Shown in pieces: positions 1 to 64,000 of a stretch of 64,000 bases of DNA. Below the pieces are notes generated by a model. The model searched no databases and had not been told where the DNA came from. It worked only from the letters and a program-made list of their open reading frames with translations. Source of the stretch: Verrucomicrobium spinosum DSM 4136 = JCM 18804 (lineage in GTDB: Bacteria > Verrucomicrobiota > Verrucomicrobiia > Verrucomicrobiales > Verrucomicrobiaceae); the NCBI RefSeq assembly GCF_000172155.1, contig NZ_ABIZ01000001.1, positions 1,302,001 through 1,366,000 of the forward strand, read 5' to 3'. The position numbers and the translations under genes were made by a program. Position 1 is the first letter of the stretch, and each line of letters opens with the position of its first letter.

Positions 1-2
1 AA

Positions 3-371
3 CTGTGGGAGCTCAAGGACGACGCTCTCATCCGCCTTGCCACGCGGGAGATGGTATCACTTGGCTTTGCGCCGGAGACCCAGGTGGAGGGCGGGTTCGT
101 CATCCGGCAGCCCAATGCCTACCCTGTGTATGACGACGACTACGCCGGGCATGTGTCGGTGGTGCGGGACTATCTGGCAGGGTTTGAAAATCTCGCCACT
201 GTGGGCCGCAGCGGCATGCATCGTTATAACAACCAGGACCATTCGATGATTAGCGCCATGAGCGCCGTGCATCAGCTTTTGGGGAAAGGGGCTGCGTGTC
301 CCTGGACGGTAAACACCGAAAAGTCGGGGCACGAGGAGCGGGCGCAGGAACCTTGCGTGCGGGAGCGATGA
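3..371 (+). CDS. FAD-dependent oxidoreductase, C-terminal part (5' end outside window)
   Basis: The reading frame is open from the window edge, so only the last ~122 residues are present. The stretch LATVGRSGMHRYNNQDHSM is typical of the C-terminal FAD-binding end of amine oxidase / protoporphyrinogen-oxidase-like and UDP-galactopyranose-mutase-like flavoproteins that sit in bacterial glycan clusters. Seen: the conserved GR-G---YNN-DHSM pattern and a stop that overlaps the next start as ATGA. Inferred: a flavin-dependent sugar or lipid-linked-sugar enzyme, because the next genes are glycosyltransferases. The substrate cannot be told from the fragment. The last ~25 residues look unconstrained. 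Confidence 0.55.
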   Translation: MWELKDDALIRLATREMVSLGFAPETQVEGGFVIRQPNAYPVYDDDYAGHVSVVRDYLAGFENLATVGRSGMHRYNNQDHSMISAMSAVHQLLGKGAACPWTVNTEKSGHEERAQEPCVRER

Positions 372-1534
372 AACTTCTCCAGCGTTACGGATTTGCCCTG
401 GCAGTCAGCGCGCTAGCGTTGCTCTTGGTCGCGTACATTCTTGTTTATGTCTCGTTCCCCGATGAGCGGAGGCTCTTTGATCTGAGGGAGCGGCACGAGC
501 AGTTGCGGTGCCTGGATGTGGGGCTCTACCCCAACATCCGCCTGCATGCTCCCGGTGTGATCCCTCGTGCAGCCCACTCGGTGTATCCGCCCACCTCCCT
601 GGTTCAGCTCTGGCTGGTATCGCCCTTTGCTTCGTTCAAGGCGAACGCAGCCTTCTTCTTCCTGCTCACGGGCGTGGCTTTCGCAATCCTCAGCGTTCAC
701 GCATGGAGGGTGGGCTGCGTCGCGGGGCGGTGGGGAGGGTTGCTGGCAGTGGCGGGGTTGTGGTGCATGTCTGCTAGCTTTATGTCCGTGAAGGCCGGCC
801 AGCCAGCCTTGCTCATCAATGCGATCCTGGTGCTCATGAGCGGTGCTGTGATGAGGAACCGGCAGGAGTGGGCTGGCTGCGCCTGGATTGCCGCCATGAT
901 GAAGCCTCACACCAGTCTTCCGTTTTTCGCTATGCTCGTGGCGAAGCGAAGGTGGTATGCCTGCTTCGTTGGGGCCGTGCTCCTGGGAGCCTTGGGTTGG
1001 GGGGTGTCTTCGTTTACGGGGCATACACTGTTGGAAGTGCTGTATGCGAGCTATGGTCAGTCGCCCATGACATATGCCTCTATAGGGGACACCCTGGTGC
1101 AGCCCCTGATGAGTCTGTTGGGCATTGGCCACCGGCCTGCAGTCTTGATCACGGCCCTGCTCGCGATGGGCCTGCTGCTGCCGTTTGTCTTTCGCCCGCT
1201 CGCATCATTGCCGTCCCTTGTGCATCTGGCCGCGGCAGGGGTGGCAGGCAGGCTCGGCTTTTACCACCGCCATTATGACGATGTGATGCTGGCCTTTCTG
1301 CTCCTGGCGCTCACCGAGGAGGCGCTGCGCAGTCGTGGCACCGCCGCTTGGATGATGTTGGCAATTACCGGGCTCACTCTATGGGTGCCATACCCCCTGC
1401 TGGCGCAGTTTTCTGGAACCTCCTGGCGCATCGTAATCTGGGCATCGGCTCTTGTTTATCTGACACGGACGGCTCTCAAACGAGTCAGCGTTTCCACCAA
1501 TAGCGCTCCAGGGGAGCAAGTATCCGTCGGTTGA
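368..1534 (+). CDS. Polytopic membrane protein, GT87/DUF2029-like glycosyltransferase
   Basis: A protein of about 388 residues with an N-terminal membrane anchor and some ten hydrophobic segments. It carries the pattern YPPTSLVQL in the first outside loop, then GQPALLIN and MKPHTSLPFF, which recall DUF2029/GT87 polyprenol-phosphate-mannose-dependent transferases of the GT-C fold. I chose ATG 368 because it overlaps the upstream stop (ATGA), which implies translational coupling. A longer frame from 296 would run through the end of the previous gene. The 3' end overlaps the convergent glycosyltransferase by about 50 bases. Role inferred: transfer of a sugar from a lipid-linked donor on the outer face of the inner membrane. 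Confidence 0.6.
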   Translation: MKLLQRYGFALAVSALALLLVAYILVYVSFPDERRLFDLRERHEQLRCLDVGLYPNIRLHAPGVIPRAAHSVYPPTSLVQLWLVSPFASFKANAAFFFLLTGVAFAILSVHAWRVGCVAGRWGGLLAVAGLWCMSASFMSVKAGQPALLINAILVLMSGAVMRNRQEWAGCAWIAAMMKPHTSLPFFAMLVAKRRWYACFVGAVLLGALGWGVSSFTGHTLLEVLYASYGQSPMTYASIGDTLVQPLMSLLGIGHRPAVLITALLAMGLLLPFVFRPLASLPSLVHLAAAGVAGRLGFYHRHYDDVMLAFLLLALTEEALRSRGTAAWMMLAITGLTLWVPYPLLAQFSGTSWRIVIWASALVYLTRTALKRVSVSTNSAPGEQVSVG

Positions 1535-2423
1535 GGATGGAGTCGCTCTTGATCCCCAGCCTCCGGTGCAGGGAATCCGGGTATGCCACCATCCTGTGGG
1601 CTACCGCCCATCGCTGCTGGCTTTGCAGGACGGGTTGAGCGCCTTGAAGACGCCACTTCCCGATAAACCGGTTGATCCCGCGCTGTATCCAGTCATCACT
1701 CCAGCGCGTGAGGTAAAAGGCAATGTCCTCCTTATGCACGACCTCAGGCAGAAGCACCGTCACCCGGGCTTTGGGCTCAATCCAGATCGCTTCACCCGCG
1801 GCCAGCAGTGTGAGGCAGAAGTCGGCATTCTCCGGGATGCTGGGAATCTGCGGGTCAAAAAGGGGCAAGCGTTGCAGGAGCGAGTTGCGCACGAGGAGGG
1901 CGTGCATTTCTATGTGTTCCGTGCGCCACCGCCCGCCGGTGGTAGAGGGTGGATCCCCTTTTCTTTGATCGTGAGATACCACGATCTTCCGGTGTCCGCC
2001 GCCTTCGAGGATCCGGCACTGGCCGCCCAGCATGTGCAGTTTTTCCACTGGCCCCATCTTTTCGAGATAGAGCGGTGCCACGGCCCCGGCTCCGGTCTCT
2101 TCGGCAGCAGCTATTAACGCCTGCAGCCAGCCAGGATGAACCAGCACATCATTGTCGAGAAAGGCCGCGAACTCGGTTTTAATGAAAGGGAGAGCCATGC
2201 ATTTGGCTTCGTTGGGCGCCAGAATTCGATCCTCGCGCAGCAGCTGAAACCCCCAGTGGGTGGAAAGCCGTCGTAAAGCGTTCTGCACCTTTGGGGGCGA
2301 GCCCCCGTCCACATAGATGAGGTTTACCGGACAAGGAGTGTGGCGCAGCACATTTTCCAGACTGGTCACACTCAGAGCGTAGGTGTCGCGTTGGGTGATG
2401 ATGATTGTTACATGGGGCAGCAT
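1485..2423 (-). CDS. Glycosyltransferase family 2
   Basis: A 312-residue GT-A fold glycosyltransferase. It begins with a beta strand VTIIITQRDTYAL, has the nucleotide-binding VDGGSPPKV near residues 38-46 and the metal-binding DND motif at about 90-92 (AAFLDNDVLVHPGW). The length suits a single-domain GT2 enzyme. It should transfer a sugar from a nucleotide-sugar to a glycan or lipid acceptor at the cytoplasmic face. The gene starts 12 bases after the stop of the GNAT-like gene upstream on the same strand, so the two are probably cotranscribed. The 3' end overlaps the convergent GT87-like gene. Sugar specificity is not visible. Confidence 0.8.
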   Translation of the reverse strand: MLPHVTIIITQRDTYALSVTSLENVLRHTPCPVNLIYVDGGSPPKVQNALRRLSTHWGFQLLREDRILAPNEAKCMALPFIKTEFAAFLDNDVLVHPGWLQALIAAAEETGAGAVAPLYLEKMGPVEKLHMLGGQCRILEGGGHRKIVVSHDQRKGDPPSTTGGRWRTEHIEMHALLVRNSLLQRLPLFDPQIPSIPENADFCLTLLAAGEAIWIEPKARVTVLLPEVVHKEDIAFYLTRWSDDWIQRGINRFIGKWRLQGAQPVLQSQQRWAVAHRMVAYPDSLHRRLGIKSDSILNRRILAPLERYWWKR

Positions 2424-2435
2424 GATCGTCGCAGT

Positions 2436-3314
2436 TCAAAGCAGGCGGGTCTCCGCTGCCACTTCAAATACTTCAGAATTCATCAGCAGCGGCCATCGGC
2501 GTCCTGCACGTTCACGCAACAGGCGGAATGATCTGCGCGACCACGGGTGGGTGAGGATCGGAGCGGCAACGGGGTGGAGCACCACGCCCATGCGGCAAGG
2601 TTCGCGGACAAAACCTGCGTGGCATTTGAAGCGGTCCACGGCCGCCATGGCGGGAGCGGTCTGCCTCCCGACAGACACTGCCAGCACCTCGCTTCGTGCC
2701 ATCTGTGTCCGCACATTCTCATAGTACAGGGCGTGGGTGGGATGTTCCTGCCGGAAGGTCTCTGACCACGCCATCTGCAGGCCGTGGCTCACTCCGGCAT
2801 GCAGCCAGGTGACCATGTAGGCCGCCATTTCTCCGCCTACGAAGCAACCCATGACCTCAAGTCCTGGCACCTGGGAGGCGGCGTCACAGTAGCGGCTCCA
2901 GAGCTGTCGCTCCGTAAGCCATGGGTTGACCTTCTGCCTCCGGCGTAAAGTTGCCTGGTTCACCGGCAGTGCCAGCCGGGGCATTTCCGACCACGCAAGC
3001 GGCCGGCAGTGGCATGCCTTCTGGGCGTGGCGGAGCTGCTGGCGAAACTGCCTTTGCAGGGAGTGCTCGCCGTACGCGCGGTCCCGGATGACAAAGGCAT
3101 CCACCATCCGGCCTGTGCTGTGACCGCACCCAAACACTGCCGCCATTTTGCCCTTTTGTCGGAGAAGCCCTGCCAGATCCTTCGCGCTGGGGCGCAAGGG
3201 CACCATGCCGGGGATGCTCATGAGACTGAGGCTGGTCTCCTCTGACCAGACACCCCCCGCCAGAATCTCGCCCGTGCGGCCCGTCCGTTGGTAGAACTCT
3301 GCCAGCTTCTGCAT
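2436..3314 (-). CDS. GNAT/FemAB-like acyltransferase
   Basis: A 292-residue protein. Its C-terminal half resembles the GNAT-like acetyltransferase domain of FemAB/BioF2-type proteins in polysaccharide clusters: GCFVGGEMAAYMVTW, then HALYYENVRTQ and DRFKCHAGFVREP, a strand-helix order used for acyl-CoA or aminoacyl donors. No membrane segment. It lies between two GT2 genes on the same strand with gaps of 6 and 12 bases, so it very likely belongs to the same glycan operon and acylates a sugar or lipid precursor. The family call rests on pattern only. Confidence 0.5.
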   Translation of the reverse strand: MQKLAEFYQRTGRTGEILAGGVWSEETSLSLMSIPGMVPLRPSAKDLAGLLRQKGKMAAVFGCGHSTGRMVDAFVIRDRAYGEHSLQRQFRQQLRHAQKACHCRPLAWSEMPRLALPVNQATLRRRQKVNPWLTERQLWSRYCDAASQVPGLEVMGCFVGGEMAAYMVTWLHAGVSHGLQMAWSETFRQEHPTHALYYENVRTQMARSEVLAVSVGRQTAPAMAAVDRFKCHAGFVREPCRMGVVLHPVAAPILTHPWSRRSFRLLRERAGRRWPLLMNSEVFEVAAETRLL

Positions 3315-3320
3315 ACGAGT

Positions 3321-4178
3321 TCAGGCGTTGCGTCCACGCCCTTGCCAGGCGTAGCCCACGGTGGACATGATTTGGGAGAGGATGATCAGCAATGAAAGGC
3401 GCAGGCCCCTCCATCCCCCAGGGGACAGGAGAGGGTGGGTAAGCATGCCAGCATAGTAGCCTGCCGGTTCAAGGCCTCTGGCAGGCCCTTGTTTTGCCCT
3501 GTGAAACTGCCGGGCTCCTTTGCCATAGGCATAGTGCTGGCGGCAGAAGCCTAGCAGGTCCATATGATGGGCATGGTCCACCACTGCCTGCCGGGCCACG
3601 TGGATCTTTCCGCCACCGGCAAGCCACCGTGAGCAAAAATCCCGGTCCTCGGCCCCCATCCCAGCGTAGGAAGGGTCAAAGCCGCCTGTTTCCCAGAAGC
3701 GGTGGCGGGCCAGAGCGAGGTTTGAGGAAGTGACAAACCTGGCTCCTGCCCCTGCTGGGTTGTAGTATCGATCCACGTAGTCCAGGAGCGTCTGGCTCGC
3801 TTCGGCAAAAGGGTTGTGTACCAGGGCATTCACCACCTGTCCACCCACCAGGGAGCGATCATCCGCCTCGCAGGTGCGGAGCATTTCATCAAACCAGCCA
3901 GGCCGTGCCAGGCAGTCGTCATCCAGAAACAGGATGCAGTGGCCTCGTGCCAGCCTTGCCCCGTGGTTTCTGGCGGCTCCGGCTCCTTGGTTCGACTGTT
4001 GCACGAGGATCACATTTTGCCGCGACCTGCAAACAGCCGCTGTATCATCTTGGGAGCCATCGTCCACCACCAGGACTTCGCAGTCCTGTCGCAGTGCCAT
4101 TTCACGGCTCAAATGGTCGAGGCAATGGGTGAGGGACTGCGAGCGGTTGAAGGTGGGGATGACGACGGAAGCTCGCAT
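3321..4178 (-). CDS. Glycosyltransferase family 2 with C-terminal hydrophobic helix
   Basis: A 285-residue GT2 enzyme. From the N-terminus: ASVVIPTFNRSQSL, the VVDDGSQDDT nucleotide-binding segment at ~38-46, the LFLDDDCLARPGW metal site at ~84-95, and the acceptor-side GAEDRDFCSRW motif (the ED-Y/F-like base region). A hydrophobic stretch near the C-terminus (LSLLIILSQIM) suggests membrane association. I chose the internal ATG at 4178 because the beta strand of the fold begins right there; the longer frame to 4310 adds 44 residues without family features. First gene of a three-gene unit reading toward lower coordinates (GT2, GNAT-like, GT2). Confidence 0.82.
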   Translation of the reverse strand: MRASVVIPTFNRSQSLTHCLDHLSREMALRQDCEVLVVDDGSQDDTAAVCRSRQNVILVQQSNQGAGAARNHGARLARGHCILFLDDDCLARPGWFDEMLRTCEADDRSLVGGQVVNALVHNPFAEASQTLLDYVDRYYNPAGAGARFVTSSNLALARHRFWETGGFDPSYAGMGAEDRDFCSRWLAGGGKIHVARQAVVDHAHHMDLLGFCRQHYAYGKGARQFHRAKQGPARGLEPAGYYAGMLTHPLLSPGGWRGLRLSLLIILSQIMSTVGYAWQGRGRNA

Positions 4179-4224
4179 CAACGCTCGGCAATGAAGAGGG
4201 CTGTCTGGGCCAGGATCACCTTGC

Positions 4225-5127
4225 CTACTGCTGGGCCTGTATGCCCAGGGCCATGGCACCGAGCAATCCTGAGTCGTCACCCAATCCAGGAGAGGTGATG
4301 TAGCTCTCAATGTCCTCGATCAACTCGCGGGTCTGGATGTAGCCATTCAGCAGGCGCTGCACCTCCTCCCGGATCATGGGGAAAAGGTGGTACTGGTGCA
4401 TGACGCCGCCGCCCAGGATGATGCGCTGGGGGGAGAGGGTGAGGATCAGGTTCGAAAGGCCCAGAGCCATGAGGGTGGAAAACTCGCCCCAGCAGGCATG
4501 ATCGGGGGCGAAAGTGTCTGCCGGGAATCCCCAGCGGGCGGCGATGGCGGGCCCGCTGATGAGCCCTTCCAGGCAGCTGCCGTGGTAGGGGCAGATGCCA
4601 TCGGGTTCGGGGGCGTCGGACATGATGGCCGGAATGAGCAGATGGCCAATCTCCGGGTGCAGGGCACCATGCAGGGGCTTGCCATTGATGAGCACGCCAC
4701 CACCGATCCCGGTGCCGACGGTGATGTAGATGAGCGGCTCACAGGCGCGGCCATGCCCCCAGGTGTACTCGCCCAGCGCGGCGGCGTTCACATCCGTGTC
4801 AAACCCGACGGGGACGTGGAAGATCTCACCCAGGGATCCGAGCAGGTCCGTGTATTTCCAGCCGGGTTTGGGCGTGGTGGTGATGTAGCCGTAGGTATCA
4901 CTGCCGCGGTTCAGATCCACCGGGCCAAAGGAGCCAACGCCGATGGCGCTGAACCTGCCCACCTGCTTGGATGCCTGGTCCAGGAAAGCAAAGACCTCGC
5001 GCAAGGTTTCGGTGGGATCCGTGGTCTCGATGCGCGTGCGCATGCGGATGTCATCGGGTCCGGTTCCGACCGCGCAATTGAACTTGGTTCCTCCGGCTTC
5101 GATGGCGGCGATCAGATCAGACTTCAT
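4225..5127 (-). CDS. ROK-family fructokinase (sugar kinase)
   Basis: A 300-residue ROK kinase. Seen: N-terminal AAIEAGGTKFNCAVG phosphate loop, catalytic Asp in GFDTDVNAAALGE (~108-120), the ROK signature around TVGTGIGGGVLINGK (~137-150), and a zinc site made by HPEIGH (~157-162) and CPYHGSC (~179-185). The bacterial fructokinase subgroup (ScrK/GmuE-like) has the same zinc motif and an AIEAGGTKF start, so ATP-dependent phosphorylation of fructose to fructose-6-phosphate (EC 2.7.1.4) is likely; mannose or glucose cannot be excluded. It ends 46 bases before the GT2 operon and starts 107 bases from metF, all on one strand. Confidence 0.8.
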   Translation of the reverse strand: MKSDLIAAIEAGGTKFNCAVGTGPDDIRMRTRIETTDPTETLREVFAFLDQASKQVGRFSAIGVGSFGPVDLNRGSDTYGYITTTPKPGWKYTDLLGSLGEIFHVPVGFDTDVNAAALGEYTWGHGRACEPLIYITVGTGIGGGVLINGKPLHGALHPEIGHLLIPAIMSDAPEPDGICPYHGSCLEGLISGPAIAARWGFPADTFAPDHACWGEFSTLMALGLSNLILTLSPQRIILGGGVMHQYHLFPMIREEVQRLLNGYIQTRELIEDIESYITSPGLGDDSGLLGAMALGIQAQQ

Positions 5128-5234
5128 GCAGGCGTGGGTCAGGGAGTTGCGTTGGGAGTTTGGATGGAAAGACGACTTGCAGAGAATCGGAACGCCGCTC
5201 CGGGATGGTTTGAATCTTTCGATTCAGACCGATT

Positions 5235-6137
5235 TCAAACCGACCGGGAGTCTTTCAGCCCCAGACTGGCGTAAATCTCCCGTGTCGCACGGCTCTTGTT
5301 GAGCGTGTAGAAATGGAATCCATCTGCCTGATGATCCAAAAGATCTGCACACTGCTCTGTGGCGTAATGGATGCCCACGCGCTCCACGGCGGCTTCATCG
5401 CCATTGCAGCGGGAGATCGCCTTCAGCAGCTTGGCTGGGAAACGGGCACCTGCGGCCAGCTCGGCCATGCGCTTCATGCCGGAGGCGCTGCTGATGGGCA
5501 TGATGCCGGCGATGATGGGGACATTGATGCCAGCCAGATGGCAGCGGTCGCGGAAGTCGAGGAAATCTCGGTTGTCGAAGAAGAGCTGGGTGCAGATGTA
5601 GTCCGCCCCGGCGTCCACCTTGGCCTTGAGGTAGTCCATCTCCAGCAGGCGGTTCGGCGTGGCGGGGTGCCCTTCCGGGAAGCCGGCGATGCCGATGCCA
5701 AAGCCGCGGTTGTCGGGATGGCCGGAGAAATTGCGGATGAAGCGAACCAGATCTGAAGCGTGCTGGAAGGCGTCCTTGGCCTTTTCATAGTTGGCCAGAC
5801 CGCGCGGGGGATCCCCGCCGAGGGCGAGAATGTTGCTTACCCCGGCCTCAGCATAGCGCTCCAGGATGCCGCCGATGTCCTCCTCACTGTGACACACGCA
5901 GGTGAGGTGGGGAATGGGGTCCAGGGACGTGGTTTGCTTGATGCGCACCACCAGATCATGGGTCAGCTCACGCGTCGTTCCGCCTGCACCGTAGGTCACG
6001 CTGACGAAGTCCGGCTTGAAGGCTTCCAACTCGCTGATGGTTTCATAGAGTGCCTGGGAGGTTTCGGCAGTCTTGGGCGGGAAGAACTCAAAGGAGAACG
6101 TCGGGCGGCGTTGGGCGAAGATGTCGCGAATATGCAT
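5235..6137 (-). CDS. metF: 5,10-Methylenetetrahydrofolate reductase
   Basis: A 300-residue MetF. It reduces 5,10-methylene-THF to 5-methyl-THF with a flavin, supplying the methyl group for methionine synthesis. Seen: the N-terminal SFEFFPPK motif (~15-22), DFVSVTYGAGG (~43-53), HLTCVCHSEEDI, the FAD-site LALGGDPPRG (~104-113), and IAGIMPISS. The length is normal for bacterial MetF with the catalytic domain only. I see no SAM riboswitch or MetJ-like box in the short upstream gap. The neighbours (sugar kinase, SnoaL-like protein) are unrelated to methionine. Confidence 0.92.
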   Translation of the reverse strand: MHIRDIFAQRRPTFSFEFFPPKTAETSQALYETISELEAFKPDFVSVTYGAGGTTRELTHDLVVRIKQTTSLDPIPHLTCVCHSEEDIGGILERYAEAGVSNILALGGDPPRGLANYEKAKDAFQHASDLVRFIRNFSGHPDNRGFGIGIAGFPEGHPATPNRLLEMDYLKAKVDAGADYICTQLFFDNRDFLDFRDRCHLAGINVPIIAGIMPISSASGMKRMAELAAGARFPAKLLKAISRCNGDEAAVERVGIHYATEQCADLLDHQADGFHFYTLNKSRATREIYASLGLKDSRSV

Positions 6138-6209
6138 GGTGCGGAGCGGTACCCGTCACTCAACCCGGCTGAGGGGTAGTTGCAACCCGGGATGTCAGGA
6201 AAGGCGGTC

Positions 6210-6656
6210 TCAGCAGCCGGCCTCCACCTGGATGGTGGCGCATCCAGACCCCCCTGTCAGGGCGGTGACCAGTCCATTGAAGTTCCAGTGATCCCAGCCT
6301 TCGATGATGAGGCCGTCTTTGTACTTGAGCCAGGACATGCCGTGGATGGTCACTTTCCGTCCACTGGCGGGGATGCCCAAGTCATCGCCCGTATGGGTGC
6401 CCACGGCGGACCAGCGGACGACGGCATCGGAGTCCAGGGCAATGACATCGTCCACTGAGACCTTGATGTCTGGGAATGCACCCAGAAACGGGCGGTGAAA
6501 CATCGCGATGAACTCCTCGGGGCCCCTCATGTCGCCGCCTTCGGTGTGTCCCACGGCGTCCGGGGCCAGCAGGGCACGAATCGCATCGGGATTGCGCTCA
6601 TTCCAGACTTCGTGGTACCAGCGGGTGGCAAGGGCTCGAAGGGGCATGAGAGACAT
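6210..6656 (-). CDS. SnoaL-like / NTF2-fold ester cyclase family protein
   Basis: A 148-residue protein of the SnoaL-like polyketide cyclase family (NTF2 cone fold). Seen: an N-terminal helix ending in WYHEVWNERNPDAIRAL, then GHTEGGDMRGPEEF, FPDIKVSVDDVIA, and the terminal VTIHGMSWLKYKDGLIIEGWDHWN, which matches the order of conserved strands in this family. I chose the ATG at 6656; the frame runs to 7067 but the added part is rich in Pro/Arg and reads through a repeat. The substrate is unknown: most free-standing members are uncharacterised. Confidence 0.75.
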   Translation of the reverse strand: MSLMPLRALATRWYHEVWNERNPDAIRALLAPDAVGHTEGGDMRGPEEFIAMFHRPFLGAFPDIKVSVDDVIALDSDAVVRWSAVGTHTGDDLGIPASGRKVTIHGMSWLKYKDGLIIEGWDHWNFNGLVTALTGGSGCATIQVEAGC

Positions 6657-7139
6657 GTTAGGGCACGGAGTGGGGAAAACCAAGTTTTTTCGATGGAGAG
6701 TGCGCCCGTTTTTCAGTTTTCCGGGAGGCTGGGCAGCGCCTTGAGCCAGGCGAGATTGAAGACGGGGCGGACGAGAGGGGGCGGACGAGACGGGGCCTTG
6801 CGGGGGTGGGCGGGTACGTGGAGACAACGGAGGACTTTGCTGGAACAGGGCGGGTATGGAGGGCGAGGGGGGTGCCGCATATAATCCCTGCTCGGGATGC
6901 GGGGGTGTTTGAATGTCATCGGGGCCACGAAAGCGGCGCTTCACGCACGCACCCCATCCCGACGCGTCGGGACGAGCGGGGCCAGGTGTTGGGGGTGCTT
7001 TGGTTGAGGTTCTCCAAAGAGCTTTACACATCGTCGTTCCCGGCAAGATGCCGAGAACAGCATTCAAAGCATTTGGGGAGCGCAGTCGGACATTGATGTC
7101 GGGTCTGTGCTCGGAGAGGCGTGCGCGACCAATCGATTC
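6657..7139. repeat. Intergenic stretch with two dispersed hairpin repeats
   Basis: No gene is supported in these ~480 bases. Two dispersed repeats are present. One, around 6925-6985, holds CGAAAGCGGCGCTTCACGCA and a perfect CCCGACGCGTCGGG hairpin (6958-6971); related copies lie at 14288, 33930 and 62150. The other (7036-7058) is the hairpin GTTCCCGGCAAGATGCCGAG followed by AAC. It matches, in opposite orientation and with one difference, the hairpin at 62093-62115. The rest is purine-rich and low in information. Confidence 0.7.
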
Positions 7140-7885
7140 TTAATGAGGAACCAGTTTGTCCAGCACTTCGCGTTGGAACCAGGCGGGAATTACATCAATC
7201 TTGAGCTCCAAATCGGTGCCGCGAGTGATTTCTGCCAACCAAGTTTGGCTGTGTGCGTCGTCCGAGTTGTCGAAGATGTAGGCGCGATTTGTAAGTTTGA
7301 TGGCGTCTAGCAGCAGAGCCAAGGATCGATAATAACGCTCAACGATCTTGTCTTGCGGTACTGGATGTCCCCCAAGCCGGACTCTGTTCGCCACACGGGA
7401 GATGTTGATCAAAGGATCATCGGTGGCGATGTAGTAGAGGTAAGTGCGGTAGCCCAGGTTCTGAGCCTCCCTCAACAATTCCACCTTCCCGACGTGCGAC
7501 ATGACGGTCTCAAACGTAAAGGTTCGCCGAGCTTTCAGCAGCTGATGTCTGAGAAAGTCCGCTATCACTGATGCCAAATAGGAGTTGGCTGGCATCTCAC
7601 CAAGATCAAGACGGCCACCAGCGATGGTCAGGGACTCGATCCACGAACCAAAATGCGATGAGCAAAGGAATGAGGACTTCCGGATAAACTCTAATGCTTC
7701 TACTGCGGCGTCGTTCAAGCCGTAGTCACTGAGATTCAAGCTGCTGCTTTCTCTGCAAGCCTTCTCAATCTCGTCGGGATTGATGTAGATTCCCAGCAAA
7801 TCCGGTTGGAGCACGACTTCAATGAACTCTTTCCCGAACCGTTTGGGCCGGCGAACATACGCATGCGAGCCATATTCTCGCTCAC
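7140..7885 (-). pseudogene. Zeta-toxin-like kinase, split by a frameshift after the Walker A motif
   Basis: Two frames together make one protein of the zeta-toxin-like P-loop kinase family. The first, starting at GTG 7885 (or ATG 7876), reads MARMRMFAGPNGSGKSSLK, with the Walker A motif. The second takes over near 7811-7822 and reads VLQPDLLGIYINPDEIE onward to 7140, with ESLTIAGGRLD, the helical lid HVGKVELLREAQNLGYRTYL and VRLGGHPVPQDKIVERYYRS. Family members run through this join without a break (GSGKS-LK-VL-P-LLGIYINPDEIE), so one base seems to be missing. GTG 7885 overlaps the stop of the small upstream gene (GTGA), implying coupling. As read, the kinase lacks its P-loop and should be inactive, unless the indel is a sequencing error. 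Confidence 0.7.
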
Positions 7886-8109
7886 GGAATCCTGAATTTG
7901 GAGCCCCGTTTAACGGGAATCGGTTTGGCGATTCTCTTCACCTCGCGGCGTGACCCGTTGGGAAACACTTCGTAAATCACTCCCGACTCCGCTTGGAGGA
8001 CGCTGAGCCCTGCCGCCAAGGTCTTTTCGCGCTCCCGGGAAAACGCAAGACTGGAGAGGAAGGGGAATTCCGCCTCCAACTTGTCGATCTCCAGTTCCTT
8101 GGTGTTCAT
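7882..8109 (-). CDS. Small protein coupled to the zeta-toxin-like kinase (possible antitoxin)
   Basis: A 75-residue protein from ATG 8109. An upstream in-frame ATG at 8163 would add 18 residues. The middle holds a helical EREKTLAAGLSVLQAESGV and the end a strand-rich IYEVFPNGSRREVKRI followed by KPIPVKRGSKFRI. Its last base overlaps the GTG of the kinase frame (GTGA). I recall small proteins with the same GVIYEVFPDG---VK-I--P-PV--G ending directly upstream of zeta-toxin-family kinases, so a partner or antitoxin role is plausible but not shown. The gene itself appears intact. Confidence 0.6.
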   Translation of the reverse strand: MNTKELEIDKLEAEFPFLSSLAFSREREKTLAAGLSVLQAESGVIYEVFPNGSRREVKRIAKPIPVKRGSKFRIP

Positions 8110-8249
8110 GGGTACAGGGGAGAGCATACTCCAATTCGCTGTCCCGACAACCCCGGTTTTCATCGCTCACCCGGAACTGACCCTCCCCTGCCGGAAATTT
8201 ACCTCCGGCCTTTGCATCCCCCTCCACCTCATGGCATGGGTGCTCTCCC

Positions 8250-10241
8250 ATGCTTGCCGCAGAAAACCTTGGTATCTCATATGGCCCCCGCCGTCTGTTT
8301 GGAGAATTGAACTTCACCATCCGGGCCGGGGAGCGCTTTTCCCTGGCCGGGCCCAACGGGGCGGGCAAGTCCACGTTGATGAAGATCATTGCGGGGATCG
8401 AGCAGCAGGACGAGGGGAAGATCATCAAGGCGAAGTCGGTGACGGTGGGGTACCTGCCCCAGGAAGGGGTGGAGGTGAAGGGGCGCACCCTGATGGCGGA
8501 GGCGGAGACGGCGTTTGAGGACGCGATGGAGCTGCAGCGCCAGTTTGACGAGGCAAGCGAGGCTCTGGGGACCTACGACACGTCCTCCAGCGAGTACATC
8601 GACGCTCTTGAGGTCTTTGGGGACCTCCAGATCCGCCTGGAGCACCACGACCTCTCGAAAATGAAGCCGCGCATCGAGCGCGTGCTGATGGGCTTGGGCT
8701 TTTCCCACAAGGATCTGGACCGGCTCACGGATGAATTCAGCGGCGGCTGGCAGATGCGCATCGCCCTGGCCAAGCTGCTCCTCGCAGAGCCCAGCGTGCT
8801 GCTGCTGGATGAACCGACGAACCACCTGGACATCGAGACGGTGGTCTGGCTGGAAGACTATCTGAAGAACTACCCCGGTGCGATCATCCTGATCAGCCAC
8901 GACCGGCGTCTCCTCGACAACCTGACCAACCGTACCCTGGCCTTCGAGCCGGGCGCCCGGGCCACCCAGTACCAGGGCAACTACTCCTTCTTTGTCCGGG
9001 AGAGCGCGGCTCGCCGCGAGCAGCTGGAGCGGGCCAAGAAGAACCAGGACCGCGAGATCGCCAAGACGCAGCAGTTCATCGACCGTTTCCGCGCCCAGGC
9101 CAACAAGGCGTCCATGGTGCAGAGCCGCATCAAGGCGCTCGACAAGGTGGAACGGATCGAGCTGGAAGTGGAGGCGGACGAGATCGGCTTCAAGTTCCCG
9201 CAACCTCCGGCGAGTGGTCACACGGTGATGCGCATGGAGGGGATCGCCAAGAGTTATGACGGCGTGCGTTATGTCCTGAAGCCCTTCGACTTTGAAATCA
9301 ACAAGGGCGACCGGCTGGCGATTGTGGGGGTGAACGGCGCGGGGAAGACCACGTTCAGCAAGATCCTGGCCGGGGTGGAAAAGGCCACGGGCGGCACCCG
9401 GGAGCTGGGGCACAACGTGCGGGTGGGCTACTATTCGCAGGACCACGCCGATGCGCTCGACGGTGCCAAGACGGTGCTGGAAACGATTGAGAAATCCGCA
9501 AAGGGCATGTCCGAGGCGCAGCTCCGCACCCTGCTGGGATGTTTCCTCTTCCGCGGGGATGACGTATTCAAGCTGGTGAAGGTGCTGAGTGGTGGGGAGC
9601 GCGGACGCCTGGCCCTGGCCAACATGCTGCTCACGCCCTCCAACTTCCTGGTGCTGGACGAACCGACCAACCACCTGGACATGCGCTCCCAGTCGGTACT
9701 GCAGCAGGCGCTGCTGGACTACTCTGGCAGCTACGCCATCGTCTCTCACAATCGTGATTTCCTTGATCCCGTGGTGACGAAGACGCTGGAGTTCCGCGTG
9801 GGCGAGTCCCCCCGGCTCTTTCATGGCAACCTGAGCTACTATCTGGAAAAGAAGGCGGAGGAGAAGGCGAAGCTGGCCTCGACCAGCATCAGTTTCAGCA
9901 GCCCCGCCGCAGTCGCCAAACCCGCGGCCATGCCGGTGGAGATCGACAACAACTCCAAGGAGCGCCGCCGGATCGAGGCGCAGAAGCGCCAGCAACGGGC
10001 GCACATCTTGAAGCCGCTGCAGGAGAAGCTGGAGGCGGTGGAGGGGCAGATCGCGAGCCTGGAGCAGGACAAGACGGAGCTGGTGAAGAAGATGAACAGC
10101 GCCTCGTTTGGCACCGATGCCGGGGAGGTGATGGAGACGACAAGCCGCTTCTCATCCATCGAAAGCGCACTGGAAAAGGCCTTCTCCCAATGGTCGGAAG
10201 TGAGCGAGGCCATTGAGAGTGCGGAGAAGGAGCTCGGCTGA
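8250..10241 (+). CDS. ABC-F family ATPase (ribosome-associated, Uup/EttA type)
   Basis: A 663-residue protein with two ABC ATPase domains in one chain and no membrane segment, the mark of ABC-F translation factors. Domain 1 has Walker A GPNGAGKST (~35), signature FSGGWQMRIALAK (~164) and Walker B LLLDEPTNHLD (~187). A charged linker follows (residues ~250-310, RRQQLERAKKNQ-like), then domain 2 with GVNGAGKTT (~360), LSGGERGRLALANM (~449) and LVLDEPTNHLDM (~467). The last ~90 residues form a coiled coil typical of Uup/YfmR-like members. Role known for the family: ATP-dependent binding at the ribosomal E site. The ATPase gene 33 bases downstream may be cotranscribed. Confidence 0.9.
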   Translation: MLAAENLGISYGPRRLFGELNFTIRAGERFSLAGPNGAGKSTLMKIIAGIEQQDEGKIIKAKSVTVGYLPQEGVEVKGRTLMAEAETAFEDAMELQRQFDEASEALGTYDTSSSEYIDALEVFGDLQIRLEHHDLSKMKPRIERVLMGLGFSHKDLDRLTDEFSGGWQMRIALAKLLLAEPSVLLLDEPTNHLDIETVVWLEDYLKNYPGAIILISHDRRLLDNLTNRTLAFEPGARATQYQGNYSFFVRESAARREQLERAKKNQDREIAKTQQFIDRFRAQANKASMVQSRIKALDKVERIELEVEADEIGFKFPQPPASGHTVMRMEGIAKSYDGVRYVLKPFDFEINKGDRLAIVGVNGAGKTTFSKILAGVEKATGGTRELGHNVRVGYYSQDHADALDGAKTVLETIEKSAKGMSEAQLRTLLGCFLFRGDDVFKLVKVLSGGERGRLALANMLLTPSNFLVLDEPTNHLDMRSQSVLQQALLDYSGSYAIVSHNRDFLDPVVTKTLEFRVGESPRLFHGNLSYYLEKKAEEKAKLASTSISFSSPAAVAKPAAMPVEIDNNSKERRRIEAQKRQQRAHILKPLQEKLEAVEGQIASLEQDKTELVKKMNSASFGTDAGEVMETTSRFSSIESALEKAFSQWSEVSEAIESAEKELG

Positions 10242-10274
10242 CGCGGCCGTAGAAACCTCGAACCTGAATGCCCC

Positions 10275-10910
10275 ATGCTCGAAGTCCGCGACCTCCGTTT
10301 TGCTTATGGCGGGGGCGGCTTTTCCCTGCACATCCCGGAGCTCATCCTGAGACCGGGCCAGAGTCTGGGTCTGGGTGGGCCGAGCGGGGCGGGGAAGACG
10401 ACCGTGCTCAAGCTGCTTGCCGGCATTCTGGCAGCGCAGGGCGGTCGCGTGCAGATTGAGGGGGCCGTGCCGGACCGGGCGGTCCGTCTGGCCCGAATGG
10501 GACTTGTTTTTCAGGACTTTGCCCTGGTGGAATACCTGACGTCCTGGGACAACGTGCTGCTGCCGCTCCGGCTCACGGGTCGTCTGCAAAAGGATCACGA
10601 GGTGCGGGCAGCATCTCTGTTGGAAGCGGTTGAGATGGCAGGGCATCGCGACCATCTGGTCTCCCGGCTCTCCCAGGGGGAGCGGCAGCGCATCGCCGTG
10701 GTGCGGGCTTTGTTGCATCGTCCGGCCTTGCTGCTGGCGGATGAGCCGACTTCTGCGCTGGACACCCGGCGGCGCAATCTGGTGGCGGGGTTGCTGCAAA
10801 AGGAACTGCACGAGCACGGGACGATGCTGGTGCTGGTGACGCACGACCTGGAGCTCCACGAGCAGGCCCAGCAGAAGATCAGTGTGGAGGCGTGGTGCCA
10901 GCCGTCATGA
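10275..10910 (+). CDS. ABC transporter ATP-binding protein (LolD/MacB type)
   Basis: A 211-residue single ABC ATPase. Walker A GPSGAGKTTVLKLLAG at ~38-53, Q-loop MGLVFQDFALVEYLT, signature LSQGERQRIAVVRALL (~134-149; Q replaces the usual first G, as is common in LolD relatives), Walker B LLLADEPTSALD (~153-164) and the H-loop LVTHD. The family drives mechanotransmission transporters that extract lipoproteins or export small molecules. It overlaps the permease gene by ATGA, so the two form one transporter. Confidence 0.88.
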   Translation: MLEVRDLRFAYGGGGFSLHIPELILRPGQSLGLGGPSGAGKTTVLKLLAGILAAQGGRVQIEGAVPDRAVRLARMGLVFQDFALVEYLTSWDNVLLPLRLTGRLQKDHEVRAASLLEAVEMAGHRDHLVSRLSQGERQRIAVVRALLHRPALLLADEPTSALDTRRRNLVAGLLQKELHEHGTMLVLVTHDLELHEQAQQKISVEAWCQPS

Positions 10911-12085
10911 AAGGGCCCCTGCACCTCGCCTGGCAGTACGTGGCGCACTACCGCGTGCGCACGCTGTTGTTGAGCCTTGCACTGGGGCTGACGCTGGCGC
11001 TGCCGCTGGCCGTGCGCGGCCTCGTACAGATCGCCCAGACAGAGATGCGCTCACGTGCGGTGGCGACACCCCTGGTGCTGGGTGCAAAGGGCAGCCCGCT
11101 GGAACTGGTGCTCAATGCCCTCTATTTTCGCCGAAGGGGCGCGGGGGAGATCCCTCAGAAACAAGTGCAGGTGATCCGGTCCAGCGGCCTGGCGTCGGCC
11201 ATCCCGCTGTACGTGCGTTATCATGCCCAGCAGGCCCCCATTGTGGGCACGAGCCTGGAATACTTTGACTATCGGGGACTGCGCATCGCGCAAGGACGCA
11301 CGCTGGGCCGGCTGGGAGACTGCGTGGTGGGGGCGCGCGTGGCCCGGGAGCGCGGCTGGCAGGTGGGGGGCAAGGTGAACTCCTCGCCCGAGCAGGTGTT
11401 TGATCTGGCGGGCATTTACCCTCTGCGCATGACCATCACCGGAGTGCTGGCGGAGTCGGGGACGGCTGATGACCAGGCGGTCTTCGTGGATGTGAAAACG
11501 GCATGGTTGATTGAGGGCAAGGCCCACGGTCATGAGGACTTGGTGAAGGCCGAGGACCCGAACGCGGTGCTGTCCCGCACGGATCAGAATGTGGTGGGGA
11601 GCAAGGCGGTGCGGATGTTCAGCGAGGTCACGGCCGAGAATCTGAAGTCGTTTCACTTTCACGGGAATCCGGACGATTTCCCGCTCACCGCCATCCTCGT
11701 GGTGCCGGAGGATGAGAAGGCGCAGGCCATCCTGCTGGGGCGCTATCAAAAGCCGGATGCCGCCCATCAGTTGGTGCAGCCGGGCGTGGAAATGGATGCG
11801 CTGCTGGCCACCTTGGTGCAGGCAGAACGATTCACCGTGGTGCTGCTGGTGGTGTTGGGGGTGGTGGTGGTCTTGATCTCCACGCTGGTGTTTGCCCTCT
11901 CCTTCAAGATGCGGCGGCGGGAGTTTGCCACGCTGGAGGATCTGGGGATCAGCCGCTGGCGCATTGCGACGGTGAAGACGGCGGAGGTGGTCATGGTGGG
12001 CCTGCTGGCAGCGGGGCTGGCCGGGGGCATCACCGCGCTGGTCTGGTGGTTGGGGGCCGGGCTGGTCCGCATGAGTTTAAATTGA
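10907..12085 (+). CDS. ABC transporter permease (FtsX/MacB-like)
   Basis: A 392-residue permease with the FtsX/MacB layout: one membrane helix near the N-terminus (TLLLSLALGLTLALPLAV, ~20-38), a periplasmic domain of about 270 residues starting with RSRAVATPLVLGAKGSP, and three C-terminal helices, the first LLVVLGVVVVLISTLVFAL, followed by SFKMRRREFATLEDLGISRW, the cytoplasmic coupling segment. ATG 10907 overlaps the ATPase stop (ATGA), which decides the start against an alternative five codons upstream. With the ATPase it should form a two-protein MacB/LolCDE-like machine; no membrane-fusion protein is beside it, so the cargo is unknown. Confidence 0.85.
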   Translation: MKGPLHLAWQYVAHYRVRTLLLSLALGLTLALPLAVRGLVQIAQTEMRSRAVATPLVLGAKGSPLELVLNALYFRRRGAGEIPQKQVQVIRSSGLASAIPLYVRYHAQQAPIVGTSLEYFDYRGLRIAQGRTLGRLGDCVVGARVARERGWQVGGKVNSSPEQVFDLAGIYPLRMTITGVLAESGTADDQAVFVDVKTAWLIEGKAHGHEDLVKAEDPNAVLSRTDQNVVGSKAVRMFSEVTAENLKSFHFHGNPDDFPLTAILVVPEDEKAQAILLGRYQKPDAAHQLVQPGVEMDALLATLVQAERFTVVLLVVLGVVVVLISTLVFALSFKMRRREFATLEDLGISRWRIATVKTAEVVMVGLLAAGLAGGITALVWWLGAGLVRMSLN

Positions 12086-12311
12086 ATCTGGCGCCCCTCT
12101 CCGGCGTTTGTCCAGACTCAAAACGCCTCGCAACCCACCCAGCGCTTTTATCCAAACAGGTTCTGAGGGTTCGCATCTTCTTGCAGGGGTCCTCCCGGGC
12201 GGGTATAACTGGCCTGCGCAGGACCCTGCGTGCGGGCGGAGGCACCCCCGGACAGCCTTCCTCGATAACACCCCGCCTGCGGGCCTATTTGACCTCTTGT
12301 CGTCTCCTACC
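12086..12311 (+). other. Spacer between exporter and DUF4407 gene
   Basis: About 225 bases without a supported gene. Frames on both strands stay open only because the region is GC-rich. Small GC palindromes such as CCTGCGCAGG (12211-12220) are present. I see no convincing terminator with a T run and no clear promoter. Confidence 0.4.
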
Positions 12312-14036
12312 ATGAACCAGCCAGGTTTCTTTGCCCGTGTCTTTATCTGGCTTTCCGGCGCCAGTGATGTGAACCTGCGCGAGTGCCCACCATGGGAGGT
12401 GCGCAAGTATGTGGCCTTTGGGGCGACGGTGCTGGTGCCGTGCGTGTTCGCCTTTATCGCGGCGGCGTACGCCATCTCCACTCTCACGACGGACTGGAAC
12501 GTCATCTTCGGCGTGGCGGGGGTGTGGGCCTTCATCATTCTCACGGTGGACCGGGCCCTGCTGGCCACGTACCGCGCCTACCAGTCTTTCTTCCGGAAGG
12601 TCAGCCAGTTTTTCCTCCGCCTCGTGGTGGCGGGGCTCATGGGCATTACCATCTCCCACCCGCTGACCCTGCTGCTCTTCAAGGACACCATTGCCTCAGT
12701 GATCGAGAAAGATCGCGAGATCGAGCTCAACGCCGTGCGGACGACTGCGGTGGAACAGAAGAAGGTGGTGGAGGAAAAGATCACCGCGCTGGACGGAGAG
12801 ATTGCCAAGGCGCGGCAGAAGTGGGACGAGAGCTTCAGTGCCAAGTTCCTGGTGGGTGACGAGACCAACGGGGAGAAGAAACCGCTCACGGATGAGGAGA
12901 GGCGCGCCAAGGCGGAACTGGAGAAGCAGATCGCCGAGGCCAAGGCCCCCACGGTGGAAAAGCTGAAGGCGGCGGAAAAGGAAATAACGGATCTCACCAC
13001 CCAGTCCGTCCGTTTGCAGTCGGAGCTGGATTTTTGGCAGAAGGAGTTCGAGCGGGAGCTGAACGGTCAGCGGAGCGGCATCATCGGCCTGGGGCCGCGC
13101 GCCAAGAGCATCCAGAGTGACCAGCTGGCGTGGCGGCGTGACGAAAGCAAGCGTGTGGCAGGCATGCTGGAGGCACGCACCCTGGAGCGCACGCAGTTGC
13201 AGGCGGAGTCGCTGAGCATCGAGCAGACCCTGACGGCGGCGGCCGAGGTGAAGGCCATGGAGCAGGCGGCCAGGGTGAAGCAGGAACAGGCCCGGATCGA
13301 AGGCCTGCGCCAGCAGGTGCAGCAGCAGCAGGCGGACCAGTTTGTGGATCAGCAGAACCAGATGCGCGCCACGCTCAAGACCCAGATTGACACCCGGCTG
13401 GAGCAGATGGAGCAAATGCAAAAGGAGCTGACGAAGATCGGCGAGGATGAGCGCGCGCGCATGGACAAGATCCGCGATGAACCGCGCCGCGACATTCTGA
13501 AGCAGACGCTCGCGCTGCACCGGGTGTTCCGCGAGGGATCCGAAGGCGGCCAGTTCGCGCTCACCGCGTATGTTGTTTTGTCCCTGCTCTTCATGCTGGT
13601 GGACACCATCCCGCTGATGGTGAAATTCTTTGCCAAGGCAGGGCCCTATGACACGCTGGTGGATTGTGATGAGGTGCGGTTTGACAAAGAGCGTGAGGCC
13701 TTCCTGAAAAGCTACCATCGGTACATGGATGAGCTGGCCAACGGCCGGTTGTTGCACCTGACGCGGAACAAGCCGCTGGAGCAGGCGCTGATTGAGGGGG
13801 TGGACCGCTCCAAGGCAGCCAAGGAGTTCCTGGAAACTCTCATGGACCTGGAGCAGACTTTTCAGGAGCGCATGCGCTCACAGGAGGAGACCATGGCAGG
13901 AGCCAGCGCGCATTTCTCCAGTGCGGAACGTCAGGCAATGCTGCGGCACATGGCCGACACGTTCTATGGCGATCTGCGTGGACGCATGGAGCAGTTCTTT
14001 GATCAGGGGGCGAGCAAGTCAGCGAGTTCGGTGTGA
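12312..14036 (+). CDS. DUF4407 membrane protein with long coiled coil
   Basis: A 574-residue protein matching the DUF4407 layout. Three membrane helices near the N-terminus (~34-56, 60-78, 98-118), a very charged coiled-coil region of nearly 300 residues (~125-400, rich in KAELEKQ and QQQQ-like runs), and a fourth helix near 412-437 (YVVLSLLFMLVDTIPLMVKF), then a soluble tail. The segment VDRALLATYRAYQS after helix 2 is typical of the family. I chose ATG 12312 because the membrane region starts there; the frame to 12108 adds a proline-rich stretch without support. The role of the family is unknown; the shape suggests an envelope scaffold or a stretched sensor. Confidence 0.7.
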   Translation: MNQPGFFARVFIWLSGASDVNLRECPPWEVRKYVAFGATVLVPCVFAFIAAAYAISTLTTDWNVIFGVAGVWAFIILTVDRALLATYRAYQSFFRKVSQFFLRLVVAGLMGITISHPLTLLLFKDTIASVIEKDREIELNAVRTTAVEQKKVVEEKITALDGEIAKARQKWDESFSAKFLVGDETNGEKKPLTDEERRAKAELEKQIAEAKAPTVEKLKAAEKEITDLTTQSVRLQSELDFWQKEFERELNGQRSGIIGLGPRAKSIQSDQLAWRRDESKRVAGMLEARTLERTQLQAESLSIEQTLTAAAEVKAMEQAARVKQEQARIEGLRQQVQQQQADQFVDQQNQMRATLKTQIDTRLEQMEQMQKELTKIGEDERARMDKIRDEPRRDILKQTLALHRVFREGSEGGQFALTAYVVLSLLFMLVDTIPLMVKFFAKAGPYDTLVDCDEVRFDKEREAFLKSYHRYMDELANGRLLHLTRNKPLEQALIEGVDRSKAAKEFLETLMDLEQTFQERMRSQEETMAGASAHFSSAERQAMLRHMADTFYGDLRGRMEQFFDQGASKSASSV

Positions 14037-14441
14037 CCCGCTGCGCAGGAGACAGAAGACTGGAAGACACAAGACACAAGACCTGAGGTCTGGGGTGGGT
14101 GTGCGCGGGCAGCGCAGATTGGCAATCTGCTGCGCCGCGGATTGGTAATCGGCAGTAGGTGGGGTGATGCGGGAGACGGAATATTCTCACACGAAGGCAC
14201 AAAGGCACAAAGGTTTGAGGATCGAGGCGAAGGTGCAAGGGACGGTGCAGGCTGTGCGAGGAGTGTTGTCGGCAGGCAAAAGCAGCTCTTCACGCACGCA
14301 CTCCACAGCGACTTCGTCGCCAGGCGTTGGGGGTGGTGAGGGAAGCTTCAAGCATCCGACGTCCGCAAGCTGAGGCCCGTGCTCCGACCAAAGATGGCTT
14401 CAACACCTTGTCCACTGCCTACTGCCTGCTGCCCACTGGAT
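14037..14441. repeat. Repeat-filled intergenic stretch after DUF4407 gene
   Basis: No gene is supported. Three dispersed repeats are visible. (1) 14044-14100 begins CGCAGGAGACAGAAGACT and matches 21891-21948 over ~57 bases with few differences. (2) 14190-14220 holds ACACGAAGGCACAAAGGCAC, found again near 56894. (3) 14288-14335 holds TTCACGCACGCACTCCACAG and a GCGACttcGTCGC hairpin (14308-14320), shared with 62185-62197 and, with another stem, 6958-6971. Repeat (1) starts seven bases after the stop codon of the DUF4407 gene. Confidence 0.75.
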
Positions 14442-15614
14442 TCACGCCATCGCGAGATGCTCGTCCTGCACGCGGGGCAGCCGGCCGTTCACCTCATTCA
14501 ACCGGCAGGTCTGGAGGCGGGGGAGGACGTACTTGGCGAAGAGATCACACTCGTGCAGGTGGGGATACCCGCTGAGGATGAAGGAGCGCATGCCCAGATC
14601 CATGTACTGTTGGAGCTTGGCATAGACTTGGTCAGGATCGCCGACGATGGCGCTGCCACAGCCGCTGCGCCCGCGACCGATGCCGCTCCACAGGTGGTCT
14701 TCGATGTAGCCTTCATCATCGGCATGAGCGCGGAGGGCATCCTGGCGGAGGACGCCGGCGGACTGGTGGTCCAGTGACCGGCATTTCGTCTCGCGGGCGC
14801 GGGCGTCGTCCAGTCGTGAGATGAGTTTGCGGGCGGCATCCCGCGCTTGGGACTCGGTCTCACGAACGATAACGTGAATCCGGAGCCCAAAGTCGAGAGC
14901 CCGGCCAAATCCAGAGGCCTGCCGGGAGAGGGAGCGCATGGTCTCGGCAAGTTGTGGCAGGGTCTCGGGCCACATCAGGAAGACATCGCAGAAGCGGGCG
15001 CAGAGCTCCTGGGCACGCGGTGAGATGCCACCGAAGTAGAGCAGGGGGCCGCCGTTCTGCTGGAAGGGCCGGGCGGCATCGGTACGGATGCGGGCGATGT
15101 CGTAGAAGTCGCCTTTGAAAGCGAGCTCGTTCTGAGTCCAGCACTGCTTGAGGATCTGCAGCACCTCCGCGCTGCGGGCGTAGCGGGCCTCGTTATCCTG
15201 GTCCATGCCCGGGAGGTTGGAGGAGATGATGTTCAGGGCCAGACGGCCACGGGCAATGTGGTCCAGAGTGGCAATGGCGCGGGCCAGCATGGGCGGGTGC
15301 ACCTCACCCATGCGCAGGGCCACGAGTTGGTGGATCTGCCGGGTGAGCACGGCCATGGAGAAGGCGAAGCCGAGGGCGTCCTGCCCCTCGGTCCAGCCAG
15401 AGGACAGGAGCACGTTTTGATAGCCATGCTCATCGGCCCGGCGGACAATCTCCGAACAATGCTCAAAACTGCTCCGGTGATGCGGTGCCGGGTCGCCCAG
15501 GAATTCGCAGTCGTCTGAGCACAGTGCTCCAAACCACGCAATCTCGGCCTGACGGCGGCGAGTTCGAATCCGGATTCCTTGCGCAGGATCGACAGGTGTA
15601 TGAGGAGGCACCAT
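14442..15614 (-). CDS. SsuD-type FMNH2-dependent sulfonate monooxygenase (LLM class)
   Basis: A 390-residue luciferase-like monooxygenase closest in pattern to alkanesulfonate monooxygenase SsuD. Seen: TLDHIARGRLALNIISSNLPG, DVFLMWPETLPQL (SsuD has a similar YLTWGEP segment), HLWSGIGRGRSGCGSAIVGD near the C-terminus and the hallmark FILSGYPHLHE. Known for the family: with FMNH2 from a separate reductase and O2 it cleaves the C-S bond of a sulfonate, giving sulfite and an aldehyde. No flavin reductase gene is in the window. ATG 15614 is used; a TTG eight codons upstream is possible. The divergent operon encodes sulfite oxidation, which supports a desulfonating role. The substrate is unknown. 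Confidence 0.78.
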   Translation of the reverse strand: MVPPHTPVDPAQGIRIRTRRRQAEIAWFGALCSDDCEFLGDPAPHHRSSFEHCSEIVRRADEHGYQNVLLSSGWTEGQDALGFAFSMAVLTRQIHQLVALRMGEVHPPMLARAIATLDHIARGRLALNIISSNLPGMDQDNEARYARSAEVLQILKQCWTQNELAFKGDFYDIARIRTDAARPFQQNGGPLLYFGGISPRAQELCARFCDVFLMWPETLPQLAETMRSLSRQASGFGRALDFGLRIHVIVRETESQARDAARKLISRLDDARARETKCRSLDHQSAGVLRQDALRAHADDEGYIEDHLWSGIGRGRSGCGSAIVGDPDQVYAKLQQYMDLGMRSFILSGYPHLHECDLFAKYVLPRLQTCRLNEVNGRLPRVQDEHLAMA

Positions 15615-15681
15615 GGCGATGGGATTATGGTTTTTCAAAAATAACCCGATTTATTCCCTTCACAAAGAATTTTCCTTTCGG

Positions 15682-15697
15682 CTGACCAATTGGTTAG
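15682..15697. promoter_or_regulatory. Palindrome in divergent promoter region, candidate ROK repressor operator
   Basis: The 69 bases between the SsuD-type gene and the dehydrogenase gene contain CTGACCAATTGGTTAG, a 16-base imperfect palindrome with a perfect ten-base core ACCAATTGGT at 15685-15694. It lies about 11 bases before ATG 15708, next to an AT-richer tract suited to promoters for both directions. The last gene of the operon encodes a winged-helix ROK regulator, the natural candidate to bind here. Inference from position only. Confidence 0.4.
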
Positions 15698-15707
15698 GCT
15701 GGGTGGA

Positions 15708-16811
15708 ATGCCGTTGAGAGAACATAAAGTGAGATTTGGCCTCGTTGGATACGGTGCCTGGGGCCGGCACCACGCGCAGGTCATCGCTGCCCACCCGGAA
15801 GCGGAACTGGCGGGGGTGGTGACTCCCTCTGAGGCATCGCGTGCGGAGGCGCGGGCGCGCTTTCCGGGGGTGGGGGTGTTTGAGACGGCGCAACAGATGC
15901 TGGAAACGCTCGCCCTGGAGGTGGTGGACGTAGTGGCCCCCAATCATGTGCATTTCCCCATCGCAGCGGCGGCCCTGAAGGCGGGCTGTCATGTGCTGCT
16001 GGAGAAGCCGATGGCGACGACACTAGCCGATTGCCACGCGCTCATGGCGCTGGCGGAGCAGGCGGGGCGGCAGATCCTGGTGGGGCATGAGTTGCGGCTG
16101 TCCTCCCAGTGGGGGCGCATCAAGGAGATTATCGATCAGGGAGGCATCGGCGTACCGTGGAACGTGCTGGTGGAGCTGTCCCGTCGGCCCTACCGCCTGG
16201 GCTCTGACGGCTGGAGGTATGACCCGGACCGGGTGGGGGACTGGATGCTGGAGGAGCCGGTGCACTTCTTTGACCTGGCGCGTTGGTACCTGGAGCAACA
16301 CGGAGAGCCAGCCACCATCTATGCCTCTGCCAATGCCGTGGACGACGCCCGCCCCTCCCTGCACGACAACGTGACCGCCATCGTGCGCCATGCGACGGGG
16401 GCGCAGGCGACTATTTGCCAGACGCTGGCAGCCTTTGGTCATCATCAGACGGTGAAAGTGACGGGCAGCAAGGGGGCCATCTGGGCCAGCTGGAGCGGGG
16501 CCACGGACCGCGTGCCGGACCCCGTCTGCACCCTGCGGGTTTACGATGGCCAGACGGTGGAGGATCTGGAGCTGCATAGGCCCTCTGGGGAACTGATCGA
16601 ACTCCAGGCAGAGATCGCCCACTGCATCCGGATGGTGAAGGAGGGGGTCCCGCCTGCGGTGAATGCGAACGACGGCCTGTGGAGTGTGGGGCTTTGTCTG
16701 GCGGCAGGGGCCTCCACCCAATCGAGGGGAATGATCGAACTGGAGGACTTCCTCCATGGTGGTACCCCCTATCCACCTATGAGGAGGGAAATCCCTAAAA
16801 CCAGCCTGTGA
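15708..16811 (+). CDS. Gfo/Idh/MocA family NAD(P)-dependent oxidoreductase
   Basis: A 367-residue protein. N-terminal Rossmann fold with GLVGYGAWGRHHAQVI (~10-25), then VDVVAPNHVHFPIAAAAL and the family-defining LLEKPMATT (EKP, ~100-108). The C-terminal alpha/beta domain has GDWMLEEPVHFFDLARW, the place of the catalytic D/H pair (EEPVHFFD). Known for the family: hydride transfer on sugar hydroxyls or aldehydes and related cyclitols. It heads the sulfite operon; its stop overlaps a possible GTG of the next gene. In this context it may reduce the aldehyde left after desulfonation or oxidise the sulfonated sugar first. ATG 15708 fits the fold better than the TTG at 15690. Confidence 0.82.
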   Translation: MPLREHKVRFGLVGYGAWGRHHAQVIAAHPEAELAGVVTPSEASRAEARARFPGVGVFETAQQMLETLALEVVDVVAPNHVHFPIAAAALKAGCHVLLEKPMATTLADCHALMALAEQAGRQILVGHELRLSSQWGRIKEIIDQGGIGVPWNVLVELSRRPYRLGSDGWRYDPDRVGDWMLEEPVHFFDLARWYLEQHGEPATIYASANAVDDARPSLHDNVTAIVRHATGAQATICQTLAAFGHHQTVKVTGSKGAIWASWSGATDRVPDPVCTLRVYDGQTVEDLELHRPSGELIELQAEIAHCIRMVKEGVPPAVNANDGLWSVGLCLAAGASTQSRGMIELEDFLHGGTPYPPMRREIPKTSL

Positions 16812-16828
16812 TTGAGCGTTCCCGTCTT

Positions 16829-18037
16829 ATGCACTCCACCACCCCCACTCGACGTCACTTTCTCCAAAAAGCAGGACTTGCCACCCTGGGCCTCGCTGGC
16901 ACGCTGGGTGCGGCGGACAGTGTGGTGCTGCCGTTTGAGAACGGGGAGCGCAGGCTGGTGAAGTTTCCCCAGAAGCGGCCGCTCATCCTTCTGACGCACC
17001 GCCCTCCGCAGCTGGAGACGCCGTTTGAGGTGTTCAAGGACGTGATCACGCCCAATGATGCGTTCTTTGTGCGGTACCATCTGTCCAACATCCCCCGCAC
17101 GGTGGATGAGCAAGCGTTCCGGCTGGAAGTGAAAGGGCTGGTGAATGCGCCACTGAAGCTGTCTCTGGAGGAGCTCAAAAAAGACTTTGAGCAGGCGGAG
17201 GTTGTTGCCGTGAACCAATGCTCCGGGAACAGCCGTGGTTTCTTCAAACCCCGCGTGGGCGGCGGCCAGCTCGGCCATGGAGCGATGGGCAATGCACGCT
17301 GGAAAGGGGTGCGGCTGAAGGATGTGTTGCAGAAAGCAGGAGTGCAGGCCGGGGCCAGACAAGTGGTGTGCAACGGACTGGACACGCCGCCTGTGCCGCA
17401 GACGCCGGATTTCATCAAGGCGCTGGAGATGGATCACGCTCTGGATGGTGAAGTCCTGCTGGCATGGGAGATGAACGGTGAACCGCTGCCGCTGCTGAAT
17501 GGCTACCCGCTGCGCCTGGTGGTGCCGGGCTATTACGGCACGTACTGGGTCAAGCACGTGAATGAGCTCACGGTGGTGAAAGACGTGTTTGACGGCTTCT
17601 TCATGGCCACGGGCTACCGCATCCCAGCCAACGCGGGTGGTTGCGTGGAGCCCGGCACGACGCCGGCGAGCACGATCCCGATCAACAAGTTCACCATCCG
17701 CTCCTTCATCACCAGTCTGGCGGACGGGGCAACGGTGACAGCCGGGCAGGCCACGGTGGTGCAGGGCATCGCGTTTGATGGCGGCGAGGGCATCACGGAG
17801 GTGACCTTCTCTGATGACGGGGGGCGCACCTGGAGGGGGGCCGAGCTGGGCAAGGATCATGGAAAGTACTCCTTCCGCCCGTGGAGCTTTGCCTGGACCC
17901 CGCCGAAGAAGGGGGCCTGGGAGCTGCGCTGCCGGGCGGCCAACCGCGTGGGCCAGACCCAGCCGATGGAGCCGCTGTGGAACCCGGCTGGGTACCTCCG
18001 CAATGTGGTGGAGACTGTGAAGGTCTCCGCGGCCTGA
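16829..18037 (+). CDS. Tat-exported sulfite dehydrogenase, molybdopterin subunit (SorA-like)
   Basis: A 402-residue sulfite oxidase family protein. The twin-arginine signal TRRHFLQKAG at ~7-16 sends it folded to the periplasm. The molybdenum-ligating cysteine is in VNQCSGNSRGFFKPR (Cys ~131). Further family blocks: LAWEMNGEPLPLLNGYPLRL, VVPGYYGTYWVKHV and the C-terminal dimerisation domain with FDGGEGITEVTFSDDGGRTW. Known for SorAB enzymes: sulfite + H2O to sulfate with two electrons passed to cytochrome c. The next gene encodes a small cytochrome c, as in sorAB. GTG 16808 overlapping the upstream stop is an alternative start. Confidence 0.88.
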   Translation: MHSTTPTRRHFLQKAGLATLGLAGTLGAADSVVLPFENGERRLVKFPQKRPLILLTHRPPQLETPFEVFKDVITPNDAFFVRYHLSNIPRTVDEQAFRLEVKGLVNAPLKLSLEELKKDFEQAEVVAVNQCSGNSRGFFKPRVGGGQLGHGAMGNARWKGVRLKDVLQKAGVQAGARQVVCNGLDTPPVPQTPDFIKALEMDHALDGEVLLAWEMNGEPLPLLNGYPLRLVVPGYYGTYWVKHVNELTVVKDVFDGFFMATGYRIPANAGGCVEPGTTPASTIPINKFTIRSFITSLADGATVTAGQATVVQGIAFDGGEGITEVTFSDDGGRTWRGAELGKDHGKYSFRPWSFAWTPPKKGAWELRCRAANRVGQTQPMEPLWNPAGYLRNVVETVKVSAA

Positions 18038-18080
18038 GCTGATGATTCACTGTTTCATATAACCCCATTTTCCCCTTCCC

Positions 18081-18401
18081 ATGAAGCTTTCCCATCTGGC
18101 TCTTCCTTTCGCTCTGCTTGGCACCGCATTTCTCGTCCCCGGCACTGCTGCGCCGCTGCCGAAGGAGGAGGACTGGCCTGCGGAAACCGGCACCTACAAA
18201 GCCGGACCGGGCGTGGAGCTGGCGCAGTCCCTTTGCATCACCTGCCACTCGGTGGAGTATGTCTCCACCCAGCCGCCCCTCCCGCGGAAGTTCTGGGACG
18301 GGGTGGTGAAGAAGATGAAAGACAAGTATGGCGCTCCGCTGCCGGATGAGACCACCGCACTGGTGGATTATCTGACCACGACCTATGGCTCAGGCAAGTG
18401 A
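18081..18401 (+). CDS. Small periplasmic cytochrome c (SorB-like)
   Basis: A 106-residue protein with a signal peptide (MKLSHLALPFALLGTAFLVP, cleavage near TAA) and one haem c site CITCH at ~52-56. A possible axial Met lies in VVKKMKDKYG (~79). The size fits the SorB subunit, the electron acceptor of the periplasmic SorA sulfite dehydrogenase, which is encoded 43 bases upstream. It would pass electrons from sulfite to the respiratory chain. The coding end overlaps the start of the MFS gene by 17 bases. Confidence 0.85.
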   Translation: MKLSHLALPFALLGTAFLVPGTAAPLPKEEDWPAETGTYKAGPGVELAQSLCITCHSVEYVSTQPPLPRKFWDGVVKKMKDKYGAPLPDETTALVDYLTTTYGSGK

Positions 18402-19680
18402 CGCCCTGAATGTCCCGCATCATTGGTGGCATGGTGTGAGCCGCTACCAATGGATGGTGCTTCTCATCGCCTCGGCGGGATGGGTGTTCGACGCGTTTGA
18501 AGGGCAACTCTTCAACGTGACCCGGGCTGACATGCTGCCGGCGATCCTGGGAACGGGGGAGCCGGAGGCGGTCAAGCTGTGGGGGGAACGGTTCTTGGGC
18601 ATCTTCCTCATTGGGGGTACCGTGGGTGGCTGGCTCTTTGGCTCGCTGGCGGACCGCTGGGGGCGGCGGCCGGTGATGATCCTGACCATTCTGTTTTACT
18701 CAGTCTTCTCGGGGTTGATGTTCTTTGCCACCGAGCTCTGGCAGGTGGGAGTGCTGAGATTCCTGGTCGCCATGGGCGTGGCCGGGGAGTGGGCGGTGGG
18801 GGCCGCGCTGGTGGCAGAGGTCTTCCCCCAGGAGTCCCGCGCCCGGGCGGCGGGCATTTACCATTCCTCCAGTGTCATTGGTCTGTGGCTCGCCGCTGTG
18901 GTGGGTATTGTGGTGGGGACAGACTGGCGGCTGGCTTACCTGGTGGGCATTGTGCCCGCGTTGCTCGTCATCTGGGTGCGCGCTGGCATTCGCGAGCCGG
19001 AGCCGTGGCAGCAGGCCCGCATGAAGCGGCAGGGGCGTCTGGGCAGCTTTAGCGAGCTCTTGTTGGATCCCTTCTGCAGAAAGAGAGCCCTGCTGGGTGC
19101 CTGTCTGGCGATGGTGGGCCTGGCCACCTTCTGGGGGGTGGTCATTGCGGGGCAGGATCTGGCAAGAGAGCTTCTCCTGGCTCAAGGGCATGCGTCAGGC
19201 GAGGCTGCAACTGAGGCAAAGTTTGCCTACGGATTTATCCAGACTCTGGGTGCGGCTTTGGGCATGCTTTCGTTCGGCCCTTTGAGTGTAAAGCTGGGTC
19301 GGAGAGGAGCATTTGCGCTAATGCATGTTGGCGCGATCATCATCACGCCTGCGGTGTGCTGGCTGCCTCAGGCGTACGACAGCTATCCGCTGCTGCTGTG
19401 TCTGCTTCCTGTCTTTGGCTTCTTCACACTGGGCATGCACTCTGGCTATGCCGTGTATTTCCCGGAGTTGTTCCCCACACATCTGCGCGCCACGGGCGCT
19501 GGCTTTTGCTTCAACACGGGAAGAATTTTGGCCGCGCCAGTGCTGTTTTGGCTGTCTGGCGGGCTCAAAGCTGCCTTCGCTCTTTCTACGGCTATTTCAA
19601 TCTTATCTGGATTTTTTCTGGTCGGATTATTGATTCTGGTATTTCTTCCTGAAACCAAAGGGGAAGAACTACCGGATTAA
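18385..19680 (+). CDS. MFS transporter, sugar/organic-acid porter type
   Basis: A 431-residue major facilitator with about twelve membrane helices. Seen: GGWLFGSLADRWGRRPVM (the G---D--GRR motif A of loop 2-3), GVAGEWAVGAALVAEVFP in helices 4-5, and the loop 8-9 version KLGRRG. The GEWAVGAALVAE-FP pattern belongs to the sugar-porter / aromatic-acid / SV2-like subgroup of proton symporters. It starts inside the cytochrome gene and ends 7 bases before the regulator gene, so it is part of the operon. Likely role: uptake of the sulfonated substrate, or export of sulfate/sulfite. The direction is not visible. Confidence 0.8.
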   Translation: MAQASDALNVPHHWWHGVSRYQWMVLLIASAGWVFDAFEGQLFNVTRADMLPAILGTGEPEAVKLWGERFLGIFLIGGTVGGWLFGSLADRWGRRPVMILTILFYSVFSGLMFFATELWQVGVLRFLVAMGVAGEWAVGAALVAEVFPQESRARAAGIYHSSSVIGLWLAAVVGIVVGTDWRLAYLVGIVPALLVIWVRAGIREPEPWQQARMKRQGRLGSFSELLLDPFCRKRALLGACLAMVGLATFWGVVIAGQDLARELLLAQGHASGEAATEAKFAYGFIQTLGAALGMLSFGPLSVKLGRRGAFALMHVGAIIITPAVCWLPQAYDSYPLLLCLLPVFGFFTLGMHSGYAVYFPELFPTHLRATGAGFCFNTGRILAAPVLFWLSGGLKAAFALSTAISILSGFFLVGLLILVFLPETKGEELPD

Positions 19681-19687
19681 TAAGGTT

Positions 19688-20848
19688 ATGCTGGGATTGA
19701 AAGTTCAGGACAACGCGGATTTTGGTGCCGAAATTATTCGGAAGGTGAGGGAACACAGCGGCCTGTCGCGAGTGGAGCTTGCACGTGTCATTGGCGTGGC
19801 CGCATCGACCATCGGACGGCATGTGGATGCACTGGTGGCCACAGGCTACTTTACGGAAAGTGTGGAGCCCACGAAGGAGGCGGGGCGCCCGCCTACCCGG
19901 CTGCGGCCCAATCCCGCCCGGGGATGTTTCCTGGGTGTGGATTTCTATGCGGACATGATGTTCGCCACCGCCGTGAACTTTGCGCAGGAAACGATTGCAC
20001 AGCGAAAGGTGCCCCTGCAGGGGCAGATGGGTGTGGAGTCGGTGTTGAGAGAGATCACGGCCGCACTCGCTGAACTGACCCGGGAGACCCACCTGCCGCT
20101 GCTGGCGGTGGGGCTGGCTGTCCCGGGACGCGTGGATACCCGCCGCGGTGTGGGGCTGAAGTACGTGCATGTGCCGGGATGGGAGAACGTGCCGCTGTCA
20201 TCCATCATCAGTGACGCCGTGAACGCCCCGGTGTACATCGAGAACAACATCCGCACCATGTCCCTCGCGGAGCGGTGGTTTGGTGAAGGGCGCGGTTGCC
20301 AGGATCTGGTCTGCCTCGGCGTTCGCTATGGCATCGCCGCTGGGGTGATCCGTGATGGCCAGTTGGCCACCGGGCACCAGGAGCTGGGTGGGGAAATCCG
20401 CGGCTGGAACTGCCCGGTGTACAATGCTATGGAGGAAAAGTGGGAGTGGCGCTCCGGGGGCACGTTCGAAAAATACGCCTCGGTGACGGCGGCCCTGACC
20501 CGTTACAACACTCTGAGTGGATCCGACCTCGAACTGGAGGGTTTTCTGGAGAAGGCGCAGCAGGGTGACCAGCATGCTCTGACGGCTGTGCGTGAGGTGG
20601 CGGCGGTGCACGGCTGGGCGATTGCCCAGATGGTGCAGCTCATCGACCCTGAAATCGTTGTCGTGGCCGGCCCGTTGACGGCGCTCGGAGATCTCTATCT
20701 CGACTCGGTGCGCAACTTTGCCCTGCAATTCGAGAGCGACTACCATCCCAGCGTGCCGATCTTGATCTCAGAGCTCGGTGAGTTCGCCGGTGCGGTGGGG
20801 GCAGCGGCTCTGGCGCTGGAGAAATGGCGCCCCGCGGATGTGGGCTGA
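19688..20848 (+). CDS. ROK-family transcriptional regulator (NagC/XylR type)
   Basis: A 386-residue protein with an N-terminal winged helix (LSRVELARVIGVAASTIGRH, ~28-47, with the wing KEAGRPPTRLRP) and a C-terminal ROK domain (GCFLGVDFYADMMFATAVN, AVGLAVPGRVDTRRGVGL, IENNIRTMSLAERWFGEG, GHQELGGEIRGW). It lacks the usual CxCGxxGCxE zinc cluster, having WNCPVYNAMEEKWEW instead, so sugar kinase activity is unlikely. Such proteins repress catabolic operons and release DNA on binding a sugar. It is the last gene before a strong terminator, so it probably controls its own operon and the divergent monooxygenase gene. Confidence 0.85.
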   Translation: MLGLKVQDNADFGAEIIRKVREHSGLSRVELARVIGVAASTIGRHVDALVATGYFTESVEPTKEAGRPPTRLRPNPARGCFLGVDFYADMMFATAVNFAQETIAQRKVPLQGQMGVESVLREITAALAELTRETHLPLLAVGLAVPGRVDTRRGVGLKYVHVPGWENVPLSSIISDAVNAPVYIENNIRTMSLAERWFGEGRGCQDLVCLGVRYGIAAGVIRDGQLATGHQELGGEIRGWNCPVYNAMEEKWEWRSGGTFEKYASVTAALTRYNTLSGSDLELEGFLEKAQQGDQHALTAVREVAAVHGWAIAQMVQLIDPEIVVVAGPLTALGDLYLDSVRNFALQFESDYHPSVPILISELGEFAGAVGAAALALEKWRPADVG

Positions 20849-20878
20849 TCGCCTGCGGGTTATTTGCAGATTTAGATA

Positions 20879-20918
20879 AAAAGGACGGGGGCCCCATGGG
20901 GCCCCGTTCTTTTTTATA
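20879..20918. terminator. Strong rho-independent terminator, possibly bidirectional
   Basis: A long GC stem around the perfect palindrome GCCCCATGGGGC (20890-20901), widened by GACGGG on the left and CCCGTTC on the right. It is followed by TTTTTTATAA on the plus strand and preceded by a run of A that reads as T on the minus strand. It ends the 15.7-20.8 kb operon. Confidence 0.9.
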
Positions 20919-21066
20919 ATAACCATCCAATGAACGCGGCATTGCCTGGGATTCGCACAGGGGTATGCGAGCGTGCACCAAACCAGTGCGGACTTTTTGA
21001 AAAATTTTTGAGGATTTGTCGGCCAAAGGATGTCCAAGGCTCGATACCTGTTAGACCCGGCTGAAA

Positions 21067-21912
21067 ATGGGTTTCTCCATGATCCGCCGTCTGGCACGAA
21101 AATGGCTCCTCAAACCCGCAAAGGGGAACTTCCGCATGACGTCCACGACCACTCACGAGACCTCGGAAACAGCCAACGGGCGGTTTAGCATGATGCTCGC
21201 CCACTTCGCGCTCGGCAGGCGGTCCGCTTCGATGGAGGAGCGATCCGTGCTCTGCCGGATCCTTGATGGAAGAGACCTCGATGAGGTCTGCCCGGTTGAC
21301 TCCGCCGTGCTCACGCTGGAGGAAAGGGCTCACTACCACGCCACCTTGAGGGATCGCCGAACGTGTGCGCTGGCGGTTCGCACCAGGGCGGAACTGCGAC
21401 GCATGCTGGGCCGGGAGATCGGCCTGCCGCCGAACCTGGTGCCGCTGCGGATGGATGTGCATGGCAAGCCGCGCTGTATGCATCCCCTGGCGAGTGATCT
21501 GGACTTCAGCGTGGCGCACGCAGAGGAGTGTGCGCTGATCATCCTGGGGGAAGCGGCGGGCATCGGGGTGGATGTCGAGGAAATAGACGAGCATGAGCCG
21601 TCTGATGAGCATTTGGAGATCGCTTTCACCGAGGATGAGCATCTGGCTTGGTCCTGTCTGCCCGCGGAGTTGCGGCGGCGTGCCTTTGCGGAGGCCTGGA
21701 CCATCAAAGAGGCTTCACTGAAAGCGATGGGCGTCGGGCTGGATGGCTCTCCCCATGAGATTCAGGTGCACTTTGATGCCGCAGGCAATGCATGGCCCAT
21801 TTTCCCCGGACCGGGCTGGGCCTTTGAGCGGATCCGCTTCTGCCCGCGGCACGTGGCAAGCTTTGTCGCGATGCTGACGCCGGCCTGCTTCGCAGGAGAC
21901 AGAAGACTTTAA
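21067..21912 (+). CDS. 4'-Phosphopantetheinyl transferase (Sfp type)
   Basis: A 281-residue Sfp-type transferase that moves 4'-phosphopantetheine from CoA to a carrier-protein serine. Seen: LDFSVAHAEECALIILG, the Mg-binding GIGVDVEEID, FTEDEHLAW and FAEAWTIKEASLKAMGVGL, which holds the W-x-KEA motif. The middle has a CoA-binding-like RTRAELRRMLGREIGLPP. No polyketide or peptide synthetase is in the window. The start is uncertain: ATGs at 21067 and 21079 precede an arginine-rich stretch. Odd: the last seven codons (FAGDRRL) and the stop come from a dispersed repeat shared with 14044-14100. Confidence 0.83.
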   Translation: MGFSMIRRLARKWLLKPAKGNFRMTSTTTHETSETANGRFSMMLAHFALGRRSASMEERSVLCRILDGRDLDEVCPVDSAVLTLEERAHYHATLRDRRTCALAVRTRAELRRMLGREIGLPPNLVPLRMDVHGKPRCMHPLASDLDFSVAHAEECALIILGEAAGIGVDVEEIDEHEPSDEHLEIAFTEDEHLAWSCLPAELRRRAFAEAWTIKEASLKAMGVGLDGSPHEIQVHFDAAGNAWPIFPGPGWAFERIRFCPRHVASFVAMLTPACFAGDRRL

Positions 21913-21948
21913 GACAAAAGACGAAAGACTTGAGGTCTTGGGTGGTTG
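21891..21948. repeat. Dispersed repeat overlapping the end of the phosphopantetheinyl transferase gene
   Basis: The stretch begins CGCAGGAGACAGAAGACTTT and ends near TTGAGGTCTTGGGTGG. It matches 14044-14100 with about nine differences over ~57 bases. Here it supplies the last codons and the stop of the gene; at 14044 it lies just after a stop. Confidence 0.75.
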
Positions 21949-22149
21949 GTGGTGGGGTTGTGCTGATTGGTCATTGGCACCTCGGAGCGGCAGGGAGGGA
22001 AGGCGTCTTGTGGACGAGTGAGTCTCCAGGGGGCTGCGGCGGAGCCGGGTGGCACATCCGGACTACGCCCGAGGCAACGCTTCGGGAGGAGTCCGACGGT
22101 CCCCGTCGGTTCGGTCGCCGCAGGGAGCACGGCCCGTTTGTCCCCCCGG
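21949..22149. other. Intergenic, GC-rich with small hairpins
   Basis: No supported gene. Short hairpins are present, for example CCGACGGTCCCCGTCGG near 22097-22113 and CCCGAGGCAACGCTTCGGG near 22067-22085. They resemble the REP-like hairpins elsewhere in the window, but I found no second copy. Confidence 0.4.
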
Positions 22150-23814
22150 CTACGAGGTGGGCGTTGACTTCGTGGCGGGAATGACCGTCTCGGCGGGCTT
22201 CAACGGTGCGGACACCGGGGAAGATGGCGGGCTCACTGGCAGGGGGGTGCTGGAGGCGGGGGACCCTGGCACCGGGGACGAGGTGGCGGCGGGTGGCGTG
22301 GTGCCGGGAGGGGTTGTGGCCAGCGGCGGTGCCGCGGGCAGGGTGGTGGCCGGGGGCGGTGGGGTGACCGTGGCGGGGGCTGGGAAGGGGTTCTCCCAGG
22401 TGTGGAGCACGTAGCCATCACCCACGCCGCCTACGTCGGTCAGGTAGGCATTCACCTTCTCACGCCACTTCTGGAGGTCGGGAGGGCCAAAGGGGCGCTC
22501 CGCCGTGCCGGGGAAGATGAGGTAGGTCACCTTCAGGTCACTCTCGGGCCGATTGTAGGGGGTGGACTTTTCGTTGATCTTCTTGGCCACCATGAGGGAG
22601 GCCTCGCCCATCTTCATGGTGGGGCCGTAGTCGCCGCAGATGGCGGGCAGGATCTGGTTGCCGTGGATGATCGCAGCGTAGTCACCGATACTGGGCGCAT
22701 GGGGGTGGACCTTGGGGTAGTCCCGGAAGAGCAGGGAGATGACAATGAAGGGGTCCTTCTCAGCAATGAGGCTGCTGCGGCTCTTCAGCGCTTTGACGAT
22801 GCGCTCAGCCTCATCCATCTCGGACTTGAACTCGGCCTTCTTGGCACTGGAGAGGCCTTTTTTGCCGTACTCAGCCTTGGCGGACTCGAACCGGCCCTGC
22901 CAGCGGGGCAGGAGGGGGTTCGTGGTAGAGCTTCTCTTGGCCCATTCGTAGGTGGTGAAGGGCTGGTAGTAGTCACTGTTGTAGATGTCCGCGCTCATGA
23001 CCGGCATGCGGTCGCCATCGGAACCGTCGGCCACGACGTCCATCTCGCTCTGAATGAGGAGGACGTTGCGCTTGGAGACGGGGTGGGTGAGTTCGAGGAT
23101 GGTCTCGCAGTCGAAGAAGTTGTGCCGGTCCAGGATCTTGTTCAGGCGGGTCAGGTTCTGCTGTACCATGCTGGCCTTGCGCTCATAGAGCTTGTGGTAG
23201 AAGCCGGAGACTTTGGCGTTGTTGTCCAGCATGGACTTGAGTCCGGGCAGGGCCTTGGGCAGCTCGGGATTGATGCGGGCCAGTTCATCCAGGGACTCGT
23301 TTGGCTTGGGGATGCGGATCTTGAGCTGGAAGTCCACGGTGTAGGCGTCCTTGTCCGTGCGCTCGATGCTGGCAAACTTGCCTTCCTCCGTCTGGAGGGT
23401 GGTCTGGATGGTGAGGCCGTTGAAGAGGGTGGCGGCATCCACCTCCTTGCGTGCGATGAACTTGGACGGCAGCGGGGGGGGCGGAGCGGGCACCTCCACC
23501 TCCACGATTTTTTCCACCGTCTTCTCCTTGAATACGGGGACTTCCTTCGTGACGTCGCGCACGACGACCTTGCCGCTGCGGGCCTTCTCCACGATCTCGA
23601 TCAAGGAGCGCTTGATCTTGCCAGCATAGGGCGTGAAGGGCAGGACGAGGGCCAGGAGCAGTGTGGTGAAAAAGACAAAACGGGTCAGGGTTCCCCAGAA
23701 GCCGCGACGCCGCGGGTGCCAGCGCTCGGGCAGATTTTGTTCGTCATCAGGGGGCGGGAGGTCGGAACCACGACCGGAGCGCTTGGCGGACTTTGGGGTG
23801 TTTTTTTCGGCCAT
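22150..23814 (-). CDS. Membrane-anchored GH75 chitosanase-like protein with Pro/Thr-rich tail
   Basis: A 554-residue protein. A charged N-terminus is followed by a single membrane helix (~43-62, FVFFTTLLLALVLPFTPYAG), so it is probably type II anchored with the domain outside. Residues ~105-470 carry the GH75 chitosanase-like pattern: THPVSKRNVLLIQSEMDVVADGSDGDR, then YYQPFTTYEWAKRS, and the catalytic-domain block AIIHGNQILPAICGDYGP with GEASL. The last ~75 residues are almost only P, T, A and S, a likely linker or wall/matrix-spanning tail. Known for GH75: hydrolysis of chitosan. Whether this divergent member keeps that activity is unclear. Confidence 0.65.
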   Translation of the reverse strand: MAEKNTPKSAKRSGRGSDLPPPDDEQNLPERWHPRRRGFWGTLTRFVFFTTLLLALVLPFTPYAGKIKRSLIEIVEKARSGKVVVRDVTKEVPVFKEKTVEKIVEVEVPAPPPPLPSKFIARKEVDAATLFNGLTIQTTLQTEEGKFASIERTDKDAYTVDFQLKIRIPKPNESLDELARINPELPKALPGLKSMLDNNAKVSGFYHKLYERKASMVQQNLTRLNKILDRHNFFDCETILELTHPVSKRNVLLIQSEMDVVADGSDGDRMPVMSADIYNSDYYQPFTTYEWAKRSSTTNPLLPRWQGRFESAKAEYGKKGLSSAKKAEFKSEMDEAERIVKALKSRSSLIAEKDPFIVISLLFRDYPKVHPHAPSIGDYAAIIHGNQILPAICGDYGPTMKMGEASLMVAKKINEKSTPYNRPESDLKVTYLIFPGTAERPFGPPDLQKWREKVNAYLTDVGGVGDGYVLHTWENPFPAPATVTPPPPATTLPAAPPLATTPPGTTPPAATSSPVPGSPASSTPLPVSPPSSPVSAPLKPAETVIPATKSTPTS

Positions 23815-23855
23815 CGGGGAGAAGCGGAGAAAAAGGACGGGCAGGGGGCGCAGCG

Positions 23856-24746
23856 TCAGGGCTGGTGTTGGGCGCGACGATAGCGGCGCGTCAAAATGAA
23901 TCGGACGATGAGCTTGGGAAGGAGTTCAAAAACCAACGCTGCCAAGCGAACGCGCTTTCCGGGGAAGACGCGGATTTTGTTCTCAGCCAGGCCACCCAGA
24001 GCGGCGGCGACCACGCGGTCGGGCGTGACGACCAGGAGGTTCTGGCCACTGCGGTCGATATCGCGGTCATCCGCACGACGGGCGTTCTGGCCGAAGTTGG
24101 TGGGTGTCGGCCCGGGGCAGACGTAGAGCACGCGGATGTGTTTGGAGGCGAACTCAATGGCCAGAGCCTCGCTCAGGCTGGAAACGTAGGACTTCGTGGC
24201 GGCGTACACCGCCAGATCTGGGACAGGCACGGTGCTGGCCAGGGAGCTGACGTTGAGCACGGCGGCAGGTTTGTCCGCCGTGGCCTTGGCCCGGTAGGCG
24301 AAGTCGCGGGTGAGCAGGGTGAGGCCGATGATGTTCACCTCGATCTGCTGGCGGATGCGCGGCTCATCGGCATCGGCAAAGGCCCCGTAGTCACCCAGGC
24401 CGGCATTGTTGATGAGCAGGGTGGGCTGGAGGCCCAGGCCATCCACCTTTTCCCACAGGGCGATTCGGCCGGCATCCGTGGAGAGGTCACAGGCGCAGGG
24501 GATGATGCGCACGCCGGGGTGGATGGCGTTGAGTTCCTCCGCGAGCTGTTGCATGGCCTCGAAGCGACGGGCGGCCAGCACGAGCACGGAGACGTGCCGG
24601 TAGAGTTGCCGTGCAAACTCCACGCCCAGACCGGAGGACGCTCCAGTGATGATGACGGTGCCGCCCTGGTAGAACTGCAGGGCTTCATCGCTCAACAGGG
24701 GTGGGGCAGGGGTCGCCGGGCTGGAGGAGGGAGGGGCGGTGTCCAT
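23856..24746 (-). CDS. Short-chain dehydrogenase/reductase
   Basis: A 296-residue classical SDR. Seen: the cofactor loop TGASSGLGVEFARQL (TGxxxGxG), LINNAGLGDYGAF (NNAG), the catalytic Ser in LNVSSLAS and YAATKSYVSSLSEAL (YxxxK), then YVCPGPTPTNFG. The Arg in AARRFEAM after strand 2 points to NADPH. The C-terminal hydrophobic VRLAALVFELLPKLIVRFIL may bind membrane, as in DltE/YqjQ-like SDRs. I chose ATG 24746; the longer frame runs into the divergent cupin gene. Substrate unknown. Confidence 0.85.
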   Translation of the reverse strand: MDTAPPSSSPATPAPPLLSDEALQFYQGGTVIITGASSGLGVEFARQLYRHVSVLVLAARRFEAMQQLAEELNAIHPGVRIIPCACDLSTDAGRIALWEKVDGLGLQPTLLINNAGLGDYGAFADADEPRIRQQIEVNIIGLTLLTRDFAYRAKATADKPAAVLNVSSLASTVPVPDLAVYAATKSYVSSLSEALAIEFASKHIRVLYVCPGPTPTNFGQNARRADDRDIDRSGQNLLVVTPDRVVAAALGGLAENKIRVFPGKRVRLAALVFELLPKLIVRFILTRRYRRAQHQP

Positions 24747-24813
24747 GTGGGAGAATTGAGGTGGATCCGGCTTGCAGCGGGGCGCGGTAGGCGAAAGGAT
24801 GGCGCACCCGCCC

Positions 24814-25167
24814 ATGACAATCAACCGCCTTTCCGACCAGCCGCCTTTCACCACAAAAGACGGTTCCACCATCCGCAGCATCCTGGACCGGACCAATGCG
24901 CCGGTGCAGAACCAGAGCCTGGCGGAGGCCTCCCTGCCCGTGGGCCGGGCCACGGACCGGCACTATCACAAACTGAGCGAGGAGTTTTACTTCATTCTGG
25001 AAGGGTCAGGTCGTATGGAGATAGATGGCGAAACCCGCGAGGTGGGACCGGGCGACGCGATCTTGATCCCCGCCAACGCATGGCATCAAATCACGGCCAC
25101 GGTGGATCTGCGGTTCCTGTGCTGCTGTGCGCCGCCGTATGCGCATGAGGATACGTATTTTGAGTGA
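24814..25167 (+). CDS. Small cupin-domain protein
   Basis: A 117-residue single cupin. The two metal-binding motifs are clear: RHYHKLSEEFYFILEGSGRM (G-x5-HxH-x3,4-E-x6-G type) and GDAILIPANAWHQITA. A metal-dependent beta-barrel that could be an isomerase, dioxygenase or sensor. It is divergent from the SDR gene and 14 bases before the convergent AraC gene. ATG 24799 is an alternative start. No further assignment can be made from the sequence. Confidence 0.78.
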   Translation: MTINRLSDQPPFTTKDGSTIRSILDRTNAPVQNQSLAEASLPVGRATDRHYHKLSEEFYFILEGSGRMEIDGETREVGPGDAILIPANAWHQITATVDLRFLCCCAPPYAHEDTYFE

Positions 25168-25181
25168 GTGAGGCTGCTGCC

Positions 25182-26000
25182 TCAGTGCACGCTGTCCCGG
25201 TAGCCGGTGGGGCTGAGGCCGACGCGTTCGCGGAACTGCTCGGCGAAGCTGCTGCCGTCCACGAAGCCGCAGCGGGTGGCGATCTCGGCGGCGGAGCGGT
25301 TGGTTTCCTCAAGCAGTTTCATGGCGGCGGCGACCCGGGTTCTCATGAGGAACTCCTGCGGGCTGAAGCCGAAGGCCTGCTGGAAGCGGCGCTGGAAGTG
25401 ACGCATGGAGAGGCCGCACTTGCGGGCGACATCGGCGAGCACAATGGGGCCGGCGAACTCGCGCCGGATGATCTCGACTGCACGGGCGACGCTCTGGAGC
25501 ATGGGGAGCTGCATCTCATGCTCAGCGGCGGGCCGGACCACGCCGGCGGTGCCGCAGATACGGCCGGTGTGGTCCCTGAGGGGCACCTTGCTGACGAAGA
25601 CCCAGTCCGGCGTGCCCTGCTTGTCATACCACAGCTCCACGCGTTCGATGCAGCGTGACTGGCCGGAAAGGAGCCGGGCGTCATCATGCACATAGCCGGC
25701 GGCCATCGTATGCGGCACGACATCGAAATCCGTCAGGCCGATGAGCTCGCTCTCATGGCGCATTTGATGGTGCTGGAGAAAGCTGCGGCTCACGAGCATG
25801 AAGCGGCCTTGGGCGTCCTTGCAGTAGAAGCAGACCCCTGGGAGATGGTCGAAGAGCGTGTGGAAGTGGGCCGCGGGATGCACCTGGCTCAGCCATGCGT
25901 CGCGCTCCTGCTCCACCCGCTGGACGGGCGTCCGTTCGGGCGATTGCTTGGTGCGGCGTGGCGCATTTGGCATAGGCTTTGTCGTCACGGTGCGCTTCAT
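25182..26000 (-). CDS. PAS-domain AraC-family transcriptional regulator
   Basis: A 272-residue regulator. Residues ~45-165 form a PAS domain ([40 protein letters not shown]), and the last ~100 residues a double helix-turn-helix: [20 protein letters not shown] and [20 protein letters not shown] followed by GLSPTGYR. This PAS-AraC fusion is common in Verrucomicrobiota and Planctomycetota. Its gene is divergent from xylA with a 97-base gap, so it may regulate xylose isomerase; PAS sensing of a small ligand is inferred. Confidence 0.85.
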
Positions 26001-26097
26001 CGTGGGATACTATCACCGCGTCAACGGCTGTCTCAATGCCCATTTCCGCCGGTCGGAAACCCATTCAACCGTCATCAGCAGTTCACCCGCAATCCTC

Positions 26098-27411
26098 ATG
26101 TCAACGCACTTCCCCTCCATCTCCCGGATCGCCTATGAGGGTCCGAAATCGAAGAATCCGCTGGCCTTCAAGCACTACAACCCTGACGAGATCGTCGAAG
26201 GCAAGACGATGCGCGATCATCTGCGCTTCTCGATCGTGTACTGGCACACGATGTGTGGCCAGGGCGGCGACATGTTTGGCGCACCGACGGCGATCCGCCC
26301 GTGGGATGCTGGCAAGAGCGGCATTGAGCTGGCCAAGGCCCGCGTGCCGGTGTTCTTCGAGATCGCGGAGAAGCTGGGCATGCCCTACTACGCGTTTCAT
26401 GATCGCGATGTCGCCCCACACGGGCAGACCCTGCGCGAGAGCAATGAGTACCTCGACACGATCGTGGCTCTCTTGAAAGAGCAGCAGCAGCGCACGGGCA
26501 TCAAGCTCCTGTGGGGCACGGCGCAGCTCTTTGTGCACCCCCGTTTCATGCACGGTGCCGCCACCTCCCCCAGCGCGGAGGTCTTTGCCTTCTCCGCCGC
26601 CCAGGTGAAAAAGGCGCTCGAAGTCACCCACGAACTGGGTGGTGAAGGCTACACCTTCTGGGGGGGGCGCGAGGGGTACATGACCCTTTGGAACACGGAC
26701 ATGAAGCGCGAGCTGGATCACCTCGCCAAGTTCCTGCACATGGCGGTGGACTATGCAAAACAGATCGGGTTCAAGGGGCAGTTCTACATCGAACCCAAGC
26801 CCAAGGAGCCGACGAAGCACCAGTACGACAGCGACGCCGCTGCGTGCCTGAACTTCCTGCGCGAGTATGACCTGCTCCCCTACTTCAAGCTCAACCTGGA
26901 GACCAACCATGCGACGCTCGCTGGCCACTCCATGCAGCATGAGATGGAAGTCGCCGGTGCGGCCGGGGCTCTCGGCTCGCTGGACGCCAACACGGGCGAT
27001 CTCCTGCTCGGTTGGGATACGGACCAGTTCCTCACGGATGCCTCTACGGCCACGCAGATGATGCTCACCGCCTTGAAGTATGGCGGCCTGACCACCGGGG
27101 GCGTGAACTTCGATGCGAAGGTGCGTCGTGAGAGCGTGGATCCGGAGGATCTCTTCTACTCGCACATCGGCGGGATGGACACGTTTGCCCGTGGTCTGAA
27201 GAACGCCGCTGCCATCCGGGCGGATGGTCGTCTGGGTGACTTCGTGAAGCAGCGCTACTCCACCTGGGACACGGGTCTGGGGGCCAGCATCGAGGCGGGG
27301 AAGGAATCCTTCTCCTCCCTGGAAGCCTTCGCCCTGGAGAAAGGCGAAGCCACGCAGGTCCCCAGCGGTCGCCAGGAATACCTCGAGAACCTGGTCAACG
27401 AGTTCATCTGA
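26098..27411 (+). CDS. xylA: Xylose isomerase
   Basis: A 437-residue class II xylose isomerase converting D-xylose to D-xylulose with two divalent metals. Seen: [15 protein letters not shown], catalytic-His segment [24 protein letters not shown], metal-ligand block [26 protein letters not shown] and [22 protein letters not shown] 26098 matches the usual N-terminus (YFP/FPSI-YEGP); a longer frame overlaps the divergent regulator. No xylulokinase is next to it. A terminator follows at 27456-27489. Confidence 0.95.
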
Positions 27412-27455
27412 GTGCTGGGCCGGGGCTTTTTCTAGCATCCCGGGCTGAATGATCT

Positions 27456-27489
27456 GGGTGCCTGCCAGTGCGGCGGGCACCCCTTTTTA
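27456..27489 (+). terminator. Rho-independent terminator of xylA
   Basis: Stem GGGTGCC / GGCACCC around a short GC-rich loop, followed directly by TTTTTAT, 45 bases after the xylA stop. Confidence 0.85.
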
Positions 27490-27662
27490 TGCAATGGCCA
27501 TGGCCGGGAACGGTGGCATTGCCGGATGGAGGCAGATGGGGGGGATGGATTTGCCCCGGTTTGTCCCAAGAGGAGCCCCCAACCCGTTGGAGAGGGGTGG
27601 GAGAGCGGCCGGAAAGTTGCTGAATGGGAATAACCTGCTTTCTTGCGCGCCCCTCACCCACG

Positions 27663-27690
27663 GCGCGCCAGGAATCCGAACCTGGTGCGC
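27663..27690 (+). promoter_or_regulatory. Hairpin in the leader of the giant repeat gene
   Basis: A ten-base stem (GCGCGCCAGG pairing with CCTGGTGCGC, one G-U pair) around an eight-base loop, 29 bases before ATG 27720. There is no T run after it. It may stabilise the leader or mask the ribosome site; the rest of 27490-27719 shows no gene. The loop resembles a tRNA T-arm, but no other tRNA parts are present. Confidence 0.35.
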
Positions 27691-27719
27691 TCAGATTTAT
27701 CTCCCCCAACCCTCCCGAC

Positions 27720-30700
27720 ATGAAATCCCCCTGGTCGCTTTGGATTCTCCCTGTGCTCCTGGTCGCAATGGCACCTGCTGCAGAACGCAGTTGGGATGGG
27801 GGCGCGATCGGGGGCGATAACAATTGGGGCACGGTCGCCAACTGGAATGGTGATACCGCGATCACTGCGGGAGACCTGCTCAGCTTCCAGAACGGTGTGG
27901 GGACCGGTACCACGACGGTGAACAACAACCTGACTGCGGGGATCTCCTACGGGCTGATCTACTTCATGAACAGCGCCAACAACCGCGCCTGGACGCTGAC
28001 GGGGAACAGCATCACGCTCGGGGGGGACGTGGTGAACTCCATTGCTGCCACTCAGACTCTCAATCTGGACCTCATTCTGAGCGGCAACCGTACGTTTTAC
28101 GCCAGCTCTGGAAATGTGGTGGTGGGCGGCGTGATCAGTGAGACGGGTGGAGCCCGGACGCTGACCAAGGACGGGAGCTTCACTCTGACACTGCAGAATG
28201 CCAACACCTACACGGGCACCACGACGGTGCGGGCGGGGACCCTGCAGCTGGATTTCTCCGGAACCTCCGCCCCGGCCACCAACATGATCTCCACCGCGGC
28301 ACTGACGTTGGGTGGCACTGGCACCTACACGAGCGGGGCAACGCTGAACCTGCAGGGCAAGAGCGGGGCGACGAACAGCCAGACCTTCGCCAGCATGACG
28401 CTGAACGCAGGCAATCACGCGGTGACGCTGACCCAGAACGGCGCGGCCTCCCTGAGCGTCAACCTGGGGGCGATCACCCGCAATGTTGGGGCGCTGCTGG
28501 ATTTCACCCTGCCCACCACCGGCACCGTCACCACCTCCGCCGGCACGGCCAATACGGTGCTGAAGGACAGCGGTGGCGTGACCTATGCCACCGTGGGGGG
28601 CAATGACTGGGCCGCACGCGGGGCAGCGGGAAACAACATTGTCGGCCTGTCCACGATCTCCGGTGGTTACACCGCAGCTACAAGCTCCACGCTGGCGGGC
28701 AATGCGGATGCCTCGACGGCGGGGGTGAACACCTCCCTGGGGGCGAACACGACCAATGACAGCGTGCGTTTCAGCGCGGCGGAGGCCCGGACGCTGAACC
28801 TCAACAACAAGACGCTGACGACAGGTGGCATCCTGGTCAGCACCACGGCGGCTCCGGCCGCGGGCTGGAACATGATCACCGGCGGCACGCTGCGGGCTCC
28901 GACCGGGCGCGACCTCGTGGTGATCCAGAACAGCACGACGGATCTGGTCATCAGTGCGAACATTGTAAGCAGCGGACTGACGAAGAACGGCAATGGCAAC
29001 CTGGTGCTGAGTGGCAACAACACGATCATTGGGGCGGCAATCATCAACAGCGGCACGCTCAAGCTGGGATCATCCACGGCACTTAACGGGGTGACCACGA
29101 TGACGCTGGGCAACACGGCGGTGGGTAACACCGCGAACCTGGACCTGGGCTCGAGCAGCGCCACGATCGGGGGGCTCACCATCAAGAGCCGTGCCTCGAC
29201 CAGCGGTGTGGTGACCTCCACGGTGAGCATCATGGCCGGCCAGAGCCTGACGGTGAATGGCGACCTGCGCGTGGGCGCGGATCAGGGCGGCAATGATATG
29301 TACACCTCCGCCACCTTCACGGGCGGCGGCAGCATGAGTGTGACCGGCACCACGCTCCAGGTGGGGAACAACCCGATCAATACTGCCAGCGCGGCGAGCG
29401 GCAGCAGCGCCACTTTGAACCTCTCCGGTCTGAGCTCCTTCACCGCCAGTGTGACGACGCTGCGCATCGGTGACGCCACGGGGGGGGTGGGCACGGGCTC
29501 CTCCACCCTGACGCTGGCGGCCAACAACGACATCACGGCCACGAACCTGCAACTGGGCACCGGCCGCGGCGGTACGGAGACGCTCAATCTGGGTACGGGA
29601 AATAACGTGATGAAGGTGGATACGTTCAACATCGGCTTCCTGGACGGACGGTCCAGCGGGGTGGTGCAGTTCTCCAATGCGCTGGGCACACTCACCCTGG
29701 GCGGCAGGTCGGGTCAGCGGGTGAACCTGGAGGTGGGCTACGGTGTCACGGGTACCGGCGGGTCTCCCACTGGCTCCTTTGACGTGCGAAACCACGAGGT
29801 GAGCCTGATGGTGGACACTCTCACCGTGGGTGGCAGAACCACGGGTGTGGGCGGTGTGACTGGCACCTTCCAGTTCAACAAAGGGGTGCTGGACGCGAAC
29901 AAAATTCTCATTGCGCAGAAGGGTGCGGCCAGCACCACCACGGCCGCCTTCACTGGCACCGTGAACCTCGGCGGTGGCACCACGGTGGTGGGCACGGGGG
30001 GCATCGCGGTCTCCACCAGTGCCTCCACCAGCGGCAACGCCTCGGGCGCGCTGAACATTTCCGGTGGCAGCGTGACGGTGGGCAAGACGGGCAACACCAG
30101 CATCACTCTCACCTCGGCCACGGCGGCGGGCGGGACCTCCACCGGGGTGCTCACCCTCACGGGTGGACTGCTGAGTGTGGCGGGCGATATCATCGATGCC
30201 GGTGGTCTGGGCACGACGGCCAGCACCTTCACGCTCAATGGTGGCACCGTGAACCTCAACGGCAACCAACTCGGCACGGTGGCGGGTGTCATTGACACCA
30301 TCAACCTCCAGTCCGGCGCGATCCAGAACATCGGGGCGATCAACGGGACCAACACCGGGACCGGGCTGACGAAGACGACCACCGGCACGCTGGTGGTTTC
30401 TGGAGCCAATACCTACACCGGGCCCACGACGATCAACGGCGGCACGGTGAGTGTGGCTTCGATCGGCAATGGCGGGCAGGCCGGCACCCTGGGGAACTCT
30501 GCCAGTACGGCGGACAATCTGGTGCTCAACGGGGGCACTCTCAAGCACACGGGCGCGGCGGAAACGTCTGACCGTCTCTTCTCGCTGGGCGCGTCAAACG
30601 GGACGATCGACGCCTCCGGCAGCGGGGCGCTGAACTTGAACAACACGGGGGCGGTGGGCTTCGCCGGCGGCACCGGCACCCGGACGCTCACCCTCACAGG

Positions 30701-33700
30701 CACCAATGCGGCGACCAACGTGCTGGCGGCGGTTCTTGCCAATAACGGTGCGGCGGTGAATCTCCTCAAGAACGGCTCCAACACGTGGCGCATCACCTCC
30801 TCGCAAGGCTACACCGGGGCCACCACCGTGAATGCCGGGGCGCTGGAAGTGGACTTCGGCACCTCCAACACAGGCACGAGCCGGCTTGACGCCACCTCCA
30901 ACCTGGCGCTGGGCGGCGGCACCTTTCGCATCCTGGGCACGAGCCAGTCTGGCCAGACGACGGGCCAGACAGTGGCAGGTACGACCTTGAACCCCGGGGC
31001 CTCGACAATCGAAGTGGTGGCCAACGGGGGCAATGCTGCCTCACTGGCGCTGGGCGGCATCACCCGGAACAAGGGCGCGACGGTGAACTTCATCCTGCCC
31101 GCGAGCGGTGCCATCAGCACCACACAGGCCAATGCCAATATCTCGGGTGGCTCGCAGACCATCCTGGGCGGCCATGCCACGGTTGGAGGAAACACCTGGG
31201 CGGTGAGCGGATCCGGGGCCACGGCGGGTGCCATCTCGGGATTGTCCGCATACAGCGCCACCTTCACGGCGGGGACGGATGTGGACGCGCCTGCTGGCAC
31301 TTCCGCTCCGGGAGCCATGACGATCAATTCACTGCGGTTCAACCAAGCGGCGGGTGCGGCGGTAAACACCGGCGGCAACTTGACGGTTGCCACCGGCGGC
31401 ATCCTCATGACCTCGGCCGTGACGTCGGCCGTGAGCATCAACAACAACAACCTGACTTCTGGCAACGGGCAGGACCTCATCGTGCATCAGAACAGCACGG
31501 CGGCGAATCTCACCATCGCCTCTGCCATCACGGGGAGCATCGGCCTGACCAAGTCGGGAGCGGGGAATCTGATTCTGACGGGCACGAATACGTACACAGG
31601 TGGCACGTATGTGAATGGCGGACAGCTTACGATCACGAAAGCCGGAGCACTTGGCACAGGGGCGACGGTGCTCAACGGGGGCACCCTCGCAGTTTCGACT
31701 GCTGCGGTGGACCTGGCGAACACCTATACCATGCAGATCGGTGCCAATGGCGGCACCCTGCGGCATGAAGGGTTTAGGTTTTACATTCGCGGAGTTATTT
31801 CCGATGTCGCGGGCCAGTCTGGCGTACTCACCATCACAGGAAATGGCACGGGTGATGTGGTGCTGGATGTGGCAAACACCTACACCGGTGGAACGATCCT
31901 GGCGGCGGGCAGTACCACTCTGGTGCTGAACAGTTCGGCCTTCGGGACCGGGACCGTGACGTTTGCAGGCGGGAACATCCGGACGGGCAGTGCAATCGCC
32001 ACCCTGGCCAATGCCATCAACTTTGCGGCGGACACGATCATTCCCGCCACGGGCACCCAGGTGCTCACGTTCAGCGGCAAGGTGACGCTGACAGGCGGCA
32101 ACCGGGTGCTGACATCGAATGCGACGGTGGACACGACCTTCTCTGGTAGCATCGGTGAGGAGGGTGGATCCTACTCCTTCACGAAGGCGGGCTCGGGACG
32201 GGTGATCCTGACTGGGACCAACACCTACTCTGGCGGAACGATCCTGAGCGGAGGCACCCTGAACATCAACAGCGATGCCAACCTGGGTGCGGTGCCCTCC
32301 ACAGCGACGACGAACATCACCTTCGCGGGCGGTGCCAGCTTGCAGACAAACTATTCCACGAATGTGGAACTCGCCGCGACCCGCAACATCCAGATCAACA
32401 GCGGGGTGACCGGCAACTTCCATGCGCATGGACTGGCGAGCTTCCTTGTCGTCAATGGCCAGATCTCTGGTGCTGGCAACCTGGGTGTGGTGACCAGTGA
32501 TGGTGGCATCCTGGTGCTGAACGGCAGCAACAGCTACTCCGGTGCCACGACGCTCTTTGGCGGGGCCAATACGGGGGCGTATCTGCGCCTGGGGCATGCC
32601 ATTGCGCTGGGGAACACCAGCCTTGTCACCATCGGCTCCGGGACCACCACGGAGCTCAGCCGTCTGGAGCTGGCCATCGCGGGCGGGGCCACCATCGACC
32701 GGAACTTCTCCGTGTACTCCCGCAGCAACGCGAGCGCAAGTTTCCTGAACCTCAATGGAACGAACACGCTCACTGGCGGCTTCACGACGGCGGGCACGGG
32801 CACCACGCATACGATCCAGTCTGATGGCGGGCGTTTGAACCTCTCCTTCTCCAGTGTGAGCAACACGAAGGACCTGGTGCTGCAGGGGGCGGGCGATGGC
32901 TCCGTGAATGTCTCCATGTTCACCGCAGGCAGCAGCGCCACGATCACGAAGTCCGGTGCCGGCACCTGGACGGTGACGGCGGGGCAGAACACCAGTGGCG
33001 CGGTCTCCATCACAGCGGGCACGTACCTGGCCAACAATGCCACCGGCTCCGCCACGGGCTCCGGGGTGGTGACGGTGAGCGGCGGCACCCTGGGCGGCAC
33101 GGGGAGAGTTCAAGGTAACACCACGATCGGCTCCGTGTATGGTCTGCGTCCCGGGGAGGTGAACAGCACGGGCAGGCTGACGTTCGGCGGAGACCTGACG
33201 CTGGCCGGGAGTGCCAGCCCGGTGACGCGTCTGGAACTGCAGCTCGGGGCCACGGGGGCCACGACGTACAATGACGCGGCGGGCATCGCGACTGCGATGG
33301 GGCTGCCGGGCGGCTTGGGCGATGCCACCACGGGCTACTATGCCACGGTGCTGGCGACGTATGAGGCCGAGACGGGCGACCATGACCGCCTTGATATCGC
33401 CGGTGTGTTGAAGCTGGACGCCAACGGCCGCATCACTGTGGGCAGCCTGGGGTACAGCCCGCAGTTCGGCGATGTGTTTGACCTGATGGACTGGGTTGGC
33501 ACCTTGAACCTGGATGCGGACGCCTCTGGCGGGCAGGGGTTCAATCTCCTGACGGACCTGGAGCTGCCGACCCTTGCGGATGGCATGACCTGGGACACCA
33601 CCTTGTTCGCCAGCAACGGCATCCTCGTCGCCGTGCCCGAGCCGGGGCGGGCGGTGCTGATGATGCTGGGGGTGGTGGTGCTGGGACTGCGGAGAAGGAG

Positions 33701-33707
33701 AAGGTAA
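27720..33707 (+). CDS. Giant secreted beta-strand-repeat protein with PEP-CTERM sorting tag
   Basis: A 1995-residue protein rich in Gly, Thr, Ser, Asn and Ala. N-terminal signal peptide (WSLWILPVLLVAMAPAAE). The body carries at least eight autotransporter-associated beta-strand repeats of the type LTKSGAGNLILTGTNTYTGG plus T-V-GGTL, for example near residues 150-180, 420-450, 880-930, 1020-1050, 1270-1300 and 1490-1520; these should stack as a long parallel beta helix. The C-terminus is PEP-CTERM: VPEPGR, a hydrophobic helix and a run of arginines. There is no autotransporter barrel, so it is exported by Sec and sorted by an exosortase. Likely an adhesin or matrix protein. The start is set by the signal peptide. 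Confidence 0.9.
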   Translation: MKSPWSLWILPVLLVAMAPAAERSWDGGAIGGDNNWGTVANWNGDTAITAGDLLSFQNGVGTGTTTVNNNLTAGISYGLIYFMNSANNRAWTLTGNSITLGGDVVNSIAATQTLNLDLILSGNRTFYASSGNVVVGGVISETGGARTLTKDGSFTLTLQNANTYTGTTTVRAGTLQLDFSGTSAPATNMISTAALTLGGTGTYTSGATLNLQGKSGATNSQTFASMTLNAGNHAVTLTQNGAASLSVNLGAITRNVGALLDFTLPTTGTVTTSAGTANTVLKDSGGVTYATVGGNDWAARGAAGNNIVGLSTISGGYTAATSSTLAGNADASTAGVNTSLGANTTNDSVRFSAAEARTLNLNNKTLTTGGILVSTTAAPAAGWNMITGGTLRAPTGRDLVVIQNSTTDLVISANIVSSGLTKNGNGNLVLSGNNTIIGAAIINSGTLKLGSSTALNGVTTMTLGNTAVGNTANLDLGSSSATIGGLTIKSRASTSGVVTSTVSIMAGQSLTVNGDLRVGADQGGNDMYTSATFTGGGSMSVTGTTLQVGNNPINTASAASGSSATLNLSGLSSFTASVTTLRIGDATGGVGTGSSTLTLAANNDITATNLQLGTGRGGTETLNLGTGNNVMKVDTFNIGFLDGRSSGVVQFSNALGTLTLGGRSGQRVNLEVGYGVTGTGGSPTGSFDVRNHEVSLMVDTLTVGGRTTGVGGVTGTFQFNKGVLDANKILIAQKGAASTTTAAFTGTVNLGGGTTVVGTGGIAVSTSASTSGNASGALNISGGSVTVGKTGNTSITLTSATAAGGTSTGVLTLTGGLLSVAGDIIDAGGLGTTASTFTLNGGTVNLNGNQLGTVAGVIDTINLQSGAIQNIGAINGTNTGTGLTKTTTGTLVVSGANTYTGPTTINGGTVSVASIGNGGQAGTLGNSASTADNLVLNGGTLKHTGAAETSDRLFSLGASNGTIDASGSGALNLNNTGAVGFAGGTGTRTLTLTGTNAATNVLAAVLANNGAAVNLLKNGSNTWRITSSQGYTGATTVNAGALEVDFGTSNTGTSRLDATSNLALGGGTFRILGTSQSGQTTGQTVAGTTLNPGASTIEVVANGGNAASLALGGITRNKGATVNFILPASGAISTTQANANISGGSQTILGGHATVGGNTWAVSGSGATAGAISGLSAYSATFTAGTDVDAPAGTSAPGAMTINSLRFNQAAGAAVNTGGNLTVATGGILMTSAVTSAVSINNNNLTSGNGQDLIVHQNSTAANLTIASAITGSIGLTKSGAGNLILTGTNTYTGGTYVNGGQLTITKAGALGTGATVLNGGTLAVSTAAVDLANTYTMQIGANGGTLRHEGFRFYIRGVISDVAGQSGVLTITGNGTGDVVLDVANTYTGGTILAAGSTTLVLNSSAFGTGTVTFAGGNIRTGSAIATLANAINFAADTIIPATGTQVLTFSGKVTLTGGNRVLTSNATVDTTFSGSIGEEGGSYSFTKAGSGRVILTGTNTYSGGTILSGGTLNINSDANLGAVPSTATTNITFAGGASLQTNYSTNVELAATRNIQINSGVTGNFHAHGLASFLVVNGQISGAGNLGVVTSDGGILVLNGSNSYSGATTLFGGANTGAYLRLGHAIALGNTSLVTIGSGTTTELSRLELAIAGGATIDRNFSVYSRSNASASFLNLNGTNTLTGGFTTAGTGTTHTIQSDGGRLNLSFSSVSNTKDLVLQGAGDGSVNVSMFTAGSSATITKSGAGTWTVTAGQNTSGAVSITAGTYLANNATGSATGSGVVTVSGGTLGGTGRVQGNTTIGSVYGLRPGEVNSTGRLTFGGDLTLAGSASPVTRLELQLGATGATTYNDAAGIATAMGLPGGLGDATTGYYATVLATYEAETGDHDRLDIAGVLKLDANGRITVGSLGYSPQFGDVFDLMDWVGTLNLDADASGGQGFNLLTDLELPTLADGMTWDTTLFASNGILVAVPEPGRAVLMMLGVVVLGLRRRRR

Positions 33708-34099
33708 GGGAAGCGGGGGGAGCTTCAGTCGCGCGTCTCCTCCGCGACAGAGGCCGCTTGGTGTTGTTATTACCTATTGCGTCCTCCACCTGATCCCGCT
33801 TGCGGGATTTTTGGGCTGCGGCAAGCATTGCCGCTATGGGGAGTCCAGTGCCGGTCTGGTGACGGTATGACGGGAGCGGAGGGAGGTGGGCTCCGGAGGT
33901 GCGTGTGCGGGGCTCGAACCTCACCTGGGGGGGCGAAAGCGGTGATGCACTCCGCAGCCCCAAAGCGGCTGCGCCGCCAGGTGCTGGACGCGGTGAGAGG
34001 GATGGGGTGACTTTCCGGCTTGCCATGTCGCCTGCCCTCCGACAACCCCTATCCTTCCCAATCCTCTGTGTTCTCTGTGACTCTGTGGTTAAACAGAAC
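33708..34099. repeat. Intergenic stretch with dispersed repeats
   Basis: No supported gene. Around 33908-33990, GGGGCTCGAACCTCACC is followed by GCGAAAGCGGTGATGCACTC and a weak hairpin (AGCC/GGCT); related text occurs at 56953-56995, 6930, 14288 and 62150. Near 34060-34100 stands CTCTGTGACTCTGTGGTTAA, shared in kind with 46876-46910. No terminator is visible after the giant gene. Confidence 0.65.
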
Positions 34100-35344
34100 T
34101 CACGCCTCCAGGCTGGCCCGCAGCACATCCATCATACGCTTCATGCGGTCATCCGCCACGGCCTTGCCTTTGAGCGCCTTGGCTTTCGCAGCCGCCGGGT
34201 CGTTCACGATGGCCAGCACGGCGGGGGTGAGCCCTTTTTCGGCTTCGTCGAAGTCGTGGTCAAACAGCCATTCGCTGAGGCCGATGTCCTTCCACATGAA
34301 TCCCTTGCTGGTTTGTTCCTTGTACCTGCAGACGATGGCGGGGATGCCGTGGCCGATGCACATGATGGGGCTGTGCTGCTCGTTCCCGAACAGGCCTGCG
34401 CTGCGGTTGTACACGCTCTGGGCGAAGTCGGTGAGCCAGTAGTCCTGCCGCCAGACGACCTTCTTCTTCACGTCTTCCGGAAGCTTGTCGTAGATCATCT
34501 CCTTGTTGAGCTTCATCTGGCTGGCGTCCTCTGGGCAGAGCAGCACCTTCATGGGCGTCTGCTGGACCACGGCGATCACGGCATTGCGCAGCGGGGCGAT
34601 GTCGTGCTCTTTCATCTCCTCATTCCGGGCGTTTTTCTTCTCGTCGAACTTCACGCCTTTCTTGATCTCCCAGTAGGGGGTGTTCCGCAGCTTCGGGATG
34701 CAGCAGACGAACTTGCCGTCCTCCAGGCCGACCTCTTGGAGCCAGGCGGTGGCGGGTTCATCGTTTACCAGATCGCAGGCGAAGGTGGCATCCGGGCCGA
34801 ACTCCATGATGGGGCAGGTGGCGCCTTTGGACTTGGCCAGCTCCAGGGAGACGGAGTCGCGGAAGAAGGCGAACTTGCCGCCGCTGATGACCTTGATGGC
34901 TTCGCCATTGTCCTTGCCGCCGTTCCAGGTGACGCCGCCAATGCCGTAGGGTTTGCCGGTCTTTTCTGCCCACTCGACAAGGGACTTCTGCCCGACAATG
35001 CCGGGGCCAGAGCCGTGCAGGAGGAAGTCGTGTGTCTCGAACGCTGTCTTCTTCGCCTCTGCGGTGGGGGTGAGGATTTTGAGCTTGGGGAATCGCTTGG
35101 TGAGCATCTCGGCCACGCCGTTTTCCACGCTGCTGGGCCAGAGGGTGACATCGTATTCTGGCAGGTGCTTTTCCAGCAGGTGCAGCATGCCCGGGGTGTG
35201 GGCAATGTCGCCAATGTTGACGGTCTGCCAGGAGGAGCGCAGAAGGATGCGCTTCTTGGCCTTTGCGTCCTGGGCTGGAACAAGGGACGGAAGGGCGGCG
35301 GTGGCCAGCGTGGTGCGAAGGAAATGACGGCGGTCCATGAACAT
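34100..35344 (-). CDS. Tat-exported polysaccharide pyruvyl transferase family protein
   Basis: A 414-residue protein with a twin-arginine signal (MDRRHFLRTTLATAALPSL). The body has the layout of the polysaccharide pyruvyl transferase family: ILLRSSWQTVNIGDIAHTPG at the start (the N-I-GD loop), DFLLHGSGPGIVG, YGIGGVTWNGG and the C-terminal SAGLFGNEQHSPIMCIGHG, the place of the conserved H in this fold. Known members add ketal pyruvate to glycans in the cytoplasm; a Tat-exported form is unusual, so the activity may differ. ATG 35338 is an alternative start six bases on. Confidence 0.65.
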   Translation of the reverse strand: MFMDRRHFLRTTLATAALPSLVPAQDAKAKKRILLRSSWQTVNIGDIAHTPGMLHLLEKHLPEYDVTLWPSSVENGVAEMLTKRFPKLKILTPTAEAKKTAFETHDFLLHGSGPGIVGQKSLVEWAEKTGKPYGIGGVTWNGGKDNGEAIKVISGGKFAFFRDSVSLELAKSKGATCPIMEFGPDATFACDLVNDEPATAWLQEVGLEDGKFVCCIPKLRNTPYWEIKKGVKFDEKKNARNEEMKEHDIAPLRNAVIAVVQQTPMKVLLCPEDASQMKLNKEMIYDKLPEDVKKKVVWRQDYWLTDFAQSVYNRSAGLFGNEQHSPIMCIGHGIPAIVCRYKEQTSKGFMWKDIGLSEWLFDHDFDEAEKGLTPAVLAIVNDPAAAKAKALKGKAVADDRMKRMMDVLRASLEA

Positions 35345-35647
35345 TTGTGGGCGAGTTCGCGGCGCTTGTCCAGCATGCACCTCGCAGGTGCCGCCATCGA
35401 CCGCCCCCAAACGGTGCCCGTGCACAGGTCTTGGGTTGTTCTTCGCCTGCACCCGCAATCCACGACCCCGGGCTGTAGGGCGACCGCCTAGCTCGCCACA
35501 GTGAGGAGCCGGGCGTGGCAAGCCGAGAGCTTGCCCTATCGGGTGTTGGGAAATGGAAAACCCAAGGTGGACCCGCGCGCGTCTTGCGGCTGGTCAACCT
35601 TGGGTCAGCGGGAGAGGGTGAGTTATTTCCAATTTCCGTTCCCTGCC
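35345..35647. other. Intergenic stretch
   Basis: No gene is supported in these ~300 bases. A GGCAAGCcgagaGCTTGCC hairpin lies near 35517-35536, similar in style to other REP-like hairpins in the window. No clear promoter or T-run terminator. Confidence 0.45.
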
Positions 35648-36571
35648 TTACAAACGCTCGCCGGGAGGGCCGTCATTGCGGGGCCCTTCTTGACGAGGAC
35701 CATCGGGGCCTGGGCCTTCATGACGAGGGCCATCACCGCGGGGGCCTTCAGGGCGGCGGTCGTCACCGCGGGGGCCTTCAGCACGAGGTCCGTCATCACG
35801 ACGATCATTGCCACGGGGCTGTTCGCGGCGCGACTGGTCCTGCCGGTCAAATTCCGGGCGGTGATGGCGGTCGGGGCCGGGGCCGTCGGCGCGGTTGTCG
35901 CGGTTGTCGCGGTTGGGGAGGGAGCGGCGCAGTTCTTCCACGGCGCGCTTGAGTTGTTGCACCTCGGCGCGGAGATCGGCATCACCGGGAGCGCCGGGAT
36001 TGCCGCGACGGGCGGGGCGTTGTGCCTCGAACCCGTGTTGGGGGCGCTCACCGCGAGCCTGGAAATCTGGCCGGCCGAAGGGGCCGGGCTGGCCGTCGCG
36101 GCCGGAGCCAAATCCGAAGCCTGGGCCGTAAGGAAGATGGGGGTGGTGGAAGCGGCGCGGGCCGGCATGGGACTGCCAGGGGGCTTCACGGCGGCGATCA
36201 AGGTTGCGCGGACCGCGGCGGAAGTCCTGGCGATTTTGCGGGTCCTGCGGACCTTGCGGGTTGTCCTTCAGGGCTTGCTGGATGCGTTCGGCCATGTGGC
36301 CAAGACCGGCGGCACGGAGGTGTTTGAGCGCTTCTTCAATGTGCTCGCGTTTTTCCGTTGAATCACCGGGGCGCTGTTGCGGGTTGCGGTGGGGGCCGTG
36401 GTCGTGACGGGGGCCGGGGCTCTGGTCTCCGCGCTCACCCGGGACTTCATTGTTCCTGGGTTGCGGAGGCGGGCCGGGTGGTTGATCGGCACCGGGCCCA
36501 GGGCTCTGGGAGAACGCGGCGGTGGTGAAACTGAGGGCGGCGAGAAGCGAGACGATGTGTGGTGTCTTCAT
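35648..36571 (-). CDS. Secreted Pro/Gly/Arg-rich low-complexity protein
   Basis: A 307-residue protein with a signal peptide (IVSLLAALSFTTAAFSQS). The mature part is dominated by G, P, R, D and Q. A central helix (STEKREHIEEALKHLRAAGL, ~70-90) and a second (DLRAEVQQLKRAVEELRRSL, ~198-217) separate disordered arms. The C-terminal ~60 residues repeat units such as GPRGDDRRPEGPRGDGPRHE, a collagen-like but irregular pattern. Function unknown; an exported, highly basic and flexible protein could bind polyanions or metals. The plus-strand frame over this stretch has no such features, so I keep the minus strand. Confidence 0.65.
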   Translation of the reverse strand: MKTPHIVSLLAALSFTTAAFSQSPGPGADQPPGPPPQPRNNEVPGERGDQSPGPRHDHGPHRNPQQRPGDSTEKREHIEEALKHLRAAGLGHMAERIQQALKDNPQGPQDPQNRQDFRRGPRNLDRRREAPWQSHAGPRRFHHPHLPYGPGFGFGSGRDGQPGPFGRPDFQARGERPQHGFEAQRPARRGNPGAPGDADLRAEVQQLKRAVEELRRSLPNRDNRDNRADGPGPDRHHRPEFDRQDQSRREQPRGNDRRDDGPRAEGPRGDDRRPEGPRGDGPRHEGPGPDGPRQEGPRNDGPPGERL

Positions 36572-36695
36572 GCACGAGTTGAAAACCGCCCCCGTGCATT
36601 GGTTGCAAAGTTTTTTGGAGCAACCCCTCTCACCGTCTGGAAGCCCGCCTAAGTTATTTCTGGAACCATGCTGCTGTCGTGGGTGCGGGGAAAGG

Positions 36696-37136
36696 CTAAA
36701 CTTCGTTCAGACGATTCAGGTGGCCCCAGAGTCCGGAGATGGTCTTCTGGGCGGCGAGGATGAGTTCCTCTGCGCTTTTGTCAGGAGGGAGCGTGTCATC
36801 CACCACGGGATCCCCCGCCAGGGAGCTGAGCAGCGTGGTGGCGTCTGCACTGGTGGGGTAGAGGTAGTGCTCCTCCTGCTCGGCGTCGCTCAGCACATAG
36901 ACTGCCAGGCTCAGGACCCAGGTGCCATCCTTGCGCAGGAAGTAGCGCATCTGATCCAGCGTCATGCTGCCGGGGGCGGAACCCTGCTGCCGGATGAGAA
37001 AGGGGCCGCGCCCCTGGGGCCCGACGCCAAGGTTCAGAAGCTGGCAACAATCGTAGCTGTTGGACAGGGTCGGCATGACTGCAGGGGTTGGGAGGGTGAT
37101 GGGGGATGGGTGGACTTCTGGCGTCGCAGGAACCAT
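36696..37136 (-). CDS. Hypothetical protein
   Basis: A 146-residue protein that I do not recognise. The N-terminal 25 residues are Pro/Thr-rich. The core reads QMRYFLRKDGTWVLSLAVYV then DAEQEEHYLYPTSADATTLL, and it ends in an amphipathic helix EELILAAQKTISGLWGHLNR. No signal peptide or membrane helix. It begins four bases after the end of the lipase-like gene on the same strand, so the two are probably cotranscribed. The true start may be an internal ATG at MPTLSNS. Confidence 0.5.
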   Translation of the reverse strand: MVPATPEVHPSPITLPTPAVMPTLSNSYDCCQLLNLGVGPQGRGPFLIRQQGSAPGSMTLDQMRYFLRKDGTWVLSLAVYVLSDAEQEEHYLYPTSADATTLLSSLAGDPVVDDTLPPDKSAEELILAAQKTISGLWGHLNRLNEV

Positions 37137-37139
37137 GCG

Positions 37140-38074
37140 CTACTTTTTCAGCAATTCCAGCACCCAATCCAGGGTTTCCTGTTTTTGGAGGATCTCGGTG
37201 TGTTCGTGAAGCAGATGCCGGAAGGAGGTGGTGCTTTCCTTGACTCTCAGGTCGGTCTCGCTGACGACCGTGACCACGCCGTCGTTCTCACCCTTCAAGG
37301 AGAACGGACCTTTCTCAATGGCGCCGTAGATGAGATGGTGAACGGTGCCCTTGGGCAGAGGGGTGGCGTAGATGTTCAGGAGGAAGTCGCTGCCCTCGTC
37401 CTTGACGGCGTCGGTGATGGCGGTGCGGGAGACGAGGCCGCCCATGCTGTGGGCCACCACGTAGCAGACGGGGAAGTGATGACACTCACGAAGGCTGCGG
37501 AGGCCGGTGGTCAGTACCCCGGACACGCGGTCCAGGCGCATGCCGCTGGGGTGGTGAAAGTACCAGAGCTGGTAGCGTTTGCGGTCAAAGTGATCAATGA
37601 AATAACGCCAGTCCTGGGGCCGCCGCCGATGCCGTAAACGAACACCACCGGGATTCGCCCGGGATCGTAGGGTTCCGTGAAATAAAGTCCAAGGGTGTTG
37701 CCGCTGAGGAAGCCGAGAGGCCGCCAGAGGCCGCTGCCGCCCACCTCCGGGGCGGAGCGCGGCTCATCGAGGGAGGGCGATGTCGCCCAGGGCCACCTGG
37801 GTGACGCCGCCCAGCGTCTTGTTCTCCACGGGCATCTCAACGACCGTGCCTGGCGGCAGGTTGTGGTCGCGACGCAGGGTGAGCCTCCAGATCTTGATGC
37901 GTGCTTTCGGGTCACTCAGGGAGATGGGTCGCACATCCTTGACGAAGTCGAGCGGTTCACCCGCGTCGTCTTGTCTGCTGCCTGGGCCGGGGCGATGGCG
38001 CTCAACAGCGCCGCGCCGACTGTTGGCAATGACAAGCCGTAACGGGGTAGATCTTGGGTGCTTGGGGGATTCAC
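37140..38074 (-). pseudogene. Secreted lipase-like alpha/beta hydrolase, three apparent frameshifts
   Basis: Four segments in two alternating frames read as one protein. Frame a: a signal-peptide-like LSLPTVGAALLSAIAPAQAA (~38035-37970). Frame b: EPLDFVKDVRPISLSDPKAR and TVVEMPVENKTLGGVTQVAL, ending at a TGA (37764-37766). Frame a again: GSGLWRPLGFLSGNTLGLYF and EPYDPGRIPVVFVYGIGG. Frame b to the end from ~37618: GPQDWRYFIDHFDRKRYQLW, then VVAHSMGGLVSRTAI with the nucleophile Ser. Intact relatives run YDP-KIPVLFVHG--GSP--FRYLIE-LD without a break, so a base seems lost in the CCCC run near 37618. Either a decaying gene or sequence errors. Confidence 0.6.
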
Positions 38075-38093
38075 CTCCGAGGTGGAGGGCTGG

Positions 38094-40043
38094 TTACCTT
38101 GCTGGCGTGTACCAAATGGGCGAGGTGTAGGCGCGCTCAGTGAGCGTCATGGCGGTCCCTGGGAGCGGCTTGACAGCGAATCGTTTCGCATCATAGGCAG
38201 TCCAGCGCGGAGTGGGGATCTCAATGACACGCACGTAGTAGAAGGCGCGCAGTTTCGCGTCGAAGTCCGGGTCCTTCCACACGGTGATGAGCTCGGATGC
38301 GCCGATGGTGTTGGTCCAGGTCGCGTTCTCCACATCCACGGTGCTGCCCACGCTGGGGAGCTTGCCCGTGGCATCCGGCTTGCGGTCGCCGCTCCACACG
38401 ACGTCATAGACCTTCTCCTGCACCTCGCCCTTCGCATCGACCCATCCTTTGATGACCTGGATGCGGTCGAGGTTTGCGCCGATGGGATCCTTCATGGCTG
38501 CGATGAGGAAGTTGGGTGACCGGCCTTCGGGTGCGTTGGTCAGGTCTCCTCCCATGGGCACGCCCTTGGTGTAGCCCGTGATGGCGGGGCTGCGGGTGTC
38601 CGCATCAGCCTTCTCAAAATCCCAGCCACCGAAGAAACGCACCACGAGACGGGTGCCGGTGGTGGCATAGGTTTCCTTGCGCTGCATGGCATCCCAGAGG
38701 GAAGCGCGGGTGTTTTCCTCTGCCCACACGGCGGCATAGCCCGAGGAGCAGACCTCCCAGTCCATGATTTTCACACCGGTCTTTGCATTGTTCATGAAGG
38801 TGGCATGCAAGCGTTCGGGAGTGGGCTCACCGGGTGTGGTTTTGCCGAAGAAGTTGTCCTCCTCCATGGCAGCGAGGGCGGTGTGAGCATCACTGCTGCC
38901 GACCATGCCGAACTTATAGGGGTTCACGCCGAGCTTTTCTTCGAGCTTGAGGCCGTTTTTGAGGGCGGCACGAGCATACTCGAACTCCAGCATTTCTTTC
39001 TTCTTGGCCTCGCTGCCATCGAGATTGCCCTTGTCCCAGCGTTCCTGGTCGGCGAATTCATCATTGGGCGAAAGGAAGGGGTGGGTCTCCCCATCGCCCT
39101 TGGTCTGAGTGGCCTCGTAGAGCCGCTCCCACTTGGCGCGGGCCTCGGCATACTCGCGGTCGATGGCCTTGCCGAAGGCCTCCACGATGGGGAACATGGT
39201 GCCGTTGCTCAGGTTGCCATTATGAGCGATGGCCAGCACGCTGCCGCCGGTTTTCTTTTCATAGGCGTCCATCCATTTCCAGAGCTCGATGGGATTGGTG
39301 CTGCCCAAGGGGGGCACACAGGTGAAAGGCTCCACGAGGCTGGCTCGATCCGCATTGTCACGGAAGATGACGTTGCGGTGCAGGTTGTTGCCCTTGTCGA
39401 GCGAAGTCCACTCGTAGCCGATGAATGCGGTGAAGTGACCCGGTTCGTTGTAGGTCTCCGCAGCCGCAATGGTTTCCTGCCAGGCACCGCGGTAGGCGCG
39501 TGTGCCGGGGAGATACATCAGTTTCTCGGGAAACTGGCCTTGGGAAAACGCACCGATGATCTCCATGGCGGCCTGCCCGCCCTTGCCTGCCTGGATCAGG
39601 TCGTACCAGCGGCGACCCGACGGATCGGCGAGGATCTCAGGCTTGCCTGCGAAGAGATCGGGGAAGAAACCCATGTTGTCTGAATGATCAGCCACCACCA
39701 GGAAGTCGAGGGGGCGGGAGAGCTTGGCGGGCTGTCCGCTCGAGGCCATGACCTGCTCGCCCCGCGCAAACCGGAGTGCATCGCGGGGATTGAGCCGGCA
39801 GCCAAAGGCACCAGCGTCCATGGAGAAGGCGGTGTGCAGGTGGGTATCGCCAAAATAAGGGCGCGTGGGAAACTTGCGGTCCGCATAAGGCGAATAGGGA
39901 CGCTTCTTGTGCACGGCGTCAGCAGCGGCCTTGTTGAGTGTGCCGGCATCGCTGGCGGGCGCGGCCTCCTGGGCGGAACTGGAGATGCGTGACACCCCCA
40001 GGAGGGCGAGCGCAGTGGCGGTGAGACAAAGGCGTGTTTTCAT
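38094..40043 (-). CDS. DUF3604 exported protein (PHP-like metal site)
   Basis: A 649-residue protein with a signal peptide (CLTATALALLGVSRISSSAQ). It has the DUF3604 layout: YFGDTHLHTAFSMDAGAFG near residue 63 (HxH metal motif of the PHP superfamily), DFLVVADHSDNMGFFPDL, GYEWTS, VLAIAHNGNLSNG, GMVGSSDAHTALAAMEEDNF and the C-terminal ATTGTRLVVRFFGGWDF. The HLH, DHSDN and SSDAH clusters suggest a two- or three-metal hydrolase in the periplasm. Substrate unknown. It is the last gene of an operon with parvulin and HupE-like genes. Confidence 0.85.
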   Translation of the reverse strand: MKTRLCLTATALALLGVSRISSSAQEAAPASDAGTLNKAAADAVHKKRPYSPYADRKFPTRPYFGDTHLHTAFSMDAGAFGCRLNPRDALRFARGEQVMASSGQPAKLSRPLDFLVVADHSDNMGFFPDLFAGKPEILADPSGRRWYDLIQAGKGGQAAMEIIGAFSQGQFPEKLMYLPGTRAYRGAWQETIAAAETYNEPGHFTAFIGYEWTSLDKGNNLHRNVIFRDNADRASLVEPFTCVPPLGSTNPIELWKWMDAYEKKTGGSVLAIAHNGNLSNGTMFPIVEAFGKAIDREYAEARAKWERLYEATQTKGDGETHPFLSPNDEFADQERWDKGNLDGSEAKKKEMLEFEYARAALKNGLKLEEKLGVNPYKFGMVGSSDAHTALAAMEEDNFFGKTTPGEPTPERLHATFMNNAKTGVKIMDWEVCSSGYAAVWAEENTRASLWDAMQRKETYATTGTRLVVRFFGGWDFEKADADTRSPAITGYTKGVPMGGDLTNAPEGRSPNFLIAAMKDPIGANLDRIQVIKGWVDAKGEVQEKVYDVVWSGDRKPDATGKLPSVGSTVDVENATWTNTIGASELITVWKDPDFDAKLRAFYYVRVIEIPTPRWTAYDAKRFAVKPLPGTAMTLTERAYTSPIWYTPAR

Positions 40044-40073
40044 AGGGAGGGGAGCGAGGTGGAGCTGGACAGG

Positions 40074-41186
40074 TTAAAGAAAGGTGATGCGCTGGATGAT
40101 CCAGAACATGGCGATGGAGCCAATGGCGTAGGGAGGAACCAGGGGGGCCCAACGCGGAAGCGCGGGCCTGATGCGGACTGCCAAGGCACCTGCCGCAAGT
40201 GCTGCAGCGACGAACGCAAGCTGGCCGGCCTCGACTCCGACATTGAAGAGCAACAGCGCCAGCGGAATGTCACTTTGCGGCAGACCCACTTCACTCAGCG
40301 CTCCGGCAAATCCAAATCCGTGAAGCAATCCAAAAGTGAAGGCAACGATCCACGGTGCTTTGGCCGTGAGGCCCTGCCGACCGCGCATGAATTGAATCAC
40401 TTCGGAAGCGACGAATACAATGCTCAGTGCGATGACCGCCTCCACGGGGGCGGAGGGCACGTGGACGACTCCGAGTGTGGCGAGCGCGAGCGTGATGCTG
40501 TGGGCGATGGTGAAGGCGGTGATGGTCTTTACCAACAATCCAACCCCACGTACAATGAGCACCAGAGCGAGCACAAAAAGCAGGTGATCGATACCGAACA
40601 GGATGTGCTCGACACCGAGGACGAAGTACTCCTGGATGGCGGGGCCCGTATCGTGTTTTTCAATCACGAAGGAAGGATCATCCGGCCGCAGCAGGCGGGT
40701 GATCACGCGTCCGTCGGAGAATTGAATCCGCACCAGTGTGTCCACCAGGGTTGCCTGCAGGCCGTGAACGGTGATCTGCTGTCCCTCCAGACCCTGCGAG
40801 TCACTGCGAATGCCCCACCGCTTGATCTCCGCGCCCTGGAGGCGTTCGAAGCGCGGAAAGGAGGTGATTTCGACGTTCGCAGGGAGGGACGGGTGAATCG
40901 GCAGTACGCCCTGGGTAAGCTGTGCCGCCGTGGGCACGGGGCAGCCGCAGGGCATGTTCTTGGGCGCATTGGCGGCATCGGGCAGCGGCACCGGACGTTC
41001 ATGAGGGATCTCCTCGCCAGCCAAGGGGATGCCACCCGGCGCAGGCACTTTCCACAGTACGTCAAATTCGCCCTTCGCGCGTTCGGTCAGCTCGAGGTAG
41101 GCAGGGCGCACCTCATGCGCAGAGGCAACGGAGCAACTCAGCACGAGGCAGACAAGGCTGAACAAAGTGGTGCGCTCGTGAGTCAT
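40074..41186 (-). CDS. HupE/UreJ family membrane protein
   Basis: A 370-residue protein. A signal peptide leads to HEVRPAYLELTERAKGEFDV, a periplasmic domain of ~190 residues, and a C-terminal half with about six membrane helices. Family motifs: FVLGVEHILFGIDHLLFVLA (H-x5-DH), FTIAHSITLALA, GLLHGFGFAGALSEVG and LLFNVGVEAGQ. The intramembrane His/Asp residues suit metal binding; small HupE/UreJ proteins move nickel, but this long form with an exported domain is of unknown cargo. ATG 41186 overlaps the parvulin stop (ATGA); the DUF3604 gene follows after 30 bases. Confidence 0.85.
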   Translation of the reverse strand: MTHERTTLFSLVCLVLSCSVASAHEVRPAYLELTERAKGEFDVLWKVPAPGGIPLAGEEIPHERPVPLPDAANAPKNMPCGCPVPTAAQLTQGVLPIHPSLPANVEITSFPRFERLQGAEIKRWGIRSDSQGLEGQQITVHGLQATLVDTLVRIQFSDGRVITRLLRPDDPSFVIEKHDTGPAIQEYFVLGVEHILFGIDHLLFVLALVLIVRGVGLLVKTITAFTIAHSITLALATLGVVHVPSAPVEAVIALSIVFVASEVIQFMRGRQGLTAKAPWIVAFTFGLLHGFGFAGALSEVGLPQSDIPLALLLFNVGVEAGQLAFVAAALAAGALAVRIRPALPRWAPLVPPYAIGSIAMFWIIQRITFL

Positions 41187-42076
41187 GGGCTTGCGTGGGC
41201 AGTTTTCTCCGCATCGGGTGTCGCGTTCCTGAGCGCCGCGTCGTCGATGACGATCTCGTAGTTCTTCTTCATCTGTTGAAGCACTTCCTCGTTTGCGGTC
41301 CTGCGACGTTCGTCCACCAGATCGCGCAGCACTTGTTCACGCACTTTTCCGAGTTCGGTGGGTGGGGAAGCGTGACTGCCTGTGATGCGAACCAGATGCA
41401 CGCCGTAGGTCGAAGCCACGGGCCCCAGCCACGTGGACTCCGGAGACTTCATCAGCGCTGCGGCAAACTCTCTTCCAAAGATGCCAGCAATGTCCGCCTC
41501 CGACTGGTTGCTGTACTCAAAGGGTTGAAGGAACGCATCTCCAAAGTCTTCGTCGGATGCATTCCCGTCTTGCAGTGCCGCTAGCGCCTCTTTGGCATTC
41601 GCGTCCAGTTTTTCGCCACGCTTTTCCCGGCTAAAATACACATGCCGGAAACTGACCCGCGCGGGCGGTGCGTAGCGGCCGGCGTTCTTTTTGAAGAATG
41701 CGTTGATCGAGGCCTCGTCGGGCGGTGCTGAAGTGGCGATGTCCTGTGTGAGGAACTCCATCTTCTGTGCCAGTCGCCGGCGCACGATGGTGTCATCACG
41801 ATCCAGGCCTATGGCCAGCGCCTCGCGGCAAAGCACCTCCTCACGGATGTGGGCCTCCACCATGCCGCGCATGTCATCGGCATCTGGCGCGCGCTGGAAC
41901 TGCCGCGTCCAGCCCTCCTTGAGGCGGGTGACGGTGGCGGCATTCACGGTGATGAGGTGGGTGTTGGCGCTGTCATTCTCTCCCGTGCGGCGGGTCTCCC
42001 GCCACTTGTGAATCGCGAAGATGGCCGCACCAAGCAGCAGAAAATGGAGGAGGGGTTCCTTGAGCAGTCTCTTCAT
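41183..42076 (-). CDS. Membrane-anchored parvulin-type peptidyl-prolyl isomerase
   Basis: A 297-residue protein: an N-terminal anchor LLHFLLLGAAIFAIHKW (~8-24), then the SurA/PpiC-type helical part (RGMVEAHIREEVLCREALAI, VRRRLAQKMEFLTQD), and a rotamase-like domain (RVSFRHVYFSREKRG, LGPVASTYGVHLVRITG). It should help fold exported proteins. I chose ATG 42076, directly before the anchor. Its stop overlaps the HupE-like start (ATGA). The tight link with HupE-like and DUF3604 genes suggests it folds one of these partners. Confidence 0.82.
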   Translation of the reverse strand: MKRLLKEPLLHFLLLGAAIFAIHKWRETRRTGENDSANTHLITVNAATVTRLKEGWTRQFQRAPDADDMRGMVEAHIREEVLCREALAIGLDRDDTIVRRRLAQKMEFLTQDIATSAPPDEASINAFFKKNAGRYAPPARVSFRHVYFSREKRGEKLDANAKEALAALQDGNASDEDFGDAFLQPFEYSNQSEADIAGIFGREFAAALMKSPESTWLGPVASTYGVHLVRITGSHASPPTELGKVREQVLRDLVDERRRTANEEVLQQMKKNYEIVIDDAALRNATPDAEKTAHASP

Positions 42077-42138
42077 GAATGGGGAACACGGAAGGTGAGG
42101 ATGTGAGCCAGGGAGCCTGCCGGAAGGGATCGAGGAAA

Positions 42139-42594
42139 TCAATACGGCCGTGCGGGCACCACCGGCACGCCATTCACGACGGTCGTGCGCACGTAAACGG
42201 TTTCGCCGTTGATGTAGTAGGGATAGTAGTAGGTGCCGCTGCAGTAGTAATACCTCACCCCGCCAAAGACCCGCGCCGTGTAGGCAGTAGGCAGACGATA
42301 CATGTAGCGCATGGGATTCCTGGGATCGAAGGGGCCCCGGGGATCAAACACGCCGCGAGGGTCGGCGATGCCGCGAGGGTCGGCGATGCCGCGAGGGTCG
42401 GCGATGCCGCGAGGGTCGGCGATGCCGCGAGGGTCGGCGACGCCGCGAGGGTCAAGGGCACCACGGGGATCCGCGACGCCGCGAGGGTTCCCCGGGTTGT
42501 GCCTGGGACCTGCCATGCTGACAGGAGCCAGTGCCACCGTGCAAAGGGCGGCAAGCAGCGGCAGCAGCATTTTGCTTTGGGTCGTGAGTTTCAT
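42139..42594 (-). CDS. Small exported protein with DPRG(I/V)A repeats
   Basis: A 151-residue protein with a signal peptide (MLLPLLAALCTVALAPVSMA). Residues ~37-85 hold about eight copies of the hexapeptide DPRGIA/DPRGVA/DPRGAL, encoded by an 18-base repeat at about 42349-42480 in which four copies are nearly identical. The C-terminal part FGGVRYYYCSGTYYYPYYIN then GETVYVRTTVVNG resembles small Tyr-rich surface domains (DUF6515-like). Function unknown. The LolA-like gene lies 63 bases upstream on the same strand. Confidence 0.75.
   Translation of the reverse strand: MKLTTQSKMLLPLLAALCTVALAPVSMAGPRHNPGNPRGVADPRGALDPRGVADPRGIADPRGIADPRGIADPRGIADPRGVFDPRGPFDPRNPMRYMYRLPTAYTARVFGGVRYYYCSGTYYYPYYINGETVYVRTTVVNGVPVVPARPY
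42349..42480. repeat. 18-base minisatellite inside the DPRGIA gene
   Basis: Unit GATGCCGCGAGGGTCGGC on the plus strand, about seven copies, the middle four identical. Being 18 bases long, changes in copy number keep the reading frame and would only lengthen or shorten the hexapeptide tract. Confidence 0.9.
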
Positions 42595-42657
42595 GGTTGA
42601 AAGAGAATGAAGTTTGAAAGAGGGGCGTGGGCGATGCGACGCGGGACGGCCTTTGTC

Positions 42658-43410
42658 TCAGCGGCTCTTGAGCATTTGGAGCCGCTGGGAATCCGCCGCC
42701 GGGCGTTTGGAGAACAAGCGTTCATCCACCGCTCCGTTGAGCTCCCACTTCGTGAGCCGGACATCCCAGGTGGGGCTTCCTGGAACGCTGGTGAAGGTCA
42801 GCAGATAGCGGCGGGGCAGCCGGTCCTTCTTCCCGATCCACAAGTCACCGGTGATGCCTTCCTGTTCATAGTGGAGGCGTTCACACCGCGTCCAGCCGAC
42901 CCACTCCTCGCCGGAGACTTTGGCCGAGGTGACGTTGAGGAAGATCTGGGTGTCGAAGTCACTGGCGAGCAGCTCCGCCACCGGCGGGCGGAATCCGAAA
43001 CGTTCGTCCACGCGGTCAGCGAACTGGCTGATGGAGCCGGCCTTGAGCGGCTCCAGGGCGTGGTGTTTCGGGCGTGGATGCATCACGCAGAGGGTGCGCC
43101 CGTCAAAGGCAATCTCCCGAGTCTCGTTGTCTGCTTGTTGCACGGCATAGAACTGATTCGGTCGTTTGACGGTGATCCCGATGGGGCCTCTTTCCAGCTT
43201 TGCGCCGACCCCCAGCCTGGGATCCAGCTTGTGTTTGGCGGTGAGCCGGATGGTCTGGGCGCTGCCGAGTTTGGCTGTGACGGCTTTGGCCAGTGCAGAG
43301 GCGGCGGGGTCGATGCCTGTTGCCTGGCCCGGGGCGGCCATGGCGGTGGTGATCCAGCCCAGCAGAACCAGAGGGACCAGGTGGCGGAGAGCAGGGGAGT
43401 CGCTTTTCAT
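42658..43410 (-). CDS. Exported LolA/DUF2092-like protein
   Basis: A 250-residue protein. Signal peptide (LRHLVPLVLLGWITTAMAAP), then an unclosed-beta-barrel pattern as in LolA/LolB relatives and DUF2092: SAQTIRLTAKHKLDPR, GITVKRPNQFYAVQQ, EIAFDGRTLCVMHPRPKHHA, CERLHYEQEGITGDLWIGKK and RYLLTFTSVPGSPTWDVRLT. DUF2092 proteins are periplasmic, probably binding lipid or a hydrophobic ligand. ATG 43410 sits right before the signal peptide. The downstream DPRGIA gene reads the same way and is likely cotranscribed. Confidence 0.75.
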   Translation of the reverse strand: MKSDSPALRHLVPLVLLGWITTAMAAPGQATGIDPAASALAKAVTAKLGSAQTIRLTAKHKLDPRLGVGAKLERGPIGITVKRPNQFYAVQQADNETREIAFDGRTLCVMHPRPKHHALEPLKAGSISQFADRVDERFGFRPPVAELLASDFDTQIFLNVTSAKVSGEEWVGWTRCERLHYEQEGITGDLWIGKKDRLPRRYLLTFTSVPGSPTWDVRLTKWELNGAVDERLFSKRPAADSQRLQMLKSR

Positions 43411-43451
43411 GATTGGCATTTTGGGTTGGGGATAAATGGGGGAAGAGCGAA

Positions 43452-44267
43452 TCAAGGCGACGGGGTAGGTCGCCCCATGAAGAGAGGGGCCACCTGGTCG
43501 CGAATGAAGTCCTCCTTCACGTTGTCGAAGTGGTGGCCTTTGTCCTCATCCTTCCGGAACTCCTGGCTGTAGGGGATGGCGACGATTTTTTCCGCGTACA
43601 GGCGACGAGTGGCGGGCGAGGCTCCGGTTGGCAGTACGAATCCTTTGATGCCTGCACCAGGATCGTGGAACTTCCGGTCCGCTGTGCCGGAGAGGGGCAT
43701 GAGGATCTTGAGCATGCGGTCGTGCGTGGAGGTGATGATGTAGAGGCGCTTCACGTGCTTGAGGGCCTGGGTCATGTCATAATCTCGACTGATGGATGCC
43801 CCCAGAAGCACAACATGGTCCACCTGCACGGAATCAGGCAGGGCCTCCAGAGCGAAGACCGCCTCGGCGGTGCCAGCGGAGAAGCCGAGGATGCCCACCT
43901 GGGCGTCGGGGTAGCTGGACTTGTACTTCAGGATGCTGGCTGCAGCCTGGGAGGCCTTGGCCCGCTTGTACTCTACACTCGCATCCTGGTCTGCGATGAG
44001 TCCTTTGCCGGTCTCCCAGGTGACGAGTTCCCCGGCTCCGTTGTACCCGGCATCCAGCATGCCGGCCACCACCCCCGCAGCGTAGTTGGATTTGTCCGTG
44101 CCGCCACCGGCACCGTCCATGTAGAAGATGCAGCCCCGGGTGAGACGCTGCTTGTAGTCGGGCCGGTGCTGCGGCTTCCAGACGGGCTTGGTCTGGCAGG
44201 CGGGGACGGCAAGGAACAGAGCGAGGAGCAAGACCAGGCGGGCGGACAGCGGGAGGGCGTTGTTCAT
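43452..44267 (-). CDS. Lipoprotein with alpha/beta-hydrolase fold
   Basis: A 271-residue lipoprotein: LVLLLALFLAVPAC is a lipobox with Cys at ~24. The mature domain has an alpha/beta-hydrolase pattern: GCIFYMDGAGGGTDKSNYAA (oxyanion-side loop), VGILGFSAGTAEAVFALEAL (GFSAG nucleophile elbow) and KGHHFDNVKEDFI with a candidate catalytic His. Probably a serine esterase or lipase-like enzyme held at the outer membrane. I chose the ATG at 44267 because the lipoprotein signal starts there. Confidence 0.72.
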   Translation of the reverse strand: MNNALPLSARLVLLLALFLAVPACQTKPVWKPQHRPDYKQRLTRGCIFYMDGAGGGTDKSNYAAGVVAGMLDAGYNGAGELVTWETGKGLIADQDASVEYKRAKASQAAASILKYKSSYPDAQVGILGFSAGTAEAVFALEALPDSVQVDHVVLLGASISRDYDMTQALKHVKRLYIITSTHDRMLKILMPLSGTADRKFHDPGAGIKGFVLPTGASPATRRLYAEKIVAIPYSQEFRKDEDKGHHFDNVKEDFIRDQVAPLFMGRPTPSP

Positions 44268-44886
44268 GGGACCAGAGAGGGATGCCAGTGATCGGTGGGC
44301 CGCAACGAAGGGGAAGCGGATGTCCCGTGCAGTATCAACAATAAGGGCGGGTAATGGAAGGTTTTTTTTCAATGGGGTGTGGGGGTGGGTAAGAGGTGGG
44401 CAGTGGGCAGTGGGCAGTGGGCAGTGGGCAGTGGGCAGCCGGAGAAAGTAGAAGAGCCGTCCCGGCTCTTGGCAGCGGGGGGAGTGAAGGAGATGTCGTA
44501 TGAAGGGCGGTGGAGCGAGTTGGGCCGGGCGCGATGAGCCGGTCCGGCGTCCCTCCGGGACGGGAGGGTAAGGGGGGGGGCAATCCGGTGGTTGTCACCA
44601 CCCGCTAACGGCCGATGTCCCTTCGGGACGGGGGCGAATGTCACGCGCGTCATTCAGCGAAGTCGCCGGGTTAATGTGTGCATGCCTCGCAGTGATGGTT
44701 CGGCCCATGACGTGCTTCGCGATGGTCCCGGAGGGGCCGTGGATGCCAGCCGGTGGTGAAGGCCTGTAATCAGGCCGGGAACCACCGGATCAATAGGGAG
44801 GAATTGGTTCCGTCCCGGATGGGACGGCGGAAGTGTGCCCAACGGCACGACGGTGCTATATCGCCAGTTGTCAGGCCATTGACGAG
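44268..44886. repeat. Intergenic stretch with heptamer array and REP-like hairpins
   Basis: No gene is supported. 44398-44438 is a tandem array of the heptamer GGGCAGT (about 5.9 copies). 44547-44640 holds CCGGCGTCCCTCCGGGACGG, then ATCCGGTGGTTGTCACCACC and GATGTCCCTTCGGGACGG; the same order of modules occurs at 46515-46605. At 44811-44826 GGTTCCGTCCCGGATGGGAC matches 46430-46450. Hairpins (GTCCC-GGGAC, GGTGGTTGTCACCACC) make these REP-like. Confidence 0.8.
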
Positions 44887-45304
44887 ATGAGACCGGGCGT
44901 GGACAATGCTGCGATGGCCATCGAGAATAGGTTCACGCTGCAATTCGTCTCTGTGGAGGAGTGGATGGAAGTGGCCCAGCGCTACCAGCATGAACATCCT
45001 GCGACTCCATCGACAGCCAGAATAGAGGTGGAAACTGAGCAGCGGATCTATGAGCAGTTGTGCCAGAAGTGGGTGAATGGATGGGATTTCTGTACCGCTA
45101 TTGAGTTGCGCGATGGACTGGCAGGGTCTTTGGAACTGGCTTAGGGCAGAGCACGCATCGATGCCTGAGGGCGTGATGATTCAATTCGAAGTTTGGGATA
45201 TCATCAGCGATGGAGCGATGACTGGCGGCGAGATGCTTCACCGGAGATTGATCTTGTCGGACGGAACCTATGCCGAGCGGATTGATGGCGGGTTGAGTGT
45301 ATGA
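44887..45304 (+). pseudogene. Two overlapping short frames, possibly one frameshifted small gene
   Basis: Frame one (from ATG 44887 or 44914 to 45144) reads FTLQFVSVEEWMEVAQRYQH ... CQKWVNGWDFCTAIELRDGL. Frame two (to 45304) reads MPEGVMIQFEVWDIISDGAM then LHRRLILSDGTYAERIDGGL. Both look protein-like and the second takes over where the first turns bland, so one indel near 45110 could have split a protein of ~135 residues. I do not recognise it. Low confidence. Confidence 0.3.
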
Positions 45305-45363
45305 GCGATGACGTACGATCTGATGCTTGATCCCTGAAGGCCGGGCACTACAGGATGACCTCC

Positions 45364-45918
45364 ATGAAAACCCAGTATTATACCGCGACCAGTCTTGATG
45401 GTTTCATTGCCACAGAAGACAACTCCCTTGAATGGTTGTTTCCCTTGGGCGAACTGAACGAGTCCAGCTATCCGGCGTTCATTGCAGAGGTGGGGGCGCT
45501 GGCCATGGGATCCACCACGTATGAGTGGATGCTGCGCAACGAGGAGAAGGTCGTGGCAGAGGTCGGCTCGGCGTGGCCGTACACGCAGCCGACCTGGGTC
45601 TTTACGAGCCGGGAGTTGCCCGGGATCACAGGGGCGGACATCCGCTTTGTGAAAGGGGATGTGCGCCCGGTGCATGAGGAGATGAAGGCGGCTGCCGATG
45701 GCAAGAATCTCTGGGTGGTGGGCGGCGGGGATCTGGCGGGGCAGTTCTATGATGAGGGGCTGCTGGACGAGCTGATCCTGCAGGTGGGATCGGTGACCCT
45801 GGGCAAGGGCAAGTCGCTCTTTCCTCGTACCGTGCTGAGCCCGGCGCTGCGTCTCACGGCGGTGCGCCAGATGGGGCCGAGCATGGTGGAGCTGCGGTAT
45901 GAGGTGAAGAAGGGGTGA
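45364..45918 (+). CDS. Dihydrofolate-reductase-family protein (RibD C-terminal type)
   Basis: A 184-residue protein of the RibD_C/YyaP-YwjB type. Seen: YYTATSLDGFIATEDNSLEW at the start, ALAMGSTTYEWML (~48-60), TWVFTSREL, LWVVGGGDLAGQFYDEGLLD (G-GG cofactor loop) and ELILQVGSVTLGKGKSLFP. Members bind NADPH and reduce small substrates; most are uncharacterised. A true folA lies elsewhere in the window (53.6 kb), so this is not the housekeeping enzyme. ATG 45355 is an alternative start three codons upstream. Confidence 0.85.
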   Translation: MKTQYYTATSLDGFIATEDNSLEWLFPLGELNESSYPAFIAEVGALAMGSTTYEWMLRNEEKVVAEVGSAWPYTQPTWVFTSRELPGITGADIRFVKGDVRPVHEEMKAAADGKNLWVVGGGDLAGQFYDEGLLDELILQVGSVTLGKGKSLFPRTVLSPALRLTAVRQMGPSMVELRYEVKKG

Positions 45919-45971
45919 AAGTTCGAAGCTTCAAAATACAAACTTCAATCTTCAAACTCCCTGACACTGCG

Positions 45972-46391
45972 ATGAAGAACGGACTGGCGAGATATTTTCC
46001 CAGTGCGTTCTTTATTGCCATCACATGGTTGCCAGCACTGTTGGTATTTTGGATGATCTCAGCGACACCCGACCCGACCGCTTCTGAGGGGTGGCTTGTG
46101 GTGGCAATGTTGGTCGGTGTGCATGTGATCGGGGGAGGCTTGGGCTTGATCGGGAAGCCGGAATCACAAAGCGCCCATCTGTGGGTCTTGCTGGCTCCCA
46201 TCGTGTCTTTTCTCGTTTGGATCGTGATCGCAAGCGGGTGCGGAGTATTTGTCAGGGGGAGTTCCGCGGGAGATGTGCTGAGGGGGGTGGTGGTGACCTC
46301 CATCGCTGTAGCCCTCCTTTGTGCGCCCGCCGCAGGCATGGCACGGATGGTTCAGATAGTGCGGGGGCATTGTGGGCACGTGAAGGGGTAA
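45972..46391 (+). CDS. Small integral membrane protein, unknown function
   Basis: A 139-residue protein with four hydrophobic segments (AFFIAITWLPALLVFWMIS, GWLVVAMLVGVHVIGGGLGL, LWVLLAPIVSFLVWIVIASG, VVVTSIAVALLCAPAAGMA). No family is recognised. The start at 45972 is chosen over a GTG at 45915, because the bases between (TTCAAAATACAAACTTCAAT) look like a non-coding AT-rich repeat. Confidence 0.55.
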   Translation: MKNGLARYFPSAFFIAITWLPALLVFWMISATPDPTASEGWLVVAMLVGVHVIGGGLGLIGKPESQSAHLWVLLAPIVSFLVWIVIASGCGVFVRGSSAGDVLRGVVVTSIAVALLCAPAAGMARMVQIVRGHCGHVKG

Positions 46392-47008
46392 GTGGAAGAT
46401 CGCGGACAATGCTGTTCGTATTTGCGAGCTTTCCGTCCCGGATGGGACGGTGGGTCGGTGATGTGCGTCTGAGGTGGACCGTGTTCTTGCCCGGTTGCAT
46501 CGCGCCATGCCGTTCCGGCGTCCCTCCGGGACGCAAGGGAAGTGGGATGGTGTGATCCGGTGGTTGTCACCACCGGCTAGAGTCCAGCGTCCCTCCGGGA
46601 CGAGAAGAAGCCTCCTCATCGTGCTGCTCGATTGAGCATCTGGCATTTCGCGTGGTTTTCCAATCTTGACTTGAGCGTCCGGATTGGAGAGACTCCTGAC
46701 GTTGTCGGTTGGGGAGGGCATCATGGGCGGCTTGTAGAGTGAGCCGCGTAAACGCGGTACTCCAACCCTGTTTGTGGAGCTTGTGGGGATGAGAGCGGTC
46801 GCTTTGCTTTTGAGGGGCTCCTCCGCCGAGAGCCGGAGAACCCGGTGCTTCCACCTCGAATGCATTCTTTCCTAAAACCTCTGTGCCCTCTGCGTCTCTG
46901 TGGTTAAACCTGAATCCGCAAAACAGAAAAGCATGCCCTCTTGCGAAGGCATGCTTTGGGGTGTGATTCCTGAACTGAACCAAACCGGAGTCGGCTCGTG
47001 GCCGGGGC
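46392..47008. repeat. Intergenic stretch with REP-like modules
   Basis: No gene is supported. 46427-46455 (CCGTCCCGGATGGGACGG) and 46515-46605 (CCGGCGTCCCTCCGGGACGC, ATCCGGTGGTTGTCACCACC, GCGTCCCTCCGGGACG) repeat the modules of 44547-44640 and 44811-44830. 46742-46762 holds the hairpin CCGCGTAAACGCGG. 46876-46910 holds CTCTGTGCCCTCTGCGTCTC, a common dispersed micro-repeat. A terminator for the minus-strand rhodanese gene lies at 46921-46957. Confidence 0.75.
46921..46957 (-). terminator. Rho-independent terminator of the rhodanese gene
   Basis: Read on the minus strand: stem AAAGCATGCC pairing with GGCATGCTTT around a ten-base loop, followed by TTCTGTTTT. It lies ~50 bases after the stop of the rhodanese gene. 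Confidence 0.8.
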
Positions 47009-47983
47009 TTATTTGTCGGCGGTTTTCGGGGCGTCGGTTTCGGCGGGGAGGGACTTGTCCTTGAGCCAGACGTATTCCTTCCAGGCGCCTTCGTAGAGTC
47101 GGACGTTGGGGTAGCCGGCCACGTGCTTGAGGTAGAAGCGCAGGAGGCTGCCTTCGCGGGAGGTGCCGCAGTAGCACATGATCTCCTTGTCCTTGGTGAT
47201 GCCGGCGGCTTCGAGGTCGGCCTTCACTTCGGAGAAGGGTTTGAACTTGTGGGTGTTGTCCTTCTCGGTGAGGCGGGCCCAGTGGAAGCTTACTGCGCCA
47301 GGGATGTGGCCTTTGCGCAGCCAGACTTCGTCCTGGCCGAGGTATTCGTTGATGGGACGGGCATCGACGAGGATGACGCCTTTTTTGTCCTTTTTGGCGA
47401 TCACTTCATCTGCGGTGAGGGCGACTTCGGGGTTGCCTTTCTCCGGGAGTTTCCCGGCAGGGTTGCCGAAGTATTCCTGGGTGGGCTTGAACCCGGCTGC
47501 CTTCCAGGCGGGGAGGCCACCGTCGAGGATGCGGATGTTCTGAATGCCTGCCTTCTCAAGCACGTGCACCACCATGGTGGCGCTGAGGATTTCGTCGTTG
47601 GGGAGGGCCTCACCGGTGGCGTACACGATGTGGAGGCGGTCCTTGTCGGCACCGGCGCGCACGAGGAGGGCCTTGTTCAGGTCCTCGGGCAGGTACTGCA
47701 CGGGCACGGCGTGGTCGGTGCCGCGCAGGGTGTCGAAGTTGATGTGGTGGGCGGTAGGCAGGTGGCCGCGGAAGTAGTCCTTGTAGCCGCCGCGGGTGTC
47801 GAGCACGATCGGGCGCTGGGCGGGATCCGGGTTTTCGATGAGGGCCTTGGCGTCGGCGGGGCTGATGAGGCCGATCTCGGCCTGGGCCATGCCGGTGAGG
47901 AGAGTGGTGACGCAGACGAGGGCGGCAACGAATGAGGTGGGTTTCAGGGCAGGGCAGAGAGCAGCCAGGAGTTGTGTGTTCAT
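47009..47983 (-). CDS. Periplasmic two-domain thiosulfate/3-mercaptopyruvate sulfurtransferase (rhodanese)
   Basis: A 324-residue exported rhodanese. Signal peptide ending in LLTGMAQA. The N-terminal rhodanese domain is inactive (YATGEALPNDEI in place of the Cys loop). The C-terminal domain has the active loop CYCGTSREGSLLRFYL with Cys ~272 (CGTSREG resembles thiosulfate sulfurtransferases more than the CGSGVTA loop of SseA). Other family blocks: IVLDTRGGYKDYFRGHLPTA and VDARPINEYLG. It transfers sulfane sulfur to thiophilic acceptors such as cyanide. Terminated at 46921-46957; a 22-base inverted repeat stands upstream. Confidence 0.88.
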   Translation of the reverse strand: MNTQLLAALCPALKPTSFVAALVCVTTLLTGMAQAEIGLISPADAKALIENPDPAQRPIVLDTRGGYKDYFRGHLPTAHHINFDTLRGTDHAVPVQYLPEDLNKALLVRAGADKDRLHIVYATGEALPNDEILSATMVVHVLEKAGIQNIRILDGGLPAWKAAGFKPTQEYFGNPAGKLPEKGNPEVALTADEVIAKKDKKGVILVDARPINEYLGQDEVWLRKGHIPGAVSFHWARLTEKDNTHKFKPFSEVKADLEAAGITKDKEIMCYCGTSREGSLLRFYLKHVAGYPNVRLYEGAWKEYVWLKDKSLPAETDAPKTADK

Positions 47984-48018
47984 TGTGGAGGTGTGATGCC
48001 TGTGTCAGGGATGTGATC

Positions 48019-48040
48019 TTATGCGCCTATATGCGCATAA
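48019..48040. promoter_or_regulatory. Perfect inverted repeat upstream of the rhodanese gene
   Basis: TTATGCGC, six bases CTATAT, then GCGCATAA: eight-base arms, perfect. It sits 36 bases upstream of the rhodanese start and about 125 bases before the divergent response-regulator gene. The size and spacing suit a dimeric repressor or activator site. No regulator is visibly linked. Confidence 0.5.
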
Positions 48041-48165
48041 GCGCACGTGAACAAACAAGCCGCTCCCTGGAAATCTTGCAATCCCTTTTCTGATCGTTCC
48101 GTTTGGAGGTGCCCCCGCAATTTTGGGGGTTGCGCCTGCGCGACAGCCGCCTTTGTTCCAACGCA

Positions 48166-49521
48166 GTGAGCCAAAATCCCCCCGCACGTACCAAACCCGC
48201 GCGCATCCTCGTGGTTGAAGATGCCAATATCATCGCGCTTGCCATGAGCTACGCCTTGGAGGGGGCGGGTTTTCATGTGGAACTGGCGGCGGATGGTGAG
48301 GAGTGTATCGTAAAGGTGCGTGAGGATCTGCCGGACCTGATTTTGCTGGATATCATGATGCCGAAGATGAATGGCATCGAGGCGCTGAAGATCCTGCGTG
48401 CGGACGAGAAGACGAAGGACCTGCCCGTGATCGTGTGCAGTGCGAAGGACTTCAAGACCGAGCGCCAGGCGGCGGCGGAGCTGGGGGCGCTGGACTACCT
48501 GATCAAGCCCTTCAACCCCGCGGATCTGGTGCGGAAAGTGTCTGCTGCCCTGGGCGGCACCATGGTGGCCGATGCCCGGGTGGCGGGAGCGGGTGTGCTG
48601 TCGGCCTCGGCTGTACCCATCAGCTACCAGCCGGTGCTGGATACGCGGCGCACACACTTCACCCTGTGGGGTACGCGTGGCTCCACGCCCACGGTGGGGC
48701 ATCGGTTCCAGAGGTATGGCGGGAATACGTCCTGCATGTCGTTCTCGGTGGGGAATGACCTGCTCATCTTTGATGCCGGGAGCGGCATTCGCGAGCTGGG
48801 GAACCACATCCTGGAGGGCGGGCCCCGCAAGTTGCACCTCTTCATCACCCACACGCACTGGGATCACATTCAGGGTTTCCCGTTTTTCACTCCGGCGTAT
48901 CTGCCGGGCTTCGACATCACCGTGTACGGTTCCACTGGTTTTGGAAAGAATCTGGAGGCACTCTTCCGGGGGCAGCTGGACCGGGACTATTTCCCCGTGC
49001 AGATGGAGGACATGCGCTCCAACCTGCGCTTCCAGCACATCTCCGACAAACCGGTGGAGATCGGCAATGTGCGGGTGACCTGGGAGTTCTCCCACCATCC
49101 GCTGCCGACGGTGGGCTACAAGGTGGAGACCGGGGAACAGTCCGTGGTGTGGATGCCAGATGACGAGTTCCTCCAGGGCTACACTGGGGCACCCCACGCC
49201 CTGAGCCGGTATCACCCCCAGGTGGCACCTTTTGAAAAGATCGTCTCCTTCCTCAATGGGGTGGACGTGGTGCTGCACGAGGCCCAGTACATGGCGGACG
49301 AGTACCCTTCCCGGATCGGCTGGGGCCACTGCTCCCTGCCCAATGCCTGCGCCCTGATGAAGCTGGCCCGGGTGCAGCGCTGGATTGTGACCCATCACGA
49401 CCCCATGCATGATGACGTGTTCCTGGACCGGAAGCTGTGCCTCACCCGCCAGATTCTGGAGGACATCGGGCATGCCATCCCGGTCTCGCACGGGTTTGAC
49501 GGGATGACGGAGTTTCTCTGA
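48166..49521 (+). CDS. Response regulator receiver domain fused to metallo-beta-lactamase-fold hydrolase
   Basis: A 451-residue two-domain protein. Residues ~12-130 are a CheY-like receiver: ILVVEDANIIALAM, phospho-acceptor Asp ~62 in LILLDIMMPKMNG, and the Lys of LDYLIKPFNP. After a ~25-residue linker comes an MBL-fold hydrolase: LWGTRGSTPTVGHRFQRYGG, GNTSCMSF, THTHWDHIQGFPF (HxHxDH metal site), HPLPTVGY, LHEAQY and THHDPMHDD. The GTRGSTPT-GNTSC start is typical of the cyclic-nucleotide-phosphodiesterase/PhnP-like MBL group. So phosphorylation may control a hydrolase, perhaps of a second messenger. GTG 48166 is chosen as the fold starts there. No histidine kinase is nearby. Confidence 0.82.
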   Translation: MSQNPPARTKPARILVVEDANIIALAMSYALEGAGFHVELAADGEECIVKVREDLPDLILLDIMMPKMNGIEALKILRADEKTKDLPVIVCSAKDFKTERQAAAELGALDYLIKPFNPADLVRKVSAALGGTMVADARVAGAGVLSASAVPISYQPVLDTRRTHFTLWGTRGSTPTVGHRFQRYGGNTSCMSFSVGNDLLIFDAGSGIRELGNHILEGGPRKLHLFITHTHWDHIQGFPFFTPAYLPGFDITVYGSTGFGKNLEALFRGQLDRDYFPVQMEDMRSNLRFQHISDKPVEIGNVRVTWEFSHHPLPTVGYKVETGEQSVVWMPDDEFLQGYTGAPHALSRYHPQVAPFEKIVSFLNGVDVVLHEAQYMADEYPSRIGWGHCSLPNACALMKLARVQRWIVTHHDPMHDDVFLDRKLCLTRQILEDIGHAIPVSHGFDGMTEFL

Positions 49522-49657
49522 GGCACCCGCGGAGAGACCAGCATGAGGGGGGAGACATGAGGCCCGGTCAGGCAGGCCGGGCTTGCATCTGGCCTGAACT
49601 GGCTGCAAGAGGTGTGTGACACCCCGCCCGCTTAGACTCCGCTCCGATTCGTTATCC

Positions 49658-49972
49658 ATGAAAGTAAAACTCCACTCCCAGACCCATGAATGGCATGAGC
49701 GGGATGAAGAACGCCGCCGTCTGCACTTCCGCGCCTGTTGGGATGCGCGGAACTGGCACTTCTTCCACACGACAAATGAGATGGAGGAATGGGAGCCTCT
49801 GCCGGAGCCCAAGCTGGAACATTATGAGGCGCTGCGGGATGTGCTGTGGCGCAAGTATCAGCGCAAGCGTCTGCCCTGGCGTTTTGTGGAGGAGATGGAT
49901 ACCCGTCTGGCGGAGATGCGGTTGCAGTTGGGATTGCCGCCCAAAGGGGCTGAGGAGGAGGAGGATCGGTAG
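49658..49972 (+). CDS. Conserved-looking hypothetical protein, acidic/aromatic
   Basis: A 104-residue protein that I cannot name. It is rich in Trp, His, Arg and Glu: HSQTHEWHERDEERRRLHFR, NWHFFHTTNEMEEWEPLPEP, then a helix HYEALRDVLWRKYQRKRLPW. No signal or membrane segment. The high Trp/His content and lack of low-complexity runs make it a likely real gene. Its stop codon directly touches the octamer array starting at 49973. Confidence 0.6.
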   Translation: MKVKLHSQTHEWHERDEERRRLHFRACWDARNWHFFHTTNEMEEWEPLPEPKLEHYEALRDVLWRKYQRKRLPWRFVEEMDTRLAEMRLQLGLPPKGAEEEEDR

Positions 49973-50112
49973 GTCAGTGCGTCAGTGCGTCAGTGCGTCA
50001 GTGCGTCAGTGCGTCAGTGCGTCAGTGCGTCAGTGCGTCAGTGCGTCAGTGCGTCAGTGCGTCAGTGCGTCAGTGCGTCAGTGCGTCAGTGCGTCAGTGC
50101 GTCAGTGCGTCA
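49973..50112. repeat. Octamer tandem array, about 17.5 perfect copies
   Basis: GTCAGTGC repeated without error for 140 bases, beginning at the base after the stop codon of the upstream gene. Because eight is not a multiple of three, all frames run through it as VRQCVSAS-type repeats; none is a real gene. Related arrays: 50902-50994, 44398-44438 and 62774-62812. Confidence 0.97.
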
Positions 50113-50149
50113 TTTGGGGTTCGAGGGTATTGCTAGCGTCACGAGTTCC

Positions 50150-50860
50150 TTACTTCCGCCCTTTTACCTCGGCGGCGGTGCCTCCGCCAAAGGGGGCTCC
50201 CAGGCGCAGGCCGACGTGGACGTTGGGGAACAGGTAGGTTTCCTCTTGAACGGCGCGTTTGTGCCGGATGCGGCGGGAGAACCACAGGGAGGCGCAGCCG
50301 AGCAGGGCAAGCACCACGATGACCACGGTGGCGAGCTGGCGGTCGTTTTTGGTGAAGACCTTCAGCCGCTGGCGGCGGATCGTTTCCAGACTGGCGATTT
50401 GCTGGGCGGAGGTCTCGATTGCGGCGACCATGCGCTCGTCCGGAATGGGGTTGCCCTGGGTGAAGACGGTGCTGTTGCGCAGGACCATGATGGTGATGTC
50501 ATCCGCCGGGTAGGTGTTCCAGAGTCCGGCAGAGACGGCGATGGCGGGTTGGGAGGAGCCCCGGTCAAAGGCGAAGACGAGGCCAGGCTCCTTATCCAAC
50601 CAGGCGGTGGCCAGCCGCTGAGCGCGCTGGCTGACGGTGATGCCGCTGGTGTAGGTGAAGGTGGCGACGGTGATCCGGACGCCGGTCTGTTGCTGGGTGG
50701 AGGCCAGCAGAGCGGTGAGTTTCGCGGTCTGCTCCGGGTTGAAGAGCCGGGCGTCGTCGTGGATGTTGGAAGGTGGCCGCGGTGGGATCGCCTCCTCAGC
50801 CGCGTGGCTGGGCACGGCCAGAAGCCATGCGAACAGCAGCAGGAGGATGGGGGTGCGCAT
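50150..50860 (-). CDS. TPM-domain exported/membrane protein
   Basis: A 236-residue protein: signal peptide (LLLLFAWLLAVPSHA), a TPM domain (INIHDDARLFNPEQ-like start NIHDDARLFNPEQTAKLTAL, QTGVRITVATFTYTSG, GLVFAFDRGSSQPAIAVSAG), a membrane helix LATVVIVVLALLGCASLW (~177-194) and a basic tail. TPM proteins of bacteria are uncharacterised or linked to photosystem II repair in plants; here the domain would face the periplasm. Both flanks carry octamer/heptamer arrays. Confidence 0.75.
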   Translation of the reverse strand: MRTPILLLLFAWLLAVPSHAAEEAIPPRPPSNIHDDARLFNPEQTAKLTALLASTQQQTGVRITVATFTYTSGITVSQRAQRLATAWLDKEPGLVFAFDRGSSQPAIAVSAGLWNTYPADDITIMVLRNSTVFTQGNPIPDERMVAAIETSAQQIASLETIRRQRLKVFTKNDRQLATVVIVVLALLGCASLWFSRRIRHKRAVQEETYLFPNVHVGLRLGAPFGGGTAAEVKGRK

Positions 50861-51391
50861 GGCGCAATTGTCTCTCGTTTCTGATGGGGAGCAAGGGGGA
50901 AGTCAGTGTGTCAGTGTGTCAGTGCGGCAGTGCGTCAGTGGGCAGTGGGCAGTGGGCAGTGGGCAGTGGGCAGTGGGCAGTGGGCAGTGGGCAGTCAAGG
51001 TGTTGGGAGTGGGTTGTTTAGAGGGCGGGCCTGAGCTTGCGGGGATTGGGGCTTCGTTTGGGGGTGGAGAGAAAGCGCTGGGTGGCTTGGGACCCACCGC
51101 GTTTTTACAAACGCAGCCACTTCTGAGCTGAGGGGTGCGGTGGAGGCTGCTGGTGAATGCATTCGTGAGAATGCGTGAGGGTTGCTGGGCAGGAGTAGGT
51201 TGCGGGACGATGAATTGCAGCAGGGACGAAGAGCGCACCGCGTTTTTACAAACGCAGCCACTTCTGAGCTGAGGGGCGCGGTGGGGCAGTTATGTCATCG
51301 GTCCTGGCTTGCCGGTCCAAAAAAATGCTCCATCACCGGCGGGCGGTGATGGAGCGAGGAGTTACGGTTTAGGCAGCGGGTGGAAGGGGCC
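50861..51391. repeat. Intergenic stretch with heptamer array and two hairpin-repeat copies
   Basis: No gene is supported. 50902-50994 runs from GTCAGTGT octamers into about eight GGGCAGT heptamers. 51096-51144 and 51237-51285 are two near-identical copies containing CGCGTTTTTACAAACGCAG and CCACTTCTGAGCTGAGGGG. Between them lies GCATTCGTGAGAATGC (51159-51174). The same two hairpins make up the tandem array at 58.2-58.7 kb. A terminator follows at 51318-51356. Confidence 0.85.
51318..51356 (-). terminator. Rho-independent terminator of the secreted hydrolase gene
   Basis: On the minus strand: GCTCCATCACCG, a short loop, GGTGATGGAGC, then ATTTTTTTGG. The stem is eleven to twelve base pairs, 36 bases after the gene's stop. 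Confidence 0.92.
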
Positions 51392-53479
51392 TCAGGGCTT
51401 GGCGGGGGCGGCTTGGGCCGGGGCTGGGGCGGCCGCAGGGGCGGGCTTCCACTGCCAGGCTTCGTTGAAGAAGCCGGCGTCGGTGATCTTGCCGGGCGAC
51501 ACCACGTTGGGGGCTTCGCTGAAGTTCACCACGGCCCAGTCGGGCAGCTTGGGCACCTGGCGGGCGTTGTTGAGGTAGTCGTACTCACGATACGTGAAGC
51601 TGCTGTTGATCACCACGTAGCGGGCGGGGTTGAGCGGGTTCGGGTAAACAAGCACGGGGGCGTTTTCACCTGCTGCATGTTTCTTGCCGTTCACTTCCAG
51701 ACCTTCGGCGGTCCACTTGATGGGCAGCTTGTCGGCGATCTTCTTGAGCACGGCGTTGCTGGAGGGGTCACCCCAGAGGATGAGGTTGTGGCGGGCGATG
51801 TCCTCGTCCTTCACCTCGGTGTCCTTCTTCTGCGGGGCGTCGCCGCGGAACTGCTTCTGCCACTCGACCACAGCGTGGTTGAGCTCGCTGCCCACCCATT
51901 TTTCCACGGCGGGATTCAGGGCCGGTCCGGTGGGGGTGACAAAGAGGAACGCGTCCATGAAGGCATCGTCCACCGGGCCGCTCAGACCGTGGCGCTTGGC
52001 CAGCACCCCAGCCGGGGCGGAGGCTGTTGTTTCCGCGATCTGCCACTTGCCGTCCTTCTTCTGGAAGGCGGCGGTGAAGGAGCGGTCCAGCCTGGTCGTG
52101 CTGGTGGTGAACGGCGTGCCATCCAGCGTGACGGTTACTTTCTTCTGGAGATGGAAGGGGCTGTGCCCGGCGTCGAAGTTGAGCGTGAGCGCGGTGATCT
52201 TGCTGGTCTTCACCTCCACAGAGGCGTCGCCTTTCACCACGGCATCCACGCGGCCTTTTTCCCAGTGCTCTTCCAGTCCGTCCACCGTCACCCAGTTAAT
52301 CCGGTTGTAGCGGAGCGTCTTGGTGGCGAAGTGCACCTCAGCCGGCGTGCGGTTGCGACCCAGCGCGACGATGTCGGCCAGGCGGCGCTCGATCTCGACA
52401 AGGCTGTCCGGGTGGATCTTGTGCGCGGTCTGCGGCCCGATGATGTGGGTGAGGTCCAGGCCCTCCGCTTTCAGGAAGCGGTCCATGATGTCGGCCGCCT
52501 GCTTCTGTTTATCGATCTCGCCGCTGTAGGCGACGGTGGGGCACTGCATGAGGTTCAGGGCATAATCCGTGGCGTCATACCAGCCCCAGAGCTTCTTGTG
52601 CCACCAGGGGACGGTGTTCACATCCTCTGTCTGAAAGACCTTCAGGAACTCCGCTGTCTCCGCGAAGCCGGCCCCTGGATTGGCGGCGCACCACTGGTCG
52701 GAAAAGTGGGTGGCGAACTGCCAGGCGGCCGCGCCGCCCATGCTGAAGCCGCGCATGACGATGCGGTCTTCATCGATGCGGTAGAACTTCTTCGCATGCT
52801 CCAGCGCCTCAAAGAGGTCCACCTCACCGGCGAACTTGTTGGCGCAGCAGTAGCGGCCGTAGGGATGCAGGACGATGGCGTCCTTCGGCAGGATTTGACC
52901 CTTCTGTTTCATGCGTTGGTCCACGAAGCTGAGCTCGCTGAGCGTCTCGCCGCGGCCGTGGATCCAGAAGTCGAGGCGCACCGGGGCTCCACCGCTGGTG
53001 TCGTAGCTGTCTGGAATGACCAGGCCGTAGGGCTGCACAGAGCCATCGATCCTGGAGCGATAGGCTCGAACCACGAGCCCCTTTTGACGGGTCCAGGGGG
53101 CGTCGCCTTTCTTCAGGGCTTCAGCGCGGGACTTTCCTTCAGTCAGTTGCTCAAAGGCGAGCTTGATCTCGGGGGGCTTGCTGAAGAGCTGGTAGCGCAG
53201 GGCCCAGTCCACGGCCTTGTGGAAGACTTCCACATCAGGCAACAGGTCGGCCAGTTGCGGGTTCTTGGCCTGGGCCTTCTTCGCGTCCTCGATGGCGGCC
53301 TTGAGCTCCTGCAGCCCTTTTTCAATGGCCTCGCGGTCGGCCTGCGGGACCTCGACGCCCACGGGCGGGATGGGGCGGACGTTGGTGATGATGTTGTCTT
53401 TAGGGCCGTCGGCAAAGGCAGAGCCAGCCGAGAGGGTGGCCAGCGCCAGGGCGAGGAGGATCGAGGCAGATGGTTTCAT
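51392..53479 (-). CDS. Secreted alpha/beta hydrolase, prolyl-oligopeptidase-like
   Basis: A 695-residue exported protein. Signal peptide (ILLALALATLSAGSAFA). An N-terminal helical part (EAIEKGLQELKAAIEDAKKA) precedes a hydrolase domain: VRLDFWIHGRGETLSELSFV (oxyanion HG), HPYGRYCCANKFAGEVDLFE, the nucleophile elbow IVMRGFSMGGAAAWQFATHF (~268), PTVAYSGEIDKQKQAAD with the acid, and AHKIHPDSL with the likely His. A C-terminal ~300-residue beta-rich domain follows, ending in an Ala/Pro-rich tail. Likely a periplasmic peptidase or esterase. The start is fixed by the signal peptide. Confidence 0.82.
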   Translation of the reverse strand: MKPSASILLALALATLSAGSAFADGPKDNIITNVRPIPPVGVEVPQADREAIEKGLQELKAAIEDAKKAQAKNPQLADLLPDVEVFHKAVDWALRYQLFSKPPEIKLAFEQLTEGKSRAEALKKGDAPWTRQKGLVVRAYRSRIDGSVQPYGLVIPDSYDTSGGAPVRLDFWIHGRGETLSELSFVDQRMKQKGQILPKDAIVLHPYGRYCCANKFAGEVDLFEALEHAKKFYRIDEDRIVMRGFSMGGAAAWQFATHFSDQWCAANPGAGFAETAEFLKVFQTEDVNTVPWWHKKLWGWYDATDYALNLMQCPTVAYSGEIDKQKQAADIMDRFLKAEGLDLTHIIGPQTAHKIHPDSLVEIERRLADIVALGRNRTPAEVHFATKTLRYNRINWVTVDGLEEHWEKGRVDAVVKGDASVEVKTSKITALTLNFDAGHSPFHLQKKVTVTLDGTPFTTSTTRLDRSFTAAFQKKDGKWQIAETTASAPAGVLAKRHGLSGPVDDAFMDAFLFVTPTGPALNPAVEKWVGSELNHAVVEWQKQFRGDAPQKKDTEVKDEDIARHNLILWGDPSSNAVLKKIADKLPIKWTAEGLEVNGKKHAAGENAPVLVYPNPLNPARYVVINSSFTYREYDYLNNARQVPKLPDWAVVNFSEAPNVVSPGKITDAGFFNEAWQWKPAPAAAPAPAQAAPAKP

Positions 53480-53552
53480 GAGTGGGAGGTAGAACGGCGC
53501 GCGCCTGGGTCCACCAAGCGCGGAGCAGTCTAACGTCCCGGCTCCGGGGTCC

Positions 53553-54056
53553 CTATCTGCCGCTTCGCACGTAACGGCGGAACTCAAAGCCCTCTCCGTG
53601 GCCCAAGACCTCCCGCAGGGAGAAATCCCCTTCAAACGCAGGGAAAAACGCATCGCCCTCGTAGGGTTGGTCGATCCACGTGAGCAAAAGTTCATCACAG
53701 ACGGGCAGGAGCGCTTCATAGAGCTGGGCTCCTCCGATGAGGTACACGGGTGAGGTCAGGGCAGACAGTTGGGAAAGGCTGGCGAGGTGTGGGATGACCT
53801 CGACGCCTTCCTGCGGTGCCAGGGTGCTGCTGAGGACGATGTTGCGCCGGTTGGGGAGGGGCTTGCCCAGGGCGGCCACGATGGATTCGAAAGTCTTCCT
53901 CCCCATGAGCACCGGGTGGCCAGCGGTCGTTTTTTTGAAGAACTTCAGATCCTCCGGCAGATGCCAGGGCAGGGTGCCGTCCCGGCCGATCACACGGTTG
54001 GAAGCCATGGCGGCGATGGCGATGAGCTGGATGTCCGGGGCGAGCGGGGAGGGCAT
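53553..54056 (-). CDS. folA: Dihydrofolate reductase
   Basis: A 167-residue DHFR reducing 7,8-dihydrofolate to tetrahydrofolate with NADPH. Seen: IAIAAMASNRVIGRDGTLPW (substrate loop), HLPEDLKFFKKTT (Asp/Glu active site), VLMGRKTFESI, NRRNIVLSST and PVYLIGGAQLYEALL (GG cofactor loop). ATG 54056 is chosen from the conserved start. The divergent lipoprotein gene lies 86 bases away. No thymidylate synthase gene is next to it. Confidence 0.93.
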   Translation of the reverse strand: MPSPLAPDIQLIAIAAMASNRVIGRDGTLPWHLPEDLKFFKKTTAGHPVLMGRKTFESIVAALGKPLPNRRNIVLSSTLAPQEGVEVIPHLASLSQLSALTSPVYLIGGAQLYEALLPVCDELLLTWIDQPYEGDAFFPAFEGDFSLREVLGHGEGFEFRRYVRSGR

Positions 54057-54142
54057 GGACCAATCTAGGAGGCGGGGCGTGTGGCGCAATGTCGGGTTTC
54101 CAGTGGTTGCGTGGGGCGGGACTTGCTCCAGAGTGGCTCCAG

Positions 54143-55447
54143 ATGATTGCCACCCGTTTGGCCTTTGTGCTGTTTCTTTTAGCTATTCAAGGCTGTCGGG
54201 AGGAGCGTGTGCCCGGTGCGGAGCTGCAAGTGCTGGGAGAGCGCACGGCAGTTTCCAAGGCCAAGAAACCCATGGATGTGGTGCCCTATGATGACGCGCT
54301 GGTCTGGCATGAGTATGAGGTGAAGAGGGTCTGGTTTGGCGACTGCAAGGCGGAGAAGATCCGCGTGGCTCACTGGAGTGTGGCCGGGGCCAAAGAGGTG
54401 CCGGTGGACGAGGAGCTGGGTGGCGAACTGGCCCTGAGTCTGCGGCCTTTCGAGGCCAACTCGGCCCTCCAGGAAGTGGCGCAGAGCGATGACCTTGCCT
54501 TTGACGAGGAGGTGCCGCGCTTCATCGACCTGGGGCAGACCCTGCGCGTGGACAAGACCCCCAAGTCTCTGCGGCTGGACTACAGCGGCCTGTTTTCTGA
54601 GCAGATGACGCTCTACTGGAAGCTGCGTAGCCAGCTCCGGCTGGTGGCGATGGGGAACTCCCTGGTGACAAAGGGAATTGAAACCCGGCAGTTCTTTTCG
54701 CCTGAGAACGAGCGTACTCCGGTGGCTCTGAACCTGGCTCCGGCGGGAGCCAACAACACGCTGCAGTGCCTGATCGTGCGGGAGTATGTGCTGCCGCTGC
54801 CCAAGGTGGAGTGGGTGGTCTGGGGGGTGAGCCCCCGGGCCTTCAATGCAGAGCGGGAGGACACCATGAAGCTGGAAGTCTTCCTGGCCAGTCCCGGCTG
54901 GAACTATGATCAGGAGAATGAGAACAAGCTCTGGCCAGCCCCAGCAACCGCTCCCGTGACGGTGGAGGACCTGGCCTCGCTCAAAGTGACCCGGTTTGAC
55001 GCCTGGGGATGGGAGGGGCGTGATCAAATCGCCCTGCCCAGCACCAGTGATGCGGAGACGCGCCGCGCCTTTATCACAAAGGAGTTCAAGGAGCCTGACT
55101 TCTCGTGGGAGGAAGACCGCTGGCGCGAGTTCGTGGAAACCGTACGGGCCCTGAATGCCAAAGGGGTGAAAGTGCTGCTGCTGACCACGCCCATGCACCC
55201 GGTGGTGAAGGAGACGGCGGCCGCCGACCCAGACTGGACGAGCCACGAAGGCATGGCGCAGCTCGTGAAGCGGCTGGAGGGCCTGGACCAGGAGCTCTCC
55301 CGGAGCTGGTACCGGGACTACAACCTGGCGGGCCACCATGCATTCACGCCTGACGAGTTTTATGACGCTGACCACATGAACCGGGCAGGTGCGGTGAGGC
55401 TGACCCAGCAGATCGCTGCTTGGATGGCCACCTGCGAGGGGAAGTGA
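54143..55447 (+). CDS. SGNH-hydrolase-like lipoprotein, tandem copy 1
   Basis: A 434-residue lipoprotein (lipobox LAIQGC, Cys near 18). The N-terminal half reads VPYDDALVWHEYEVKRVWFG. The second half has a GDSL-like layout: LVAMGNSLVTKGIETRQFF (GNS, as in AlgX/DltD-type SGNH proteins), VALNLAPAGANNTLQCLIVR, VKVLLLTTPMHPVV and the end block DEFYDADHMNRAGAVRLT with the DxxH pair. DltD and AlgJ/AlgX proteins with this shape handle acyl or acetyl groups on surface glycans. Paralogue of the next gene, about half identical by eye. The start is set by the lipobox. Confidence 0.7.
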   Translation: MIATRLAFVLFLLAIQGCREERVPGAELQVLGERTAVSKAKKPMDVVPYDDALVWHEYEVKRVWFGDCKAEKIRVAHWSVAGAKEVPVDEELGGELALSLRPFEANSALQEVAQSDDLAFDEEVPRFIDLGQTLRVDKTPKSLRLDYSGLFSEQMTLYWKLRSQLRLVAMGNSLVTKGIETRQFFSPENERTPVALNLAPAGANNTLQCLIVREYVLPLPKVEWVVWGVSPRAFNAEREDTMKLEVFLASPGWNYDQENENKLWPAPATAPVTVEDLASLKVTRFDAWGWEGRDQIALPSTSDAETRRAFITKEFKEPDFSWEEDRWREFVETVRALNAKGVKVLLLTTPMHPVVKETAAADPDWTSHEGMAQLVKRLEGLDQELSRSWYRDYNLAGHHAFTPDEFYDADHMNRAGAVRLTQQIAAWMATCEGK

Positions 55448-55505
55448 GCCTACGGCCGTTTGACCGGGCTTGAATGCGGGGCGATTTGCTTCAAATTGCC
55501 CTTCA

Positions 55506-56837
55506 ATGACTTCCCGCTTGCTCTGTTCCCTCTGGCTGCTGGCCCTGCTGATGGGGTGTCGCGAGAAAAAAAGTGTGGAGAGGGTGCCGGGGGCGGATCT
55601 TCAGGTGGTCGCTACCCGGGTGGCTCTCTCCAAGAAGAAACTGCCTGCCGACATCCTGCCATATGATGATGCACTGGTGTGGCACGAGTACGCGGTGAAA
55701 AAAGTGATCTACGGTGTGTGCGATGTGCCAAAGATCCGGGTGGCCCACTGGTGTGTGGTGGCGGCCAAGGAGGTGCCGGTGAATGAGAAGCTGGAGGAGG
55801 AGGTGACGCTGAATCTCCGGCCGTTTGCGGACAAACAGGAGCTGCAAGATGTCAGCCAGAGTGACGACCTCGACGTGACCGAGGACCTGCCCCAGTACCT
55901 GGACATGACACCGCTGCCGAAGGGGAAGGAGGCTCCCCTGGTGCTGAGGGAGGACTACGGCGGCTTCTTCTCGGAGCAGATGCGGCTCTACTGGAAGCTG
56001 CGCCCCCAGTTGCGGGTGGTGGCCATGGGGAACTCGCTGGTGACCAAGGGCATCTCCACGCGCATGTTCTACCGGCAGATCAATCAGGGTACTCCCGTGG
56101 CGCTGAATCTGGCACCGGCCGGTGCGAACAATGCCATGCAGTGCCTGGTGGTGCGGGAGTATGTGTTGCCGCTGCCCAAGCTGGAATGGGTGGTGTGGGG
56201 CGTGAGCCCGCGCAGCTTCAATGGGAAGCGGGAGGATCCGCGAAAGCTGTCGGAGTTTCTGGCCAGTCCGGGCTGGCACTATGATCAGGAGAACAAGTCC
56301 AAGCTCTGGCCCGTGCCGCCAGCCGCGAGCCCCGTGACTGTGGATGAGGTGCGCCAGCTGGAAGTGCACAACTTTGACGACTGGGGCTGGGAAGGGCGCA
56401 AACGCGGAGGCATGCCGGATGCGACGGAACCCGAGAAACTGCGGACCTACATCAACGAGACGTTCAAAACCACGAACTTCGAATGGAGCGAGGAGCGCTG
56501 GACGGAGTTCGTGGAAACGGTGAAGGCGCTCAATGCCAAAGGCGTGAAGGTCCTCCTGCTGGTGACCCCCATGCACCCCTGGGTGAAGGACGCACCGGCC
56601 GCAGATCCGGACTGGAGCACGCACGAGGCCATGGCGCAGATGGTGAAACGGCTGGAGGCGCTGGACAAGGACCTGCCCCTGAGCTGGTTTCACGACTTCA
56701 ACCAAGGGGGGAATCATGACTATCCACCCGACGAGTTTTATGATGCGGATCACGTGAACCGTACAGGCTCGTTCAAGCTCACCGGGCGTGTGGTGGAGTG
56801 GATGGGGGCGGTGAGCGGTGATTCGGTGATTCGGTAA
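55506..56837 (+). CDS. SGNH-hydrolase-like lipoprotein, tandem copy 2
   Basis: A 443-residue paralogue of the gene 58 bases upstream. Lipobox LALLMGC. It shares ILPYDDALVWHEYAVKKVIY, FFSEQMRLYWKLRPQLRVVA, VAMGNSLVTKGISTRMFY, ALNLAPAGANNAMQCLVVRE, ASPGWHYDQENKSKLWP and DEFYDADHVNRTGSFKLT. The Ser of GNS and the D/H of the final block are kept in both, so both may be active. The last six residues (GDSVIR) are encoded by a short direct repeat (GTGATTCG twice), so the natural stop may have been lost. Confidence 0.7.
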   Translation: MTSRLLCSLWLLALLMGCREKKSVERVPGADLQVVATRVALSKKKLPADILPYDDALVWHEYAVKKVIYGVCDVPKIRVAHWCVVAAKEVPVNEKLEEEVTLNLRPFADKQELQDVSQSDDLDVTEDLPQYLDMTPLPKGKEAPLVLREDYGGFFSEQMRLYWKLRPQLRVVAMGNSLVTKGISTRMFYRQINQGTPVALNLAPAGANNAMQCLVVREYVLPLPKLEWVVWGVSPRSFNGKREDPRKLSEFLASPGWHYDQENKSKLWPVPPAASPVTVDEVRQLEVHNFDDWGWEGRKRGGMPDATEPEKLRTYINETFKTTNFEWSEERWTEFVETVKALNAKGVKVLLLVTPMHPWVKDAPAADPDWSTHEAMAQMVKRLEALDKDLPLSWFHDFNQGGNHDYPPDEFYDADHVNRTGSFKLTGRVVEWMGAVSGDSVIR

Positions 56838-57142
56838 TTCAGTAAACCGGTGAGTCAGTGGGCAGTGGCGAGCGGAGGGGAGGCGGACAATCCTTACACG
56901 AAGGCACAAAGGCACGGAGGTTTGATGGAGTGGGCTTCGTTGGGAGTGGTGAGGGGCTCGAACCTCACCAGGCGTCGCCAAAGCGGTGGGTTTTGGGAGA
57001 GAGTCGAGGGGCTGGTGAGGTGGGAGGGACGTTTGACTGATGGTTCTGCAAGATGCAGAAGCCGGCACGCTGGAAGCGCGCGGTCCCCACTGACCTGGGG
57101 GCAACGCAGAGGGGAAGCTTGGGGGGCGTGGGCCGCGTGCTG
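56838..57142. repeat. Intergenic stretch with dispersed micro-repeats
   Basis: No supported gene. 56857-56867 has CAGTGGGCAGTGG, a remnant of the heptamer repeat. 56893-56922 has ACACGAAGGCACAAAGGCAC, as at 14190. 56953-56990 has GGGGCTCGAACCTCACCAGG and GCCAAAGCGG, as near 33908. The rest is featureless. Confidence 0.65.
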
Positions 57143-58045
57143 TTACAAGCCCAGCGCCTTCCGGGGATTTTCCACAGTGAGGGTGTGCAACTCTTCTGCG
57201 CTCAGGCCGAGGTGTTTCTCGTTGTTCTCCTGAATGCGGGGCCAGGTGACGGTGGAGCCGACGAAGTGGGAGCCATCTGGAGAGCGGGCGACGAGGTCTT
57301 CACCGATGACAATGTCCCAGCCGGCGAGGGTGAACTTGCCGGGGCCGAGACGGGAGGCGGAGATGGCGTCGGTGACCAGGATGCTATGCTCCACGCCGGC
57401 GGCGCGGAGGTAGTTCTGAAGGGCGAAGAACTCGATGTGCACGCCGTCTGGAATGAAGCAGAGCCAGAGGCGGTCGCGGAGGCTGAGGGCGCGCTGCACG
57501 ATGTTGTCATGCCGGTGCATGAGCATGGGGCAGCCGTTGCCCACGTGGGTGAACATCTTGAGCCCGTGGTTCGTGGACTCACGCAGGACTTCATAGGTGG
57601 GGTTGCAATGGCCCGCGGAGACGCATACGCCCTGGAGGGTGAGCCAGGCGGTGGTGGCAAATCCGGCATCGTGCTCCGGGGCCAGGGTCACGAGTTTGGC
57701 CAGGCCCTGGGAAGCGTCGAGCAGGCGACGGGCGTTTTCCACCGTGGCGGGCTTGACCGCATGGGGAGGATGGGCCCCGACGTAGCCTTTCTCCGGATTG
57801 ATGAAGGGGCCTTCAATGTGAAATCCTGCGATGATCTCCTGCGCCAGCGGATCAGCCTCACGGAGGCTCGCCAGCGTGGCGAGCCGGTTCTCCATCGCTG
57901 GCAGTTCATCGGTGATGATGGTGGCCAGAATGCCGGAGACGCCGTCGGCTCTCAGGCATTCGCAGGCGTGGTGCAGGGCTTCCGCCGTCAGGCCATCGCG
58001 GTTGAAGTCGGTGCCGGCGTATCCGTTGACTTGGAGATCGAACAT
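57143..58045 (-). CDS. nagA: N-acetylglucosamine-6-phosphate deacetylase-like amidohydrolase
   Basis: A 300-residue NagA-like enzyme. Seen: FDLQVNGYAGTDFN at the very start, IIAGFHIEGPFINPEKGYVG (metal-binding Glu), VCVSAGHCNPTY, FTHVGNGCPMLMHR (His ligand), FIPDGVHIEFFALQNYL and the catalytic Asp in ILVTDAISAS. It would deacetylate GlcNAc-6-phosphate from cell-wall or chitin turnover. It is ~80 residues shorter than E. coli NagA, lacking the N-terminal beta sandwich part and with a short C-terminus, a form seen in other bacteria. No nagB nearby. Long repeat region upstream. Confidence 0.8.
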   Translation of the reverse strand: MFDLQVNGYAGTDFNRDGLTAEALHHACECLRADGVSGILATIITDELPAMENRLATLASLREADPLAQEIIAGFHIEGPFINPEKGYVGAHPPHAVKPATVENARRLLDASQGLAKLVTLAPEHDAGFATTAWLTLQGVCVSAGHCNPTYEVLRESTNHGLKMFTHVGNGCPMLMHRHDNIVQRALSLRDRLWLCFIPDGVHIEFFALQNYLRAAGVEHSILVTDAISASRLGPGKFTLAGWDIVIGEDLVARSPDGSHFVGSTVTWPRIQENNEKHLGLSAEELHTLTVENPRKALGL

Positions 58046-58139
58046 GGAGGGAAAATCGGGCGATCCCGCCGGGGGTAAAGGTCAAACGTTGGAAGCGCTG
58101 GGCAAAGAATAGGAAGAAGTCATTTTTGTACCGATTGGA

Positions 58140-58803
58140 CGGTTTCGAATGATGAATTATGAATTATGAATGATAAATTATGAATGCAATGAGGGGATGC
58201 CGTGGCAGAGAGAAGCTTGTGGATGCATTCGTGAGAATGCGTGGGAGCAAGTGGCCGGATGGGGTGGCTTGGTCTTTTGTCGTGCGGGCGACGTGTCTGA
58301 CCGCGTTTTTACAAACGCAGCCACGAGTGGCTTCTGCGGCGGGGTGTGGGGGGGCGAGGCAGAGGGAAGCTTGTGGATGCATTCGTGAGAATGCGTGGGA
58401 GCAAGTGGTTGGATGGGGTGGCTTGGTCTTTTGTCGTGCGGGCGACGTGTCTGACCGCGTTTTTACAAACGCAGCCACGAGTGGCTTCTGCGGCGGGGTG
58501 TGGGGGCGAGGCAGGGAGGAGCTTGTGGATGCATTCGTGAGAATGCGTGGGAGCAAGTGGCCGGATGGGGTGGCTTGGTCTGTTGTCGTGCGGGCGACGT
58601 GTCTGACCGCGTTTTTACAAACGCAGCCACGAGCTGCTTCTGCGGCGGGGTGTGGGGGTGAGGCGGAGAGAAGCTTGTGGATGCATTCGTGAGAATGCGT
58701 GGGAGCAAGTGGCCGGGTGAGGTGGCTTGGTCTTTTAGCCGACGCTGACCTCAATCGGCAGCTCCATTCAGAATTTATAATTTCTAATTTATAATTTCTA
58801 ATT
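58140..58803. repeat. Tandem array of a ~152-base unit with two hairpins, flanked by AT-rich micro-repeats
   Basis: About 3.5 copies between 58204 and 58738; the period is 154, 152 and 152 bases as measured at GCATTCGTGAGAATGC (58225, 58379, 58531, 58683). Each full unit also has CGCGTTTTTACAAACGCAG (first at 58302) and GCTTGTGG. Both motifs are inverted repeats (GCATTC/GAATGC, GCGTTT/AAACGC, each with a four-base loop). The left flank (58140-58190) repeats AATTATGAAT and the right flank (58772-58803) repeats AATTTATAATTTCT. No gene is supported here. Confidence 0.93.
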
Positions 58804-58817
58804 TGTAACTGGCTCAG

Positions 58818-60539
58818 CTACTCCGCTTCGCGAACTTCGCTGATCATGAGCTGCCAGGTTTCCTGGCCGCGCCAGACCTGGCGCTGGACTTTGAGGGCGA
58901 CGTCCCAGGGAGGCGGGGGAATGTCGTTGAGGGGGGCGTTGAACCACATGGCGGGGCGGGACTGGCCGCCTTGGCGGAGGGTGAGCTTCCAGTGCTTTTC
59001 CTTGAGCACCTGGCCCGGCAGGATGGGCTCCATGCCGCGGCAGAGGAAGATGGGCTCGTGGTTGCCCATGCCGAAGGGTTCGAGGAGTGTGTACTGCTCC
59101 AGGAAGCGCGGGGTAAGGTCGGACAGGGAGATCTCTGCGGAGAGATGGAGCCGCGGGGTGAGCTCGTCTGCGGTGATCTGGCTTTCCACGGCGGCGCTCA
59201 TGGCGGCGCGGAAGTCGGCCAGGTTTTCCTCCTTGAGGGAGACGCCTACGGCCATGGGGTGACCGCCGCCTTTCAGCAGGAGGTGGCGGCACTGATCCAG
59301 CGCGGCCACCAGGGAAATGCCGGTGACGCTGCGGCCGCTGCCTTTGCCATGGCCATCCTGCCCAAAGGCGAGGAGCAGCGTGGGCCGGTGGTGGTCGCGC
59401 ATGAGACGTGAGGCGACGATGCCGACCACGCCCTGATGCCAGGAGCGGGAGCCGAGCACAATGCAGGCGGCCTCGCCCAGGGTGGGATCGGCCGCCATCA
59501 TGGCCAGCGCCTCCTTCTGGGCGACGGACTCGACGTCCTGGCGCTCGCGGTTGTGGGCGTCCAGCAGGTCGGCGCACTCGCGGGCGAACTGCGGATCCTC
59601 GCAGAGCAGGAGGTCCAGCGCGGTCTGCGCCGTATCCAGGCGACCGGCCGCGTTGAGCCGGGGACCCAGGCGATAACCAATGTGATGGGCCTGGATGAAG
59701 CCGTCCACGCCCGCGACCTGCTTCAGGGCGCACAAGCCGACGCGCCGGGTGGTGGCAAGCTTTTCCAGGCCCTTGCGAACAAGGGCGCGGTTTTCATCCT
59801 TGAGCGGCACCAAGTCCGCCACGGTGCCCATGGCGACGAGATCCAGATGCTCCTTGAGGTCGAAGGTGTCCAGCCGACGGGTCTTGAGCAGGGCGTGGGT
59901 GAGCTTGAAGACCAGCCCTACGGTGCAGAAGTAGGTGAGCCCGGTGTGGGCCTCCAGCTTGGGGTTCACCAGCGCCACACAGGTGGGCAGGCGGTGGGCG
60001 GGTTCGTGGTGGTCCACGATGATGCAGTCCACTCCTTCTTGCTGGAGCCAGTCGGTCTCTGCCACAGAGACGGTGCCGCAGTCCATGGCGATAAGGAGGG
60101 CGGGCTTGCCGTGCTCTTCAAAGCAGCGGAGGAGGCCGTCATGGCTAAGGCCGTAGCCTTCCTCCATGCGCAGAGGGAGGAAGGCGTGCGGCTGCAAACC
60201 GTAGGCCTGGAGCACCAGCGTCATGAGGGTGAGGGAGGTGACGCCGTCCACATCATAGTCCCCGTAGAGGACCACCTGCTCCTGCCGGTCCACGGCCAGG
60301 AGAATGCGGTCCACGGCCTGACGCATCTGCGGCAGGATGAAGGGGTCGCCCAGCTCGGCCAGCCGGGGTTGCAGGAAGCCCTTGGCCTGGGCTTCCGTGG
60401 CCAGCCCCCGCAGTGCCAGGAGTCGCACCAGCAGCGGTGGCAACGTGGCTCCCAGAGTCGTGCTCCTCAGACTGGCCAGAACCTCAGGATCAACGGGTTC
60501 CAGGATCCAGCGGACGGCTTTCTGAGAGGAGATGGGCAT
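58818..60539 (-). CDS. recJ: Single-stranded-DNA-specific exonuclease RecJ
   Basis: A 573-residue RecJ, a 5'-3' single-strand exonuclease of recombination and mismatch repair. Seen: VVLYGDYDVDGVTSLTLM (~89-106), DCGTVSVAETDWL, the DHH motif in CIIVDHHEP (~173-180), NAAGRLDTAQTALDLLL, the DHHA1 block GSGRSVTGISL and KGGGHPMAVGVSLKEE, and a C-terminal OB-like domain. ATG 60539 is chosen because the family starts shortly before this point; the longer frame overlaps the divergent gene. All motif residues are present. Confidence 0.93.
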   Translation of the reverse strand: MPISSQKAVRWILEPVDPEVLASLRSTTLGATLPPLLVRLLALRGLATEAQAKGFLQPRLAELGDPFILPQMRQAVDRILLAVDRQEQVVLYGDYDVDGVTSLTLMTLVLQAYGLQPHAFLPLRMEEGYGLSHDGLLRCFEEHGKPALLIAMDCGTVSVAETDWLQQEGVDCIIVDHHEPAHRLPTCVALVNPKLEAHTGLTYFCTVGLVFKLTHALLKTRRLDTFDLKEHLDLVAMGTVADLVPLKDENRALVRKGLEKLATTRRVGLCALKQVAGVDGFIQAHHIGYRLGPRLNAAGRLDTAQTALDLLLCEDPQFARECADLLDAHNRERQDVESVAQKEALAMMAADPTLGEAACIVLGSRSWHQGVVGIVASRLMRDHHRPTLLLAFGQDGHGKGSGRSVTGISLVAALDQCRHLLLKGGGHPMAVGVSLKEENLADFRAAMSAAVESQITADELTPRLHLSAEISLSDLTPRFLEQYTLLEPFGMGNHEPIFLCRGMEPILPGQVLKEKHWKLTLRQGGQSRPAMWFNAPLNDIPPPPWDVALKVQRQVWRGQETWQLMISEVREAE

Positions 60540-60678
60540 GAGGAGAGGACGGCGGCGGAGAGGGAGAGTTTTCACCCTAGCGTTTGTGGTGCCGCCGTAC
60601 ATGTCTTTTTTGTTTCCGAGTTGGGGAGGAGCGGCATCTTGTCGCTCGACAGAAGGGGGTTCACGCGCACCATCAGGC

Positions 60679-61194
60679 ATGACTGACACCAAAGGAGACC
60701 GCGCCATCAAAGCAGCCATGGGACTGTTCCTTGCGGTGATGGGAGCGATTGCCACCTGGGTGCTCTGGCATGCGTACCAGCGGGCCGAGGAAACCCGGCA
60801 CTGGCAGCCGGTGGAGGCCGTAGTCATCATGTCACAGTTGATCACGAACCGTCCGAGTCCGCACTCCCCCCTGGGCTACCGGGCAGAGATTCACTATCGC
60901 TATACAGTCGGCGAGAAAACCTATACGGGCACGAAGGTGGAGCGGGTGGAGGGGGCCTCAAACAAGCAGGACAAGCCCATGGCCAAGGTAAGGCAGTTTC
61001 CGGTGGGTCACGTCATCACCTGCTATGTGAATCCCGATCATCCTGAGACGGCGATTCTCCAGCACGCGTCGCGAGCGGCGTTGTACTCTTTGTGGTTCCC
61101 CCTTTTGTTTGTGGTGGGCGGGTTCGGCATGATGGTCTCCGCCTTTCTCCGGCCCAAGACTTCGCCAGGGGTCACGCCCAAGTCCGTGTCATGA
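60679..61194 (+). CDS. DUF3592 membrane protein
   Basis: A 171-residue protein with one membrane helix at each end (AMGLFLAVMGAIATWVLWHA and ALYSLWFPLLFVVGGFGMMV) and an extracytoplasmic domain between them: HWQPVEAVVIMSQLIT, GYRAEIHYRYTVGEKTYTG, FPVGHVITCYVNPDHPETAI. This W-P-EA-V---Y-Y-V-G--Y-G ... G--V-CYVNP-NP pattern is that of DUF3592. Function unknown. Its stop overlaps the start of the channel gene (ATGA), so the two are coupled. Confidence 0.82.
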   Translation: MTDTKGDRAIKAAMGLFLAVMGAIATWVLWHAYQRAEETRHWQPVEAVVIMSQLITNRPSPHSPLGYRAEIHYRYTVGEKTYTGTKVERVEGASNKQDKPMAKVRQFPVGHVITCYVNPDHPETAILQHASRAALYSLWFPLLFVVGGFGMMVSAFLRPKTSPGVTPKSVS

Positions 61195-61955
61195 GTCGTT
61201 CCGGGAATACTTCTGAAACCAAGCTCCGGGTCTGGGACCTGGTGCTGGCGATGCTCTCCATCTACCTCCTCGTGGCTCTGGGGGCGGAGATGATTCTGGA
61301 TCTGGATGATGACATCCGGTGGGGGTTGAACCTCACGGATAACTTGATGTGTTTCATCTTTCTGGGGGACTTCTTTCACCGCCTGGGCACGGCACCCAAC
61401 CGGCTGGCATATCTGAAGTGGGGCTGGATCGATTTTGTCTCCAGCATCCCCTCGCTGGACATCTTCCGCTGGGGGCGGTTTTTCCGCCTGTTCCGCATTT
61501 TGCGCATCATCCGCTCTGGCCGGCAGATCCTGCTGGTGCTGCGGCAGAGCCGGGCGCAGAGTCTGCTGTTGAGCGTGCTTTTTGGCTGTTTCCTCATTGT
61601 GGATGTGGGGGCGATGGCCATGCTCCACTTTGAGAAGGGCGTGACGGGCTCCAACATCCAGACCGTGCAGGACGCCTTCTGGTGGGCCGTGGTGACCATG
61701 ACCACGGTGGGTTATGGCGACCACTATCCCGTGACCCCGGAGGGGCGCATGGTGGCGGCGTTTCTCATGATCACGGGCATCGGCCTTTTCGGCTCGCTGA
61801 CGGCGTATCTTTCATCGAACCTCTTGAAGAAGGATGCGGAGAAGGAGGTGGGGGATTTGAATGCGGTGCTTGCCAAGCTGGAGAGCGTGGAGCGGAAGCT
61901 GGAGGCGGTGGAGGCCCGCCTGGCAGGAGAGGCTGGGCGGAAGGAGAACGGTTGA
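61191..61955 (+). CDS. Voltage-gated-type potassium channel
   Basis: A 254-residue ion channel. S1 LVLAMLSIYLLVALGAEMIL, S2-S3 around NLMCFIFLGDFFHRL and WIDFVSSIPSLDI, an S4-like helix RWGRFFRLFRILRIIRSGRQ with regularly spaced Arg, pore helix AFWWAVVTMTTVGYGDHYP (filter VGYGD ~173-177) and S6 MVAAFLMITGIGLFGSLTAYL. The last ~45 residues form a coiled coil (LAKLESVERKLEAVEARL) that may hold the tetramer. Selectivity for K+ follows from VGYGD. Coupled by ATGA to the DUF3592 gene. Confidence 0.9.
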   Translation: MSRSGNTSETKLRVWDLVLAMLSIYLLVALGAEMILDLDDDIRWGLNLTDNLMCFIFLGDFFHRLGTAPNRLAYLKWGWIDFVSSIPSLDIFRWGRFFRLFRILRIIRSGRQILLVLRQSRAQSLLLSVLFGCFLIVDVGAMAMLHFEKGVTGSNIQTVQDAFWWAVVTMTTVGYGDHYPVTPEGRMVAAFLMITGIGLFGSLTAYLSSNLLKKDAEKEVGDLNAVLAKLESVERKLEAVEARLAGEAGRKENG

Positions 61956-62249
61956 GAGGTTCCTCAATGAGCGCGTTGGAGGGGGCGGTTCCCCCATTTG
62001 AGTCCGGGAATGTCGCGCCCGTGAAGCTTGAGTCCCCGGCGAGCCGCCGGGAACGGCAGGCCAGCGGCCTGCGCTCCCCAATACAATGATGTGTTCCCGG
62101 CATCTTGCCGGGAACGTCAGTCTGTTGGGGCTCGATGAAGCGTTTTGGGTCCGCGAAAGCGGCGGTTCCCGCATGCACTCCATAGCGACTTCGTCGCCAG
62201 GTATGGGGGGTGGAGGGGGAGGAACTCCGGCTCCTGCAGGCATCCCTGG
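61956..62249. repeat. Intergenic repeats with strong hairpins
   Basis: No gene. 62093-62115 is a perfect nine-base-stem hairpin GTTCCCGGCATCTTGCCGGG plus AAC, the counterpart of 7036-7058. 62065-62085 GCGGCCTGCGCTCCCCAA is also shared with the 7.05 kb copy in opposite orientation. 62148-62212 holds CGCGAAAGCGGCGGTTCCCG and the GCGACttcGTCGC hairpin (62185-62197), as at 14308. Confidence 0.8.
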
Positions 62250-62654
62250 CCGTCCCGCATGCGGGACCAATGCCATCAGGGAAAACGCATCGTCTTGCTG
62301 TTTTGCCTTGGCGCGCCCCGGAGCCGCGATGGCGCAACCGCCACGACTGTAACTGGTGAGCCCCTTTCAGAAGGGCCGAAGGTCCGGGTTCATACCAGCC
62401 TGGGGCAACGCCCCAGGGATAGATGGCCAAACTACCCTTGAGGGCTGTAGGCCCGGTGTCATCAAGTCTGCCTATGACGAGCATCCCTGAATGACGTCGG
62501 GCCTACAGCCCTCAACATCTAAAACGAGCGCCCGCCTTGGGCGTTGCCCAAGGCTGCAATGATGGCGGACCTTCGGCCCTCAATACTTTCACAAAAGAGA
62601 GATGCTCGACCTCTCCACTTTTCCCTGATGGCATTGGTCCCGCATGCGGGACGG
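62250..62654. repeat. Nested inverted repeat (paired REP/MITE-like element)
   Basis: Outer arms 62250-62285 and 62619-62654 are a perfect 36-base inverted repeat (start CCGTCCCGCATGCGGGACCA). Inside, three more symmetric layers share one centre near 62476: AGGGCCGAAGGTCCG (62372-62386 / 62566-62580, perfect), small hairpins TGGGGCAACGCCCCA (62401) and TTGGGCGTTGCCCAA (62537), and 25-base arms starting TTGAGGGCTGTAGGCCCG (62438-62462 / 62491-62515, two differences). So two ~91-base REP-like units lie head to head inside a larger inverted pair. No gene is supported. Confidence 0.92.
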
Positions 62655-62815
62655 TACTCCAACCCGGTTTGCGATGGCTGGTTGTTGTTTGGTTTTTCTT
62701 CGTGCCTTTGTGTGAGGAATATCAAATTTCCGCAGGCTGAAGCCTGTACTCCGTACAACTCAGCCCCAACACCTTGACCACTGACGCACTGACGCACTGC
62801 CCACTGACGCACCGG
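62655..62815. repeat. Short repeats between the palindrome and the propeller gene
   Basis: No gene. 62774-62812 has CACTGACGCACTGACGCACT and CACTGCCCACTGACGCAC, the reverse complement of the octamer and heptamer units seen at 49973 and 50902. It ends four bases before the stop of the minus-strand gene. Confidence 0.75.
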
Positions 62816-64000
62816 CTACTGGCTCCTCTTCTGCTGCAAGTTCCTCCCCTCATACCGCCACAGGGCAAGAGTGGACTCCTCGTCCAGGGTCGCGAAGGTC
62901 CAGAGGTCGGCGCAGGGCATGACGGCGGTGACCCGTCTGGGAAGGTCGAACTGCCAGCGCTGGATGGAGCCAGTGTGATTGGCGAGGACGATGGTGCCCT
63001 GGCTGCCGCTGATGACGTGCAGGGCACCGTCGTTGGTGAAGGAGGTGGCGGCGGAGGGTTCGAGGTCAGACGCGACCAGCATGGCGTGGGGCTGGGCGCC
63101 GCCGAGCCAGAGGACATGGGCTTCTGCCCCGGCGGCGACGGCGACGCGGGGGCTGCTCCAGGCGGGGGCGGGCACGAGGGAGCGCACCGGGGCGTCGAAG
63201 GTGATTTCCTCGAAGTCCCGTTGCGGGGTGCTTCCCAGTGGCATGAGGATGACGCGGTTCAGGGCGGCAAGAACCACGTGTGTGGCCGTCACCACCATGG
63301 GCAGCGGTGTGGGGGGCATGGGCAGGTCGTCCAGACCTTCCACGAGCCGGTCATTGGAAATGGTGCCCTGGGGTGAGAACTGGCTGAGCCGCCAGCCCAC
63401 CCGGGTGAGTCGCAGTGCCCAGAGGCAGCCGTTTGCATCATAGGCGGCTGCCCAGATGGGATCGGTGAGCCAGCCCGGGGTGCCAATCTCCACCTGGGGG
63501 TCTGTTGGCACACTGCCGGGCAGGGAGTGCAGATGCACCACCGTGGGGGACTGGGGCAGATGCACCAGATATTTCCTCGTGTTTCTGGCGGCCACCAGCA
63601 GCGGAACGGGGGTGGCGGACCAGTCATCGCTGGACAGGTTCCACTCGATCTGCCGGGCGGTGGAGGCCTCACGGAAGCCTGCGTGCAGCCCCAGAAGACG
63701 GGGATGCCTGGCATCGTAGGCCAGCAGGCAGAAGCTGTCGTGCACCGCGGCTGCCTGCACCACTTTGAGCCCCTGTTTCTTCCAGGGCAGGCTGGCGCTG
63801 AAGATGGACACCAGATCCACTCTGCCCGCAGGGGCGATCTTCGGGGTGCGTTGCGACAGGGCAGGGCGGCGTGTGGTCTGGTGCTCGTCCAGGTGGCGGC
63901 GTCCATCTCTGGCCAGCAGGGTATCGGCGGGGCTCAGGCACTGGAGCAGTCGCATGAGCGTGCTGCGCTGGCCGTCCGGCACGGTGGGCAGGAGGCGGGC
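62816..64000 (-). CDS. Beta-propeller-like protein (5' end outside window)
   Basis: At least 394 residues; the frame stays open to the window edge, so the N-terminus is missing. After a helical start (LMRLLQCLSPADTLLARDGR) come repeated strand patterns such as SFCLLAYDARHPRLLGLHAG, NGCLWALRLTRVGWRLSQFS, RVAVAAGAEAHVLWLGGAQP, DGALHVISGSQGTIVLANHT and LWTFATLDEESTLALWRYEG, as in a WD40-like or bpX-type propeller. Such propellers accompany MoxR-ATPase/vWA genes in some conflict-linked ternary systems; no such gene is visible here, so this is only a hint. Confidence 0.55.
   Translation of the reverse strand, partial: ARLLPTVPDGQRSTLMRLLQCLSPADTLLARDGRRHLDEHQTTRRPALSQRTPKIAPAGRVDLVSIFSASLPWKKQGLKVVQAAAVHDSFCLLAYDARHPRLLGLHAGFREASTARQIEWNLSSDDWSATPVPLLVAARNTRKYLVHLPQSPTVVHLHSLPGSVPTDPQVEIGTPGWLTDPIWAAAYDANGCLWALRLTRVGWRLSQFSPQGTISNDRLVEGLDDLPMPPTPLPMVVTATHVVLAALNRVILMPLGSTPQRDFEEITFDAPVRSLVPAPAWSSPRVAVAAGAEAHVLWLGGAQPHAMLVASDLEPSAATSFTNDGALHVISGSQGTIVLANHTGSIQRWQFDLPRRVTAVMPCADLWTFATLDEESTLALWRYEGRNLQQKRSQ

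Follow-up and report, generated by a model that had tools for sequence, protein, structure and literature searches.

A six-gene locus in the 64,000-nucleotide stretch of DNA analysed here (the window) probably encodes a variant of the oxygen-dependent, sulfolytic sulfo-SMO pathway, in which an MFS protein would import the substrate, a SmoC-like monooxygenase would cleave it, an NAD(P)-dependent reduction would follow, SorAB would oxidize and thereby detoxify the sulfite and a ROK protein would exert control. Judged from gene content, the most likely substrate is sulfoquinovose (SQ), a plant sulfosugar that ranks with the most abundant organosulfur compounds. The initial annotation had proposed a candidate new locus for the desulfonation of an organosulfonate, probably a sulfosugar, with sulfite oxidation. 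This function still appears right, given the placement of the monooxygenase with SmoC and the scores of SorA and SorB above curated cut-offs. The claim of newness was too strong: the core seems to be known sulfo-SMO chemistry, and we read the gene set as a sulfo-SMO variant, what stands of the claim being the host phylum, Verrucomicrobiota, and a Gfo/Idh/MocA protein (Gfo) instead of or besides SmoB. With about even confidence, we propose that sulfosugar catabolism has a new enzyme in this SmoC-dependent family, which would either be the second family of oxidoreductive sulfoquinovosidases after GH188 or reduce 6-dehydroglucose without being related to SmoB. If so, it would help to explain the use of plant sulfolipid by Verrucomicrobiota without GH31 or GH188.

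The six genes lie where they had been annotated, and open reading frames and Pfam and NCBIfam matches agree on them. The LLM-class monooxygenase, presumably FMNH2-dependent and acting on a sulfosugar, is encoded on the reverse strand (14442..15638; PF00296, 1.5e-46), divergently from five genes on the forward strand: the Gfo/Idh/MocA oxidoreductase (15690..16811; PF01408, 4e-27), the SorA catalytic subunit of sulfite dehydrogenase (16808..18037), the SorB c-type cytochrome subunit (18081..18401), an MFS transporter, presumed to import the sulfosugar (18385..19680; PF07690/PF00083), and a ROK-family regulator (19688..20848; PF00480, 1.1e-37) with an N-terminal HTH whose matches fall slightly under curated cut-offs. 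As listed, Gfo and SorA overlap by 4 b, SorA and SorB are 43 b apart, SorB and MFS overlap by 17 b and MFS and ROK are separated by 7 b. The probable starts of the monooxygenase and Gfo are the internal ATGs at 15614 (−) and 15708 (+), which would leave a divergent gap of 93 b (15615..15707, no strand assigned), a presumed control region that is AT-rich in part; a scan for sigma-70 consensus promoters gave 0 sites, compared with 1.3 expected by shuffles. The strong terminator described earlier is recognizable as a hairpin of 7 pairs, all GC, with a loop of 4 and a T run, 39 b past ROK (20888..20905, forward strand), and is terminator-like on both strands.

The best solved relatives of the monooxygenase are PDB 7oh2 and 7olf (426 and 414 bits), which we take to be SmoC-type, compared with 187–199 bits for SsuD-type entries. 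In the tree the enzyme falls inside the SmoC clade, apart from SsuD and SfnG, so the clustering with non-sulfonate LLM enzymes that had been raised earlier is not seen. It keeps 43 of the 51 columns that separate SmoB-linked SmoC from SsuD, and its score against the SsuD model TIGR03565 (250 bits) is below half of the curated cut-off of 518.2. The PDB match, the separate clade and this score rule out SsuD, the type to which the enzyme had been assigned. Residues R253, H255, R324 and Y358 align with positions 227, 229, 298 and 332 of E. coli SsuD (Arg/His/Arg/Tyr), presumably its active-site residues.

Among 142 genomes from a single verrucomicrobial order, 75 encode a SmoC homologue, and that of the window is one of them. 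With the best 12–13 candidates per genome scored, the Gfo family of the window occurred only in SmoC-positive genomes of this panel (60 out of 75, compared with 0 out of 67 SmoC-negative genomes; P = 3.5 × 10−26, the Fisher P values for Gfo, MFS, AKR and SorA against SmoC all ignoring shared ancestry), also inside the window's taxonomic family (58 out of 59 compared with 0 out of 9), and the MFS protein occurred in 73 out of 75 SmoC-positive and 7 out of 67 SmoC-negative genomes. Several of the Gfo copies lie apart from SmoC in their genomes, and some SmoC-positive relatives lack Gfo and AKR alike (for example, G119 and G125). Among 41 loci (the window and 40 relatives, 6 kb around SmoC), Gfo, MFS and ROK are found near SmoC in 28, 27 and 29, respectively, whereas the genes flanking the locus in the window (DUF4407, a MacB-like permease and a 4′-PPTase) recur in 3, the window and its two nearest relatives; the clustering is thus more than chance. 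The full six-gene set is present in the window and 2 of the 40 other loci, all within the genus. The gene set is thus conserved elsewhere in part, with Gfo and MFS accompanying SmoC. On an Opitutae contig (L084), a SmoB-like AKR, a W-type SmoC, a 55.6%-identical Gfo and the same MFS gene form one run, with a partial flavin-reductase-like match beside SmoC; the joining of these four genes ties the gene set to the sulfo-SMO pathway.

Both SorA and SorB exceed their NCBIfam cut-offs (NF052245, 662 bits against 600; NF052246, 98.7 bits against 93). The features attributed to them in the initial annotation are all present: an RR-x-F-L N terminus in SorA that is Tat-type by eye, the Moco ligand Cys138 in VNQCSGNSRG, a motif that the solved SorA 2blf shares in the alignment, and the C-x-x-C-H haem site of the SorB cytochrome (SLCITCHS). 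The 'built-in sulfite disposal' is best described as a genus-local addition: as a part of the conserved set, SorAB is ruled out by its placement beside SmoC in only the window's genus among verrucomicrobial loci and by the lack of genome-wide correlation between SorA and SmoC (P = 0.48, 142 genomes). Six other SmoC-positive genomes (G004, G011, G013, G014, G025 and G069) have a SorA gene that is distant from SmoC or lies on a different contig. Sulfite dehydrogenase-like genes adjoin SmoC in four Bacteroidota loci (L072, L130, L137 and L142).

The Gfo protein of the window, which has no signal peptide by eye, may be a 6-dehydroglucose reductase or an oxidoreductive glycosidase; both are candidate roles. 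A tentative alternative, to which we give a low but real probability, is that it is an oxidoreductive NAD-dependent sulfoquinovosidase outside GH188 that frees SQ from glycosides, with an unlinked AKR performing the SmoB step. GH188 enzymes appear to share the fold, and 8 out of 63 loci without an assignment to Verrucomicrobiota have one no more than 6 kb from SmoC; these 63 comprise 56 genome-scan contigs and 7 hand-picked plasmid loci (6 from 29 matches read with flanks, plus H2). In one contig (L102) the GH188 gene directly follows a 60%-identical SmoC. Several loci of family f3 have a Tat-like Gfo next to MFS and ROK, and the L084 run holds an AKR as well as Gfo. At an identity of about 24%, four GH188 residues, Lys107, the sulfonate-binding Arg166 (PMC10755693), Glu189 and His193, are retained in 31 out of 31 Gfo family members. 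However, the other sulfonate-binding residue, Lys172, is Gly and Glu163 is opposite Leu in all 31, Tyr136 is Leu (30) or Phe (1), and His321, for which the column is not fixed, has two candidate columns, one with His in 13 of the 31 and the other with His in 0. In a profile built without GH188 rows, 8qc2 ranked sixth, under ordinary dehydrogenases; with one such row (L102) in the alignment, GH188 had ranked top. VIA-align of the predicted Gfo model placed GH188 entries in a top tie with other Gfo/Idh enzymes (Z of about 37); the model was built from an alignment with one GH188 row and has low confidence at residues 169–183, in the sulfonate-loop region. The replacements at Tyr136 and Lys172, together with the profile without GH188 rows, rule out a canonical GH188 enzyme.

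The same alternative draws on the apparent lack of a sulfoquinovosidase, which had been noted before for the locus and which our searches also show for the genome. The GH31 domain (Pfam model) is absent from 8 out of 8 genomes, including that of the window, with 6 out of 14 control genomes matching, and a GH31 sulfoquinovosidase-like query, which had no positive control, matched 0 out of 14 genomes. At E ≤ 1e-20, a threshold that would miss the window's own Gfo (3.6e-17 against that query), a GH188 query found no match in the window's genome and matched 2 out of 14 genomes (G119 and G125, 29–32% identity). A 3-keto-glycoside route, with a Tat-like Gfo and a 3-keto-disaccharide hydrolase (PF06439), as paired in L084, is only a lead, because 6 out of 127 loci have the hydrolase by profile search and L057 and L092 among these are duplicates of a single contig; further cases are L207 by similarity and L205 by eye, and a literature search for a Gfo-type route of this kind in Verrucomicrobiota gave no match.

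No SmoB is co-located with SmoC in the window locus; the genome has an unlinked SmoB-like AKR (G000:C1:95592-96464). Such AKRs occur in 84 out of 142 genomes, in 60 out of 75 SmoC-positive compared with 24 out of 67 SmoC-negative genomes (P = 8.7 × 10−8). This association arises because the AKR follows the family: inside it, 57 out of 59 SmoC-positive and 9 out of 9 SmoC-negative genomes have the gene (P = 1), and outside it 3 out of 16 and 15 out of 58 do (P = 0.75). Its presence in all nine SmoC-negative family members makes it look like a housekeeping gene, and it is not diagnostic of a dedicated SmoB. Within 6 kb of SmoC, a SmoB-like AKR is found in 22 of the 63 loci described above. No flavin reductase is linked in the window locus; elsewhere in the genome, PF01613 has 1 match and PF03358 has 6.

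A different doubt concerns the substrate. SmoB-linked SmoC has an S-Y-Q-V loop, presumably near the active site, whose Tyr is replaced in 57 out of 57 verrucomicrobial SmoC rows, by W in those rows that were read, with adjacent loop residues mostly altered too, and the substrate may therefore differ. SmoC-clade enzymes of the phylum could have shifted to a non-SQ sulfonate, another sulfosugar or an alkanesulfonate, to which we likewise give a low but real probability. The missing SQase would fit, as would three Cytophagales plasmid loci in which SmoC-clade genes accompany amino-acid permeases, an amidohydrolase or GH95, without AKR. Against this, L084 pairs a W-type SmoC with an AKR, as in sulfo-SMO, most SmoC-diagnostic residues are retained in the window enzyme and the partners Gfo and ROK are of sugar type. 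That the neighbours are unrelated genes adjacent by chance to a monooxygenase that only scavenges sulfur is very improbable, for all that SorAB is lineage-specific and the full set confined to the genus, as Gfo and MFS track SmoC across genera, even when unlinked, and oxidation of sulfite to sulfate would be odd for sulfur scavenging.

For the substrate, transport direction, regulator ligand and every reaction of the preferred sulfo-SMO variant, we infer the following scheme. The MFS protein would import a sulfosugar, most likely SQ or a simple SQ glycoside. With O2, and FMNH2 from an unlinked flavin reductase, the SmoC-like monooxygenase would cleave the C–S bond to yield 6-dehydroglucose and sulfite. 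The former would be reduced to glucose, NAD(P)-dependently, by the Gfo/Idh/MocA protein or the unlinked SmoB-like AKR, SorAB would oxidize sulfite to sulfate outside the cytosol and the ROK protein may provide sugar-responsive control. Points against this reading are that no sulfoquinovosidase was found and that neither SmoB nor a flavin reductase is in the operon. The dependence of Gfo on SmoC makes this protein a candidate for a missing step, and one that can be tested.

In the available text of PMC12890257 and PMC9594981, sulfo-SMO hosts are mainly alpha- and beta-Proteobacteria, to which a 2026 survey (PMC13372026, likewise as available) adds Actinomycetota and Spirochaetota; Verrucomicrobiota is not named as a host in those parts of the three sources. 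The survey text gives SmoB co-located with SmoC as the criterion, and surveys of this kind would miss nearly all loci described here, as a SmoB-like AKR is within 6 kb of SmoC in 1 out of 65 verrucomicrobial loci (some contigs counted twice). With the sulfo-SMO and sulfo-ASMO systems (SmoA, SmoB and SmoC; Agrobacterium, Novosphingobium and the Roseobacter clade), the locus shares a SmoC-clade monooxygenase and sugar-type partners. The window operon is without SmoB, SmoA, an ABC/TRAP system and an SQase and has Gfo/Idh, MFS, ROK and SorAB instead; it is L084, not the window, that adds the SmoB-like AKR and the partial flavin-reductase-like match. The alkanesulfonate monooxygenase SsuD has the LLM fold and the Arg/His/Arg/Tyr positions in common with the window enzyme, which belongs to a separate clade. 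The NAD-dependent sulfoquinovosidases of GH188 (SqgA; 8qc2 and 8qc6; also 8zn9), which adjoin SmoC in other bacteria, resemble the window Gfo in the four retained residues and apparently in the Gfo/Idh fold and differ from it at Tyr136 and Lys172 and probably at His321. SorAB matches the known sulfite dehydrogenase, with both subunits over their cut-offs and a Moco Cys context identical to that of the solved SorA, and in the window it is set inside a sulfonate operon.

The six genes lie where the initial annotation placed them, as open reading frames confirm, and all of the claimed domains are present: a minus-strand gene for a monooxygenase of the Bac_luciferase type (14442–15638) is divergent from plus-strand genes for a Gfo/Idh/MocA protein (Gfo; 15690–16811), SorA (16808–18037), SorB (18081–18401), an MFS carrier (18385–19680) and a ROK protein (19688–20848). 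A GC hairpin (20888–20905) and T run after the ROK gene give the operon a terminator-like end. SorA and SorB both pass curated NCBI cut-offs, and SorA aligns with 2blf from residue 36 through the C-terminal end (550 bits). The observation of a six-gene locus, in a genome represented by a single contig of 8,220,857 bases, is confirmed. Directly beyond the terminator is a 4′-phosphopantetheinyl transferase gene (21067–21912, plus strand), which just two other loci, both of the genus, share with the window as a neighbour of SmoC; the protein encoded at 22150–23814 (minus strand) has a modest GH75 chitosanase match (39 bits, cut-off 27).

The closest solved relatives of the monooxygenase are 7oh2 and 7olf (426 and 414 bits; SsuD-type entries, 187–199). 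We take both to be SmoC structures, an assignment supported by a Rhizobium SL42 protein that matches 7olf at 800 bits, because its gene precedes aldo-keto reductase (AKR) and flavin reductase genes in an annotated cluster. Phylogenetic analysis (119 SmoC-clade and 6 outgroup rows) separates the SmoC clade from SsuD, SfnG and others with a support of 99 and a branch of 1.47. The tree was built by a quick method and has long outgroup branches, and one plasmid row, L178, sits basally with a long branch of its own. The window protein clusters with those of five relative genomes (G001–G004 and G014; support 100), and the Verrucomicrobiota rows do not form a single clade. It keeps 43 of the 51 columns that separate SmoB-linked SmoC (n = 21) from SsuD (n = 2); the lost columns include the S-Y-Q-V loop, which reads G-W-T-E in the window and whose Tyr is absent from 57/57 verrucomicrobial SmoC rows.

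SmoC homologues (E ≤ 1e-60) occur in 75 of 142 genomes from the genus, family and order, the window's own included. We compared the window with loci from 40 of the remaining 74 positive genomes, chosen for longer contigs; of these 41 loci, 28 have Gfo, 27 MFS and 29 ROK within 6 kb of SmoC; ROK recurrence is at the family level, because identity beyond the genus and nearest kin is mostly about 30–43%. The earlier interpretation, sulfonated-sugar desulfonation with sulfite oxidation, was partly supported: the monooxygenase belongs with SmoC, and SorA and SorB are near it at 3/41 loci, as is every window flanking gene. Genome-wide, with only the best 12–13 candidates per genome scored for Gfo and MFS, Gfo occurs in 60/75 SmoC-positive versus 0/67 SmoC-negative genomes and MFS in 73/75 versus 7/67; SorA occurs in 9/75 versus 11/67 (P = 0.48; Fisher values ignore ancestry). 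Every genome in which Gfo, the one unexplained enzyme of the pathway, was matched also has SmoC. Of the 15 SmoC-positive genomes that lack Gfo, 14 belong to another family, several loci of which have a Tat-like Gfo adjoining MFS and ROK, and one is 52% complete. Loci L060, L064, L065, L080, L086 and L089 have this Tat-like arrangement divergent from SmoC, and cytosolic Gfo was not matched within them.

Two roles for Gfo are favoured by different evidence. The genomic setting favours a glycosidase, because GH31 was absent from 8/8 genomes (controls positive in 6/14), no match to GH188 at E ≤ 1e-20 was found in the window genome, and a separate AKR is present in the Opitutae contig L084. The residues favour a dehydrogenase or reductase. 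Gfo is 24–26% identical to GH188 references, and its family (31 members), compared at a published list of GH188 sites (PMC10755693), retains Lys107, Arg166, Glu189 and His193 in 31/31; Tyr136 is replaced by Leu or Phe, and Glu163, Leu170 and Lys172 pair with Leu, Arg and Gly, respectively. The His321 column is unsure, with His in 13/31 and 0/31 at two candidate columns. An AlphaFold model (mean pLDDT 83; ten sequences in the alignment, one being a GH188 row) matches GH188 and further Gfo/Idh enzymes equally well, at a Z of about 37, and the fold therefore does not discriminate. L084, which carries both enzymes, speaks against Gfo as a mere stand-in for SmoB, at least in that contig. The SmoB-like AKR of the window genome is unlinked (G000:C1:95592–96464) and family-wide irrespective of SmoC (57/59 SmoC-positive versus 9/9 SmoC-negative genomes inside the family; 60/75 versus 24/67 overall).

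L084 encodes, in one direction, an AKR (PF00248), SmoC, Gfo (55.6% identical to that of the window), MFS and a 3-keto-disaccharide hydrolase (PF06439). The same run also includes a Tat-like Gfo, whose score with the BT_2158 glycoside 3-dehydrogenase model, 296 bits, falls short of the 750-bit cut-off. Hydrolase-like genes of this type adjoin SmoC or its Gfo in L084 (4884–7148), L205 (6070–10928) and L207 (3983–5826), and the first two of these loci have a Tat-like Gfo as well. These cases hint that sulfosugar glycosides are handled by a 3-keto route.

Among loci unassigned to Verrucomicrobiota, SmoB-like AKR lies within 6 kb of SmoC at 22 and GH188 at 8 of 63 (56 from a genome scan, one of these without a phylum, and 7 on plasmids). 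These neighbours, and the union of AKR, SmoC, Gfo and MFS in L084, tie the verrucomicrobial set to sulfo-SMO. Sphingobium yanoikuyae pKN1 (L178, 3974–13041) clusters genes for a GH188-like Gfo, an AKR, a SmoC-like LLM protein, a phytanoyl-CoA dioxygenase-family protein, MFS, a sulfatase and a TonB receptor; on the 34-kb Emticicia oligotrophica plasmid pEMTOL05 (L071, 6489–12417), a SmoC-clade gene stands with genes for a sodium/solute symporter and for a GH95 protein. On a Spirosoma oryzicola plasmid (L072, 8977–13408), the genes after a SmoC-clade monooxygenase encode an amino-acid permease, then cytochrome c and a sulfite dehydrogenase annotated as soxC; this is an independent case of SmoC-type desulfonation paired with sulfite oxidation.

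In two reviews, hosts of the sulfo-ASMO pathway are described as mainly alpha- and beta-Proteobacteria (PMC12890257; PMC9594981); in a survey from 2026, Actinomycetota and Spirochaetota join the list (PMC13372026), and the main text of that survey contains no word starting ‘Verrucomicrob’. GH188 variants are treated in PMC11465081, and in the searched text of PMC12555021 the sole relevant match is UDP-sulfoquinovose synthase. Searches of titles and abstract starts, combining sulfoquinovose or alkanesulfonate monooxygenase with Verrucomicrobi, and pathway and enzyme names, returned no report of the locus, although these genes may already be listed elsewhere, for instance in supplementary tables. 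In a phylum without a prior report in the literature searched, the locus is a variant of the known pathway.
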